Shown: positions 1-64,000 of the stretch, in pieces
Position numbering within the stretch: the stretch's first letter is position 1
Layout of the letters: each line of letters starts with the position of its first letter
NCBI GenBank assembly: GCA_017305715.1
Contig: JAFKKG010000025.1
Coordinates: 62,001-126,000, forward strand
Direction of reading: 5' to 3'
DNA: 64,000 nucleotides
Source: Hyphomicrobiales bacterium
GTDB taxonomy: Bacteria; Pseudomonadota; Alphaproteobacteria; Rhizobiales; Xanthobacteraceae
Program-made: the position numbers and the translations under genes
The notes under the pieces: model-generated
The model's database searches: none
The model's input: only the letters and a program-made list of their open reading frames with translations
What the model was told of the DNA's origin: nothing

Positions 1-1
1 A

Positions 2-151
2 GTGAGGACGCGCGCGAAACGCCACCGTGGATCGCCGGGCGCTTCCGGCTCCCATTCGGGGCACGGGCTGATGATGGGCGGGATCGAGGACCGCCTGCTC
101 GTGCCGATCGGCTATTCGCCGGTGAAGGGAAGCCGGTTGCAGGCCGCGTGA
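2..151 (+). CDS. C-terminal fragment of an unidentified protein (cut by window start)
   Basis: An open frame enters from the left edge and stops with TGA at 149-151, giving about 49 residues ending in a GHGLMMGGIEDRLLVPIGYS-type tail. Third codon positions are almost all G or C, as in the confident genes of this window, while the other forward frames lack that bias, so this frame is probably coding. I do not recognise the family; the upstream part is outside the window, so neither start nor domain can be given. Confidence 0.45.
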   Translation: MRTRAKRHRGSPGASGSHSGHGLMMGGIEDRLLVPIGYSPVKGSRLQAA

Positions 152-268
152 AACCGCGCCGCGGGAGAGGCCAACCCGTCAACCTGGCCTGGGGCCGAAT
201 ATCCGGCTGGCGCCGGAAAGCCATTGTTGCTTTAATCGGTCGATTGCGCGTGGTGTGGAGTATTGCGG

Positions 269-493
269 ATGACAAAGGCGATTGAACATATTGTGGCGGG
301 CTATTCGACGCTCAAAAACCGGAAGGCCCTGGAGGAGATACGTGACCACCGCCGGCGGCTGTTGAACGATTATCGCATGCGCAGTGGTTCGGGAATGAAC
401 TTCGACTGGATCAATGCCGAGCTTCAGGAGGAGATCGGCGTTGTCGAGGATGCGCTGTCGAAGCTGGGCGAAGAACAACACAAGCCGTCGTAG
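269..493 (+). CDS. Small hypothetical protein (74 aa)
   Basis: A short charged protein, MTKAIEHIVAGYSTLKNRKALEEI and onward, with no signal peptide or membrane segment. It looks largely helical, and the C-terminal half (ELQEEIGVVEDALSKLGEE) could form a coiled coil. I chose the ATG at 269; a TTG at 263 would add two residues. Codon use fits the surrounding genes moderately well. I recall proteins of similar sequence as uncharacterised small ORFs in Bradyrhizobium genomes, but no function is known to me. It stands alone, with no neighbour within 300 bases downstream. Confidence 0.6.
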   Translation: MTKAIEHIVAGYSTLKNRKALEEIRDHRRRLLNDYRMRSGSGMNFDWINAELQEEIGVVEDALSKLGEEQHKPS

Positions 494-597
494 CCCGCCG
501 CTTTAACGACCGCCAGCCCTGCTGTGGCCGTGCCTGACGGCACCCGGCGAGCGTTGCTATACGCGTGCACACGTCGCCCCGGGTGGTGACCAATAGA

Positions 598-630
598 AAA
601 AGCCGCCTCTCTGAGAAAGAAGCGGCTTTT
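598..630. terminator. Bidirectional rho-independent terminator-like hairpin
   Basis: AAAAGCCGC at 598-606 pairs perfectly with GCGGCTTTT at 622-630 around a 15-base loop. The A-run on the left and T-run on the right let it work on either strand. It lies about 100 bases downstream of the small gene ending at 493, and could serve it. Confidence 0.65.
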
Positions 631-1026
631 CCGTCTTTGAGGTCATCAACCGCCAAGCTGATGATGGGCATCTCTATCGGCGAGTCCTCAATAGTTTATT
701 ACATGATACGCGACCGCTCATCCGGCAAACTACGGATCGGCGCGGTTTCCGTGGATACCGACCGAGCGCGCCAGTCCGCGCGCTGCTGCCAGCACAGCGT
801 CGCTGCAATGTCCGTGGTTCAGTGCCTTATCGGTTAACCAAAGAACGATGAGCGGCAATGGCGGCTTGCAAAGCCTCATGCCAATGGGCGCGCCCGGGGG
901 CCTGCGATTTCCAGAACCTGTTTTTGACCCGGTTATTTTTTACCGCGTGTGCACAAGTGTACCGACAGCGTACCGCTCCGCTGGGTAACGATTTGCATTG
1001 CTCTATTTGTAGATACTCGCGATCCC

Positions 1027-1049
1027 ACCCGGCTCAACGCCGGGTTTTT
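1027..1049 (+). terminator. Rho-independent terminator-like hairpin
   Basis: ACCCGGC at 1027-1033 pairs with GCCGGGT at 1039-1045 and is followed by more T residues on the plus strand. No plus-strand gene ends nearby, so it may end an unrecognised small transcript from about 840-1026. Confidence 0.6.
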
Positions 1050-1109
1050 CGCTGTGCGCATCGGGGGACCCATGCCGCCTGCGGCTTTGCCGACACATCG
1101 GACGCGGAA

Positions 1110-1784
1110 CTAGGTTTTCGTGTAATTCCCCAAAATATCGTTTGCCGGACGATCGCCTTCCTGAGAAAGCGTCTGCGCCATCAGGCTGGCGATTTGTCGG
1201 GCATCGTCCTTTCCCGTCCTGATCAGGCCGGCAATGGCGCCGCGCTTGTCGGCATCGCTGTAATGGCGCTTGACGTTGAATTTCGGTTCGAGCCGCGTCA
1301 CCGTCATGGCGAAGCCGACGATGTGCGGCATCAAGGCGGCACGGCGGGCAGGGCTGTAATCGGCGATCGACCATTGGGCCGGAAGCCGGCTCTCGTTGAC
1401 TTTGACGAGGTCGTCCACGACCTGGTCGAGACCGGCGCTGTCGAGCAGATCCACCGTGCCATGGGCATGGACGACGGCATATGACCAGCTCGGGGCCGCC
1501 GGACATTCCTTGGTGTACCACTGAGCCGACACATACGCATTCGGCCCATTGAAGACGAACACCGCTTCGCGCTGCCGTTCCAGCGACCGCCAATGCTCGT
1601 TGGCGCGCGCGACATGGCCACGGATGCGGGTCACGATCCCGCTTTCCACATCGACCAGCACGGGGATATGGGAGAAATGGAGCTCGCCGTTCTCGGTCGA
1701 CACCAGCGTTGCAAAGCCGAGCCCCAGCATGAGCTCGATAGCCGCCACACAGGTCGTTTGGGTGCGTTCTGGACGATAGAACAT
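1110..1784 (-). CDS. PaiB-like FMN-binding protein
   Basis: The 224-residue product resembles the PaiB / 'negative transcriptional regulator' family, which has a split-barrel FMN-binding fold. Visible family features are an N-terminal segment ending GFATLVSTENGELHFSHIPVL, an ARANEHWRSL stretch, an FNGPNAYVSAQWY motif and a C-terminal RRHYSD-like segment (KRHYSD). Members are usually 200-215 residues, so the length is normal. B. subtilis PaiB affects sporulation and protease genes, but many relatives are probably flavin-dependent enzymes or haem-handling proteins. It starts 15 bases after the hyuB stop and is probably the last gene of the receptor-hyuA-hyuB operon. That context suggests a flavoprotein accessory to a catabolic pathway rather than a classical regulator; this is inference. 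Confidence 0.85.
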   Translation of the reverse strand: MFYRPERTQTTCVAAIELMLGLGFATLVSTENGELHFSHIPVLVDVESGIVTRIRGHVARANEHWRSLERQREAVFVFNGPNAYVSAQWYTKECPAAPSWSYAVVHAHGTVDLLDSAGLDQVVDDLVKVNESRLPAQWSIADYSPARRAALMPHIVGFAMTVTRLEPKFNVKRHYSDADKRGAIAGLIRTGKDDARQIASLMAQTLSQEGDRPANDILGNYTKT

Positions 1785-1799
1785 CTGACACCTTGCAGG

Positions 1800-3482
1800 T
1801 CACGCCACGCGCGCAGGCTTGAGCGCCTGCGGGTAGTGCATCTTGGCGAACTCCGGCGTGATCAATTCCTGCTCGACGTCACGCTCGACCAGTTCGACGC
1901 CGCGTGTCCTGGAATCGCCCCAGCCGGCGCCGCCGCCAACGGTAAGCTGGACGATATCGCCCTTCTGCAGGGCCATGACCGCGGTGGTCGGCAGGTCGAT
2001 GACCTCTTTGCCCCGGATCACCTTCAGCGACGCACAGGACCCGTCGGTGCCGCCCGCCTTGCCGCGCGCCGGATAGCGGAAGTGTTCCGAGTAGTAGCTC
2101 AAGACGACACCGTCCTCGAGCACCTGAATCGCGCGCGTGAAGCCAAGGCCGCCTCGCCATTGTCCCGCGCCGCCGGAATCCGGAACGAGGGCATAGCGCA
2201 GCATGCGGATGTGCGGGTGGATCTGCTCGATCGACTCGATCGGCGTGTTGCGACTCGACGACAGAACGCCGGCCAGGGCATGTGCCCCATCATATTCCGG
2301 GGCGGCACCATAGCCGCCGCCAAGAACATCCGCATAGATCCGCGTACCGCCGTCAGGCCTCTCCTGCACCAGATAGAGGCCGGTGGTCGAATTGAACCCC
2401 TGCGCGGGCACCCGGTCCGGAATGGCCTTCCCGAGCGCCTCGTGGACGGCATCGAGGACGCGATAGGACACCGCGATGCGGGCGCGCACCGGTCGCCCCG
2501 GTCGCGGGTTGACGATGGTGCCCTCGGGCAGGCGGATGTCGATCAGCCGATTGCAGGCATCGTTGGCGGGGATATTCTTGTCGGCAAGCAGGCAGCGCAC
2601 CGCCGAAATCGCCGCCGCCAGCGACGATGACTTCGAGCTGTTGAACATGCTGCGCACCTCCGGGGCGGTGCCGGCGAAGTCGAGCACCATGGTCCCGTCG
2701 GAAACCGTCACCGTCGCCACGACCTTGAGAGGCACGTCGCCGCGTACGTCGGCATCGATCCAGGCTTCGCCGGTCCAGGTGCCGTTGGGGATATTCGCAA
2801 TCGCCGCCCGCATCCGGCGCTCCGTATAGTCGAGGGTCTCCGCCATCGCGCGAACGACGAGATCGTGCCCGTGACGCCTGGCCAGCTGCTGAAGGCGCTC
2901 GATGCCGGTTCGGTTCGCCGCGATCTGGGCGTAGAAGTCGCCCCGGCCTAGTTCCGGCGTACGCACATTGGCGAACAGCAGACGGTCGATTGAACCTCCC
3001 AGCAGGTCCTTTTCCACGTCGATCAGCAACGGCGGAATGACGATTCCCTCTTGCAGAAGCTCCGTCGCATCGATGTTGATGCCAGCGCCGCCGCCGCCGA
3101 CATCGAGGTGATGCGCCGTGTTGCCGACCCATCCGATCAGCACGTCCTCGGCGAACACGGGCTGGAAGATGATGAAGTCGTTGAGATGCTGCCCGCCGGC
3201 GTAGGGATCGTTGAGCAGGATCGCCGAGGACGGGCCGATCCGTGACAGGTCGAGCTGGGCGGCGGAGGCCCGGAACGCCTCGCTCAGCCCGCCATTGTGA
3301 ATCGGGATCATTTCCGCCTGCGACACCACGTTACCCTGAGCATCGAGGATCGCGGTCGAGCAGTCGCGGGCTTCGCGCACGATGGTCGAGAAGGCCGAGC
3401 GGACGAGAATCGCGCCCATCTCGTTGGCGATCGCGCGGATCGCATTGGCAAGGATCGCCAGCCTGGTTTGATCGCCCAACAT
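1800..3482 (-). CDS. hyuB: Hydantoinase B / oxoprolinase-type subunit
   Basis: A 560-residue protein of the hydantoinase B/oxoprolinase family, which pairs with HyuA for ATP-dependent ring opening of N-methylhydantoins or 5-oxoproline, or for acetone carboxylation. The family signatures are visible: a start with an ALANAIRAIANEMG-like helix, SAFSTIVREARDCSTAILD, the metal-site region NDPYAGGQHLNDF, and the C-terminal glycine-rich GGAGWGDSRTR. Its ATG overlaps the hyuA stop by one base (TGATG), implying translational coupling and a stoichiometric complex. A longer upstream reading in the same frame overlaps hyuA and is not needed. The substrate cannot be read from sequence. Confidence 0.92.
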   Translation of the reverse strand: MLGDQTRLAILANAIRAIANEMGAILVRSAFSTIVREARDCSTAILDAQGNVVSQAEMIPIHNGGLSEAFRASAAQLDLSRIGPSSAILLNDPYAGGQHLNDFIIFQPVFAEDVLIGWVGNTAHHLDVGGGGAGINIDATELLQEGIVIPPLLIDVEKDLLGGSIDRLLFANVRTPELGRGDFYAQIAANRTGIERLQQLARRHGHDLVVRAMAETLDYTERRMRAAIANIPNGTWTGEAWIDADVRGDVPLKVVATVTVSDGTMVLDFAGTAPEVRSMFNSSKSSSLAAAISAVRCLLADKNIPANDACNRLIDIRLPEGTIVNPRPGRPVRARIAVSYRVLDAVHEALGKAIPDRVPAQGFNSTTGLYLVQERPDGGTRIYADVLGGGYGAAPEYDGAHALAGVLSSSRNTPIESIEQIHPHIRMLRYALVPDSGGAGQWRGGLGFTRAIQVLEDGVVLSYYSEHFRYPARGKAGGTDGSCASLKVIRGKEVIDLPTTAVMALQKGDIVQLTVGGGAGWGDSRTRGVELVERDVEQELITPEFAKMHYPQALKPARVA

Positions 3483-5479
3483 CACTTTTTCTCCAGCAGG
3501 AGGTCGCCAGTTTCGCAGCAACGCGCGGTCCAGCCGGGTGGAACGAAGGTTGTGGCGGTCGGCTCCTCGAGAATGGCCGGGCCGGCAATGGTCTCGCCGA
3601 AGTCGAGGGTGGAGCGCTCCATGAAGGTCGCGGGACAGGAGTTGCCCTGAAGAACGATACTCGAAATCTGGCGCCCGGCGTTCCCCGCGGCGCTTTGCTT
3701 GGGCGTAACCACGTTCAGTTCGCTCTTGCGAGTAAGCCGCGCCCGCTTGTTGACGACCTGCACAGGCAGGTTCGAGCGTGTGTAACCATAGCGTTCTCGA
3801 TGAAGATCCTCGAAGGCGGCCCGCAGTTCCGCCGGACTCGCGCGCGCCACGTCGGCCCATACCGTCAGTTCGAAACCCTGGCCGGCGTAACGCAGGTCCA
3901 GCCCGGTCTGCACTTGGTAACTTCCGGCGGTCAGGCTCAGCATTCCGGCATAGCGATCGCAGGTCGCGGCGAGATCATCTGCGCGAATCCCTGCGAGGGA
4001 TTGCTCGTTCAAGGGCAGCAGCTTGGCCTTCAGGAAATCGACCTTGAGGTCGGCGATCAGCAAGCCGAACGCGCTTGTGATGCCCGGCGACCAGGGGACC
4101 AGGACGCGTTTCATGCCGACCTCGTCTGCCACGGTTGCGGCGTGGAGCGGGCCGCCTCCGCCAAAGGCGACCAGTGTGAAGTCGCGCGGATCGATGCCGC
4201 GCGCGGTCGAGACCAGGCGAACGGCGGCCGCCATATTGCTGTTGACCATTTGAAGTACGGAATCCGCCTTCTGACTGAGGCCGCCGGGCATTTCCAGTGA
4301 CGCGAGCGCGTCGTTCGCAGCCGCGATATCGAGCCGCATCCTGCCTGCGAAAAAGTGCGAAGGACGCAGAAGGCCGGCGATCAATTGCGCGTCCGTGACC
4401 GTTGGCAGCCTGCCGCCCCGGCCGTAACAGGCCGGCCCGGGGTCGGCGCCCGCACTGGCCGGCCCGACATTGAGAAAGCCGCCGGCATCGAGCGCCGCGA
4501 TGCTGCCGCCGCCGGCGCCGACGGTGACCATGTCGAGCGCGGTGGTGCGGATCGGTAGGTCATCAACCGTGAGTTCCTGCACGACGCGCGGCTCGAGCAT
4601 GGGCGCGACGGCCACGTCGGTGCTGGTCCCACCCATGTCGATCGTGATGATGTCGTCGATACCGTTGCGACGCGCAAACCATGTGGCGGCCTGAACGCCT
4701 GCGGCCGGTCCCGACAGCAGCATGCGCACCGCGTTGTCGCCGGCCGCGTCTGACGGCATGATGCCGCCATTCGATTGCATGATCTGCAGGCCGCTGCGGC
4801 AACCCCGATCGCTCAGGCCGCGGTCCAGCCGGCCGATATAGTCGACCACGACGGGGGAAACGAAGGAGTTGACGACCGTCGTTACGGTCCGTTCGTATTC
4901 GCGAAACTCGGGCGATACCCGGCTCGAACAGCCGACCTGCACCGTGGCGTTCATCGAGAGGATGATATCGCGCAGGCGGTCCTCATGAACGCCATTGCGG
5001 TAGGCATGCATGAGGCAGATCGCGATCGATGTGACGCCGTTGTCGAGAAGGAACTGGATTTCTCGGCGCGCGGCTGCTTCGTCGAGCGGCTCGATGACAT
5101 GGCCGCCGCCATCGATGCGCTCGGCAATCTCCCGGACGAAGCGCCGTTCCACCGGCGCGCGCGGCTTGTGATAGAACGCCGTGTAGATGTTTCCGACGCG
5201 GTCATGCAGGCCGATTTCGACGATATCCCGAAAGCCTCTGGTCGTGAGCAGCCCGGTGCGCGCGCCACGCCTCGTGATCAAGGCGTTGGTCGCGATGGTC
5301 GAGCCGTGCGAGAACCGAGTCACTTGCTTTAGCGGCACAACGGCGTCATCGACGGCGTCCTCGACCGCCTTGTGGACCCGGTCTGGCGTCGACGGAACCT
5401 TGCCGACGGCGACAACGCCGTCCGCGTTCACCCAAACAAGGTCCGTAAACGTCCCGCCGATTTCAACACCAACTTGCAT
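3482..5479 (-). CDS. hyuA: Hydantoinase A / oxoprolinase-type ATPase subunit
   Basis: A 665-residue HyuA-family protein of the actin-like ATPase fold. It shows the N-terminal phosphate-1 motif EIGGTFTDLVW, HGSTIATNALITRRGA, the interdomain DMGGTSTDVAV phosphate-2 motif and LLSGPAAGV. I place the start at the ATG at 5479, which puts the GGTFTD motif at residues 8-13 as in the family and has an AGGA ribosome site 7-9 bases upstream. A TTG at 5509 would add ten unrelated residues that overlap the preceding gene's stop. With hyuB it should form an ATP-dependent cyclic-amide or related ligase/hydrolase in the cytoplasm. The preceding receptor gene probably imports or senses the substrate. Confidence 0.93.
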   Translation of the reverse strand: MQVGVEIGGTFTDLVWVNADGVVAVGKVPSTPDRVHKAVEDAVDDAVVPLKQVTRFSHGSTIATNALITRRGARTGLLTTRGFRDIVEIGLHDRVGNIYTAFYHKPRAPVERRFVREIAERIDGGGHVIEPLDEAAARREIQFLLDNGVTSIAICLMHAYRNGVHEDRLRDIILSMNATVQVGCSSRVSPEFREYERTVTTVVNSFVSPVVVDYIGRLDRGLSDRGCRSGLQIMQSNGGIMPSDAAGDNAVRMLLSGPAAGVQAATWFARRNGIDDIITIDMGGTSTDVAVAPMLEPRVVQELTVDDLPIRTTALDMVTVGAGGGSIAALDAGGFLNVGPASAGADPGPACYGRGGRLPTVTDAQLIAGLLRPSHFFAGRMRLDIAAANDALASLEMPGGLSQKADSVLQMVNSNMAAAVRLVSTARGIDPRDFTLVAFGGGGPLHAATVADEVGMKRVLVPWSPGITSAFGLLIADLKVDFLKAKLLPLNEQSLAGIRADDLAATCDRYAGMLSLTAGSYQVQTGLDLRYAGQGFELTVWADVARASPAELRAAFEDLHRERYGYTRSNLPVQVVNKRARLTRKSELNVVTPKQSAAGNAGRQISSIVLQGNSCPATFMERSTLDFGETIAGPAILEEPTATTFVPPGWTARCCETGDLLLEKK

Positions 5480-5505
5480 TTTCTGTCCTGGGAATTGGGA
5501 GTCGT

Positions 5506-6483
5506 TCAAGGGCGCAGAAGGCCCGCGCGGCGAATCTTCTCGCGTTCGAGCTCGAAGTTCTTCCGGATGACTTCACCGAATCCGGCGCCATCGCGATACT
5601 GGATGGATTGCCCGTATTTTTCCTGAATCTCGACATGCTGCGGGTCGAAAAGAGCCAGTTTGAACGCGTCATGCAGCCGCTGGACCACCTCCTGCGGCAT
5701 TCCCTTCGGGCCAATCAGGCCGTTCGGGCTCGCTGCCGTCACGTCGTAGCCGAGATCGTAAAGCGTCGGTACGTCGGGCCAGCGCTTCAACCGCTCGTCG
5801 GCGAAGATCGCCAGCCACCGGGCTTGCTTGTTCTCGACGAGATCGCCGAGAAGCGTTCCGCCCGCATGGGTGTCGATATGGCCGCCCAACAGGGCGGCGA
5901 TGGCCTCGGCATCCCCCTTGAATGGCACATGGACCAGCTTGACGTTCTCGATCGCAGCTACCTGCACGATCGCCAGATTCTGCGCGGTTGCCGGGCCGTT
6001 CGTTCCGTAGTTGATCTTCTCCGGCCGGCTGCGAGCTTCGGCGATGATGTCGGCAAAGCTCTTGAACGGTGAATCCTGGCGGGCGACCATCCCGACGTTG
6101 AAGGCGCCGACCTGGATGATCGGTGTAAAATCAGTCAACGCATCATACGGCGTCGGCTGCATGAGTTGGACGCGCAGCACCGCTGAATGGGTGACGGCGA
6201 TTTTGTAGCCATCGGGCGGCGTCGACATCATTGCGACAGCGCCCAGTGTGGCGCTCGCGCCAGCACGATTTTCCACCACGATCGGCTTGCCCAGATGGCG
6301 CGCGGCGGCCGTGGCCAGAACGCGGAAAGTCGTGTCGGCCGTTCCGCCGGCCGGGAACGGAACGATCAGCGTCACGGGCCGGGACGGAAAATTGTCGTTC
6401 GCCCGAGACGTTCCATACAGTGGGGCCGCCACGGAAGTGGCGGCAAGACCTGCCAACCACGACCTGCGCGATAATTTGGCCAC
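5506..6483 (-). CDS. Bug/TctC-family periplasmic solute-binding protein
   Basis: A 325-residue tripartite-tricarboxylate-transporter type receptor of the Bug family. It begins with a twin-arginine-like signal (SRRSWLAGLAATSVAAPLYG) that would send it to the periplasm. It then shows family hallmarks: PVTLIVPFPAGGTADTTFRVL, VVENRAGASATLGA, DGYKI, NYGTNGPATAQNLA, VPFKGDAEAIAALLGGHID and GLIGPKGMP. The GTG start at 6483 is preceded by a strong AGGAGG. It is the first gene of a minus-strand operon with hyuA 26 bases downstream. No tctA/tctB membrane partners are present in the window, which is common for Bug proteins. The ligand is probably a carboxylate related to the HyuAB substrate; that is inference from context. 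Confidence 0.92.
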   Translation of the reverse strand: MAKLSRRSWLAGLAATSVAAPLYGTSRANDNFPSRPVTLIVPFPAGGTADTTFRVLATAAARHLGKPIVVENRAGASATLGAVAMMSTPPDGYKIAVTHSAVLRVQLMQPTPYDALTDFTPIIQVGAFNVGMVARQDSPFKSFADIIAEARSRPEKINYGTNGPATAQNLAIVQVAAIENVKLVHVPFKGDAEAIAALLGGHIDTHAGGTLLGDLVENKQARWLAIFADERLKRWPDVPTLYDLGYDVTAASPNGLIGPKGMPQEVVQRLHDAFKLALFDPQHVEIQEKYGQSIQYRDGAGFGEVIRKNFELEREKIRRAGLLRP

Positions 6484-6532
6484 CGGCAGTCCTCCTTGTT
6501 AATGCTTTGACGAGTTTACCAATGGCCGACAC

Positions 6533-6551
6533 ATCTGATAAATGGAAAGAT
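6533..6551. promoter_or_regulatory. Candidate LysR box between receptor operon and LysR gene
   Basis: ATCT at 6533-6536 and AGAT at 6548-6551 are perfect inverted arms separated by exactly 11 bases, which fits the T-N11-A LysR consensus. The site lies in the 88-base divergent intergenic region, about 20 bases before the regulator's ATG and 50 bases before the receptor's GTG, so it could control both directions. Confidence 0.6.
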
Positions 6552-6571
6552 CGCCATGATTGATCGATTTT

Positions 6572-7480
6572 ATGAATATAAATAGCCACGACCTGCAGGT
6601 CTTCCTCACGCTGGCGCAAGAGAAGAACTTCACGCGCGCAGCGGCGCGCTGCGGTCTGTCGCAGTCCGCCTTCAGTACCCGCATTTCGTCGCTGGAACAC
6701 GCTTTGGGCGCCAAACTGTTCGACCGCACCACCCGCCGGGTCGAGCTCACGCCGGATGGCGAGGAATTCGAGCCGTTTGCCCATCAATTGCACGCCGATC
6801 TATCCGATGTCGTCCAGATATTCCGCGATCGGGCAGCGCGTCGCAGGGGCCGCGTAGCGATCGCAGCCCTGCCTTCGGTCTCCGCTGGCTGGATGCCGAA
6901 AGTGCTGTCGCAATTTGCCAAGCGGCATCCCGAGATTCAGTTGTCGCTGACCGACGGAATAGCGGAGACGTGTGCGTCCCTGGTTCGAAGCGGTGAAGTC
7001 GACTTTGGGCTGTCGACGCTCGACGATGCGGAAGATCTGGACAAGCAACTCGTCGCGATCGATCACTTCCATCTGGTCTGCGGCAAGAACCACGCCTTGC
7101 TGACGAAGAAGAAGATCACCGCTGCGGATATCGCGTCCTTTCCGTTCATCCATCTGACACGCAACAGCAGCGTCCGGCGGCTTCTCGATGCAGCTTTTGA
7201 TCGCGTCAAACTCAAGCCGTATCTCGAAGCGAACTACATGGCTACACTTGCCGGCATGGTAGAGGCTGATCTCGGCGTCACGATAGTCCCGTCGCTCAGC
7301 CTCCATCAATTCATTCGTCCCACGCTCGGCACCAGAGTTCTGCAGACACCCAGGATATCCCGCCCCATTTACCTGATAAGGCGTCGTGGTCGCACGCTGT
7401 CCGCGGCTGCCGACACTCTGTTTAATCAAATTCGGCTGACAGACTTCGAGAACTCCCCGATGCGGCGCAGGCGTTCCTAG
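6572..7480 (+). CDS. LysR-family transcriptional regulator
   Basis: A 302-residue LysR-type regulator. The N-terminal winged helix-turn-helix is clear (LQVFLTLAQEKNFTRAAARCGLSQSAFSTRISSLE, then LGAKLFDRTTRRVELTPDG). It is followed by a linker helix and a two-lobed effector domain with RGRVAIAALPSVSAGWMP, a DFGLS motif and GMVEADLGVTIVPSL. I use the ATG at 6572, since an in-frame TTG at 6560 lies inside the presumed operator region. It is divergent from the Bug-hyuA-hyuB-paiB-like operon, the standard arrangement for a LysR protein that senses a pathway metabolite and represses its own gene. The effector is probably the operon's substrate or product. Confidence 0.93.
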   Translation: MNINSHDLQVFLTLAQEKNFTRAAARCGLSQSAFSTRISSLEHALGAKLFDRTTRRVELTPDGEEFEPFAHQLHADLSDVVQIFRDRAARRRGRVAIAALPSVSAGWMPKVLSQFAKRHPEIQLSLTDGIAETCASLVRSGEVDFGLSTLDDAEDLDKQLVAIDHFHLVCGKNHALLTKKKITAADIASFPFIHLTRNSSVRRLLDAAFDRVKLKPYLEANYMATLAGMVEADLGVTIVPSLSLHQFIRPTLGTRVLQTPRISRPIYLIRRRGRTLSAAADTLFNQIRLTDFENSPMRRRRS

Positions 7481-7546
7481 CGCTGGTATCCCTGCGCTAT
7501 CGATGATCGGGGCGCGCGTGGAGGGGCCGCATCCCAATAGATAGCC

Positions 7547-8012
7547 GGATGCGACAAACTGACCCGACGGGCAAATCACGGCTTCCGATTTACGGAAGTC
7601 ATGTCAAGCCCCCAAAATGAAAAATATTTCGCTTTTCCGAAATGGCAAACCAGTGCATATCTGTGCCCATCCCGTCCCACTCAGAGGGGCGTTGGCCATC
7701 GTCACAACGAGGGACGGGTCGCGGTGGACGCAAGAGTTGCGCTTGACGCGCGCGACAAAGGCGTACGGCAAAGACGTGTGGTCCTGACGCCGCGTTGCTG
7801 GCGTCCATGCACCTGGGAGGCGTCTGACTTCCCAGGGCGCGACGGAGGCAAAAGAGCCGTTCTCCGGAGAGAGCACGTTATAAGCCGTAAAGCCATCGCG
7901 CAGGGAATGTCGGATGTTCTCCGCTGCCCTGTATGCTCATGTGCGCACTCTTTTGTGCACATTGCACATGAGACCGCGGGTGCAGCGCGCATCCGGCATT
8001 CCCTGCGCCCTC
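7547..8012. repeat. Long dispersed-type intergenic repeat ending in a large hairpin
   Basis: The block starts near a 'gacccgacgggcaaatca' segment, passes through 'gtcccactcagaggggcg' and 'gtgtggtcctgacgccgcg', and ends 'cattccctgcgccctcc'. I recall this arrangement as a recurring intergenic repeat in Bradyrhizobium genomes; that is memory, not a search. Its right end forms a large inverted repeat: 7898-7916 and 7990-8008 match at 18 of 19 paired bases (GCGCAGGGAATG...), with inner arms CTCATGTGC at 7936-7944 and GCACATGAG at 7964-7972. The exact left boundary is uncertain. Confidence 0.6.
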
Positions 8013-8101
8013 CATTTGAAGAGGGTGGAGAATTTCTGGCAAAGCTCGGGCGCATCGTGTCGCGAGAAGGCGAAGACGTATGCGATGACACTATCCATGT
8101 C

Positions 8102-8121
8102 GTCCCGGCGAACGCCGGGAC
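8102..8121. repeat. REP-like palindrome
   Basis: GTCCCGGCG at 8102-8110 and CGCCGGGAC at 8113-8121 are perfect inverted arms separated by two bases. The same CCCGGC(x)GCCGGG core occurs at 10821-10846, pointing to a dispersed short palindromic family. Confidence 0.7.
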
Positions 8122-8191
8122 CTATACGCCGCGGCCGATCGGTCAGAGCGCTGGCGTCAGATACCTTGCTTAACAAGAACCGCTGCGGCGT

Positions 8192-8210
8192 ATGGGTCCC
8201 CCGATGCGCA
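8192..8210. repeat. 19-base sequence shared with 1055-1073 in inverted orientation
   Basis: ATGGGTCCCCCGATGCGCA here is the exact reverse complement of 1055-1073. In both places it abuts a CCGC-rich edge. It probably belongs to a short interspersed repeat family. Confidence 0.7.
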
Positions 8211-8290
8211 TTGCGCATCTGAGCTCAAGCCCGGGACGACGGGTGGAGAGAGCCGGGGACGACGCGTTGATGGAGCTTGGAACGCAGCAA

Positions 8291-9076
8291 TCAAACCGGC
8301 CGTCCCGTGTACGGCATCGACGCCGTCAGGCCGCCGTCGACCGGGATCGCCTGGCCGTTGACGTAGGACGCGTCGTCGCTGGCGAGGAACAGTCCCATTG
8401 CCGCGAGTTCGTGCGGCTGGCCGGGGCGCTTCAAGGGATTGAGCTGGCCGATCTTATCGGACGTACCGCGCTCCTTGGCGCGATCGAACACCGGTTTGGT
8501 CATGCCGGTTTCGATCAGGCCCGGACACACCGCGTTGATGCGCACGCCGGTGCCGGACAGCGAATAGGCCGTGGTCTGCACCAGGCTGATGACGCCGGCC
8601 TTGCTCGCGCCGTAGGGATGTCCGCTGGCGCCGGCCTTGAGGCCCGCGACCGATGCGGTGCAGACGATCGAGCCCGACTTCTGCCTGATCATGTGCGGCA
8701 TCGAATGCTTGATCGCAAGGAACGGTCCGATCAAATTGACGCGCAGCACTTCCTGCCAGTGCTCGACGGTCTGTTCGGGGATCGGAACCAGCCCGCCGCT
8801 GACGCCGGCATTGGCCCAGATCGCATCGAGCTTGCCGTACTTCGACACCGCCTTGTCGATGAAAGCCTTCACGTCCGATTCCGAACCCGCATCGGCCATC
8901 ACGGCTTCGACGATACCGCCGGCATCGCTGACGAGCTTTGCGGTTTCCTTCACCGCTTCGGTGCGATCCACCGCGATCAGCTTCGCGCCTTCCCTGGTGA
9001 ACAACAACGAGGCGGCGCGCCCGATGCCGCTTCCTGCGCCGGTGATGATGACAGATTTGCCTTCGAGGCGGCCCAT
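8291..9076 (-). CDS. Short-chain dehydrogenase/reductase (SDR)
   Basis: A 261-residue classical SDR of the NAD(P)-dependent oxidoreductase superfamily. The cofactor motif TGAGSGIG lies near residues 13-20, and an acidic residue after beta-2 (AVDRT) suggests NAD over NADP. ANAG, the catalytic Ser region (CTASVAGLK), the YGASK catalytic pair, a PGLIETGM loop and the C-terminal GQAIPVDGG strand follow in order. The start is the ATG at 9076, preceded by an AGGGAGAG ribosome site; an upstream in-frame extension has poor codon use. It is divergent from the histidine phosphatase gene. Substrate unknown. Confidence 0.93.
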   Translation of the reverse strand: MGRLEGKSVIITGAGSGIGRAASLLFTREGAKLIAVDRTEAVKETAKLVSDAGGIVEAVMADAGSESDVKAFIDKAVSKYGKLDAIWANAGVSGGLVPIPEQTVEHWQEVLRVNLIGPFLAIKHSMPHMIRQKSGSIVCTASVAGLKAGASGHPYGASKAGVISLVQTTAYSLSGTGVRINAVCPGLIETGMTKPVFDRAKERGTSDKIGQLNPLKRPGQPHELAAMGLFLASDDASYVNGQAIPVDGGLTASMPYTGRPV

Positions 9077-9214
9077 GAGTTTCTCTCCCTGAACTGTTGC
9101 GCGGTAAGCTTGCCGCCATGCGGAATTCAAACAAGATTTCAAACGCTGAAGTCACTTGAGACGTTGCGTGCTCTGACGTACAGCGACAGCGAACAGTATT
9201 GAAGGGTTTTAGCG

Positions 9215-9943
9215 ATGTCCAATGCCGACCAATCGGTAGCCGCTCCGAAGGCAGGGGTGGTGACCACACGCTGGTGGTGGGTGCGGCACGCGCCGGTTCG
9301 CGAGGACGGCGGCTGCATTTATGGGCAGAAGGATCTGGGCTGCGACACCAGCGATCGCGTGGTGTTCGAGGCGGTCGGGAAAATCCTGCCGCGGGGCGCG
9401 GTCTGGTATGCAAGCAACCTGAAGCGCACGCATCAGACCGCGGATGCGATCTGGGCCGCCGGATTTCCCCGGCCCGCCGATATGCCGCACATCAAGGACT
9501 TTGCCGAACAGCATCTCGGCGAATGGCAGGGCATGAATCGCGCGGCGTTTCTGGCAAGCCGTCCGGCCGGTTCTCATTGGTTCGCGGCGATCGACGAACC
9601 CGCACCCGGCGGCGAGAGTTTTATGGATCTCTACAATCGCGTCTGCGGCGCGATCGCGCGCATCACGCAGGAGCAGGCGGGCAGGGACGTGATCGCCGTG
9701 ACCCATGGCGGAACGATCAAGGCCGCGGTCGGTCTTGCGCTCGGCGGCCTGCCCGAAAAAGGGCTCGCCTTCGACATCGACAATTGCTCGGTGACGCGGC
9801 TCGACCATATCGCGAGCGGAAGCCATGCGAACTGGCGGCTGCCGATGGTCAACCAGCAGCCATGGATCGCCGATGCCTCGCACAATGCGATGCATCAGCC
9901 GGCGGGCCCGGAGGTCGTGCCGCCTGCAACGAAGCTGGCTTGA
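9215..9943 (+). CDS. Histidine phosphatase family protein
   Basis: A 242-residue protein of the phosphoglycerate-mutase-like histidine phosphatase superfamily. The catalytic phosphohistidine motif is RHA rather than RHG (WVRHAPV, residues 23-28), with the conserved second arginine in NLKRTHQTA, the acid/base glutamate region EQHLGEWQG, PGGESF and the second catalytic histidine in VTHGGTIKA. RHA versions are common in alpha-ribazole-phosphatase-like and SixA-like members, so a small-molecule phosphatase is more likely than a glycolytic mutase. The substrate cannot be assigned. It has its own 138-base upstream region shared with the divergent SDR, and a REP-like element lies just after its stop. 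Confidence 0.9.
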   Translation: MSNADQSVAAPKAGVVTTRWWWVRHAPVREDGGCIYGQKDLGCDTSDRVVFEAVGKILPRGAVWYASNLKRTHQTADAIWAAGFPRPADMPHIKDFAEQHLGEWQGMNRAAFLASRPAGSHWFAAIDEPAPGGESFMDLYNRVCGAIARITQEQAGRDVIAVTHGGTIKAAVGLALGGLPEKGLAFDIDNCSVTRLDHIASGSHANWRLPMVNQQPWIADASHNAMHQPAGPEVVPPATKLA

Positions 9944-9946
9944 ACG

Positions 9947-9986
9947 GTCATTCCGGGTTCGATGCTTCGCATCGCCCCGGAATGAC
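9947..9986. repeat. REP-like element
   Basis: GTCATTCCGGG at 9947-9957 pairs with CCCGGAATGAC at 9976-9986. An inner CGATGC/GCATCG hairpin sits at 9960-9974. The element begins four bases after the phosphatase stop and may act as a transcript end. Confidence 0.75.
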
Positions 9987-10043
9987 ATTAAGTTTGAAAA
10001 ACCAAAACCGGCCGACCGCCGGACCAACATCTGGGAGAGAGAC

Positions 10044-10811
10044 ATGAGCTTGTTCGATATGAAGGGCAAAGTCGCCGTCATCACCGGCTCCACGCGCGGC
10101 ATCGGCAAAGCCATTGCCGAGCGGATGGCCGAGCACGGCGCCAAGGTCGTGATCTCCTCGCGCAAGCAGGACGTCTGCGACCAGGTCACCAAGGAGATCA
10201 ACGACAAGTTCGGCAAGGGCACGGCGGTCGCGATCGCCGCCAACATTTCCAGCAAGGAAAACCTGCAGAACCTGGTCGATGAATCCAACCGCGCGTTCGG
10301 CAAGATCGACGTGCTGGTCTGCAACGCCGCGTCCAATCCTTACTATGGCCCGCTCGGCGGCATCTCCGACGACCAGTTCCGCAAGATTCTGGACAACAAC
10401 ATCGTCGCCAACAACTGGCTGATCTCGATGGTGGTGCCGCAGATGATCGAGCGCAAGGACGGCTCGATCATCATCGTGTCCTCGATCGGCGGCCTGAAGG
10501 GATCGACCGTGCTCGGCGCCTACGCGATTTCGAAAGCCGCCGACATGCAGCTCGCGCGCAACCTCGCCTGCGAATACGGCAAGCACAACATCCGCGTGAA
10601 CTGCATCGCGCCCGGCCTGATCAAGACCGATTTCGCCAAGGCGCTCTGGGACAATCCGGAGACTCTGAAGGCCTCGACCGCGCGGTCGCCGCTGCTGCGC
10701 ATCGGCGTTCCCGACGAAATCGCCGGCGCTGCCGTGATGATGGGATCGCGGGCCGGCGACTTCATGACCGGCCAGACCATCGTGATCGACGGTGGGGCGA
10801 CGATCAGTTGA
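10044..10811 (+). CDS. Short-chain dehydrogenase/reductase (SDR)
   Basis: A 255-residue classical SDR. TGSTRGIG is the cofactor loop near the N-terminus, SSRK after beta-2 suggests NADP preference, CNAAS replaces the usual NNAG, and the SSIGG serine, YAISK catalytic pair, PGLIKTDF loop and GQTIVIDGG C-terminus are all present. The start ATG at 10044 follows GGGAGAGAGAC. It is unrelated in close sequence to the SDR at 8291-9076, so the two are not a recent duplication. The reaction is an NAD(P)-dependent alcohol/ketone interconversion; the substrate is unknown. Confidence 0.93.
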   Translation: MSLFDMKGKVAVITGSTRGIGKAIAERMAEHGAKVVISSRKQDVCDQVTKEINDKFGKGTAVAIAANISSKENLQNLVDESNRAFGKIDVLVCNAASNPYYGPLGGISDDQFRKILDNNIVANNWLISMVVPQMIERKDGSIIIVSSIGGLKGSTVLGAYAISKAADMQLARNLACEYGKHNIRVNCIAPGLIKTDFAKALWDNPETLKASTARSPLLRIGVPDEIAGAAVMMGSRAGDFMTGQTIVIDGGATIS

Positions 10812-10820
10812 CGCTATCTC

Positions 10821-10846
10821 GTCGTCCCGGCCTTCGCCGGGACGAC
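10821..10846. repeat. REP-like palindrome between convergent genes
   Basis: GTCGTCCCGGC at 10821-10831 and GCCGGGACGAC at 10836-10846 form an 11-bp stem with a CTTC loop. It lies between convergent stops at 10811 and 10867, where it could end both transcripts, although there is no T-run. Confidence 0.75.
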
Positions 10847-10866
10847 ACCGTTGCTTGCGCGCAACG

Positions 10867-12090
10867 TCACACGACCGCCGCGTACACCAGATTCCGCAGC
10901 ATGGTGCGGATGTATTCGCGCTGGCCCGGGCCCTGCATCATGAATACCGCGATCAGGTCCTCCTTCGGGTCGATCCAGAAGAAGGTCCCGGCCATGCCGC
11001 TCCAGAAGAAGTTGCCGCGCGAGCCCGGGAATGGCGCCATGCCGTCATGGGTGCGGACGGCGAAGCCGAGGCCAAAGCCGTGGCCGGCCGGCATCAGGGG
11101 CGAGTTGACCTTGACGGACGGGGCGAGGTGATCGGACGCCATCAGTTCCAGCGTCTTGCGGCCGATGATCCTGACGCCGTCCAGCGTGCCGCCACCCAGC
11201 AGCATCTGGCTGAAGCGGGCGTAGTCCATCGTGGTCGACACCAGTCCGCCGCCGCCGGATTCCATTACCGGCTTCTCGAGCATGTTGAAGAGTTGCACCT
11301 TGTCGCCGGTCCAGGGATCGGTCGGGAACGCCTCGGCCAGCCGGCCGGCGTTCTCCTCGCCGGTGTGGAAGGCGGTCTCGGCCATCTGCAACGGCGCCAG
11401 GATGCGTTCGGTGAGGAAGGCGCCGAGCGACTGGCCGGAAATCACTTCGATGATGCGGCCGAGGATGTCGGTGGAGCGGCTGTAATTCCATTCCGCGCCG
11501 GGCTGGCAGATCAGCGGCATGCTGGCGACCAACGCCGCATGCTCGGCGTTGGTGATCTTGCGGCTGCGCAGCCGCGATTGCTGATAGAGCTGTTGCACCA
11601 GGCCGTTGCCGGTGTGGTCGTAAGTGATACCTGACGTGTGCCGCAGCAGGTCCTGCACCGTCATCGGGCGCTGCGCAGGCACCAGATCGAGCTTGCCGTT
11701 GTTCTCGACGCCGACCTTCTGGCCGGCGAATTCCGGAATGAACTTGGCGACGGGATCGCTGAGCAGGAAGTGGCCGTCCTCGATCAGCATCATGATGCCG
11801 ACCGAGACGATCGGTTTGGTCATCGAAAAAATGCGGAAAATGCTGTCCTGCGCCATGGGTGAGGAGGAGGCGGGGGCCTGCCGGCCGATGGCGTCGAACC
11901 AGCCGATCTGGCCGCGGCGGGCCACCAGCACGGTCGCGCCCGGCAAAGTTCCCTTGTCGACCTCGCGCTTGAAGGCGTCCGACATCCGTTGCAGGCGGGC
12001 GGCGGACAACCCGATCTGTTCGGGTTTCGCGTGGGGGAGGGACGGGGTCTGCGGGACGCTTGCGGGTTTGGGGGCGGTCTGGGCGTTCAT
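10867..12090 (-). CDS. Beta-lactamase-fold serine hydrolase (class C / EstB-like)
   Basis: A 407-residue serine hydrolase of the beta-lactamase/penicillin-binding-protein-like family. The nucleophile motif is SMTK (FRIFSMTKPIVSVG), the second motif is a Tyr in EWNYSRSTDILG, and the third-motif region is HGFGLGFAV. Family landmarks DSIFRIFS, LLRHTSGITYD and LLGGGTLDGVRI are present. No signal peptide is apparent; the N-terminus is Pro/Ala-rich. EstB-like esterases and D-aminopeptidases share these motifs, so an esterase or amidase role is more likely than antibiotic hydrolysis. The start ATG at 12090 has a GGGAGAG ribosome site. A longer reading upstream would cross the tRNA gene and is rejected. 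Confidence 0.9.
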   Translation of the reverse strand: MNAQTAPKPASVPQTPSLPHAKPEQIGLSAARLQRMSDAFKREVDKGTLPGATVLVARRGQIGWFDAIGRQAPASSSPMAQDSIFRIFSMTKPIVSVGIMMLIEDGHFLLSDPVAKFIPEFAGQKVGVENNGKLDLVPAQRPMTVQDLLRHTSGITYDHTGNGLVQQLYQQSRLRSRKITNAEHAALVASMPLICQPGAEWNYSRSTDILGRIIEVISGQSLGAFLTERILAPLQMAETAFHTGEENAGRLAEAFPTDPWTGDKVQLFNMLEKPVMESGGGGLVSTTMDYARFSQMLLGGGTLDGVRIIGRKTLELMASDHLAPSVKVNSPLMPAGHGFGLGFAVRTHDGMAPFPGSRGNFFWSGMAGTFFWIDPKEDLIAVFMMQGPGQREYIRTMLRNLVYAAVV

Positions 12091-12264
12091 GGTCTCTCCC
12101 GATGCTCTTGTTGTTATGGCAGGAAAGCAAGTTTGGCGCAGAAGCCTTGACTTGAACAGGCCGGTTACCGATTTCCAGAGGACCGCGCGCGGCTTCGCCC
12201 TTGCAATCGGGGCATCGCCTATGCTTGAAACGGGCCGAAACCGGCGGCGACGCATGGTTTGCGT

Positions 12265-12340
12265 AGGGGTGTAGCTCAGTTGGTAGAGTACCGGTCTCCA
12301 AAACCGGTTGTCGCAGGTTCGAGCCCTGCCGCCCCTGCCA
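12265..12340 (+). tRNA. trpT: tRNA-Trp (CCA anticodon)
   Basis: A 76-base cloverleaf. The acceptor stem AGGGGTG pairs with CGCCCCT, the D arm has AGCTCAGTTGGTAGAG, the anticodon loop reads TCTCCAAAA with anticodon CCA, and the T arm has GGTTCGAGCCC. The 3' CCA is encoded at 12338-12340. Its place upstream of secE-nusG is the usual one in bacteria. Confidence 0.97.
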
Positions 12341-12365
12341 GTTAAATCAAAGACTTGGCTGATAT

Positions 12366-12560
12366 CTAACCGAAGAACGCGACGACGACCGCCATGTCCG
12401 AGGTTGCGGGCGCATCGCCGCGCAGACTGGCGTCGATCACCCGCCGGCAGGCCTCCACCGTGATGGTATCGCCGAGGTCGTTGGCGGCTTCGAGAACGGC
12501 CCAGGCCGTCTCCCCCGAAGCGCTCTCCTGGCCGGATTGGTCGTGCGGCGCCATCGTCAT
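12366..12560 (-). CDS. Small hypothetical protein (64 aa)
   Basis: MTMAPHDQSGQESASGETAW and onward, an acidic 64-residue protein with a helical middle (ACRRVIDASLRG) and a hydrophobic end (MAVVVAFFG). Nearly every codon ends in G or C, including those specifying non-GC-forced residues, so it is very likely translated. I do not recognise a family. It ends 26 bases from the tRNA-Trp gene and is convergent with it, and it is divergent from secE. A second ATG at 12554 is an alternative start. Confidence 0.65.
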   Translation of the reverse strand: MTMAPHDQSGQESASGETAWAVLEAANDLGDTITVEACRRVIDASLRGDAPATSDMAVVVAFFG

Positions 12561-12925
12561 TCCGTGTTCGGTCGATCGGACGATGAGGATGCAGGGGAAC
12601 TTTTAAGATCCCGGCCCCCGGCTCGCTTGGATTTGAGGCAAGTCCCGCACCAGGGCTTAACCACTTGGGCCGGGCAGGATCCGGCCTCCAGGGCGGGCTC
12701 GGCAGCCGGCGCGCCGGCCGCCCGTATCTTGACGTTTCGCCCAACTCACAGTAGATACCCGCCACCTGCTGCCGGCCCGTTAGACGGATATCCGGCGCGG
12801 CTTTGAATTCCCCCGAACAATCGAGCCCGCTTGGCGGCTCATCCTTCGAGAGAGGGCTGGGCGCTAGAGGGCTGTTCGGATTCACCTAAATTTGCATTCG
12901 TCTCACCAAGGACGCGGACACAACG
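12561..12925. other. Intergenic region upstream of secE
   Basis: About 365 bases without a credible gene. It contains the candidate secE-nusG promoter at 12729-12757, leaving a leader of roughly 160 bases before the secE ATG. A GGGCCGG/CCGGCCT-rich stretch around 12668-12722 could fold but gives no clean terminator. Confidence 0.55.
12729..12757 (+). promoter_or_regulatory. Candidate housekeeping promoter for secE-nusG
   Basis: TTGACG at 12729-12734, a 17-base spacer and TAGATA at 12752-12757 fit a sigma-70-type promoter. The same TTGAC(G/T) element precedes rpsL and rpsM. Confidence 0.6.
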
Positions 12926-13117
12926 ATGGCTTTCAGCCCGTTCAAATTCCTGCAGGAAGTGCGCTCGGAGACCGCCAAGGTCACCTGGCCGACCCGTCGC
13001 GAGACGACGATCACCACGATCATGGTGTTCATAATGGTTGCGTTGGCGTCGATCTTCTTCTTCGCCGCGGATCAGGTCATCCGTTACCTCGTCACCTTCT
13101 TGCTCGGCGTGCGCTGA
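12926..13117 (+). CDS. secE: Protein translocase subunit SecE
   Basis: A 63-residue single-membrane-span SecE of the short form typical outside the gamma-proteobacteria. The cytoplasmic amphipathic helix (FLQEVRSETAKVTWPTRRET) carries the conserved KVTWP motif, followed by one membrane segment (IMVFIMVALASIFFFAADQVI). SecE clamps SecY in the translocon; secY itself is at 49505-50836. The stop overlaps the nusG start by one base (TGATG), so the two are translationally coupled. The start ATG is the only sensible one. Confidence 0.97.
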   Translation: MAFSPFKFLQEVRSETAKVTWPTRRETTITTIMVFIMVALASIFFFAADQVIRYLVTFLLGVR

Positions 13118-13668
13118 TGAGCACCGGAACCCAAACCATGGACAAGCGCTGGTATATCGTCCACGCCTACTCGAATTTCGAGAAGAAGGTCTCCGAATCG
13201 ATCCGCGAGCAGGCCAAGCAGCGCGGGCTCGAAGATTTGTTCGAGCAGGTGCTGGTGCCTGTCGAAAAGGTCACCGAGGTGCGCCGCGGCCGCAAGATCG
13301 ATGCCGAGCGCAAGTTCTTCCCGGGCTACGTGCTGGTGAAGATGAAACTCACCGACGAGGCGTTCCATCTCATCAAGAACACGCCCAAGGTGACCGGCTT
13401 CCTCGGCGCCGAAAACAAGCCGATGCCGATCTCGGAATCGGAAGCGATGCGGATCCTGCACCAGGTGCAGGAGGGCGTCGAGCGTCCGAAGGCGTCGGTG
13501 TCGTTCGAAATCGGCGAGAACGTCCGCGTCGCCGATGGGCCGTTCGCGTCGTTCTCCGGGGTGGTCGAGGAAATCGACGAGGCGCGCTCGCGCGTGAAGG
13601 TCGCGGTGTCGATCTTCGGCCGCGCCACGCCCGTCGAACTGGAATTCGGTCAGGTCGAGAAGGTCTGA
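13117..13668 (+). CDS. nusG: Transcription termination/antitermination factor NusG
   Basis: A 183-residue NusG. The N-terminal NGN domain starts KRWYIVHAYSNFEKKV and contains FFPGYVLVKM. The C-terminal KOW domain (ENVRVADGPFASFSGVVEEID) binds Rho or S10. NusG binds the RNA polymerase clamp and links transcription to translation. The start chosen overlaps the secE stop; an alternative ATG at 13138 (MDKRWYIV) would give the more conserved N-terminus. It sits at its usual position before rplK. Confidence 0.97.
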   Translation: MSTGTQTMDKRWYIVHAYSNFEKKVSESIREQAKQRGLEDLFEQVLVPVEKVTEVRRGRKIDAERKFFPGYVLVKMKLTDEAFHLIKNTPKVTGFLGAENKPMPISESEAMRILHQVQEGVERPKASVSFEIGENVRVADGPFASFSGVVEEIDEARSRVKVAVSIFGRATPVELEFGQVEKV

Positions 13669-13675
13669 TCGCTGT

Positions 13676-13699
13676 CCTCTTCCCGCATGCGGGAAGAGG
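13676..13699. repeat. Perfect 24-base palindrome in the nusG-rplK spacer
   Basis: CCTCTTCCCGC at 13676-13686 is mirrored by GCGGGAAGAGG at 13689-13699 around AT. A stem-loop forms eight bases after the nusG stop. No T-run follows, so it is more likely an RNA processing or pausing hairpin, or a REP-like insertion, than a terminator. Confidence 0.7.
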
Positions 13700-13803
13700 G
13701 AAAAGTGCCGTGGGAGGAGATGGATGATCGCCAGTCATCCGTTGAACCGCACCACGGACCTGTGAAGCTTCCGGATGATCCGGGGCAACATGAGGAGTGA
13801 CGT

Positions 13804-14232
13804 ATGGCAAAGAAAGTGACCGGATACCTGAAATTGCAGGTGCCGGCGGGTGCTGCGAATCCTTCGCCCCCGATCGGTCCCGCGCTTGGTCAGCGCGGTC
13901 TCAACATCATGGAATTCTGCAAGGCGTTCAACGCCCAGACGCAGAAGGAAGAAAAGAACACCCCGATTCCGGTGGTGATCACGATCTATGCGGATCGTTC
14001 GTTCACCTTCGAGATGAAGACCCCGCCGATGTCCTACTTCCTCAAGCAGGCCGCCAAGATCCAGTCCGGTTCGAAAGCCCCGGGCCGCGACAAGGCCGGC
14101 AAGGTGACCAAAGCGCAGGTGCGCGAGATCGCCGAGAAGAAGATGAAGGATCTCAATTGCGATTCCGTCGAGTCGGCCATGAAGATGGTCGAGGGCTCCG
14201 CCCGTTCGATGGGTCTGGAAGTTGCGGGGTAA
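13804..14232 (+). CDS. rplK: 50S ribosomal protein L11
   Basis: 142 residues, the normal length. The N-terminal domain has the proline-rich [13 protein letters not shown] segment that contacts thiostrepton and release factors, and the RNA-binding C-terminal domain has the conserved [12 protein letters not shown] and [11 protein letters not shown] segments. L11 forms the GTPase-associated centre on 23S rRNA together with L10-L7/L12. The rplA start follows after six bases, indicating one transcript with rplA. Confidence 0.98.
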
Positions 14233-14238
14233 CGGACC

Positions 14239-14931
<693 letters not shown>

Positions 14932-14959
14932 GGGCTTGCGCGTCAGCTAATGAGATCAG

Positions 14960-14990
14960 GGGCGGAATCGGGTGACCGGTTCCGCCCTTT
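14960..14990 (+). terminator. Terminator hairpin after rplA
   Basis: GGGCGGAATCGG at 14960-14971 pairs along 12 positions (one G-T wobble) with 14976-14987 around a GTGA tetraloop, and TTT follows. It may end or attenuate the L11-L1 transcript before the dehydrogenase gene. Confidence 0.75.
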
Positions 14991-15012
14991 GCGTTGCGAG
15001 GGAAAGAACAAC

Positions 15013-15966
15013 ATGCCCGAGAAAGTCCTGATCTATTCGCGCTTCCCCAAGGCGCTGATGGTGCGGATCGGCGAGCGCTACGAACTGTTCGACGCCGCCG
15101 GCAAGCCGCCGAACCAGAATTTCTCGACCGAACAGCTTTCCGACATTCGCGCGATGATCACGGCAGGCGGCACGCCGCTCCACGCCGATATCATCGATCT
15201 GATGCCGAAGCTCGGGGCCGTCGTTTGCTACGGCACCGGGTATGACGGCGTCGATCTCGCGGCATTGGCAAAGCGCGGGATCGTGCTCGGCCATAGTCCG
15301 GGGGCGAACGCCGCGTCGGTCGCCGACATTGCGATGACGCTGATGCTGGCCGCGACCCGCCGCTTGCTGGTGGCCGATGATTATGTGCGCAGCGGAAGCT
15401 GGGCCGGCGCAAAGCCGTCGCCGATGATGCGTCCGCAGGCCGGCATGCCCGGCCGCAGGATCGGCGTCTACGGCATGGGCGAGATCGGCCGCAAGATCGC
15501 CGCGCGCGCAGCCGCATTCGAGACCGAGGTCGGCTATTTTAGCCGCAGCCGGCACGACGTGCCGTACCAATATTTTCCGACGCTCGATGCGCTGGCCGAA
15601 TGGTGCAGCGTGCTGATGATTGCCGTCCGGGCCGGCAGCGACACCCACCACGCGGTGGATGCCAATATTCTGAAGAAGCTCGGCAAGGATGGCTATGTCG
15701 TCAACATCGCGCGCGGCTCGGTGATCGACCAGCAGGCGCTGATAGCGGCGCTGACCGACCAGACCATCGCCGGGGCCGGCCTCGACGTCTATGCCAAGGA
15801 ACCGCACGCGCCTGACGCACTGACGGCGCTGCCGAACGTCGTGCTGTCCCCGCATCTCGGCGGTCACACCCTGGAATCGCATGTCGCGATGCAGGACTGC
15901 GTGATGGCCAACCTCGAGGCCTATTTCGCAGGCAGGCCCTTGCCTTACGGCGTCAAGCTGGGCTGA
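15013..15966 (+). CDS. D-isomer-specific 2-hydroxyacid dehydrogenase
   Basis: A 317-residue NAD-dependent dehydrogenase of the D-2-hydroxyacid family (glyoxylate/hydroxypyruvate reductase-like). The NAD-binding motif is GVYGMGEIGRKIA, and the catalytic Arg-Glu-His set is seen in NIARGS, KEPHAPD and SPHLGGHT. The substrate loop VCYGTGYDGVDL is in place. The product would reduce a 2-keto acid or oxidise a D-2-hydroxyacid in the cytoplasm. It sits co-directionally between rplA and rplJ, which are normally adjacent, with a terminator before it and 619 bases after it. That suggests an independently expressed passenger gene inserted into the rplKAJL-rpoBC cluster. Confidence 0.92.
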   Translation: MPEKVLIYSRFPKALMVRIGERYELFDAAGKPPNQNFSTEQLSDIRAMITAGGTPLHADIIDLMPKLGAVVCYGTGYDGVDLAALAKRGIVLGHSPGANAASVADIAMTLMLAATRRLLVADDYVRSGSWAGAKPSPMMRPQAGMPGRRIGVYGMGEIGRKIAARAAAFETEVGYFSRSRHDVPYQYFPTLDALAEWCSVLMIAVRAGSDTHHAVDANILKKLGKDGYVVNIARGSVIDQQALIAALTDQTIAGAGLDVYAKEPHAPDALTALPNVVLSPHLGGHTLESHVAMQDCVMANLEAYFAGRPLPYGVKLG

Positions 15967-16585
15967 TCCCAGAGCTATTCGACTTGGCTGCTGCGAGGGC
16001 AGGGTGGAACTCTGCCGGAATGGGGATTTCGGGCGTTATGGCCTCGTATCGCCAAATGCGGCCGCGGCCTGAATTTTGCTCTTGGCAACCCGGGCGAGAC
16101 TCGGTAAACAACGGCTTCCGGGCGTGCTGGCTGTTGCTGGCACGTCTGTGCTCGCATTCCGAAAACCCGATACGGTAGGAGATCATTCCTTTCAGGACAT
16201 CCGCATGGATTGCTCGAAAGGAAGGAAAACCCATCGTCCGGTTGGAGTGCGGCAGGGGGCGTCCGGCTTGCCGGATAACCTCGATCCTGTCCAAGACTGC
16301 AGGCGCTCGCGACGAGATGCAAGTCTCTTCAACGGCTTAATCGCATAGCCTGCACAGACGGGTGAAGACCGGATTTTGCTTTAACGTCGCTTTCCTGCGG
16401 CGTGTGAGCCGATTTGGTTCGAACCTCGACACCCCGCGCCATCTGGTTCGGGAGGGCAGGCTTTTCAATGTCGTCTTGCCCGACGTGTCCGATGGACTGG
16501 TGTCTTGAGGTCAGGTTTTGGGTGAGACGATGGGTGCAACCCGGCGGTCTCGCACGCGAAGGCCGCCAACCGGAGAGAGCTTGCT
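15967..16585. other. Intergenic region and rplJ leader
   Basis: 619 bases with no gene whose codon use fits. The last 60 bases hold the hairpins described at 16532-16567. A promoter for rplJL-rpoBC is expected here, but I cannot pick one with confidence. Confidence 0.55.
16532..16567 (+). promoter_or_regulatory. Candidate L10 leader structure
   Basis: Two hairpins sit just before the rplJ ribosome site: GGGT/ACCC at 16532-16542 and GGCGG/CCGCC at 16543-16567. In many bacteria the L10(L7/L12)4 complex binds the rplJ leader and represses translation. The position fits, but I cannot verify the kink-turn motif by eye. Confidence 0.35.
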
Positions 16586-17104
16586 GTGGAAAGAGCGGCA
16601 AAAAAGGACGCGGTTGAGGCGCTGAACGGGGTTTTCAAGACCACCAGCGTTGCAGTCGTCGCCCACTATTCCGGCCTCACCGTGGCCCAGATGCAGAAGC
16701 TGCGCATGCAGATGAAGCAGGCGGGTGCGTCGGTGAAGGTCTCGAAGAACCGTCTCGCCAAAATTGCTCTTGAAGGCACGGATGTCGTTGCCATCGGTTC
16801 CCTGCTGAAGGGACCGACCGTGATCGCTACTTCAGACGATCCGGTAGCGGCGCCGAAGGTTGCCATCGAATTCGCCAAGACGAACGAGCAGTTCGTCATT
16901 CTCGGCGGCTCGATGGGTAAAACCGTCCTGGATGTCAACGGCGTGAAGGCGCTTGCCTCGCTGCCGTCGCTCGATGAACTGCGCGGAAAGATTGTCGGCC
17001 TCCTGGTGGCGCCGGCGACCAAGATCGCCCAGCTCTCGACTGCGCCCGCGGCCAAGCTCGCGCGCGTCGTCCAGGCCTATGCCTCAAAGAGCGAAGCGGC
17101 CTGA
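16586..17104 (+). CDS. rplJ: 50S ribosomal protein L10
   Basis: 172 residues starting at a GTG with GGAGAG nine bases upstream. Conserved stretches include [28 protein letters not shown] and [10 protein letters not shown]. The C-terminal Ala-rich helix ([21 protein letters not shown]) binds the L7/L12 dimers of the ribosomal stalk. rplL follows after 52 bases. The GTG start may lower initiation and fits autogenous control through the leader. Confidence 0.97.
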
Positions 17105-17156
17105 CCCTTCGCAAATCAAACCTGGTTCGAACCAATACGTTTAAGGAAACAGATCA

Positions 17157-17534
17157 ATGGCTGACTTACAGAAAATCGTCGACGACCTCTCGAGCCTGAC
17201 CGTGCTCGAAGCTGCCGAGCTCGCAAAGCTCCTTGAAGAAAAGTGGGGCGTGTCCGCCGCTGCCGCCGTTGCGGTTGCCGGTCCGGCCGGTGGTGGCGCT
17301 GCCGCCGCTCCCGCTGAAGAGAAGACCGACTTCACCGTCGTCCTGGCCGCCGCCGGCGACAAGAAGATCGAAGTCATCAAGGAAGTCCGTGCCATCACGG
17401 GTCTGGGCCTCAAGGAAGCCAAGGACCTCGTCGAAGGCGCGCCGAAGCCCGTCAAGGAAGGCGTCAACAAGGACGAAGCCGACAAGATCAAGGCCCAGCT
17501 CGAAAAGGCTGGCGCCAAGGTGGAATTGAAGTAA
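17157..17534 (+). CDS. rplL: 50S ribosomal protein L7/L12
   Basis: 125 residues in the classic layout: an N-terminal dimerisation helix ([23 protein letters not shown]), an Ala/Gly-rich hinge (about residues 40-56) and a C-terminal factor-binding domain with [18 protein letters not shown]. Several copies bind L10 and recruit EF-G, EF-Tu and IF2. The downstream spacer to rpoB is unusually long (517 bases) and structured. Confidence 0.98.
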
Positions 17535-17554
17535 GCGCAGCTCGCTTCAATTCC

Positions 17555-17633
17555 ATCCCCGGACAAGCGAGGCGCAGGCCGAGTATGACCCGGGGATCTG
17601 CCAAAGTCGTGGATGGCCGGGTCAATCCCGGCC
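17555..17633. repeat. REP-like palindromic block
   Basis: ATCCCCGG at 17555-17562 pairs with CCGGGGAT at 17590-17597, and GGCCGGG at 17615-17621 pairs with CCCGGCC at 17627-17633. The GGATGGCCGGGTCAA wording is one I recall from Bradyrhizobium REP-like elements. Confidence 0.6.
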
Positions 17634-17700
17634 TTGACGAGCGAGGCAATGCAAAAGGCGTGCTATGGGACAACCAGATGCACGGCGTACACAGAAATGT

Positions 17701-17735
17701 GTGGGGATTCGAGGGCTTAACCCTCGAATCTCCAC
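17701..17735 (+). promoter_or_regulatory. 15-bp hairpin between rplL and rpoB (possible RNase III site)
   Basis: 17701-17715 pairs with 17721-17735 at all 15 positions (one G-T), with a five-base CTTAA loop. There is no T-run. In E. coli the rplL-rpoB spacer carries an attenuator and an RNase III cleavage hairpin, so an equivalent role is plausible here. Confidence 0.6.
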
Positions 17736-18051
17736 TATTGTCACCCCATATCGGGGCGGCAGCAGGAAAATGCGGTAGGCGGCGGGAACGGCAGGGTTCT
17801 CGGTGTAAGCCGTTGGGAGACAGTCAAATTTCGGGCTTTTTCAGTCCGTGAAGCGATGGTTGAGACGGGCGGGTGCAGTCATGCGCCCCGCGCGTCGTTT
17901 TGCGTTTTGAAGGTCCGGAGAACGGATTTGGGAGTTAATTCCTGAATTTGGGCTTTGTTCCGGCGAAGCGATTCGAAATTCAACCCGGGGGCGGCGGCAG
18001 TCGCGCTTCGGAGGGTTCGCCCATCAGGGGCGGCGAAAATGAGAGGCCACG

Positions 18052-22170
<4,119 letters not shown>

Positions 22171-22198
22171 CGCTTACGATTTCATGTCCGGCGCATCG

Positions 22199-22220
22199 GC
22201 GCGAAGCCTGGTCTTCGCGC
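22199..22220 (+). promoter_or_regulatory. Hairpin in the rpoB-rpoC spacer
   Basis: GCGCGAAG at 22199-22206 pairs perfectly with CTTCGCGC at 22213-22220 around a six-base loop, 29 bases after the rpoB stop. No T-run. It is a possible pausing or processing element. Confidence 0.55.
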
Positions 22221-22325
22221 AGGAGTGCCGGGCATTCGCACCCCGCTCGGACGTTGAGCAGGGCGCGCGCTGACAGAGAGTTTCGAATTTGCTGCCGGTG
22301 ACGATCGGCACGCGAGGAGAAGACG

Positions 22326-26525
<4,200 letters not shown>

Positions 26526-26550
26526 GTCCGAAAATTGACGATGTGACCAG

Positions 26551-26580
26551 AAAAGGCCGGCGCGAGCCGGCCTTTTTATT
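26551..26580 (+). terminator. Rho-independent terminator of the rpo operon
   Basis: AAAAGGCCGGC at 26551-26561 pairs with GCCGGCCTTTT at 26566-26576 around a GCGA tetraloop, and the T-run continues. It lies 25 bases after the rpoC stop. Confidence 0.92.
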
Positions 26581-26822
26581 GGGCATTCGCCGGCGCGCCA
26601 GCAGGGAGGAAGGCCATCGCGCTGCCGTTCGGCCCCGGGGCTGGAAATTTCAGCAGGATTGCGGAATTTTACCGGGCATTATCGCGCGCTGTGTGACCTT
26701 TGCTACATTGGTGCAACGCTTGGACCTGCTTTGTTCATCTTCCCTTCAGGGTGAAAAGCGCTTTTGCTAGGACAACTTAGGACCGGCCGCATTTGGGGCT
26801 GCTGGGAACTTGCGGAACTGAC

Positions 26823-28877
26823 ATGCTCGATCTTGCAATCGTAGGCGGCGGCCCGGGCGGGCTGATGAGCGCCTGGTATTTGAAAAAGAAGCTCGGCGAC
26901 CTCTGCCGCGTCACGATCTATGAGGCGTCCGACCGCGTCGGCGGCAAGATCGTGACCCGCAAATTCGACTCGGCGCCCGCGATGTACGAGGCCGGCGTTG
27001 CCGAAATCTACGATTATTCGATGACCGGCCCCGATCCGCTGCGGGAGCTGATCCAGCATTTCGGCCTGCAGACGATTCCGATGGACGCCGAGCAGGTTCA
27101 GTTCGACGGCGAACTGCTCAACGACGTGCCGGGCATGCGCCGCAAATATGGCGCGAAGACCGCGGCCGCGATCGAGGCCTTCCGCAAGCGCTGCACCGAT
27201 ATGATGTCGCCGATCGAGTATTATGAAGGAGTCGGCGCCCACGACAACGACCATCCCTGGGCCTACATGAACGCCGAGGAACTACTCGACAAATTCGTCG
27301 ACGATGACATCGCCAAGCGCTTCTTCAAGGTGATGGCCCGCTCCGACATCGCCACCGAGCCGCACAACACCAACGGGCTCAACGCGCTGAAGAACTTCGT
27401 GATGGATGTCGACGGCTATATCGGCCTGTATTCGATCCAGAACGGCAACGAACAACTGGTCGATTGCCTGCGCTCAGAAGTGAAGGCGGACATCCATCTC
27501 AACCATCGGGTGCTCAAGGTCGGCAAGACGCCGGCCGGCCGCTACCAGCTCAACATGATGAACGGCAAGGGGCCCGAGACGCGCGACTTCGACCTCGTGG
27601 TGATGTGCCTGCCGCATTCCTGGCTCTCGACCATGCGCTGGGACGGCGAAGAACTGCGCAAGTCGATGGTCAAGCACGTCGCCTATTTCGACCGGCCCGC
27701 GCATTATCTGCGGGTCTCGATCCTGTTCGACGAACCGTTCTGGAGCGAGAAGGTCCCCGGCGCCTGGTGGATGTCGGAAGCGTTCGGAGGCTGCTGCGTC
27801 TACAACGAAGGCGCACGCCATGACGTCGGCAAGCACGGTGTCCTGAACTGGCTGATCGCGGGTTCCGACGCGCTCGCGTTCGCCAATCTCGGCGACCAGG
27901 AACTGATCGACGCCGCGCTGAAGTCGCTGCCGGCATCGTTCGGCAATGCCCAGGATCATTTCATGGAAGGCAAGATTCACCGCTGGCTGTCGTCGGTGAA
28001 CGCGCTGCCGGGCGGCCTACCGGCGCGCGACGTCATGACCAACCACCGGCCCGAGCCGAAGCAGCATCCGGGGCTCGTCGTGGTCGGCGACTATCTGTTC
28101 GATTCGACGCTGAACGGACTGCTCGATTCATCCGACGCCGCCACCGACATCATCGTCACCGAGATGATGCGGCTGCGCCGCGCCCGCGCGCAGGCGGACG
28201 GCGCACTCTCGGACAAGATCGACCGCGAATATTTCGAGAATTACCGCGGGCTTGGCCCTTACAGCGAGGTCTGGAACCAGTTTACCGACCCGGACTACCT
28301 GACGAACCTGATCAAGATCGTCTGGAACCGGGCGAAGGGCTACAAGCTCCTGGTCGCCGGTTCCGCCAGCGGCCAACTGGTCGGCGCGTTGCGCGAGCGC
28401 GGGATCGACGCGTGGGGTATCGAGAACAACAAGGCGATCCATGCCAAGACGCCGAAGGCGCTGCAGAAGTTCAACAAGCTCGGCTCGATCGTCGATATGC
28501 CGTTCAAGGACGAGGCGTTCGATTTCGTGTTCGAAACCAGCCTCTGCCATGTCCCGGAAAAGCAGGTCTTGCGTGCGGTGTCCGAACTGAACCGTGTGAT
28601 GAGCACCGGTCTGATGTTCGGTTCGGTCACCTCGGACATGGCGCCGGCGCTGATCGACCGCTACGACCTGCTGCGCGGCGTCAAGAAGCTCGGCACCTGG
28701 TGGGAATGGTCGGAGTTGTTCTTCAGCAACGGATTCGACCTCTCGATGCATCGCCGCGACGTCACCGATGCGCTGTGGGCGGCGACGCTTGCCGCCAACA
28801 AGGGGCCGGGGCATTGGTACGCCGACTCCGACAGCTTGCGCTATTCGTTCTTCGACAAGGTGGAATCAGAGGACTGA
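26823..28877 (+). CDS. Flavin amine oxidase-like / methyltransferase-like fusion protein
   Basis: A 684-residue two-domain protein. Residues 1 to about 450 form an FAD-dependent oxidoreductase of the amine oxidase/protoporphyrinogen oxidase superfamily: dinucleotide loop IVGGGPGGLMSAWYL (GGGPGG at 8-13), the E-x-GG segment YEASDRVGGKI and a C-terminal FAD contact at LVVVGDYLFDSTLNG. From about 500 onward a SAM-dependent methyltransferase-like domain is visible: a degenerate motif I (VAGSASGQLVGAL), an acidic residue ending beta-2 (GIENN), and a motif II/III region (VDMPFKDEAFDFVFE, SELNRVM). The first motif lacks the usual E/DxGxGxG spacing, so methyl transfer is not certain. I use the ATG at 26823; an upstream TTG is weaker. 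It opens the non-ribosomal gene group between rpoC and rpsL and is followed by an ABC exporter. Substrate unknown. Confidence 0.8.
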   Translation: MLDLAIVGGGPGGLMSAWYLKKKLGDLCRVTIYEASDRVGGKIVTRKFDSAPAMYEAGVAEIYDYSMTGPDPLRELIQHFGLQTIPMDAEQVQFDGELLNDVPGMRRKYGAKTAAAIEAFRKRCTDMMSPIEYYEGVGAHDNDHPWAYMNAEELLDKFVDDDIAKRFFKVMARSDIATEPHNTNGLNALKNFVMDVDGYIGLYSIQNGNEQLVDCLRSEVKADIHLNHRVLKVGKTPAGRYQLNMMNGKGPETRDFDLVVMCLPHSWLSTMRWDGEELRKSMVKHVAYFDRPAHYLRVSILFDEPFWSEKVPGAWWMSEAFGGCCVYNEGARHDVGKHGVLNWLIAGSDALAFANLGDQELIDAALKSLPASFGNAQDHFMEGKIHRWLSSVNALPGGLPARDVMTNHRPEPKQHPGLVVVGDYLFDSTLNGLLDSSDAATDIIVTEMMRLRRARAQADGALSDKIDREYFENYRGLGPYSEVWNQFTDPDYLTNLIKIVWNRAKGYKLLVAGSASGQLVGALRERGIDAWGIENNKAIHAKTPKALQKFNKLGSIVDMPFKDEAFDFVFETSLCHVPEKQVLRAVSELNRVMSTGLMFGSVTSDMAPALIDRYDLLRGVKKLGTWWEWSELFFSNGFDLSMHRRDVTDALWAATLAANKGPGHWYADSDSLRYSFFDKVESED

Positions 28878-29005
28878 CCGGCCGCCGCCGGAGCTTCAAT
28901 TGTTTTGCCGAATTCATTCTGATCGCATAGGATTGCCGCGGTAGCATCCCCCGCTATCGCATTTCGATGTGCGGTCATGCCGGCCGTGCAGTATCAGTTG
29001 GTCTC

Positions 29006-31057
29006 ATGGCGCCAAAGCCTCCTTCTTCCGACGAGCAGAATCCCGCACCGGCGGACGATCCTGAGCTCGCGAAAAAACTCGCGCTGGAGGCGCTCGCTGC
29101 CGGCGGCAAGGAGGCCGCGGCAGCCCCGGAAGACAAGGACAAAAAAGACAAAGGCAAGGAAGCCGACGAGCTGGATGATGACGATGATGACGATGATGAC
29201 GACGAGGATCTCGTCGTCTTCACCGCCAAGGAAGCCGCCGGCGCGATGGCGACGGTTTACCGCTTCGTCAGGCCGTATCTTGGCACTCGGCGATACAGCA
29301 AACTGATTGCGTTCGTCGCGTTCGGCGTCCTGGTCGAGACGGCGTTCAACGTCATCATGCCGCTGAGCCTGAAGTTCCTGATCGACGATGCGCTCGGCGA
29401 AGAGGATTTCCAGGCCCTGTACACCATCCTCGGCGTGCTCGCGGTCGCCGGCATCCTCACCTCGATCGTAGCGGTCTGGTATGAGCGTTGGGATGCCCGG
29501 CTGGCGGCCGGCATCATCGCCGATGTCCGGGCCAACCTGTTCCAGCATGTCCAGAGCCTGCCGGCGTCGTATTTTGCCCGCACCAAGCGCGGTGAAATTC
29601 TCTCGCGCTTCTCGATCGACCTTTCCGCCTTCGAAGGCTCGGTGAAGACCTTCGCCAACAGCGCGGCGTTGCCGTTCCTGGAACTGGTTGCCGGCATTGT
29701 GCTGATGATGTTCCTGAACTGGCAGCTTGCGGCGGTGGCGCTGCTGGTGTTTCCGATCACGCTGATCGGGCCGCGGATCCTGACCCCGAAGGCGGTGGAG
29801 GCGAATTACCAGCAGAAGCTGAACGAGTCTGCCGTGCTCGCGGTGGTACAGGAAAACGTCGCGGCCCAGGCGGTGGTCAAGGCCTTCAGCCTGCAACGCC
29901 GCACGTTCGGCTGGTTCGCCCTGCGCAATGACGATGTGCGCCGCAAGACGGCCTCGGCGGTGTTTCTGTCGACCATGGTGGAGCGCACCGTCACGATCTC
30001 GGTGCTGTTGCTGCACCTCGTGGTGCTCGCGATCGGCGCCTATCTCGCCACCAAGGGCCAGATCACCATCGGAACCTTCGTGACGTTCGAAAGCGCGTTC
30101 TGGGAGGTTTCCTACAACATCGCCCATCTGATGCACTTCATTCCGGTGTCGATCCAGGCCGCCGCGGCGGTGCGTCACATCGAGGAATTGCTGGACGAGC
30201 CGACCCGCGGGGCCGACCGCGCCGGCGCACCCGAACTGCCGCGTATCACCAACGACATCACCTTCGATCGCGTGACCTTCCAGTATGAAGGCAGCGAAAC
30301 GCCGGTGCTCGACAATCTCAGCCTCAAGCTCAATGCGGGCAAGAGCATCGCGATCGTCGGTCCCTCTGGCTCCGGCAAGAGTACGCTGCTCAATTTGATT
30401 TTGCGTCTCTACCAGCCCGATGAGGGCAGGTTGACCATCGACGGTGTCGACGTCCGCCGCGTCACGCTGGAATCGCTGCGCCGAAGCATGGCGGTGGTGT
30501 TCCAGGAGAACATGCTGTTCAACATGTCGATCCGCGAAAACATCCGGCTCGGCAAGGAAGGCGCCAGCGACGAGGAGGTGGAGGAGGCGGCCAGGAAGGC
30601 CGAGATCCACCAATACATCATGAGCCTGCCGCAGCAATACGATACGTCGGTCGGTGAGCGCGGCGACACGCTGTCGGGCGGCCAGCGCCAGCGCATCGCG
30701 ATCGCACGCGCGGTGATCCGCAACCCGTCCGTCCTGCTGCTCGACGAGGCGACCTCCGCGCTCGACCAGACCACGGAAGCTGCGATCAATCGCACGCTGC
30801 TGAAAGTGGCGGAAGGGCGCACCATGATCTGGTCGACGCACCGGCTGACATCGGTGGTCGAAATGGACGAGATCATCGTGATTTCAAACGGCAAGGCGAT
30901 CGAACGCGGGTCACATACCGAACTGCTTGCGAAAAATGGCGTCTACCGCAAGCTCTGGGACGACCAGGGCCACAGGCCGCACAACGCGGCCGGTCAGGCC
31001 GACGACGACAATGAAGACGATGATGACGACGACGATGAGGATGACGACGAGGAGTGA
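29006..31057 (+). CDS. ABC transporter, fused permease and ATPase, with acidic termini
   Basis: A 683-residue ABC half-exporter. The cytoplasmic N-terminus is Lys/Glu/Asp-rich and holds an Asp/Glu tract at residues 52-68. A six-helix type-1 exporter membrane domain follows (about 85-385), then an ATPase domain with Walker A GPSGSGKST near 452, signature LSGGQRQR near 556, Walker B LLLDEA near 579 and the switch STHR. The protein ends in another almost purely acidic tract (about 666-683). I favour the ATG at 29006 because codons between it and an upstream ATG at 28967 are not GC3-biased. It probably works as a homodimer exporting a lipid, peptide or small molecule. It lies 128 bases after the oxidase-methyltransferase gene in the same direction. 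Confidence 0.9.
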   Translation: MAPKPPSSDEQNPAPADDPELAKKLALEALAAGGKEAAAAPEDKDKKDKGKEADELDDDDDDDDDDEDLVVFTAKEAAGAMATVYRFVRPYLGTRRYSKLIAFVAFGVLVETAFNVIMPLSLKFLIDDALGEEDFQALYTILGVLAVAGILTSIVAVWYERWDARLAAGIIADVRANLFQHVQSLPASYFARTKRGEILSRFSIDLSAFEGSVKTFANSAALPFLELVAGIVLMMFLNWQLAAVALLVFPITLIGPRILTPKAVEANYQQKLNESAVLAVVQENVAAQAVVKAFSLQRRTFGWFALRNDDVRRKTASAVFLSTMVERTVTISVLLLHLVVLAIGAYLATKGQITIGTFVTFESAFWEVSYNIAHLMHFIPVSIQAAAAVRHIEELLDEPTRGADRAGAPELPRITNDITFDRVTFQYEGSETPVLDNLSLKLNAGKSIAIVGPSGSGKSTLLNLILRLYQPDEGRLTIDGVDVRRVTLESLRRSMAVVFQENMLFNMSIRENIRLGKEGASDEEVEEAARKAEIHQYIMSLPQQYDTSVGERGDTLSGGQRQRIAIARAVIRNPSVLLLDEATSALDQTTEAAINRTLLKVAEGRTMIWSTHRLTSVVEMDEIIVISNGKAIERGSHTELLAKNGVYRKLWDDQGHRPHNAAGQADDDNEDDDDDDDEDDDEE

Positions 31058-31095
31058 GCGGGCAGGGCGGCTGACGTAAAGCCACCTCGACCGGG

Positions 31096-32301
31096 TCAGG
31101 CGAGCCGGCGGTGCCGCGGATGCCCGACGTTGCTGCGATTGTCGGCCGCCGATCCTCTCGAAGCGCGCTTGCGAACGGCCAGCAATGTTCCCTGCGCCAG
31201 CCTGACCAGGAAGCGGGCCCAGCGCTGGGCGCGCCAGGACAATCCACTATCGATCGACAGCGAGCGGAGGTGATAGGCCTTGGCCAGACATCGCGCCTCG
31301 CAGGCCTGCTTTTCGGAGTCCTCATAGAACTGCGAGATCTTGCCGGACGCCATGCCGTCAGTGGCAAGCCATTGCGGGATGTAGACATTGCACAGGCGTC
31401 CCACATCGGTGAACACCTTGGTGGTACCGGTGCCGGCGGCCGGGCAGGAGGTGGAGAACGCGTCACCCACCAGCACGATGCCGGGTTGCAGGTGCCCCTC
31501 GGTGACGCACAGGTCGGCCGGCCTGATCTTGATCGGACCGACGACCTTGAAGGCGCCCATCATGCGTTGCAAACCCGGCATCAGGGCGCGCATGGTCGCT
31601 TCGGGCGCCTTGCGGAATTCGGGCAGCCAAGGGTCGGTCATATCCCGGTACACCATCAGGTTGACGCGCATCGCGCCACCGATTGGAAACACCGAGAGAT
31701 AGGCCATACGGGCGCGCGTCCGCCCCGGCCAGTAGGTCAACGCCGGAAAATCAAACTGGGCGCGGCCTTGCGGCTCGACATTGAAGCCGAGCGTGATCGA
31801 ATGACATTCGCTGATGACGCGGCGCTTGATGCCCATCATATGGCGCAGGCCGATGTTCAGGCCGTTGGCGAGAACCACCAGCCGTGCCGAGATCTCCTCG
31901 TCATTGGACAGGACGATCTTCTGCCGCTCCGCGCTGTTCGTGATCGCGGAGGCCTTGGCTAAAATGGTTTCGACGCCGGCCGGGACCTGCGCCCGCATGG
32001 TGTTGACCAGCATGTCGTACATGATGCCGTGCTGGTCGCTGGGCTTGCGGGCGACGACATGCCCGAAGCGCGCTTCCCAGACTTCGCTGTCAAGCGTCGT
32101 CGCGTGCAAGGTCTGCTCGGCAAGGCCGGTCTTGCGCAAGAGGTCGAGCTGTTCGCCGCCGATCTTCTCGCAGCGGAGTTCGGGCGGGTAGACGGTGTGG
32201 GGATCGATCAGCAGCGCCGGAATGCCGGCGCGGCCCAGCATTGCCGCTGCGGTCGACCCGGCAAGTCCGCCGCCGACGATGGCAACATCCGTATACCGCA
32301 T
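31096..32301 (-). CDS. FAD-dependent monooxygenase-like protein, copy 1
   Basis: A 401-residue flavoprotein of the p-hydroxybenzoate hydroxylase/UbiH/halogenase-like group. The FAD dinucleotide loop is VGGGLAGSTAAAMLGRAG at residues 9-26, a LVVLANGLN segment sits in the middle, and the second FAD motif GIVLVGDAFSTSCPAAGTG appears about two-thirds along. No signal peptide or membrane anchor is obvious. It is a paralogue of the 401-residue protein at 33628-34833; the two flank the acyltransferase gene on the opposite strand. Halogenase-specific WxWxIP is not seen, so hydroxylation or epoxidation is more likely. It is convergent with the ABC transporter gene and divergent from the acyltransferase. 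Confidence 0.85.
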   Translation of the reverse strand: MRYTDVAIVGGGLAGSTAAAMLGRAGIPALLIDPHTVYPPELRCEKIGGEQLDLLRKTGLAEQTLHATTLDSEVWEARFGHVVARKPSDQHGIMYDMLVNTMRAQVPAGVETILAKASAITNSAERQKIVLSNDEEISARLVVLANGLNIGLRHMMGIKRRVISECHSITLGFNVEPQGRAQFDFPALTYWPGRTRARMAYLSVFPIGGAMRVNLMVYRDMTDPWLPEFRKAPEATMRALMPGLQRMMGAFKVVGPIKIRPADLCVTEGHLQPGIVLVGDAFSTSCPAAGTGTTKVFTDVGRLCNVYIPQWLATDGMASGKISQFYEDSEKQACEARCLAKAYHLRSLSIDSGLSWRAQRWARFLVRLAQGTLLAVRKRASRGSAADNRSNVGHPRHRRLA

Positions 32302-32357
32302 CCCGTTGGCCTTTCACCCAGCGAGCCTTTCTGCGCCGAAAAGACAAAGAAACCTTG

Positions 32358-32388
32358 AAAGTGATCCCGCTAAAAAGTGATCCCGCCA
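32358..32388. repeat. Short tandem duplication
   Basis: AAAGTGATCCCGC at 32358-32370 recurs at 32374-32386 with a 16-base period, in the divergent intergenic region between the first monooxygenase-like gene and the acyltransferase. It may be a doubled operator or chance slippage. Confidence 0.5.
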
Positions 32389-32412
32389 AACGGCTGCTCC
32401 GGCTCCGACTTA

Positions 32413-33612
32413 ATGGAAAAGCAATGTCGGGAGAACACGATCCGGCTTTCGAGGCGTTTGACCGAGGCATCGATCTTGACGGTCGCAGTAACGATTGATT
32501 CACCAACCCCGGACATCGGCCCGCAATGGGACGATCTGGTTCGGCGTGCCTCATCGAACGCCTTCATGAATCCCGCCGCCTTGGCGGCCGCCTGCGAAAT
32601 GAATTTCGCCAAAATCCGTATGCTGCTGGCCTGGGAGATCGTGGGCGTATCGCGCAAGCTCGTCGGCGTCTGGGCGCTGCAGTTGCGCAAACTGGCGCCG
32701 TTCTGGCCGATGGTGCTGGAAGCGCTGCCTTACAACTATGCCTTCCTGTCCAGTCCGATCGTCGATCCCGATTTCGCCGACGCGGTGATGGCGGCGTTCT
32801 TGGCTGCGATCGAGCAAACCCCGTTGCTGCCGAATGTCGTGAGCCTGAAATCCTTCGACGCGGAATCTTGCGCTTATGCCGCGATGATGAAGCTGCTGAT
32901 CGGACGTGGCGGGCAGCACCTCATACTGTCCGAGACCGCGCGGCCGTGCGTGACGCGAGAGTTCGGCGTGAAGCGGGCCGGGTCCACGCGCAAGAAACTG
33001 CGCCAGGACTGGAACAGGCTGTCGGCGCTTGGCGCCGTGGAGATTGTGAACGACCGGACGCCTGCGGCCGTCGAGCGGGCTTTCGAGACGTTTCTGGCGA
33101 TGGAAAAAGCCAGCTGGAAGGGCGAGCAGGGGACCGCGTTGTTGTCGGATCCCCGGGACGCGGCCTTCGTCAGGCGCTTGCTGCATCATCTGGCTGTCCG
33201 CGGCGACGCTTCGGTCGCCGTGCTGCGGATCAATGGTGAAGCCATCGCCGCCCAGGTGCTGATGTATTGCGGTCCGAGCGCCTACACCTGGAAAACCGCC
33301 TACGATGCGAAGTTCGCCAAATACTCGCCCGGTACCCTGCTGATCGACCGGGTCACCGAACAGCTGTTCGCCGGACCGGATATCATGCAGATCGACTCCT
33401 GCGCGGCGGAGGAGAGCTTCATGGCCCAATTGTGGGCCGGCCGGCGAACCATGGTCGACATGCTGATCGACATCGGACCCGGAAAATCGCTCGATTACCG
33501 AATGGAGGCCGGCCGGCAGCTTGGCTATCAGGGCCTGAGGGACCTGCGGGACCGGCTCCGTAACCGCCATGCGGCGCGCCCGAACGCAAGGCCGCACCAC
33601 GACGCGGCCTGA
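32413..33612 (+). CDS. GNAT acyltransferase, CelD/BcsL type
   Basis: A 399-residue protein resembling the CelD/FemAB-like acetyltransferase group (Acetyltransf_6). Characteristic segments are RKKLRQDWNRLSALGAVEIV, an AFETFLAMEKASWKGEQGTAL stretch and the acyl-CoA-side strand VAVLRINGEAIAAQVLMYCG with YTWKTAYDAKFAKYSPGTLL, then ID-x-CAAEESF. Relatives act in cellulose, exopolysaccharide or cell-envelope modification by N- or O-acylation. The start is uncertain: the ATG at 32413 is chosen, but the first 25 codons are less GC3-biased, and a start further in is possible. It lies alone on the plus strand between two minus-strand paralogous flavoproteins. Confidence 0.8.
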   Translation: MEKQCRENTIRLSRRLTEASILTVAVTIDSPTPDIGPQWDDLVRRASSNAFMNPAALAAACEMNFAKIRMLLAWEIVGVSRKLVGVWALQLRKLAPFWPMVLEALPYNYAFLSSPIVDPDFADAVMAAFLAAIEQTPLLPNVVSLKSFDAESCAYAAMMKLLIGRGGQHLILSETARPCVTREFGVKRAGSTRKKLRQDWNRLSALGAVEIVNDRTPAAVERAFETFLAMEKASWKGEQGTALLSDPRDAAFVRRLLHHLAVRGDASVAVLRINGEAIAAQVLMYCGPSAYTWKTAYDAKFAKYSPGTLLIDRVTEQLFAGPDIMQIDSCAAEESFMAQLWAGRRTMVDMLIDIGPGKSLDYRMEAGRQLGYQGLRDLRDRLRNRHAARPNARPHHDAA

Positions 33613-33627
33613 TAGGGCCGCCGGTCG

Positions 33628-34833
33628 TCAGCTTGGTCCGGTCAGGGCAGATGACGACGACGCGGCATGAATGCGGGACTCTGGTTCCGCGCTGATCGCC
33701 TTGCGCAGCCGCCGCAAATGGCCTTCGCCGAACCACGCCAGGAGGCGCGCCAGACGTTGTGCACGCCAGTAGATTCCGTGGTCCAGCGTGACCTTGCGGA
33801 AGCTCAACGCCTTGGCCATCGACCAGCTGTCGCAGGCCTGCTTGACCGGGTCCGCGTAGTACGTCGCGATCTTGGCTTCGGCCATGCCTGCGGTGGCCAG
33901 CCAGGCCGGAATATGGACGTTGCAGAGTTGGGTGACGTCCGTGAACACCTTGTCGGAGCCGGTGCCCGTGACCGGGCAGGTCGCGGCAAAGGCGTCGCCG
34001 ACCAGGACGATGCCAGGCTGGCGATAGCCGGTGCTGACGTAGAGATCGGCCGGCCTGATCTTGACGTCGCTGGACACGGAATATTCGCCGGTGATCCGGC
34101 GCAGCCGCGGCAGCGCGGCATTCATGGTCTCGGCCGGCTTCCGCCGCATCTCGCGCAGCCAGGGATCGTCGGCCTCGCGATAGGCGAACAGATTGGCCCG
34201 CATCTTGTTGCCGACCGGAAACAGCGTCAGATAAGGGACGCGGCCGCTCGGCCGTTCCGAGAAATAGGTCATTGCCGGAAACGCGAAATCAGGGCGGCCG
34301 ACCGGCTCGATGTCGAATCCGATCGAGATCGAGTGGCAGGCGCTGAGGATCTGGCGTTCGATGCCGAGATTGCGGCGCAGTCCGATATTCAACCCATTGG
34401 CCAGCACCACCAGCCGCGCCGAGATCGTTTCGCCGCTGGCCAGCGTGAGTTTCTGGCGGTCGTCGCTGGTCGAGACATCCGTGACCTTGCCGTAGACCAA
34501 TTCGGCGGGTTTGGGGATTTCGGCGCGAATCGCCATGATCAACGCGTCATACATGATGCCGAACTGGTGGCTCGGCCGCTTGTCGAGCAGGTAGCCCGCG
34601 CGCGCGATCCAGTTTTCGCCGCCATAGGTGGCCGAACGCAGCAGCGATTCGGCGAATCCGGTCCTTTGCAAAAGGTCGACCTGGGTGCCGCTGAGCTTTT
34701 CGACGCGAAAATCGAACGGATAATTTTCATGCGGATCGATCAGGAGCGTCGGAATCCCGGCGCGTCCGAGCATCGCGGCTGCGGTCGAGCCGGCGAGGCC
34801 GCCGCCGATAATTGCAATGTCGGTGTACCGCAT
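33628..34833 (-). CDS. FAD-dependent monooxygenase-like protein, copy 2
   Basis: A 401-residue paralogue of the protein at 31096-32301, with the same length and a near-identical start (MRYTDIAIIGGGLAGSTAAA). It keeps the same landmarks in the same order: SARLVVLANGLNIGLRR, GRPDFAFPAMTY, IRPADLYVSTG and GIVLVGDAFAATCPVTGTG. The middle and C-terminal parts differ clearly, so the duplication is not very recent and the two copies may have different substrates or form a heteromer. Its stop is 15 bases from the acyltransferase stop (convergent). A palindrome at 34943-34956 lies about 110 bases before its start. Confidence 0.85.
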   Translation of the reverse strand: MRYTDIAIIGGGLAGSTAAAMLGRAGIPTLLIDPHENYPFDFRVEKLSGTQVDLLQRTGFAESLLRSATYGGENWIARAGYLLDKRPSHQFGIMYDALIMAIRAEIPKPAELVYGKVTDVSTSDDRQKLTLASGETISARLVVLANGLNIGLRRNLGIERQILSACHSISIGFDIEPVGRPDFAFPAMTYFSERPSGRVPYLTLFPVGNKMRANLFAYREADDPWLREMRRKPAETMNAALPRLRRITGEYSVSSDVKIRPADLYVSTGYRQPGIVLVGDAFAATCPVTGTGSDKVFTDVTQLCNVHIPAWLATAGMAEAKIATYYADPVKQACDSWSMAKALSFRKVTLDHGIYWRAQRLARLLAWFGEGHLRRLRKAISAEPESRIHAASSSSALTGPS

Positions 34834-34942
34834 GGGAAATCCCGGCCTCGAAACGCTAGTTTTGCGCCGGGAAAGGCAAACAAAGGCTTAGTTGGCGGCC
34901 GGCTTCGGGGCGGATTCTCCGGGAATCGTGCTTCTGGGTATA

Positions 34943-34956
34943 TTTATCCGGGTAAA
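34943..34956. promoter_or_regulatory. Operator-like palindrome
   Basis: TTTATCC at 34943-34949 and GGGTAAA at 34950-34956 form a 14-base palindrome with one mismatched pair, in an AT-rich patch that stands out from the GC-rich surroundings. It could bind a regulator of the divergent flavoprotein gene or of the str operon. Confidence 0.35.
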
Positions 34957-35084
34957 ATAAGCGAGAATCGTTTATACGCCCGATTCCGCAAACGCGAAGG
35001 GGGCTGCCGATTTTCGCGCGCAATGATTCATGCGAAGTCCTGATTCCGCTATCGCCATAGGCTTTTCCTGCACTGTCGTTTCGC

Positions 35085-35113
35085 TTGACTTACCTACCCA
35101 CGGCTTATAGAAG
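35085..35113 (+). promoter_or_regulatory. Candidate promoter of the str operon
   Basis: TTGACT at 35085-35090, a 17-base spacer and TAGAAG at 35108-35113; TATAGA at 35106 gives a 15-base alternative. It resembles the secE promoter candidate. Confidence 0.55.
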
Positions 35114-35530
35114 ACCCCCACTTCACGACAGGCGGTGAGCGTCGCCAGCGTCGGAACGGAACACCCTTCAAATCCTCACGGACTTAAATCCTGACAGGCT
35201 GACGGGCACCAACCTCGACGAATGCCGCTCAAACGCTGTCGATCATATAGCTAGGCAATGCCAGTGCGATGTTGGTTCTCTTGAGCATGGTCTCTTGAGA
35301 GTGAACTCGGATGCATGACCTCGGTAGCAGGCCGGACAGCGAACGCTGATCGGCCTTCAGTCGCGGTCCTCTGTGGCGTCGAAGCGCTTTCCGCTCAGCA
35401 ATGAGTGGTTGGCGCGATTTCGTTTTGCGTGGGTGTTTTTCGCGCAACGCGGCCGAACGGGACGGCTAGTTCCGAGAAGAATTTGCGAAGCCATTATCGG
35501 GTTCGCGCGAACTAAAGGGTGAAGGCTGAC

Positions 35531-35902
35531 ATGCCGACGATCAACCAGCTGATCGCAAAACCGCGTACGGTGCAGAAGTCGCGCAAGAAGGTGCCGGCGC
35601 TGCAACAGTCGCCGCAGAAGCGCGGCGTTTGCACGCGCGTCTACACCACGACCCCGAAGAAGCCGAACTCGGCGCTTCGTAAGGTCGCAAAGGTGCGTCT
35701 GACCAATGGCTTCGAGGTGATCGGCTATATTCCGGGTGAAGGCCATAACCTTCAGGAGCACTCGGTGGTCATGATCCGCGGCGGCCGCGTCAAGGACTTG
35801 CCCGGCGTGCGCTACCACATTCTCCGCGGCGTCCTCGATACCCAGGGCGTCAAGAACCGTAAGCAGCGTCGTTCGAAGTACGGCGCGAAGCGTCCGAAGT
35901 AA
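35531..35902 (+). CDS. rpsL: 30S ribosomal protein S12
   Basis: 123 residues. The decoding-centre loops [11 protein letters not shown] and KDLPGVRYH carry lysines at the positions where streptomycin-resistance mutations arise, so the sequence is of the sensitive type. The ATG at 35531 gives the usual MPTINQLI start; an upstream GTG is ignored. First gene of the str operon (rpsL-rpsG-fusA-tuf). Confidence 0.99.
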
Positions 35903-36388
<486 letters not shown>

Positions 36389-36419
36389 CGGCGAAACAAC
36401 GGATTTTAAGGAACACCTC

Positions 36420-38492
<2,073 letters not shown>

Positions 38493-38531
38493 TTGTCGTT
38501 GGCGACAGTCAACGATTAAACGGAGAGTCAA

Positions 38532-39722
<1,191 letters not shown>

Positions 39723-39746
39723 GAAGCGAACAGGAATTGGCGGGTA

Positions 39747-39766
39747 GCGGATGAAATCATCCGCTG
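39747..39766 (+). promoter_or_regulatory. Hairpin in the tuf-rpsJ spacer
   Basis: AGCGGATGA at 39747-39755 pairs perfectly with TCATCCGCT at 39758-39766, with further weak pairing outside. It marks the junction between the str and S10 groups; no T-run, so probably not a full terminator. Confidence 0.55.
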
Positions 39767-39814
39767 CTCGTCAGCCACCATTCGCAAATAAGACGACAAA
39801 GAAAGACAGCGGCA

Positions 39815-40123
39815 ATGAACGGCCAAAATATTCGCATCCGTCTCAAGGCGTTCGACCATCGAATTCTCGATACGTCGACCCGCGAGATCGTGAACACGGC
39901 GAAACGTACCGGTGCTCAGGTTCGCGGACCCATTCCGCTGCCGACCCGCATCGAGAAGTTCACCGTCAACCGTTCGCCGCACGTCGACAAGAAGAGCCGT
40001 GAACAATTCGAGATGCGCACCCACAAGCGCCTGCTCGACATTGTCGACCCGACCCCGCAGACCGTCGATGCCTTGATGAAGCTCGACCTGGCCGCCGGTG
40101 TCGACGTCGAGATCAAGCTCTAG
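39815..40123 (+). CDS. rpsJ: 30S ribosomal protein S10 (NusE)
   Basis: 102 residues, [19 protein letters not shown] to the conserved VDVEIKL end. S10 is both a 30S head protein and the NusE partner of NusB and NusG in antitermination, linking it to the nusG gene of this window. First gene of the S10 group. Confidence 0.99.
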
Positions 40124-40177
40124 AATTTTTTTGGATCGTCCGAACGTTATCGGACAGAAAGAACAGGAAGCACGCCG

Positions 40178-40900
40178 ATGCGCTCCGGAGTGATCGCACA
40201 AAAGGTCGGGATGACACGGGTCTTTACGGAGACCGGTGAACATATCCCTGTGACCGTGCTGAAGCTGGGCAATTGCCAGGTGCTGGGCCACCGCACGACC
40301 GAGAAGAACGGTTACGTTGCGCTGCAGCTCGGTTCCGGGACCCGCAAGACCGTCTATCTGCCCAAGGCAGAGCGCGGCCAGTTTGCGGTGTCCAAGGTCG
40401 AGCCCAAGCGGAAGGTGACCGAGTTTCGCGTGTCGGAAGACGCGCTGATCCCGGTTGGCGCCGAAATTCAGGCGGACCATTTCGTGGTCGGCCAGTTCGT
40501 CGACGTCACCGGCACCTCGGTCGGTAAGGGTTTTGCCGGCGGCATGAAGCGCTGGAATTTCGGCGGTCTGCGCGCCACCCACGGTGTGTCGGTGTCGCAT
40601 CGTTCGATCGGTTCGACCGGCGGACGTCAGGATCCCGGCAAGACCTTCAAGAACAAGAAGATGCCCGGTCACATGGGCGTCGACCGCATCACCACGCTCA
40701 ATCTGCGCGTCGTGCAGACCGACGTCGAGCGTGGCCTGATCCTCGTCGAGGGCGCCGTTCCCGGCTCCAAGGGCGGATGGATCTCGGTGCGCGACGCCGT
40801 CAAGAAGCCGCTGCCGAAGGAAGCTCCGAAGCCCGGCAAGTTCAAGGTCGTGGGCGGAGCCGAGCAGGCTCAAGCGCCGGCCGAGCAGGAGGGCGCGTGA
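40178..40900 (+). CDS. rplC: 50S ribosomal protein L3
   Basis: 240 residues, longer at the C-terminus than the E. coli protein (an [20 protein letters not shown] extension common in alphaproteobacteria). The conserved loop [20 protein letters not shown] contains the glutamine that PrmB methylates in other bacteria. L3 is an early assembly protein near the peptidyl transferase centre. It is followed by rplD after one base. Confidence 0.98.
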
Positions 40901-40901
40901 G

Positions 40902-41522
40902 ATGGAACTGAAAGTCACGACCCTTGAGGGCAAGGAAGCCGGTTCGGTCCAGCTGTCCGACGAGATTTTCGGCTTGGAGCCGCGCAAGGACATCATCCAG
41001 CGTTGCATCCAGTGGCAGCTCAACAAGCGCCAGGCCGGAACGCACAAGACGCAGGGCCGCGCCGACGTCTGGCGCACCGGCAAGAAGATGTACAAGCAGA
41101 AGGGCACCGGCGGTGCTCGTCACGGCTCGGCCCGCGTGCCGCAGTTCCGCGGCGGTGGCCGTGCATTCGGCCCGGTCGTTCGCTCGCACGCGACCGACCT
41201 GCCGAAGAAGGTGCGCGCGCTGGCGCTCAAGCATGCCCTGTCGGCGAAAGCCAAGGACGGCGGCCTGATCGTGATCGACAACGCCAATCTCGAGGCTGCC
41301 AAGACCAAGGCGCTGGTCGGACATTTCTCGGGTCTCGGCCTGACCAATGCGCTGATCATCGACGGTGCCGAGGTGAATGCCGGTTTCGCGATCGCGGCCC
41401 GCAACATTCCGAACATCGACGTGCTGCCGATCCAGGGCATCAACGTCTATGACATTCTGCGCCGTCACAAGCTGGTGCTGACCAAGTCGGCGGTGGATGC
41501 GCTGGAGGCGCGCTTCAAATGA
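40902..41522 (+). CDS. rplD: 50S ribosomal protein L4
   Basis: 206 residues with the exit-tunnel loop [20 protein letters not shown], the site of macrolide-resistance changes in other bacteria. L4 represses the S10 operon in E. coli; no matching leader can be assigned here. Its stop overlaps the rplW start (ATGA). Confidence 0.98.
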
Positions 41523-41818
41523 AGAATATCGATCCGCGCCATTACGACGTGATCGTTGCTCCGGTCGTGACCGAAAAGGCGACGATGGCGTCCGAGCACA
41601 ACAAGGTTGTGTTCAGGGTCGCCTCCAAGGCGACCAAGCCGCAAATCAAGGAAGCCGTCGAAAAGCTGTTCGACGTCAAGGTGAAGAGCGTGAACACGCT
41701 GGTCCGCAAGGGCAAGACCAAGGTGTTCCGCGGCAATTTCGGTTCGCAGTCGGATGTGAAGCGGGCGGTCGTGACCCTCGAAGAGGGCCACCGCATCGAC
41801 GTCACCACCGGACTATAA
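41519..41818 (+). CDS. rplW: 50S ribosomal protein L23
   Basis: 99 residues, with [10 protein letters not shown] near the start and [15 protein letters not shown] in the middle. L23 sits at the tunnel exit and docks trigger factor and SRP. Overlaps rplD by four bases, implying coupled translation. Confidence 0.98.
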
Positions 41819-41830
41819 GGCGTTACGACG

Positions 41831-42664
41831 ATGGCATTGAAAACATACAATCCGACGACGCCGGGCCAGCGCCAGCTGGTGATGGTCGACCGTTCGGCGC
41901 TGTACAAGGGCAAGCCGGTCAAGGCGTTGACCGAGGGCAAGCAGAGCAATGGCGGCCGCAACAACACCGGCCGTATCACGGTTCGCTTCCGCGGCGGTGG
42001 CCACAAGAAGGCCTACCGGATCGTCGACTTCAAGCGCAACAAGGTCGATGTTCCCGCGACCGTGGAGCGGCTGGAATACGATCCGAACCGCACCGCGTTC
42101 ATCGCGCTGATCAAGTATACGGATGGTGAGCAGGCCTACATCCTGGCGCCGCAGCGGCTGGCCGCGGGCGACACGGTGGTTGCCGGCAATTATGTCGACG
42201 TGAAGCCCGGCAATGTCATGCCGCTCGGCAACATGCCGGTCGGCACCATCGTCCACAATATCGAGATGAAGATCGGCAAGGGCGGCCAGATCGCGCGTTC
42301 CGCCGGCACCTACGCCCAGATCGTCGGCCGCGACCAGGATTACGTCATCCTGCGCCTGAACTCGGGCGAACAGCGCTTGGTGCACGGCCGCTGCCGCGGC
42401 ACCATCGGTGCGGTGTCGAACCCCGACCACATGAACATCTCGATCGGCAAGGCCGGCCGTACCCGCTGGCTCGGCTGGCGTCCGCATAACCGCGGCGTCG
42501 TCATGAACCCGATCGACCATCCGCACGGCGGCGGCGAAGGCCGCACCTCGGGCGGCCGCCACCCGGTCACCCCGTGGGGCAAGCCGACCAAGGGCAAGAA
42601 GACCCGTTCGAATAAGTCGACCAATCGATTCATCCTCCTAAGCCGCCACAAGCGGAAGAAGTAA
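41831..42664 (+). CDS. rplB: 50S ribosomal protein L2
   Basis: 277 residues. The peptidyl-transferase-proximal C-terminal segment [18 protein letters not shown] includes the conserved histidine. L2 is needed for subunit association and tRNA binding. 12-base gaps on both sides keep it in the S10 transcript. Confidence 0.98.
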
Positions 42665-42676
42665 GGAACGCCGGAC

Positions 42677-42955
42677 ATGGTTCGTTCAGTCTGGAAAGGC
42701 CCGTTCGTCGAAGGCTCTCTGCTCAAGAAGGCAGATGCCGCGCGCGCGTCCGGCCGTCACGACGTCATCAAGATCTGGAGCCGCCGCTCGACCATCCTGC
42801 CGCAGTTCGTCGGCCTGGTCTTCGGTGTCTACAACGGCCAGAAGCATGTGCCGGTCTCGGTCAACGAGGAAATGGTGGGCCACAAGTTCGGCGAGTTCTC
42901 GCCGACCCGTACCTTCCATGGCCATTCTGGCGACAAGAAAGCCAAGAAGGCTTGA
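42677..42955 (+). CDS. rpsS: 30S ribosomal protein S19
   Basis: 92 residues, [19 protein letters not shown], with the conserved [15 protein letters not shown] and [17 protein letters not shown]. It forms the 30S head with S13, which is encoded at 51931. Confidence 0.99.
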
Positions 42956-42965
42956 GGAATAGACG

Positions 42966-43352
42966 ATGAGCAAACCAAAGCGCGAACGTAGCCTCGCGGA
43001 CAACGAGGCCAAGGCGGTGGCCCGGATGCTGCGCGTGAGCCCGCAAAAGCTCAATCTTGTCGCGCAGCTGATTCGCGGCCGGAAGGCATCTGCGGCACTT
43101 GCCGACCTGCAGTTCTCGCGCAAGCGGATCGCGGTCGACGTCAAGAAGTGCCTGGAATCGGCGATCGCGAACGCCGAAAACAACCACGACCTCGAGGTCG
43201 ACGATCTGGTCGTCGCCGAGGCCCATGTCGGCAACGGCATCGTGATGAAGCGCTTTGCGCCGCGCGGCCGTGGCCGTTCGGGTCGTATCTACAAACCGTT
43301 CTCGCACCTGACCATCGTGGTTCGTCAGGTCGAGGCCGAGGCTGGCGCTTAA
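42966..43352 (+). CDS. rplV: 50S ribosomal protein L22
   Basis: 128 residues. The long beta-hairpin that lines the exit tunnel is recognisable ([21 protein letters not shown]). Start [21 protein letters not shown]. It is followed by rpsC after 17 bases. Confidence 0.98.
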
Positions 43353-43369
43353 GGGCGCGGGAGAAAACG

Positions 43370-44068
43370 ATGGGTCAAAAGATCAATCCAATCGGACTGC
43401 GTCTCGGCATCAACCGTACGTGGGATTCCCGTTGGTTCGCCGGCAAGAACGAGTACGGCAAGCTGTTGCACGAGGACGTCCAGATCCGCGAGATCCTGCA
43501 CAAGGAGCTCAAGCAGGCGGCCGTCGCCCGCATCGTGATCGAGCGTCCGCACAAGAAGTGCCGCGTGACGATCCACTCGGCGCGACCGGGCGTCGTGATC
43601 GGCAAGAAGGGCGCCGACATCGACAAGCTGCGCAAGCGGGTTGCCGACATCACGGCTTCCGACGTCGTCATCAACATCGTCGAAATCCGCAAGCCCGAAC
43701 TCGACGCCACCCTGGTCGCTGAATCGATCGCCCAGCAGCTCGAGCGCCGCGTCGCATTCCGCCGCGCCATGAAGCGCGCGGTGCAGTCGGCGATGCGTCT
43801 TGGCGCCGAAGGCATTCGTATCAACTGCTCGGGCCGTCTCGGCGGCGCCGAAATCGCGCGCATGGAATGGTATCGCGAAGGTCGCGTGCCGCTGCACACG
43901 CTGCGCGCCGACGTCGATTACGGCGTAGCGACCGCTTTCACCACGTTCGGTACCTGCGGCGTCAAGGTCTGGATCTTCAAGGGCGAGATCCTCGAGCACG
44001 ATCCGATGGCCCAGGACAAGAAGATGGCCGAAGGCGACAATACCCGTCCGCGTCGCGACGCTGCTTGA
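43370..44068 (+). CDS. rpsC: 30S ribosomal protein S3
   Basis: 232 residues, [20 protein letters not shown]. The KH domain has [13 protein letters not shown], and the C-terminal domain has [14 protein letters not shown] and [12 protein letters not shown]3 lies at the mRNA entrance and helps helicase activity. A longer in-frame reading that overlaps rplV is rejected because the ATG at 43370 gives the family start. Confidence 0.98.
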
Positions 44069-44098
44069 GACATTAGAGAAGGTTTGAGGGCGTAAGCC

Positions 44099-44512
44099 AT
44101 GATGCAACCAAAGAAAACGAAGTTCCGGAAGGCGCATAAGGGCCGTATCCACGGCGTTGCGACTTCGGGCGCGACGTTGTCGTTCGGACAATTCGGCCTG
44201 AAGGCGATGGCGCCCGAGCGCATCACCGCCCGTCAGATCGAAGCCGCACGGCGCGCGCTGACCCGTCACATGAAGCGCGCCGGCCGCGTCTGGATCCGCG
44301 TGTTTCCGGACCTGCCGGTGTCGAAGAAGCCCGCCGAAGTCCGCATGGGTTCCGGCAAGGGTACGCCGGAATTGTGGGTGGCGCGGGTCAAGCCCGGCCG
44401 TGTGATTTTCGAGATCGACGGCGTCACGGTGCAGACCGCCAAGGAAGCGCTGTCGCTCGCCGCCGCCAAGCTGCCGATCAAGACGCGCTTCGTCGCGCGC
44501 ATTGCGGAGTAA
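44099..44512 (+). CDS. rplP: 50S ribosomal protein L16
   Basis: 137 residues. Two adjacent ATGs (44099 and 44102); the second gives the common [14 protein letters not shown] start. Conserved [23 protein letters not shown] and [12 protein letters not shown] are present. L16 organises the A-site region of the 50S subunit. Confidence 0.98.
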
Positions 44513-44517
44513 CGTTC

Positions 44518-44724
44518 ATGGCCGAGATGAAAACCGCCGACATTCGCGCGATGAGCGACGATCAGAGGGAGGACGCTGTCCTCAACCTGAAGAAAGAGCG
44601 CTTCAACCTGCGTTTCCAGCGCGCCACCGGGCAGCTGGAGAACACCTCGCGGCTGCGTGAAGCCCGCCGCGATATCGCCCGCATCAAGACCATCGCCGCG
44701 CAAGCGCGCGCGAAGAAGAAGTAA
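44518..44724 (+). CDS. rpmC: 50S ribosomal protein L29
   Basis: 68 residues, two long helices ([20 protein letters not shown] and [20 protein letters not shown]) with the conserved [12 protein letters not shown] between. Lies at the tunnel exit beside L23. The ATG at 44518 is five bases after the rplP stop. Confidence 0.97.
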
Positions 44725-44734
44725 GAGGCCGGAT

Positions 44735-44983
44735 ATGCCGAAACGAACCCTTCAGGGCGTGGTGGTGAGCGACAAGCAAGCCAAGACGGTGGTGGTGCGC
44801 GTCGATCGCCGCTTCACCCATCCGATCTACAAGAAGACGATCCGCCGCTCCAAGAACTACCACGCGCACGACGAGAACAACCAGTTCAAGCCGGGCGACA
44901 TGGTGTGGATCGAGGAGAGCAAGCCGATCTCGAAGTTGAAGCGCTGGACGGTTGTCCGGGGCGAACAGAAGAAAACGGCCTGA
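44735..44983 (+). CDS. rpsQ: 30S ribosomal protein S17
   Basis: 82 residues, [22 protein letters not shown]-fold, with the conserved [19 protein letters not shown] and [18 protein letters not shown]. The last gene of the S10 group; an 80-base spacer precedes rplN. Confidence 0.98.
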
Positions 44984-45063
44984 AGCAAGTCTGGTATCAC
45001 CAGGCTGATTTCGGGAAATTTTAAGCGCGTTCCAGCGCATCAGAAAGAGGACGAGGTGCATCA

Positions 45064-45432
45064 ATGATTCAGATGCAGACCAACCTCGACGTGGCCGATA
45101 ATTCAGGCGCACGCCGTGTCATGTGCATCAAGGTGCTTGGGGGCTCCAAGCGCCGCTATGCCACCGTGGGCGATGTTATCGTTGTGTCGATCAAGGAAGC
45201 GATTCCGCGCGGCAAGGTGAAGAAGGGCGACGTGATGAAGGCTGTCGTGGTGCGGGTCCGCAAGGACATCCGCCGCGCCGACGGCTCGGTCATCCGCTTC
45301 GACCGCAACGCCGCCGTGCTGATCAACAATCAGTCGGAGCCGGTCGGCACCCGTATCTTCGGGCCCGTGCCGCGCGAGCTGCGCGCCAAGAACCACATGA
45401 AGATCATCTCGCTTGCGCCGGAGGTGCTGTGA
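45064..45432 (+). CDS. rplN: 50S ribosomal protein L14
   Basis: 122 residues, [20 protein letters not shown], the standard start, ending [10 protein letters not shown]. Forms an intersubunit bridge with 16S rRNA. First gene of the spc group. Its stop overlaps the rplX start (TGATG). Confidence 0.98.
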
Positions 45433-45746
45433 TGGCTGCCAAGATCCGCAAGGGTGACAAGGTCATCGTGCTGAACGGCCGCGACAAGGGCCGTACCGGC
45501 GAAGTATTCGAAGTCCGTCCCGACGAGAACAAGGCTCTCGTTCGCGGCGTCAACATGGTGAAGCGTCACCAGAAGCAGACCCAGTCCCAGGAAGGCGGCA
45601 TCATCTCCAAGGAGGCGCCGATCCACCTGTCCAACATCGCGTATCTCGGCAAGGACGGCAAGCCGACCCGCGTGGGTTTCAAGATTCAGGCCGATGGCAA
45701 GAAGGTACGCATTGCCAAGAGCTCGGGAGCAGAGATCGATGGCTGA
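45432..45746 (+). CDS. rplX: 50S ribosomal protein L24
   Basis: 104 residues with an N-terminal KOW motif ([21 protein letters not shown]). Early assembly protein. Overlaps rplN by one base and rplE by eight bases, so the three genes are tightly coupled. Confidence 0.98.
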
Positions 45747-46296
45747 TACCGCTTACGTGCCGCGCCTGCGCGCGGAGTATGACAAGAGCATCCGCAGCAA
45801 GCTGACCGAACAGTTCGGCTATGCCAACGTCATGCAGGTGCCGCGTCTCGACAAGGTCGTGCTCAACATGGGCGTCGGCGATGCCGTCAACGACCGCAAA
45901 AAGGCCGAGACCGCAGCCGGCGACCTGTCGCTGATCGCCGGCCAGAAGGCGATCGTGACCTATTCGCGGATCGCGATCGCGACCTTCAAGCTGCGCGAGA
46001 ACCAGCCGATCGGCTGCAAGGTCACGCTGCGCAAGGCCAAGATGTACGAGTTCATCGACCGCCTGGTGAACGTGGCGCTGCCGCGCGTGCGCGACTTCCG
46101 CGGCCTCAATCCGAAGAGCTTCGACGGCCGCGGCAATTATTCGCTCGGCCTCAAGGAGCACATCATTTTCCCCGAAATCGACTTCGACAAGGTTTCGGAA
46201 GCCCGCGGCATGGACATCACGGTTTGCACCACGGCGCAGACCGACGATGAGGCGCGGGCCTTGTTGACCGCTTTCAATTTCCCGTTCCGGCAGTGA
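45739..46296 (+). CDS. rplE: 50S ribosomal protein L5
   Basis: 185 residues, [18 protein letters not shown]. Conserved [36 protein letters not shown] and the [18 protein letters not shown] segment. Binds 5S rRNA with L18. The ATG at 45739 overlaps the rplX end. Confidence 0.98.
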
Positions 46297-46340
46297 GACG
46301 CCCTTAAAGCCTCTCAAACGCGGAAACCCAGGAGCCAAGC

Positions 46341-46646
46341 ATGGCAAAGAAGAGTTCGATCGAGAAGAACAACCGGCGCAAGCGGATGACCAAGAATGCC
46401 GCCCCGCAGCGCGCCAAGCTGAAGGCGATCATCGCCGACAAGACCAAGCCGATGGAAGAGCGCTTCGCCGCGACGCTGAAGCTTGCCGAGATGCCGCGCA
46501 ACTCGTCGGCGACGCGCATCCGCAACCGCTGCGAGCTGACCGGCCGTCCGCGTTCGGTCTATCGCAAGAACAAGCTCAGCCGCATCGCGCTGCGTGAACT
46601 CGGCTCCAAGGGCCTGGTTCCCGGGCTCGTGAAGTCGAGCTGGTAA
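46341..46646 (+). CDS. rpsN: 30S ribosomal protein S14 (zinc-independent form)
   Basis: 101 residues, [20 protein letters not shown]. The C-terminus [19 protein letters not shown] has a single cysteine, so this is the long form without the CxxC zinc ribbons. Part of the 30S head. Confidence 0.98.
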
Positions 46647-46661
46647 GGGGAGGGTCGTCAG

Positions 46662-47060
46662 ATGTCTACACACGATCCGATCAGCGATCTCATCACCCGC
46701 ATCCGCAACGCGCAGATGCGTTCGAAGTCCAAGGTCTCGACCCCGGGCTCGAAGATGCGCGCCAACGTGCTCGAAGTGCTGAAGTCCGAGGGTTACATCC
46801 GCGGCTATGCCAGCGTCGAACACGCGTCGGGCCGCAGCGAGCTCGAGATCGAGCTGAAATATTTCGACGGCGAGCCGGTCATTCGCGAAATCGAGCGGGT
46901 GTCGAAGCCCGGCCGTCGGGTTTACGCTTCGGTGAAGAACCTGCCGCGCGTGAACAACGGTCTCGGTATTTCGGTTTTGTCGACGCCGAAGGGAATCATG
47001 GCTGACCACGACGCGCGTGACGCGAATGTGGGCGGCGAAGTTCTCTTCACGGTGTTCTGA
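46662..47060 (+). CDS. rpsH: 30S ribosomal protein S8
   Basis: 132 residues, [19 protein letters not shown], with the conserved [20 protein letters not shown] and the C-terminal GGEVLFTVF. In E. coli S8 represses the spc operon by binding near rplE; this has not been checked here. Confidence 0.98.
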
Positions 47061-47075
47061 GGAAGGATTTTAGCC

Positions 47076-47609
47076 ATGTCACGTGTTGGCAAACGGCCCG
47101 TGCCGATCCCGTCCGGTGTGACGGCGACCGTCGAAGGGCAGACCGTCAAGATGAAGGGGCCGAAGGGCCAGCTTCAGTTCGTCGTCCATGACGACGTCGA
47201 GGTGAAGTTCGAGAACGGCGCGGTCAAGGTCGCGCCAAGGCTGGAAACCAACCGGGCGCAGGCCATGTACGGCACCGCGCGCGCGCAGGTCGCCAACCTG
47301 GTCGAGGGCGTCACCAAGGGTTTCGAGAAGAAGCTCGAAATCACCGGCGTCGGTTACCGCGCCGCGTTGCAGGGCAAGAACCTGCAGCTCGCGCTCGGCT
47401 ACAGCCATGACGTCGTCTACGCGATCCCGGAAGGCATCACCATCGCGGTGCCGAAACCGACCGAGATCACGATCACGGGCAACGATTCCCAGCGCGTCGG
47501 TCAGGTCGCGGCCGAGATCCGCAGCTACCGTCCGCCGGAGCCCTACAAGGGCAAGGGCGTGAAGTACGCCAACGAATTCATCTTCCGCAAGGAAGGCAAG
47601 AAGAAGTAA
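47076..47609 (+). CDS. rplF: 50S ribosomal protein L6
   Basis: 177 residues, [15 protein letters not shown], two similar domains, ending with the conserved [20 protein letters not shown]. Located near the sarcin-ricin loop. Confidence 0.98.
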
Positions 47610-47620
47610 CGGAGCCGGCC

Positions 47621-47980
47621 ATGTCACTGAAAGTTACAAATGCCCGGCGCAAGCAGCGTGTGAGGAATTCACTGCGCCGCTCCGCCAATGGACGTCCGCG
47701 TCTGTCGGTGTTCCGCTCGTCGAAGCACATCTACGCCCAGGTCATCGACGACCTGAAGGGCGAAACGCTGGCTTCCGCGTCCTCGCTGGAGAAGGCGATG
47801 CGCGAGAGCGGCAACACGGGTGCCAACATCGATGCGGCCAAGGCTGTCGGCAAGCTGCTGGCGGAACGCGCCGTGCAGAAGGGCGTCAAGGAAGTGGTGT
47901 TCGATCGCGGTCAGTATCTCTATCACGGGCGCGTCAAGGCGCTCGCGGATGCGGCCCGCGAAAGCGGATTGAGCTTCTAA
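47621..47980 (+). CDS. rplR: 50S ribosomal protein L18
   Basis: 119 residues. Arg-rich N-terminus ([13 protein letters not shown]), then [20 protein letters not shown] and the C-terminal [17 protein letters not shown]. 5S rRNA binding protein. Confidence 0.98.
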
Positions 47981-48041
47981 CAACCGGTTTTGAACGAAGA
48001 GAAGGACAGGGGCATCAGGCTCCCTGAGATTGGAAAACACC

Positions 48042-48617
48042 ATGGCAGGTGAACGCGAACGCGGCGGACGCGAACGGAGCAGGGATCGCGAAGAGCGCGA
48101 CAGCGAGTTCGTCGACAAGCTGGTCCACATCAATCGCGTGGCGAAGGTCGTCAAGGGCGGCAAGCGCTTCGGCTTTGCGGCGCTGGTGGTGATCGGCGAC
48201 CAGAAGGGTCGGGTCGGTTTCGGTCACGGCAAGGCGCGCGAAGTTCCCGAGGCGATCCGCAAGGCGACGGAATCGGCGAAGCGCAACCTGACGCGCGTGG
48301 CTCTGCGCGAAGGCCGCACGCTGCATCACGACATCGCCGGCCGTCATGGCGCCGGCCGCGTCTATCTGCGTGCAGCTCCGGCCGGTACCGGCATCATCGC
48401 CGGCGGCCCGATGCGCGCGGTGTTCGAGACGCTCGGCATCCAGGACGTGGTGGCCAAATCGATCGGTTCGTCGAACCCCTACAACATGGTTCGCGCAACC
48501 TTCGACGCGCTGAAGCATCAGGATTCGCCGCGTTCGGTGGCGGCACGCCGCAACATCAAGGTGTCCACGCTGCAATCGCGCCGCGTCGGTGGCGATGCCG
48601 AAGTGGTGGCTGAATAA
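48042..48617 (+). CDS. rpsE: 30S ribosomal protein S5
   Basis: 191 residues. The N-terminus is extended and Arg/Glu-rich ([19 protein letters not shown]), as in other alphaproteobacteria, followed by the core [17 protein letters not shown], where spectinomycin resistance arises in other species. The ATG at 48042 is preferred over an in-frame TTG at 48030. Confidence 0.98.
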
Positions 48618-48658
48618 ACAACCAGGCGCATCTTTCCGCGCTATTCGGAGTCAAGACG

Positions 48659-48853
48659 ATGGCCAAGGCCGCAAAGACGATCAAGGTCGAGCAGACCGGC
48701 AGCGCGATCCGCCGCCACCACTCGCAGCGTTCGACGCTGATCGGCCTCAAGCTCAACAAGATCGGCCGGGTTTCCGAGCTTCAGGATACGCCTGAGGTTC
48801 GCGGCATGATCAGCAAGGTTCAACATCTCGTCCGCGTCGTCGGCGAGAAGTAA
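48659..48853 (+). CDS. rpmD: 50S ribosomal protein L30
   Basis: 64 residues, [20 protein letters not shown], with the conserved [10 protein letters not shown] segment. Short form typical of bacteria. 16 bases before rplO. Confidence 0.97.
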
Positions 48854-48869
48854 TTAAGGAGACAGGGCG

Positions 48870-49358
48870 ATGAAGCTCAGCGATATCGCCGACAATGCCG
48901 GCTCGCGCAAGAAGCGCATGCGCGTCGGCCGTGGCATCGGTTCAGGCAAGGGCAAGACGGCGGGCCGCGGCGGCAAGGGCCAGACCGCGCGTTCGGGCGT
49001 GCGCATCAAGGGCTTCGAGGGCGGCCAGATGCCGCTGCATCGGCGCCTGCCGAAGCGCGGCTTCAACAACATCTTCAAGCTCGACTTTGCCGAGATCAAC
49101 CTCGATCGCCTCCAGGAAGCGATCGATGCCAAGCTGGTCGACGCCAAGGAAACCGTCACCGCCGAATCGCTGGTGAAGGCCGGTGTGCTGCGGCGCGCCA
49201 AGGATGGCCTGCGGCTGCTCGGCCGCGGCGAAATCAAGGCCAAGCTCGCCATCGAGGTGCATGGCGCCTCGAAATCCGCGATCGCGGCGGTCGAAAAGGC
49301 CGGCGGTTCGGTGAAGGTGCTGGCTCCGGCCAAGAAGGAAGATGGCGAGGCGGCGTAA
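48870..49358 (+). CDS. rplO: 50S ribosomal protein L15
   Basis: 162 residues, with the Gly/Arg-rich N-terminal extension [20 protein letters not shown] and the conserved [17 protein letters not shown]. Late assembly protein. A 146-base spacer with a hairpin follows before secY. Confidence 0.98.
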
Positions 49359-49368
49359 CATCTGCGTC

Positions 49369-49392
49369 ATTGCCCGCTGACCTGCGGGCAAT
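49369..49392 (+). promoter_or_regulatory. Hairpin in the rplO-secY spacer
   Basis: ATTGCCCGC at 49369-49377 pairs perfectly with GCGGGCAAT at 49384-49392 around a six-base loop, 10 bases after the rplO stop. No T-run, so probably an attenuation or processing element. Confidence 0.55.
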
Positions 49393-49504
49393 CCGCCGAT
49401 AGAACGATGGACTTATCGAAGCCGAGCACCAAATAATGTCCGGCGTCTGCTGACGGCTCCGCCCGGGGCTTAAGGCGTGAGGGGCGACGGGAGAAAGCCT
49501 AGAC

Positions 49505-50836
49505 ATGGTCTCAGCAGCAGAACAACTTGCGGCAAACCTCAATTTCTCTGCGCTCGGCAAGGCCGACGAACTGAAGAAGCGCATCTGGTTCACACTGGGT
49601 GCGCTGCTTGTTTATCGGCTCGGCACCTATATTCCGCTGCCCGGCATCGATCCCGCCATCTGGGACCAGGTGTTCAAGTCGCAGGCCGGCGGCATCCTCG
49701 GCATGTTCAACATGTTCGCCGGCGGCGGTATCAACCGCATGGCGATCTTCGCGCTGAACATCATGCCGTATATCTCGGCATCGATCATCATCCAGCTTCT
49801 GACCACCGTCTCCCCGCAGCTCGAAGCGCTGAAGAAGGAAGGCGAGGCCGGCCGCAAGACGCTGAACCAGTATACCCGCTATCTCACGGTGATTCTGGCC
49901 GCGTTCCAGTCCTACGGCATCGCCGTCGGCCTGCAGGGCGCCGGTAACGTCGTCAGCGAGCCCGGGCCGTTCTTCCTGATTTCGACCGCGGTCACCCTGA
50001 CCGGCGGCACCATGTTCCTGATGTGGCTCGGCGAGCAGATCACCTCGCGCGGCATCGGCAACGGTATTTCGCTGATCATCCTGTCCGGCATCGTCGCCGA
50101 ATTGCCCTCGGCGCTCGCCAACATGCTGGAACTTGGCCGTCAGGGCGCGCTGTCGACCGGCCTGATCCTGGTCGTGATCGTGATGGCGGTCGCCGTGATC
50201 GCCTTCATCGTGTTCATGGAACGCGCGCAGCGCCGGCTTCTGATCCAGTATCCGAAGCGCCAGGTCGGCAACAAGATGTTCGAGGGCCAGTCCTCGCATC
50301 TGCCGCTCAAGCTCAATACCTCCGGCGTGATCCCGCCGATCTTCGCCTCGTCGCTGCTGCTGCTGCCGACGACGGTCGCCAACTTCAACGCCGGCAAGGG
50401 CCCGGAATGGTTCCAGTGGCTCAACACCCAGCTCAGCCACGGTCGCCCGCTGTTCCTGTTCTGCTACCTCGCATTGATCGTGTTCTTCGCGTTCTTCTAC
50501 ACCGCGATCGTGTTCAACCCGACCGAGACCGCCGACAATCTGAAGAAGCATGGCGGCTTCATCCCCGGCATCCGCCCGGGCGAGCGCACCGCCGAATATA
50601 TCGATTACGTGCTCTCGCGCGTCACGGTGCTGGGCGCGGTCTATCTCGCCATCGTCTGTCTGATTCCCGAAATTCTGATTTCCTATGCCGCGGTGCCGTT
50701 CTACTTTGGCGGAACCTCGCTTCTGATCGTCGTCAGCGTGACGATGGATACGGTGGCGCAGGTGCAGGGCTATCTGCTCGCCCATCAGTACGAAGGGTTG
50801 ATCAGGAAATCCAAGCTCAAGGGCCGCCGCCGCTAG
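49505..50836 (+). CDS. secY: Protein translocase subunit SecY
   Basis: 443 residues with ten membrane segments. Landmarks are the plug and pore segment IPLPGIDPAIW, NMFAGGGINRMAIFALNIMPYISASII, LGEQITSRGIGNGISLII and the C-terminal cytosolic GGFIPGIRPGERTAEYI loop. Forms the SecYEG channel with the SecE encoded at 12926. It is followed by adk after 75 bases, the usual alphaproteobacterial order. Confidence 0.98.
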   Translation: MVSAAEQLAANLNFSALGKADELKKRIWFTLGALLVYRLGTYIPLPGIDPAIWDQVFKSQAGGILGMFNMFAGGGINRMAIFALNIMPYISASIIIQLLTTVSPQLEALKKEGEAGRKTLNQYTRYLTVILAAFQSYGIAVGLQGAGNVVSEPGPFFLISTAVTLTGGTMFLMWLGEQITSRGIGNGISLIILSGIVAELPSALANMLELGRQGALSTGLILVVIVMAVAVIAFIVFMERAQRRLLIQYPKRQVGNKMFEGQSSHLPLKLNTSGVIPPIFASSLLLLPTTVANFNAGKGPEWFQWLNTQLSHGRPLFLFCYLALIVFFAFFYTAIVFNPTETADNLKKHGGFIPGIRPGERTAEYIDYVLSRVTVLGAVYLAIVCLIPEILISYAAVPFYFGGTSLLIVVSVTMDTVAQVQGYLLAHQYEGLIRKSKLKGRRR

Positions 50837-50911
50837 GCGGGAAATTTCACGGTCTGAAATAACAGTCACAGGTGCGCGGGGTTCGCTCACCAAGCCGGGG
50901 GGCGAATTGTC

Positions 50912-51745
50912 ATGAGATTGATCCTTTTGGGACCGCCGGGTGCGGGCAAGGGGACCCAGGCGCAACGGCTGGTTCACAAGCACGGCATCGTTCAGCTCTC
51001 GACCGGCGAGATGTTGCGCGCCGCGGTCGCGGCGGGAACACCGATCGGCCTGCAAGCCAAGGAAGTCATGGCGAGCGGCGCGCTGGTGCCGGACGAAGTC
51101 GTGATCGGCATCATCTCCGACCGCCTCGACCAGCCGGACATGAAGAACGGTTTCATCCTCGACGGCTTCCCGCGCACGGTGCCGCAGGCCGCGGCGCTGG
51201 ATGAACTCCTGAAGAAGAAGCACATCAAGCTGGATGCGGTGGTCGAACTGCGCGTCAACGAAAGCGCGCTGCTCAATCGCGTCGAGACGCGGGTCGCCGA
51301 GATGCGGGCGCGGGGCGAGGAAGTGCGAATCGACGACACGCCCGAGGTGCTGTCGAAGCGCCTGGCGAGCTATCGGACCCTGACCGAGCCGCTGATTCAC
51401 TACTATTCGGAGCGCCGCAAGCTTTTGACCGTGGATGGCATGATGACCATCGAGCACGTCACGCGGGAAATTAACCGGATCCTGTCCGCGATCGGCGCGA
51501 CGGAACCCAAGGCGACGCCGAAGGCCGCGGCCACGGCGGGCGCCAGGAAGGCCGCCAAGCCAGCGGGCAAAAAGCCGGCCAAAACCGCCAAGAAGGCCGC
51601 CAAAGCCGCTCCCAAGGCCCGCAAAGCGGCCTCCAAGACGCCTAAGAGGGCGGCCAAGAAGGCCAAGAAGCCTGCCAAGAAGATGAGCAAAAAGACCGCC
51701 AAAAAGGCCGTGAAAAAGGTCACGAAAAAGCGAGCTAAACGTTAG
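50912..51745 (+). CDS. adk: Adenylate kinase with Lys/Ala-rich C-terminal tail
   Basis: 277 residues. The core (1 to about 198) is a short-LID adenylate kinase: P-loop GPPGAGKGT at 7-15, the AMP-binding [10 protein letters not shown] and DGFPRT segments, and a short LID ([11 protein letters not shown]) with no zinc cysteines. It interconverts ATP + AMP and two ADP. Residues 200-277 form an extra tail in which I count 29 lysines and 25 alanines out of 78 residues, with PAKK, AAKK and KKAV-like repeats resembling histone H1 or AlgP/Hc1-type bacterial DNA-binding tails. Most bacterial adenylate kinases are 180-220 residues long. The tail is in frame and GC3-biased, and no frameshift is apparent. 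It may bind nucleic acid or ribosomes; this is inference. Confidence 0.95.
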
Positions 51746-51751
51746 AGACGG

Positions 51752-51780
51752 TTGACGAAACCGAGTTGAATCCTTTAATA
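51752..51780 (+). promoter_or_regulatory. Candidate promoter for rpsM-rpsK-rpoA-rplQ
   Basis: TTGACG at 51752-51757, a 17-base spacer and TTAATA at 51775-51780 (TAATAA with 18 bases). It begins seven bases after the adk stop and would give a leader of about 145 bases before the rpsM GTG. Confidence 0.55.
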
Positions 51781-51810
51781 AGCCCCGCATCCAAGTCGGA
51801 TAGTTTCAGA

Positions 51811-51849
51811 CGATGCCGGGCCCCGAGGAATCTGAGGGGACGGGCGTCG
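51811..51849 (+). promoter_or_regulatory. Structured leader before rpsM
   Basis: CGATGCC at 51811-51817 pairs with GGCGTCG at 51843-51849 (one wobble), and CCCC at 51821-51824 with GGGG at 51836-51839, separated by a small internal loop. It could be the autoregulatory leader of the alpha operon, although rpsD, the E. coli regulator, is absent here. Confidence 0.4.
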
Positions 51850-51930
51850 TGTTCGCGTTTGTGAACACCTGCCCGAGTTAGCAAAGAACATGGTCCGGTC
51901 CGCGAGGGATCGGCGACAGGAGAGAAGTCC

Positions 51931-52299
51931 GTGGCCCGTATTGCCGGCGTGAATATTCCAACCAACAAGCGCGTGCTGATCGCGCTCCAGTACATCCATG
52001 GCATCGGCCAGAAGAACGCCGCGGAGATCATCGAGAAGGTGAAGATCCCCGCCGAGCGTCGGGTCAGCCAGCTCAGCGACCAGGAAGTTCTGCAGATCCG
52101 CGAAGTCATCGACCGCGACTATCTGGTCGAGGGCGATCTTCGTCGTGAAGTCGGCATCAACATCAAGCGTCTGATGGACCTCGGCTGCTACCGCGGCCTG
52201 CGCCATCGCCGCGGCCTGCCGGTGCGCGGTCAGCGCACCCACACCAATGCGCGCACGCGCAAGGGCCCGGCCAAGTCGATCGCCGGCAAGAAGAAGTAA
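51931..52299 (+). CDS. rpsM: 30S ribosomal protein S13
   Basis: 122 residues from a GTG start with AGGAGAG upstream. [19 protein letters not shown], then [12 protein letters not shown] and the basic tail [19 protein letters not shown] that touches P-site tRNA. Forms 30S head bridges to the 50S subunit. The first gene of the alpha group. Confidence 0.98.
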
Positions 52300-52303
52300 A
52301 TTT

Positions 52304-52375
52304 GGCGAATTGTGAGTGGCGAATGGCGAGTAGGGGCAATCCTTACCATTCGCTATTCGGCATTCACTAGTCGCC
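52304..52375. repeat. GCGAAT-rich inverted repeat, copy 1 (rpsM-rpsK spacer)
   Basis: The left arm starting GGCGAATTGTGAGTGGCGAA at 52304 and the right arm ending CATTCACTAGTCGCC at 52375 match about 22 of 30 paired positions. The core GAGTGGCGAAT(G/A)GCGA recurs at 53979-53994, in another spacer of the same operon. Confidence 0.65.
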
Positions 52376-52433
52376 TCTTAGGTGTAGCCGCTGGCACTAC
52401 GGCGGCGTTTGAGATCACAGGAAAGGTTTTGGA

Positions 52434-52823
52434 ATGGGCAAGGAAGCCACCCGCATACGCCGCCGCGAACGCAAGAACATCGCCTCCGGCATCGCGCATG
52501 TGAATTCGTCGTTCAACAACACGACCATCACCATCACCGACGCGCAGGGCAACACCATTGCCTGGTCGTCGGCCGGCACGATGGGTTTCAAGGGTTCGCG
52601 CAAGTCGACCCCTTATGCCGCACAGGTCGCGGCGGAAGACGTTTCCAAGAAGGCGCAGGAACACGGCATGCGCACGCTGGAAGTGGAAGTAGCCGGCCCC
52701 GGTTCGGGCCGCGAGTCGGCGCTTCGTGCGCTGCAGGCGGCGGGCTTCACCGTCACATCGATCCGCGACGTGACGACGATCCCGCACAATGGCTGCCGTC
52801 CGCGCAAGCGCCGGCGGGTTTGA
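52434..52823 (+). CDS. rpsK: 30S ribosomal protein S11
   Basis: 129 residues. Conserved [40 protein letters not shown] and the C-terminal [16 protein letters not shown], where the asparagine-glycine can isomerise in other bacteria. A platform protein near the mRNA exit. Confidence 0.99.
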
Positions 52824-52937
52824 TATTCGATGGCGGGCGCACGTGTCGCCCGCGGTTGTTTTGGAATGGCAAGCGCGGACTGATCCGCGATCTCCAACGT
52901 CAGTTGCGGGCAATCGACTGGCCCAAAGGACTGACCC

Positions 52938-53969
52938 ATGGGTGACACAGTGACGATCCAGAAAAATTGGCAAGAACTCATTCGACCGAACAAGCTGCAG
53001 GTAACGCCGGGCACCGACGCGACCCGGTTCGCGACCGTCGTCGCCGAACCGCTCGAGCGCGGTTTCGGCCAGACGCTCGGTAACGCGCTGCGCCGCATCC
53101 TGTTGTCGTCGCTGCAGGGCGCCGCGGTGCAGTCGGTGCATATCGACGGTGTGCTGCACGAGTTCTCCTCGATCGCGGGCGTTCGCGAGGACGTCACCGA
53201 CATCGTGCTCAACATCAAGGACATCTCGATCAAGATGCAGGGCGAAGGCCCCAAGCGGATGGTCGTGAAGAAGCAGGGGCCGGGCGTCGTCACCGCCGGC
53301 GACATCCAGACCGTCGGCGATGTCGTGGTGCTCAACCCCGACCTGCAGCTCTGCACGCTGGACGAGGGCGCTGAAATCCGCATGGAATTCACCGTCGCCG
53401 CCGGCAAGGGCTACGTCGCCGCCGAGCGCAACCGTCCCGAGGACGCGCCGATCGGCCTGATCCCGGTCGACAGCCTGTTCTCCCCGGTCCGCAAGGTCTC
53501 CTACAAGGTCGAGAACACCCGCGAGGGCCAGATCCTCGACTACGACAAGCTGACCATGACGATCGAGACCAACGGCGCGATCACCCCGGATGACGCGGTG
53601 GCCTATGCCGCGCGCATCCTGCAGGATCAGCTCAACGTGTTCGTGAACTTCGAAGAGCCGCGCAAGGAAGTCGCGCAGGAGATCATCCCCGATCTCGCCT
53701 TCAACCCGGCGTTCCTCAAGAAGGTCGACGAACTCGAATTGTCGGTGCGTTCGGCAAACTGCCTGAAGAACGACAACATCGTCTACATCGGCGACCTCGT
53801 GCAGAAGTCGGAAGCGGAAATGCTGCGCACCCCGAACTTCGGCCGCAAGTCGCTGAACGAGATCAAGGAAGTGCTGGCCCAGATGGGTCTGCATCTCGGC
53901 ATGGAAGTGCCGGGCTGGCCGCCGGAGAACATCGACGAGCTCGCCAAGCGCTTCGAAGACCACTATTGA
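52938..53969 (+). CDS. rpoA: DNA-directed RNA polymerase subunit alpha
   Basis: 343 residues. The N-terminal dimerisation domain has [22 protein letters not shown] and the C-terminal DNA/activator-binding domain has [23 protein letters not shown] and [22 protein letters not shown]. Together with rpoB and rpoC of this window it makes the core enzyme. An inverted repeat follows the stop. Confidence 0.99.
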
Positions 53970-53970
53970 G

Positions 53971-54040
53971 CGAATGGGGAGTGGCGAATAGCGAATGGAA
54001 AGAGAAACCATTTGCTACTCGCTATTCGCCACCCTGGGCG
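53971..54040. repeat. GCGAAT-rich inverted repeat, copy 2 (rpoA-rplQ spacer)
   Basis: GTGGCGAATAGCGA at 53981-53994 pairs perfectly with TCGCTATTCGCCAC at 54019-54032, and AATGG at 53994-53998 with CCATT at 54008-54012. The wording matches the repeat at 52304-52375, so both belong to one short repeat family. Confidence 0.7.
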
Positions 54041-54111
54041 AACGCAGGCAGCCCACCTGAGCATCACGTCCGACGAACCGTCGCGACAGACCGAGTATTG
54101 AGGAATTTCAC

Positions 54112-54528
54112 ATGCGTCACGGCAAGGTTCATCGCAAGCTCAACCGCACCGCCGAGCATCGGCGTGCCATGTTCGCCAACATGTGCGCGGCGCTGATCAA
54201 GCACGAGCAGATCGTCACCACGCTGCCGAAGGCCAAGGAGCTGCGCCCGATCGTCGAGAAGCTCGTCACCCTCGGCAAGAAGGGCGGTCTCGCGCTGCGC
54301 CGCCAGGCGATCTCCGAGATGCGCGACAAGGATCAGGTCAAGAAGCTGTTCGACGTGCTGGCGCCCCGCTACAAGGACCGTCAGGGCGGCTACACCCGCA
54401 TCATCAAGGCCGGCTTCCGCTACGGCGACAACGCGGCCATGGCCGTGATCGAATTCGTCGACCGCGACGTCGATGCCAAGGGCCAGGATTCCGGCCCGGT
54501 GCAGGAAAAGTCCGCCGAAGCGGCGTAA
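54112..54528 (+). CDS. rplQ: 50S ribosomal protein L17
   Basis: 138 residues, [20 protein letters not shown], with the conserved [20 protein letters not shown] and [17 protein letters not shown]. The C-terminus has a short acidic/Ser extension. It is the last gene of the ribosomal supercluster and a strong terminator follows. Confidence 0.98.
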
Positions 54529-54553
54529 GGTTCTCGAAAAATCGAGTTTCAAG

Positions 54554-54580
54554 AGCGGCGCCTTCGGGCGTCGCTTTTTT
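54554..54580 (+). terminator. Rho-independent terminator of the alpha operon
   Basis: AGCGGCGCC at 54554-54562 pairs with GGCGTCGCT at 54567-54575 (one wobble) around a very stable TTCG tetraloop, and six T residues follow. It ends the rpsL-rplQ supercluster. Confidence 0.92.
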
Positions 54581-54664
54581 ATTGGGCATCACCGGCAGGT
54601 GAGCAGCGGTTGCAGCCGGGCCTGCCGCTCCCGATATCTCCATCGTCCAATTTGGAGATATCTC

Positions 54665-55459
54665 ATGAACATCGATCTTTCAGGCAAGACGGCGCTGGTC
54701 ACAGGCTCGACGGCCGGCATCGGACACGCCATCGCCAAGGGCCTCGCAGTCACCGGTGCCAGTGTGGTGATCAACGGCCGCTCGCAAGGCAAGGTCGATA
54801 GCGCGGCCGCCGCCATCGCCAAGTCCGTGCCCGGCGCCAAGGTCCGCGGCGTGGCCGCCGATGTCTCGACCGCCGCGGGATGCAAGGCGTTGCTGGCCGC
54901 GCTGCCCGATGTCGATATCCTGATCAACAATGCCGGGATATTCGAACCGAAGGGCTTTTTCGATATTCCCGACGAGGACTGGAGCCGCTTCTACGAGGTC
55001 AACGTGATGTCGGGCGTGCGGCTGTCGCGCGCTTATATGCCCGGCATGCTGAAACGCAATTGGGGCCGCATCGTCTTCATCTCCTCGGAATCCGCGCTGA
55101 ACATTCCAAAGGAGATGATCCATTACGGCATGACCAAGACCGCGCAGCTCGCGGTCGCGCGGGGCCTCGCCGAACTGACCCGTGGCACCGCGGTCACGGT
55201 CAATTCGGTATTGCCGGGGCCGACGATGTCGGAAGGCGTCGAGACCTTTGTGAAGGATCTGGCGAAGCAGAACGGCCAATCCATCGCGGAAGCCGCGTCG
55301 AACTTCGTCAGGCAGCATCGCCCGAGCTCGCTGGTGCAGCGTTTTGCCAGCGTCGATGAAATCGCCAACATGGTGGTCTATGTCAGCTCGAAGGAAGCCT
55401 CCGTTACCAATGGCGCGGCGCTGCGCGCCGAGGGCGGCATCATCCAGACGATTGCGTGA
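54665..55459 (+). CDS. Short-chain dehydrogenase/reductase (SDR)
   Basis: A 264-residue classical SDR, MNIDLSGKTALVTGSTAGIG, with a GRSQ loop after beta-2 (NADP-type), DILINNAG, the serine in VFISSESALN and the catalytic YGMTK. The substrate loop has PGPTMSEGVE, and the C-terminus GGIIQTIA replaces the usual DGG strand by EGG. It follows the rplQ terminator after about 85 bases and is probably a separate transcript. Substrate unknown. Confidence 0.92.
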   Translation: MNIDLSGKTALVTGSTAGIGHAIAKGLAVTGASVVINGRSQGKVDSAAAAIAKSVPGAKVRGVAADVSTAAGCKALLAALPDVDILINNAGIFEPKGFFDIPDEDWSRFYEVNVMSGVRLSRAYMPGMLKRNWGRIVFISSESALNIPKEMIHYGMTKTAQLAVARGLAELTRGTAVTVNSVLPGPTMSEGVETFVKDLAKQNGQSIAEAASNFVRQHRPSSLVQRFASVDEIANMVVYVSSKEASVTNGAALRAEGGIIQTIA

Positions 55460-55518
55460 AATCGTGGAATCGTGGGGCGGGCAAAGCGAAAGCGTGCCCG
55501 GCACTCACGATCAGTTTC

Positions 55519-55593
55519 CGTCATTGCGAGAAGCGAAGCGACGAAGCAATCCATTTATCGGAGATGGATTGCTTCGCTTCGCTCGCAATGACG
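55519..55593. repeat. REP-like element
   Basis: CGTCATTGCGAG at 55519-55530 pairs with CTCGCAATGACG at 55582-55593. Inner arms CGAAGCAATCCAT and ATGGATTGCTTCG extend the stem to most of the 75 bases. It lies between convergent genes. The wording matches a REP family I recall in Bradyrhizobium. Confidence 0.75.
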
Positions 55594-55607
55594 AAGGTAG
55601 CGGCCGC

Positions 55608-56621
55608 CTACCAGCCCTCCAGCACGATCTTGCCACGCGACTTCCCGCTCTCCAGCAGCGCATGCGCGCGCTTGAGGTTGGCGGCGTTGATGGTGCCGAA
55701 GGTCTGGTCGAGCGTGGTGCGCAGCACGCCCTTGTCGAGGAGATCGGCGACGTCGTTGAGCAGCATGTGCTGGGCGATCATGTCCGGCGTCTGGAACGAC
55801 GAGCGCGTGAACATCGATTCCCAGTGCACCGAGATCGCTTTGCCCTTGAAGGCGCTCATGGTGAATTCCGGGGGATCGTCGATCAGGCCGAACTTGCCCT
55901 GCGGCGCCATGATGTCCGCGATCGCCTTGTAGTGCTGCTCGGTGTAGGTGAGGCTGGCGACCAGCCCGACCGGCGGCAGCTTCAGCTTTTCGATCTGTTC
56001 CTTCATCGGCTGGCCGTGATCGATCACGGCATGCGCGCCGAGATCGAGGCACCATTTTTGCGATTCCGGCCGGGTCGCGGTCGCAATCACCGTCAGCCCG
56101 GTGAGGCGGCGGGCGAGCTGGATCAGGATCGAACCGACGCCGCCGGCGCCTCCCGTGATGAGAAGCGTGCGCGGATCGACGCTCTTGCCCGGCACCGCGC
56201 CGAGCCGGTCGAACAGCAATTCCCAGGCGGTGATCGAGGTGAGGGGCAGGGCGGCGGCCTGCGCAAATGACAGCGACTTCGGCTTGCGACCGACGATGCG
56301 CTCGTCGACCAGGTGAAATTCCGAATTGGTGCCCTGGCGCAGGATCGAGCCGGCGTAGAACACTTCATCGCCCGGCTTGAACAGGGTGACATCGGGACCG
56401 ACGGCGTCGACGACGCCGGCCGCGTCATAGCCGAGGATTTTGGTCTCACCCTCCGGCGGGGCGGCGCGTTTGCGGACCTTGTAATCGACCGGGTTGGCCG
56501 AGATCGCCTTCACGGCGACCCTGACGTCGCGGCCTTTGGGTCCGGGTTTGGCGGCCTCGAAATCGATCAGCGAATTCGCGTCCTCGATAGGGAGCGATTT
56601 TTTGTATCCGACGGCCTTCAT
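55608..56621 (-). CDS. Zinc-type alcohol dehydrogenase-like quinone oxidoreductase
   Basis: A 337-residue medium-chain dehydrogenase/reductase. The N-terminal GroES-like domain has AISANPVDYKVRK and LGYDAAGVVDAVGP, and the NADP-binding loop is ITGGAGGVGSILIQLARR. The zinc-ligand cysteines of true alcohol dehydrogenases are absent, so it belongs to the quinone oxidoreductase/zinc-binding-dehydrogenase-like subfamily. It probably reduces quinones or reactive enones with NADPH. It is divergent from an HxlR-type regulator, a pairing known from QorR/YodB-like electrophile-sensing systems. Confidence 0.9.
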   Translation of the reverse strand: MKAVGYKKSLPIEDANSLIDFEAAKPGPKGRDVRVAVKAISANPVDYKVRKRAAPPEGETKILGYDAAGVVDAVGPDVTLFKPGDEVFYAGSILRQGTNSEFHLVDERIVGRKPKSLSFAQAAALPLTSITAWELLFDRLGAVPGKSVDPRTLLITGGAGGVGSILIQLARRLTGLTVIATATRPESQKWCLDLGAHAVIDHGQPMKEQIEKLKLPPVGLVASLTYTEQHYKAIADIMAPQGKFGLIDDPPEFTMSAFKGKAISVHWESMFTRSSFQTPDMIAQHMLLNDVADLLDKGVLRTTLDQTFGTINAANLKRAHALLESGKSRGKIVLEGW

Positions 56622-56686
56622 GGCTGCTGTCTCCTGCTGCCTTTGACGAATTGAGCCTACGTGTCGTGCTGGCGTTCATTTGGCAA

Positions 56687-56725
56687 GTACTGTAAATTCA
56701 GGGAACTAGTCCCTGTTTGTATACT
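56687..56725. promoter_or_regulatory. Candidate HxlR operator with promoter
   Basis: CAGGG at 56699-56703 and CCCTG at 56711-56715 are inverted arms around AACTAGT, flanked by GTACTGTAAA and TTTGTATAC segments that extend the dyad. TATACT at 56720-56725 could be the -10 element of the regulator gene. The 132-base divergent region has no other clear dyad. Confidence 0.5.
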
Positions 56726-56753
56726 ATTGGAAAATCACCCAGGAAAACGGCAA

Positions 56754-57131
56754 ATGAAGCGGCGAAATTTTGCCCATCGGCCCGGTTGCGCCGTGGAAGC
56801 GACGCTCGATCTGATCGACGGCAAGTGGAAGGGCGTGATCTTGTTCCACCTGCAGGCCGGCACCCAGCGATTTGGGGAGTTGCGGCGGCGGATGCCCGGC
56901 ATTACCCAGCGCATGCTGACCAAGCAGTTGCGCGCGCTGGAGGACGACAGACTGGTGATCCGCAAGGTCTATGCCGAGGTGCCGCCCCGGGTTGAATATA
57001 CGCTGTCGGAAATCGGCGAGAGCCTGCGCCCGGTGATCGACACGCTGAAGGCATGGGGCGAGAGCCACCGGGACCGGCTGTCCTGTGGACCCGCGCCCGA
57101 AACCATCGAGGCGCCGGATCGCGCCGCCTAA
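56754..57131 (+). CDS. HxlR-family transcriptional regulator
   Basis: A 125-residue winged-helix regulator of the HxlR/MarR-like family. PGCAVEATLDLIDGKWKGVILFHL holds the conserved N-terminal cysteine (residue 12) and the DGKWK motif; RFGELRRRMPGITQRMLTKQLRALEDD is the recognition helix; VEYTLSEIGESLRPVI forms the wing and dimer helix. In YodB and QorR the matching cysteine senses quinones or thiol stress. It is divergent from the quinone oxidoreductase-like gene, so it probably represses that gene until an electrophile modifies the cysteine. The ATG at 56754 is used. Confidence 0.9.
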   Translation: MKRRNFAHRPGCAVEATLDLIDGKWKGVILFHLQAGTQRFGELRRRMPGITQRMLTKQLRALEDDRLVIRKVYAEVPPRVEYTLSEIGESLRPVIDTLKAWGESHRDRLSCGPAPETIEAPDRAA

Positions 57132-57215
57132 GCTGCCGCAGTTGTGTAGCGCTTCATCTTCTCTCGCCTTTGCCTCCGGCCTATATGGAAGGCCATCAAT
57201 TCCGGGATTCTCTGC

Positions 57216-58610
57216 ATGAAATTGATTCGTTCCCTTGCCCTGCTGCTGGTTTCCGCCGTCGTCGCCGCGCCGGCGCTGGCGCAGGATCGCCGCGTACCCT
57301 CTTCGGCGGGCGAACTGCGGCTGTCCTATGCGCCGATCGTGCAGCGGGTGCAGCCCGCCGTGGTCAACGTCTACGCCGCCAAGGTGGTGCAGAACCGCAA
57401 TCCCTTGCTGGACGATCCGATCTTCCGCCGCTTCTTCGGCGTGCCGGGCCAGCAGCCGGAGCAGATGCAGCGCTCGCTCGGATCGGGTGTGATGGTCGAC
57501 GCCTCCGGCCTCGTCGTCACCAACAACCACGTCATCGAAGGCGCCGACCAAGTCAAGATTTCGCTGGCCGACAAGCGCGAATTCGAGGCCGAGATCGTGC
57601 TGAAGGACAGCCGCACCGATCTTGCGGTACTGCGCATCAAGGACACAAAAGAGAAATTCACGACGCTCGATTTCGCCAATTCCGACGAATTGCTGGTCGG
57701 CGATGTCGTGCTCGCGATCGGCAATCCGTTCGGCGTCGGCCAGACCGTGACCCATGGCATCATCTCGGCGCTGGCGCGCACCCAGGTCGGCATCACCGAT
57801 TATCAGTTCTTCATCCAGACCGATGCGGCGATCAACCCCGGCAATTCCGGCGGCGCGCTGGTCGACATGACCGGCAAGCTCGCCGGCATCAACACCGCGA
57901 TCTTCTCCCGCTCCGGTGGATCGCAGGGCATCGGCTTTGCGATCCCGGCCAACATGGTGCGCGTCGTCGTGGCCTCCGCCAAGAGCGGCGGCAAGGCGGT
58001 GAAGCGTCCGTATCTCGGCGCCAAGCTGCAGGCGGTGACGCCCGAGATCGCCGAGACGCTCGGGCTGAAGCTGCCGACCGGCGCGCTGGTCGCCAATGTC
58101 GCGCCGAACAGCCCGGCCGCGCGCGCAGGGCTCAAACTGTCCGACCTGATCGTCGCCATCGATGGACAGGTGATCGACGATCCCAACGCCTTCGACTACC
58201 GCTTCGCCACCCGCCCGCTCGGCGGTGTCGCGCAGATCGACGTGCAGCGCGCCGGCAAGACGATCAAGCTGAATGTGCCGCTGGAAACCGCCCCCGATAC
58301 CAACCGCGATGAAATCGTGCTGACCGCGCGCTCGCCGTTCCAGGGCGCCAAGGTCGCCAACATCTCGCCGGCGGTGGCTGATGAACTTCGTCTGGATGCC
58401 TCGACCGAAGGCGTCGTCGTCGTCGATCTCGAAGATGGCGGTACCGCCGCCGGCGTCGGCTTCCAGAAGGGCGACATCATTCTGGCGGTCAATAATCAGA
58501 AGATCGCCAGGACCAGCGATCTCGAGAAGGCCTCCAAGACCGCGTCGCGGATCTGGCGCATTACCGTGGTGCGCGGCGGCCAGCAGATCAACGTGACGCT
58601 CGGCGGATGA
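57216..58610 (+). CDS. Do/DegP-like periplasmic serine protease
   Basis: A 464-residue trypsin-like HtrA-family protease. A signal peptide (MKLIRSLALLLVSAVVAAPALA) is followed by the catalytic triad: His in TNNHVIEGA (about residue 105), Asp in SRTDLAVLRI (about 135) and Ser in GNSGGAL (about 211). Two C-terminal PDZ domains follow (about 265-350 and 375-460). It would degrade or chaperone misfolded envelope proteins. Its stop overlaps the rarA start (ATGA), an odd but tight coupling between an envelope protease and a DNA repair ATPase. Confidence 0.94.
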   Translation: MKLIRSLALLLVSAVVAAPALAQDRRVPSSAGELRLSYAPIVQRVQPAVVNVYAAKVVQNRNPLLDDPIFRRFFGVPGQQPEQMQRSLGSGVMVDASGLVVTNNHVIEGADQVKISLADKREFEAEIVLKDSRTDLAVLRIKDTKEKFTTLDFANSDELLVGDVVLAIGNPFGVGQTVTHGIISALARTQVGITDYQFFIQTDAAINPGNSGGALVDMTGKLAGINTAIFSRSGGSQGIGFAIPANMVRVVVASAKSGGKAVKRPYLGAKLQAVTPEIAETLGLKLPTGALVANVAPNSPAARAGLKLSDLIVAIDGQVIDDPNAFDYRFATRPLGGVAQIDVQRAGKTIKLNVPLETAPDTNRDEIVLTARSPFQGAKVANISPAVADELRLDASTEGVVVVDLEDGGTAAGVGFQKGDIILAVNNQKIARTSDLEKASKTASRIWRITVVRGGQQINVTLGG

Positions 58611-59950
58611 GCCCGAAGCAGACACGCGAAGCTGCCAACCTGTTTGCCGCGGCAGGGATGGAGCAGGACGCGCCGCGTCCGCTGCCCGACCGGTTGCGTC
58701 CGCAGTCGCTCGGCGACGTCGTCGGCCAGGATCACATCCTCGGCCCCGACGGCGCGCTGACGCGGATGCTGGAGACGCGCACGCTGGGTTCGCTGGTGTT
58801 CTGGGGGCCGCCCGGCACCGGCAAGACCACGGTGGCGCGGCTGTTGGCTGACGCCACCGAACTGCATTTCGAGCAGATTTCCGCGGTATTTTCCGGCGTC
58901 GCCGATCTGAAAAAAGTGTTCGACGCCGCACGGGCCCGCCGCGAAATGGGCAAGGGCACGCTGCTGTTCGTCGACGAGGTGCATCGCTTCAACCGCGCGC
59001 AGCAGGATTCGTTTCTGCCCGTGATGGAAGACGGCACGGTGGTGCTGGTCGGCGCCACCACGGAAAATCCCTCGTTCGAACTCAATGCGGCGCTGTTGTC
59101 GCGGGCGCGCGTGCTGGTGTTTCATTCGCTCGATCCGGCCGCGGTGGAAAAGCTCTATGCCCATGCCGAAAAGATCGAAGGCAAAAAGCTGCCGCTCGAC
59201 GCGGAGGCCCGCGCCGTGCTGGTGCGGATGGCCGATGGCGACGGCCGCGCCGCGCTGACATTGGCCGAAGAGGTCTGGCGCGCCGCACGCAAGGGCGAAG
59301 TGTTCGACGCCGCGCAGTTGCAGGATATCCTGCAGCGCCGTGCGCCGATCTACGACAAATCCGCCGACGGTCATTACAATCTGATCTCGGCGCTGCATAA
59401 GGCGGTGCGCGGCTCCGATCCGGATGCGGCGCTGTACTACCTCGCGCGCATGATGGACGCCGGCGAAGACCCGCTGTTCCTGGCGCGCCGCGTGGTGCGC
59501 ATGGCGGTCGAGGACATCGGCCTGGCCGATCCGCAGGCGCTCGTCATCTGCAACGCGGCCAAGGACGCCTATGATTTCCTCGGCCATCCCGAAGGGGAAC
59601 TGGCCATCGCGCAGGCCGTGATCTATCTCGCCACCGCGCCGAAATCCAACGCCGCCTACAAGGCCTTCGGTGCTGCGATGCGCACGGCAAAGGAGGGTGG
59701 TTCGCTGCTGCCGCCAAAGCACATTCTGAATTCGCCGACCAGGCTGATGAAGTCCGAAGGTTATGGCTCCGGCTACCAATACGATCACGACGCGCCCGAT
59801 GCGTTTTCGGGCCAGGACTATTTCCCGGAAGCGCTCGGACGCCAGACTTTTTACGACCCGCCGGACCGCGGCTTTGAGCGCGAAATCCGCAAGCGGCTGG
59901 ATTACTGGGCGAAGCTGCGGCGCGAGCGCGGTGGAGGAAGTGCTGAATGA
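58607..59950 (+). CDS. rarA: Replication-associated recombination ATPase RarA (MgsA)
   Basis: A 447-residue AAA+ ATPase of the RarA/MgsA/WRNIP1 family. Residues 24-45 carry the conserved RPLPDRLRPQSLGDVVGQDH, Walker A is GPPGTGKTT at 67-75 and Walker B is FVDEVHRF at 121-128, with the sensor GATTENPSFELN. The C-terminal tetramerisation part has SALHKAVRGSDPDAALYYLARM and LPPKHILNS. RarA acts at stalled replication forks with SSB. It overlaps the protease stop by four bases and the following TPR gene overlaps its own stop. Confidence 0.96.
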   Translation: MSPKQTREAANLFAAAGMEQDAPRPLPDRLRPQSLGDVVGQDHILGPDGALTRMLETRTLGSLVFWGPPGTGKTTVARLLADATELHFEQISAVFSGVADLKKVFDAARARREMGKGTLLFVDEVHRFNRAQQDSFLPVMEDGTVVLVGATTENPSFELNAALLSRARVLVFHSLDPAAVEKLYAHAEKIEGKKLPLDAEARAVLVRMADGDGRAALTLAEEVWRAARKGEVFDAAQLQDILQRRAPIYDKSADGHYNLISALHKAVRGSDPDAALYYLARMMDAGEDPLFLARRVVRMAVEDIGLADPQALVICNAAKDAYDFLGHPEGELAIAQAVIYLATAPKSNAAYKAFGAAMRTAKEGGSLLPPKHILNSPTRLMKSEGYGSGYQYDHDAPDAFSGQDYFPEALGRQTFYDPPDRGFEREIRKRLDYWAKLRRERGGGSAE

Positions 59951-60666
59951 TGAGTCGTGGTCGCTTGTTTTCTTTTGCGCCGGCAGTGTGGGCATTCGCG
60001 TTTCTGGCCGTGGGATTTGTACGCCCCGCCATGGCGGACACCGTCGAAATTGCGCCCGGCGTGCAAGTGACGAAGCGCACTTACCCCGTGCCCAGCAAGG
60101 AACAGCCGTTCTTCGGTTTCGCGGACAAGACCGCCGCGCAACGCGAAGAGGACGACAAGTTCGTAAAAGCCCTGGTGCAGGCGGCCGGGACGCGCGAAAA
60201 GGCCCTGGACGAGGTGGTCAAGCGTGGCTGGCGCGCGCTCGGATCGGGCAAGTATCCCGAAGCTGCACTCAGATTCAACCAGGCGTACCTCGTGGCTCCC
60301 GAACAGAGCGTCGTCTATCACGGCCTGGCGGCGATCGCCCAAATCCGCTTCAATGACCTCGACTATGCCGAAGAGCTGTTCCGGATTGCGGGCAAGCAAC
60401 CCAATCCGTTGAAGATGCTGAACGCGGATTATGGCCGCGTGCTTCTGGTCGCCAAGCGGCCAAAAGACGCGCAGCCGGTGCTAGAGCAGGCGGTCAAGGA
60501 CACGCCGGACTTTGGCGACGCCTGGGTCAATCTCGCCCATGCCCGCCTGCAGAATGGCGACCGCGAAGCCGCCTGCGCCGCAGCGAACGAGGCGATGAAG
60601 CAGCGCCCGTCCAGCAATGCGAGCGTCGATCTCGTCCGATTGAGGAACGACGCGCAGTGCAAGTGA
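59947..60666 (+). CDS. Secreted TPR-repeat protein, paralogue A
   Basis: A 239-residue exported protein with an N-terminal signal segment (APAVWAFAFLAVGFVRPAMA), a conserved mature start (VEIAPGVQVTKRTYPVPSKEQPFFGF) and several TPR-like helix pairs (KYPEAALRFNQAYLVAPEQSV, RPKDAQPVLEQAVKDTPDFGDAWVNLAHARLQNGDREAA). It ends in a lone cysteine. Its ATG overlaps the rarA stop, and a second ATG lies three bases later. It is a paralogue of the protein at 61756-62460. Function unknown; probably a periplasmic scaffold. Confidence 0.8.
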   Translation: MMSRGRLFSFAPAVWAFAFLAVGFVRPAMADTVEIAPGVQVTKRTYPVPSKEQPFFGFADKTAAQREEDDKFVKALVQAAGTREKALDEVVKRGWRALGSGKYPEAALRFNQAYLVAPEQSVVYHGLAAIAQIRFNDLDYAEELFRIAGKQPNPLKMLNADYGRVLLVAKRPKDAQPVLEQAVKDTPDFGDAWVNLAHARLQNGDREAACAAANEAMKQRPSSNASVDLVRLRNDAQCK

Positions 60667-60672
60667 AGGCAG

Positions 60673-61623
60673 CTACTTCCCCGTCTTCACGAACTCTATA
60701 ATCTCATCGGTCAGCCGTGTATCCGACGTGTTGATCGCATACACTTCCGAGATGTGACTGTGCTGCGGCAGCATAAAGGTGCGCGCGCAGCCGATGGCGC
60801 GTTTGCAGGCGGCCTGTTTCAGCAGCTCGTATTGCTCGACGAAGCGGGGTGGATCGAGTTCGGCGGCGGTGACCATCAGCGGGATTTTGGTCTCCAGCAG
60901 GCCTTGCAGCGAAGATCGCTCGCGGTAGCGCGAGGGGTCCGAACCGAAATAGGTGATCTCGGCATCGCCAACCGGCGAAGCCGTGAGATCATAGAGGCCC
61001 GAGACCATGATCGCGCCGGCAAGTCCGCCGCCTTTCACTTTGTGCAGCTCGGGATGCGAGACGTAGTTGGCGACATGCACCGCGCCGGCGGATTGCCCCA
61101 TCAGGAAAATTTTTGAGGGATCGCCGCCGCGCTCGCCGATCTTCTCTGTGACCCATTGCACAACAGAGGCGAGATCTTCGGCGCCGGCGGGATAGGGGAA
61201 TTGCGGCGCCAGCCGGTAGGTGGCGTTGACGCCGACAAAACCGCTCTTCACCGCCCACAGCATGATGTTGTCGTAGAACGGGCTGCCGGGGTTGCGCTTG
61301 TTGCCGGCGACAAAACCACCGCCGTGGATGAAGATCAGCACCGGCCTGGCCGCTGAATTGGTCTCCGGCGTGAAGACGTCGAGCAGATGGCGTTCGGCGG
61401 TGCCGTATTTGACATCGCGTTCGATCTTGACGCCCTGATACGGTTCCTTCTGCTGCATCGGCGCATAGAGCGCGGCGGTCTTGGGCACCTCGATGACGCG
61501 CCCCAGTTCAAGGAGCTTCCATGCCAGATCTTCGGACATCGGCGGCTGCTGCGCGGACGCCGTGCCCGCCATCGCCGCAATCACGGCCAAGAAGGCGTTG
61601 AAGGCCCATATCGTTGGTTTCAT
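60673..61623 (-). CDS. Secreted alpha/beta hydrolase (BD-FAE/HSL type)
   Basis: A 316-residue alpha/beta hydrolase. A signal peptide (AFNAFLAVIAAMAGTASAQ) precedes a HGGGF oxyanion motif (FIHGGGFVAGNK), the nucleophile elbow GQSAG (FLMGQSAGAVH), the acid region TAAELDPPRF and the catalytic histidine near PQHSHISE. The family includes feruloyl esterases, carboxylesterases and arylformamidases. I start at the ATG at 61623, which begins the signal peptide, rather than an upstream ATG. It lies on the minus strand between two paralogous TPR genes. Confidence 0.9.
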   Translation of the reverse strand: MKPTIWAFNAFLAVIAAMAGTASAQQPPMSEDLAWKLLELGRVIEVPKTAALYAPMQQKEPYQGVKIERDVKYGTAERHLLDVFTPETNSAARPVLIFIHGGGFVAGNKRNPGSPFYDNIMLWAVKSGFVGVNATYRLAPQFPYPAGAEDLASVVQWVTEKIGERGGDPSKIFLMGQSAGAVHVANYVSHPELHKVKGGGLAGAIMVSGLYDLTASPVGDAEITYFGSDPSRYRERSSLQGLLETKIPLMVTAAELDPPRFVEQYELLKQAACKRAIGCARTFMLPQHSHISEVYAINTSDTRLTDEIIEFVKTGK

Positions 61624-61755
61624 CCCCGTATCCCTGCTTGCTTCTTGCCGCGTTCGATCCAGCATGGCCGATCTCGACACGAATTCATACCGATTTAACC
61701 AAGACGCTTCGCCGCATTTGCGCTAGGGAATCCGCGTGCGGAGCCCGAAGACACC

Positions 61756-62460
61756 TTGAACCGTCGCCTCGTTGCACTGGCTGCATTCGTCGTCCTTCTT
61801 GGACTGCCGCTCGCCGCGGCGGCCGAGACCGTGGAGGTCGCGCCGGGCGTCATCGTAACAAAGAAAACCTATGGAGGGCCGGACAGCGAAGCGCCGTTTT
61901 ATGGCTTTGCGGAGAAATCCCCGATTCTTCGTCAGACCGACGACATCTTCATTTCGATGGCCCTGCAAGTCTATGGCTCGCGCGCGAAAGCGTTTGAGCA
62001 CCTGGCCGCGCGCGGCTGGGAGGCGCTCGCGGCGGATGATTTCAAGCAGGCGGGCACAAGCTTCAATCAGGCCGCGCTGTTTGCGCCCGCACAGAGCCAG
62101 ATCTTTCACGGCTTTGCCGTCATCGCCTACACCTGCTTCAACGATCCGCAATTCGCGGACGAATTGTTCAAGGTTGCGTTGAAACAGCCGGGCGCGCGGG
62201 CCACGCTCAAGGCCGATTACGGCCATATGCTGCTGGCCGCCAACCGGCCCGGGGACGCCGAACCCGTCCTGGAACAGGCCATCAGGGACACGCCGGAAGC
62301 GGGCGATACCTGGACGAATCTGGGCCTCGCGCGCCTGCGCAACGGTAATCCGGCCGGCGCCTGCCTTGCTGCCGACCAGGCCGACAAGCTGCCACACGCG
62401 ACCCACGCCCACACCAGCATCAGGTGGATTTGGCGCGAGGCCAAATGCAGCGGGCATTGA
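61756..62460 (+). CDS. Secreted TPR-repeat protein, paralogue B
   Basis: A 234-residue protein with a signal peptide (LVALAAFVVLLGLPLAAAA) and the same mature start as paralogue A (VEVAPGVIVTKKTYGGPDSEAPFYGF), then TPR-like helices (AARGWEALAADDFKQAGTSFNQAALFAPAQS, ADYGHMLLAANRPGDAEPVLEQAI, WTNLGLARLRNGNPAGA). A single cysteine near the end is shared as well. The start is a TTG at 61756, as no ATG is in frame before the signal peptide. Function unknown. Confidence 0.78.
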   Translation: MNRRLVALAAFVVLLGLPLAAAAETVEVAPGVIVTKKTYGGPDSEAPFYGFAEKSPILRQTDDIFISMALQVYGSRAKAFEHLAARGWEALAADDFKQAGTSFNQAALFAPAQSQIFHGFAVIAYTCFNDPQFADELFKVALKQPGARATLKADYGHMLLAANRPGDAEPVLEQAIRDTPEAGDTWTNLGLARLRNGNPAGACLAADQADKLPHATHAHTSIRWIWREAKCSGH

Positions 62461-62559
62461 GGCCGGACTGGCCGAATACCCGCCAAACAGGCTGATTAAA
62501 CCGTGACGATTCGCTGCATTTGGGCTACCTGAGGGCCTCATCCGGAGCCGCCAGCCATC

Positions 62560-63753
62560 ATGAGCCGTCGCGTCAAAAAACCTCTCCGCCCGGCGGGCGA
62601 CCGTCCCAAGGGCGCGCGTCCCTATCGGGGTTCGAAAGCCGAGCGGCCAGCCCATCGTCCGGGCGGCAAGCCGCCGGCGCGCTTTGCGGCCGCGGCGCCC
62701 CGCGCCCCGAAGCCGTTCGTTCCCGAGCCGGAGAAGGTTGTCGCCGAGGCGCCACCACTGCCGACCAAGGTCCAGACGGTCGTGGTGACCGCCGACGAGA
62801 ACAACATGCGCGTCGACCGTTTTCTGGAGGCGCGTTTCCCCGGCCTGTCATTCTCCCATATCCAGCGCATCGTTCGCAAAGGCGAACTGCGCGTCAACGG
62901 CAAGCGCGCCGACAGCAAGGACCGGATCGAGGAGGGGCAGAGCATCCGCATTCCGCCGCTGAAGCTCGATACGCCGAAGGTTGGCGGCCAGCTCTCGGAA
63001 GCTGCGACCAAGACGTTGCAGGCGCTCAAGGACATGATCCTTTATGAGGACGCCGACGTCATGGTGCTGAACAAGCCGGCGGGCCTCGCCGTGCAGGGCG
63101 GTTCCGGCATCACGCGCAATGTCGATGACATGCTGGAAGTGATGCGCGACGCCAAGGGACAAAAACCGCGTCTGGTGCACCGGCTGGATCGCGAAACGTC
63201 AGGCTGTCTCCTGATCGCGAAAACCCGCTTTGCGGCCACCGCGCTGACCGGCTCGTTCCGCCATCGCTCGGCGCGAAAAATCTACTGGGCGCTGGTGGCG
63301 GGCGTGCCGAAGCCGAAGCAGGGCCGTATCTCGACGTATCTCGCCAAGGAAGAGAGCGAGGACGACACCATCATGCGGATCGCCAAGCATGGCGACGAAG
63401 GCGCCAGCCACGCCGTGACGTATTATGCGGTCGTCGAAACGTCGGCGCAAAAACTCGCCTGGGTGTCGCTGAAGCCGGTCACCGGGCGTACCCATCAATT
63501 GCGTGCGCATATGGCCCATATCGATCACGCCATCGTCGGCGATCCCAAATATTTCAACAAGGAGAACTGGGACCTGCCGGGCGGCCTGCAAAACCGCCTG
63601 CATCTCCTGGCGCGCCGGATCGTGATCCCGCATCCGCGCGGCGGCGTGATCGATGCGACCGCGCCCTTGCCGCCGCATATGCTGCAATCCTGGAACCTGC
63701 TCGCGCTGGAAGCCGACCGGTTCGACCCGATCGAGAACGCGCCGGAGGAGTGA
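62560..63753 (+). CDS. RluA-family 23S rRNA pseudouridine synthase (RluC/RluD-like)
   Basis: A 397-residue enzyme. A basic, Pro/Ala-rich N-terminal extension (about 60 residues) precedes an S4 RNA-binding domain (MRVDRFLEARFPGLSFSHIQRIVRKGELRVNGKR). The catalytic domain then shows VLNKPAGLAVQGGSG and the active-site motif HRLDRETSG at 207-215 with its aspartate at about 210, then ALVAGVPKP and the C-terminal GRTHQLRAHMAHI. The S4 domain and length favour an RluC-type enzyme acting on 23S rRNA; the exact target uridine cannot be read. Confidence 0.93.
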   Translation: MSRRVKKPLRPAGDRPKGARPYRGSKAERPAHRPGGKPPARFAAAAPRAPKPFVPEPEKVVAEAPPLPTKVQTVVVTADENNMRVDRFLEARFPGLSFSHIQRIVRKGELRVNGKRADSKDRIEEGQSIRIPPLKLDTPKVGGQLSEAATKTLQALKDMILYEDADVMVLNKPAGLAVQGGSGITRNVDDMLEVMRDAKGQKPRLVHRLDRETSGCLLIAKTRFAATALTGSFRHRSARKIYWALVAGVPKPKQGRISTYLAKEESEDDTIMRIAKHGDEGASHAVTYYAVVETSAQKLAWVSLKPVTGRTHQLRAHMAHIDHAIVGDPKYFNKENWDLPGGLQNRLHLLARRIVIPHPRGGVIDATAPLPPHMLQSWNLLALEADRFDPIENAPEE

Positions 63754-63872
63754 GCCGGGTGGCTTGACCCATCGGCGACGCCTTCGATTTTCGCGGGAAG
63801 CGCAACAACGATCAAATCGCGGGCGAGCCAGCCGGATATGATTGTTTTGGCATGCACTCAAAGGATCATGGA

Positions 63873-64000
63873 ATGATCGGCAAACCGCTCCGCGCTGCGC
63901 TTTTCTGCTTCCTGCTGGCCTTCAGCGCCGCCGCCAATGCGCAAACCCTCGCCCTCGTGGGTGGCCGCGTCTACGCATCGCCGGATGCCGCGCCGCTTGC
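63873..64000 (+). CDS. Amidohydrolase-like protein, N-terminal part (cut by window end)
   Basis: About 42 residues: a signal peptide (RAALFCFLLAFSAAANAQ) followed by TLALVGGRVYASPDAAPL, which resembles the first beta strand of imidazolonepropionase-like amidohydrolases (the usual 'LxGGRVYxG'). An ATG at 63868 is immediately followed by a stop, so the ATG at 63873 is used. Metal-binding motifs would lie beyond the window, so the assignment is tentative. Confidence 0.6.
   Translation, partial: MIGKPLRAALFCFLLAFSAAANAQTLALVGGRVYASPDAAPL

Follow-up and report, generated by a model that had tools for sequence, protein, structure and literature searches.

Organization of the rpoC–rpsL interval

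In the window, the whole 64,000-nucleotide stretch of Hyphomicrobiales DNA analysed here, we found that five intact genes occupy positions 26823–34833 between rpoC (22326–26525) and rpsL (35519–35902, PF00164). They encode, in order, a flavin oxidase–methyltransferase fusion (AOMT), an ABC exporter (ABC), a flavin-monooxygenase-like protein (FAD1), a CelD-type acyltransferase (GNAT), and a paralogue of FAD1 (FAD2). The placement and gene kinds proposed in the initial annotation were confirmed, and we regard all five as real genes because the coordinates match and each has intact relatives elsewhere. The strand order (+ + − + −) makes a single operon of all five impossible. The GC content of the genes is 0.62–0.65 against 0.626 for the window, and the composition therefore gives no sign of recent import.

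The strong terminator claimed after rpoC is indeed present at approximately 26550–26580 (plus strand), where a GGCCGGC hairpin of −19.5 kcal/mol runs into a T run; 56 of 79 sequences have a hairpin with T4 no more than 90 nt from rpoC. It is absent from the output of a simple terminator scan, presumably because the T run was counted in the stem. A promoter-like site of the rpsL operon, TTGAC-N16-TATA, is located at approximately 35085–35110 (plus strand), 434 nt 5′ of rpsL, and similar sites precede rpsL in 60 of 75 sequences versus 14 of 1500 shuffled ones. This site went unreported in the promoter scan because N16 lies outside its spacer limits, and the promoter and terminator scan returned fewer sites of both kinds than the shuffle average. 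We infer that the interval is a docking slot insulated from both the rpoBC and the rpsL operon, which would be bounded by the rpoBC terminator and the separate rpsL-operon promoter.

The AOMT fusion protein

AOMT (26823–28877, plus strand; 684 residues) combines a flavin amine-oxidase-like domain (PF01593, residues 12–432) with a class I SAM methyltransferase domain (PF08241, residues 512–596). It scores 108.9 bits against PF01593, where the gathering cut-off is 19.8, and also passes Methyltransf_11 (34 bits, cut-off 21.2) and Methyltransf_25 (28.2 bits, cut-off 27). Like the flavin amine oxidases of PF01593, such as monoamine oxidase A and putrescine oxidase, AOMT conserves the FAD-binding GGGxGG and ExxxRxGG motifs, but it differs from them in the methyltransferase fusion and in a C-terminal GDYxFDxTxNG motif. 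In the methyltransferase half, Gly513, Ser514, Gly517, Glu534, and Asp567 are invariant in 13 sequences, and we take them to be the glycine-rich loop and the acidic ribose-binding residue of class I SAM methyltransferases. The SAM loop reads GSASG in the window and GSGxG in distant relatives, and both FAD- and SAM-binding residues are kept in relatives at 40–42% identity. The best solved relatives in a profile search were monoamine and putrescine oxidases; L-amino acid oxidases and protoporphyrinogen oxidase were also returned, and none of the solved chains listed matched both halves. Plasmid carriage was rejected, since a search at E 1e-20 through 72,556 records of plasmids gave no AOMT match. 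Judged from these domains, the flavin domain would oxidise, and the fused methyltransferase would methylate, one small molecule or lipid.

The ABC exporter

The adjoining gene (28967–31057, plus strand; start uncertain, 28967 or about 29006) encodes an ABCB-type, MsbA/Sav1866-like half-transporter with ABC_membrane and ABC_tran domains. The domain pair and all nucleotide-binding motifs (Walker A/B, signature, and H-loop) are those of MsbA, Sav1866, and the ABCB exporters, from which the protein is distinguished by acidic N- and C-terminal tails and by its AOMT partner. Its score against TIGR02203, the MsbA lipid A exporter, is 385 bits, below the equivalog cut-off of 602, and it ranks fifth among the ten matches of its genome, all of which fall short of the cut-off; with four loci scoring higher, AOMT-ABC as the cell's MsbA is unsupported. 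An anti-phage defence system likewise lacks specific support, as the PADLOC models gave only weak matches or matches to the generic ATPase domain, in an output that carries no cut-offs. The exporter would carry the AOMT product across the inner membrane, outward being the predicted direction.

Linkage and inheritance of AOMT and ABC

We recruited 80 named relatives by AOMT, of which 74 have a complete interval and six were set aside as incomplete on the contig; ABC adjoins AOMT in all 80. In a family survey of 119 genomes, including the window's own, with AOMT called at 75% identity or more, the genomes with AOMT and those with ABC are the same 33. Where the stretch from rpoC to rpsL is contiguous (30 of these genomes), both genes lie inside it in all 30. 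The pair is found in 33 of the 36 sampled genomes of the clade, and the three AOMT-less genomes (g20) are missing ABC too, remnants of either gene having been looked for in two of them. Two Nitrobacter-like genomes have lost both AOMT and ABC and retain FAD-GNAT in the slot. The clade includes soybean symbionts, and loci of B. diazoefficiens and B. japonicum are among the AOMT relatives.

The Mantel correlations with rpoC are 0.844 for AOMT and 0.849 for ABC, and that between AOMT and ABC is 0.909, the highest of 999 permutations being 0.20. At the level of sequence comparison, these values (r 0.84–0.85 against rpoC) show that the pair shares the history of rpoC, i.e., vertical inheritance. 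The dN/dS values are 0.11–0.18 for AOMT, 0.16–0.22 for ABC, 0.17–0.29 for FAD1, 0.22–0.33 for FAD2, and 0.23–0.34 for GNAT, and rpoC, at 0.04–0.13, is under stronger constraint than AOMT or ABC; four values were dropped as codon-misalignment artefacts (GNAT with L020 and L058, fusA with L020 and L073). AOMT-ABC forms a first module, a clade-specific and vertically inherited pair.

In four genomes with a distant AOMT (40–42% identity), the next gene encodes a protein without a Pfam match instead of the window-type ABC; therefore, beyond the clade the enzyme does not depend on having this pump as its neighbour. That the two genes adjoin is in itself no proof of a common pathway.

A conserved element upstream of AOMT

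A 20-nt conserved element, TTTGTTCATCTTYCCTTCAG (26730–26749, plus strand), lies 5′ of AOMT and is a candidate operator or promoter element. Of the 33 AOMT genomes, 25 carry it with at most one mismatch, each as a single copy that precedes AOMT, and it is in none of the 86 family genomes without AOMT. Seven further AOMT genomes have a degraded form (2–6 mismatches, the six of G043 being no better than chance), and in one the site could not be read; among the 80 named loci, the upstream comparison omitted one whose upstream sequence was missing. The fold of eight upstream sequences is weak, with a consensus of −2.05 kcal/mol and a covariation term of 0.08, and an Rfam search of 26400–36000 at gathering scores gave zero matches. 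Thus, a DNA site is likelier than an RNA leader, which we rejected. Control of AOMT-ABC would probably run through this candidate element.

FAD1, GNAT, and FAD2

FAD1 (31096–32301, minus strand) and GNAT (32377–33612, exact start uncertain, plus strand) are divergent partners, followed by FAD2 (33628–34833, minus strand), which is 55% identical to FAD1. GNAT is CelD/FemAB-like and scores 97.8 bits against PF13480 (cut-off 22). The PHBH-type fold of group A flavin monooxygenases was recognized in the FAD2 model (pLDDT 79.9) and is predicted for FAD1 from alignment. In 22 aligned FAD sequences, the expected Asp is Asn146 in 20, before an invariant Gly147, so that the DG motif is not preserved, and Gly279 and Asp280 of the GD motif are invariant; we presume these positions to be the DG and GD motifs of group A flavin monooxygenases. 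UbiI/UbiH, PHBH, and squalene epoxidase share the group A fold, but identity to them is only 12–20%, and NG stands in place of DG in 20 of the 22 aligned sequences. The window GNAT may be comparable to HfsK, a large FemX-like GNAT acyltransferase tied to the holdfast surface polysaccharide of Caulobacter in PMC5362036, although its locus is not a holdfast cluster. Its sole NCBIfam match, the BspF-type GNAT (NF047385), reaches 126 bits over residues 56–397 against a cut-off of 775, and the window GNAT is therefore not a BspF-type member.

FAD1 groups with FADs that are linked to GNAT, and FAD2 belongs to a clade whose 39 FADs lack a GNAT partner. A FAD gene lies within 700 bp of GNAT in 21 of the best 26 GNAT places, and FAD-GNAT pairs occur at other loci, including in genomes without AOMT. 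Some copies are located in polysaccharide clusters and others adjoin an M48 peptidase gene or chrA; no polysaccharide genes lie alongside the pair at the rpoC slot. The family counts of FAD came from FAD2 searches at E 1e-25 in which no more than 15 candidates per genome were scored, and GNAT matches weaker than E 3e-60 (28–38% identical) were excluded from the family and neighbourhood counts. FAD1 has six matches among plasmid records at 33–42% identity, and FAD2 is partial or split in 8 of the 74 complete named intervals. FAD1-GNAT forms a second module, optional cargo inserted into the slot and predicted to be of a surface-polysaccharide tailoring type that couples flavin oxidation with N-acylation of a sugar; FAD2 is an orphan paralogue.

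Functional interpretation

The likeliest role of AOMT is to oxidise and methylate a lipid or other small molecule, with the pump then exporting the product. A specific role in envelope lipid chemistry and flipping, e.g., of a modified membrane lipid, is possible though rather unlikely: ABC ranks near MsbA-type and ABCB4-type lipid exporters, and both genes are vertically inherited under purifying selection, but ABCB-type drug exporters match ABC too, and the MsbA scores given above count against it. We think it unlikely, to a slightly greater degree, that AOMT and ABC are mere neighbours of unrelated function held together by position; the slot itself is conserved and distant AOMT genes have a different neighbour, yet the other slot cargo varies, whereas all 33 genomes with one of the two also have the other, and the three g20 genomes (with remnants sought in two) have neither. 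A pump for a methylated, oxidised polyamine made by AOMT is improbable. Monoamine and putrescine oxidases are the closest solved relatives of AOMT, and homospermidine synthase is one of five clade-essential genes by Tn-seq in PMC8225791; however, the likeness to amine oxidases is partial and at family level, shared with L-amino acid and protoporphyrinogen oxidases, and we found no link from AOMT or ABC to polyamines.

That all five genes form one biosynthesis-and-secretion locus, as initially annotated, is very improbable: the full intact set of the window recurs in 1 of the 74 complete named intervals (L073, from which L058 differs in its split FAD2), FAD1, GNAT, and FAD2 are all missing in 23, FAD-GNAT without AOMT and AOMT without FAD-GNAT both occur, and the genes lie on both strands, in conflict with joint gain, retention, and loss. 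The notion of a biosynthesis and secretion unit is supported for AOMT and ABC but not for FAD1, GNAT, and FAD2, which behave independently in relatives, the very outcome that the initial annotation had named as breaking the idea of one system. By gene content across relatives, the locus is at least two separate modules rather than one five-gene pathway; the slot cargo comprises AOMT-ABC and FAD1-GNAT as independent modules plus the orphan FAD2. On balance, we lean towards this whole model, in which an insulated slot holds an oxidising, methylating, and exporting AOMT-ABC pair, FAD1-GNAT cargo, and FAD2.

In the open-access literature searched, we found no paper on the AOMT-ABC pair, which is well defined, clade-specific, and apparently undescribed. 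The tags bll5406–5408, blr5406, RPA3256, RPA3265, and RPA3266, which we assume, in part from gene order, to be those of the slot region, have no mention in the same literature. Published passages give bll5409 and bll5410 of USDA110 as RNA polymerase genes. The list of five clade-essential genes in PMC8225791 omits the slot genes of the window, which weakly suggests that they are dispensable, a weak signal because that list demanded absence from E. coli and Caulobacter.

We tentatively propose, at somewhat less than even confidence, that AOMT-ABC is an undescribed clade-defining biosynthesis-export system of Bradyrhizobium and relatives for a methylated, oxidised metabolite or lipid, with a dedicated single-target regulatory site that is nearly letter-perfect in at least ten genera. 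Judged by dN/dS, the pair is under tighter constraint than the optional genes beside it, in a clade with soybean symbionts, and its single-copy, cross-genus 20-nt element is a direct handle on the AOMT-ABC regulator. The rpoC–rpsL interval illustrates how cargo can gather in a stable slot that is flanked by two essential operons.

Gene Content of the rpoC–rpsL Interval

Between rpoC (22326-26525), followed by a strong hairpin and a T run, and the str operon (rpsL from 35519, rpsG from 35918, fusA, and tuf), which starts 8.99 kb past rpoC in the window, lie five genes whose families were all confirmed by Pfam. These are AOMT (26823-28877, plus strand), a flavin amine-oxidase-like domain fused to a class I SAM methyltransferase; ABC (28967-31057, plus), an adjoining ABCB-type exporter gene; FAD1 (31096-32301, minus) and FAD2 (33628-34833, minus), paralogous group A flavin-monooxygenase-like proteins sharing 55% identity; and GNAT (32377-33612, plus), a CelD/FemAB-like acyltransferase. 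The initial annotation had placed these genes correctly; they are intact and real, and the strong terminator that it described after rpoC is present. The true start of ABC may lie downstream, e.g., at 29006, because in 31 of the 32 other genomes the match begins no earlier than residue 7.

The reading of the five genes as one system was not borne out, with AOMT–ABC stable and the other three genes optional. We searched 119 genomes of the family (G-numbers), including that of the window, with AOMT, ABC, FAD2, GNAT, rpsL, and the rpoC C-terminus as queries. AOMT at 75% identity or more was found in 33 of the 119, and ABC at E 1e-150 in the same 33. Both genes lie within the interval in all 30 AOMT genomes where it is contiguous (rpoC and rpsL are on separate contigs in the other three); at the thresholds used, these 30 intervals hold an FAD gene in 11 cases (a fragment only in G105), GNAT in nine, and neither in 17. 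The interval spans 5269-14400 bp in these 30 genomes and 429-8533 bp (median 1481) without AOMT, as measured in 59 of the 78 AOMT-less genomes with rpoC or rpsL found. The pair occurs in 33 of the 36 genomes that share 85% identity or more with the window in the rpoC C-terminus, and in 0 of 76 below 85%. The three exceptions, G019, G061, and G102, all belong to one genus, g20; G061 and G102 keep FAD and GNAT in the interval, where no AOMT or ABC remnant was detected at E 1e-3, and G083 of the same genus carries AOMT, ABC, FAD, and GNAT. FAD is broken in G061; in the g20 loci L102 and L110, AOMT–ABC is cleanly absent between rpoC and FAD–GNAT. Beyond the 33, G041 and G113 carry a relative of 42-43% identity at another location. 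In the one-contig genome G024, AOMT (G024:C1:5999027-6001077) is in two overlapping frames with a break near residue 348, a frameshift or sequencing error.

Among named genomes, the best 80 of 261 AOMT relatives were analysed, mostly from Bradyrhizobium, with three from Tardiphaga and five from bins without a genus name. AOMT is followed by ABC in 80/80, although these loci were recruited by AOMT and are thus uninformative on the frequency of its loss. The ABC–rpsL interval is complete in 74 of the 80, of which 36 hold FAD2 alone, 23 none of FAD1, GNAT, and FAD2, seven a broken or partial FAD2, five FAD1 and GNAT, one a partial FAD1+GNAT, one FAD1 and GNAT with a split FAD2, and one (L073) the full intact set. 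Other cargo includes an AAT-type acyltransferase (L017, 14357-15367), a chromate transporter (L039, 9283-10536), and MFS and LysR genes (L101, 2814-9074). A protein of ~365 amino acids lies between rpoC and AOMT in L010 (8600-9694) and L015 (8673-9776); its C-terminus appears LuxR-like by eye, the L010 copy has no Pfam match at 0.001, and 13 further named loci have similar 1.5-kb gaps.

Inheritance and Domain Structure of AOMT and ABC

AOMT and ABC distances track those of rpoC, with Mantel r of 0.844 and 0.849, respectively, across 70 sequences with all three genes present, compared with a best value of 0.20 among 999 permutations. With the window as reference over ten loci, reliable dN/dS values (four aberrant ones left out) were 0.11-0.18 for AOMT, 0.16-0.22 for ABC, 0.17-0.29 for FAD1 (five values), 0.22-0.33 for FAD2 (five), and 0.23-0.34 for GNAT (three), against 0.04-0.13 for rpoC.

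Pfam assigns residues 12-432 of AOMT to flavin amine oxidases and 512-596 to class I methyltransferases; the two parts of a 13-sequence profile retrieve monoamine, putrescine, and other flavin oxidases, and assorted methyltransferases, respectively. Even relatives of 40-42% identity retain the FAD and SAM signature residues without change. Outside the family, such fusions occur in two genomes at E 1e-60, among 385 sampled from the class. In these two and in two distant family copies, ABC is replaced by a shared downstream gene of 280-290 amino acids with a hydrophobic C-terminus and no Pfam match at 0.01 (L094, 10159-11031; L096, 9057-9908; L097, 10312-11154; L095, about 6966-7850, minus strand).

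Upstream Element and Candidate rpsL Promoter

An alignment of AOMT upstream regions contains a non-decaying block, the 20-nt element TTTGTTCATCTTYCCTTCAG (26730-26749 in the window). It recurs with at most two mismatches, 69 times perfectly, in 83/83 upstream sequences of close AOMT genes (the window, 79 named loci, and three further family genomes), and with at least seven at 3/3 distant AOMT genes; none of 860 shuffled upstream sequences fell below six. The element is single-copy in the window's genome, where the sole other site within three mismatches has three. At no more than one mismatch, it occurs once each in 25 of the 119 family genomes (10 genera), always 86-299 nt upstream of AOMT, and at one mismatch in none of the 86 genomes outside the 33. 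The other eight AOMT genomes show two mismatches (two genomes), three (four), six (one, at chance level), or a run of N at this position (G089). With the next bases, the element forms a dyad, TTCATCT-N7-AGgTGAA, in many genera, with one extra base in the window, and such a dyad would suit a dimeric regulator; RNA folding gave no support.

Upstream of rpsL, a TTGAC-N15-19-TATA site occurs in 60/75 sequences and in 14/1500 shuffles, so that rpsL is probably transcribable independently. The window site (TTGAC-N16-TATA, 35085-35110, -434 from rpsL) suggests a putative independent str-operon promoter. Insertions would harm neither the rpoC nor the rpsL operon, and the interval may tolerate cargo because of the rpoC terminator and this separate candidate promoter.

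The Optional Genes FAD1, GNAT, and FAD2

A tree of 59 FAD proteins places FAD1 among GNAT-linked copies and FAD2 in a clade made up of 39 unlinked copies, the linkage label needing two changes versus a shuffle mean of 16. The exception is an unlinked copy in the interval of G095, placed among GNAT-linked FADs and lying near a GNAT of a different Pfam family. In the family search, an FAD gene lies within 700 bp of GNAT, mostly divergently, in 21 of the 26 best GNAT places. The predicted FAD2 structure (pLDDT 79.9) shows the group A flavin monooxygenase fold.

Outside the interval, FAD–GNAT pairs in G083 (genes assigned by Pfam) and G112 (assigned as their homologues) lie amid glycosyltransferases, a cellulase-family protein, a GINT1_N protein, and a second GNAT, and an Aureimonas plasmid relative of FAD (42%) lies amid VpsF, exopolysaccharide transport, GINT1_N, and GNAT genes. 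The clusters that hold FAD–GNAT relatives in L107, L108, and L114 are of a polysaccharide locus type; they also encode glycosyltransferases, a cellulase-family hydrolase, and a GINT1_N protein. HfsK of Caulobacter, described in the accessible part of PMC5362036 as affecting holdfast cohesion, is a FemX-like GNAT. However, an M48 peptidase gene adjoins FAD–GNAT relatives in G081, G056, and G012, and chrA adjoins a Mesorhizobium plasmid copy, so the association with polysaccharide genes does not hold for every copy.

Biological Implications

A search of the open-access literature found no paper on the locus. In the accessible part of PMC8225791, five genes are described as possibly essential to the clade, four hopanoid genes and homospermidine synthase, and the interval's genes are not among them. 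The USDA110 locus tags assign bll5404 to S7 and bll5409-5410 to RNA polymerase, an order from which three genes would be expected in the interval.

The proposal of a tailoring and export unit is supported for AOMT–ABC and not for FAD1, GNAT, and FAD2, which are optional genes of the interval. AOMT–ABC is its stable part, a clade-specific, predicted tailoring-and-export pair with its own candidate cis element.
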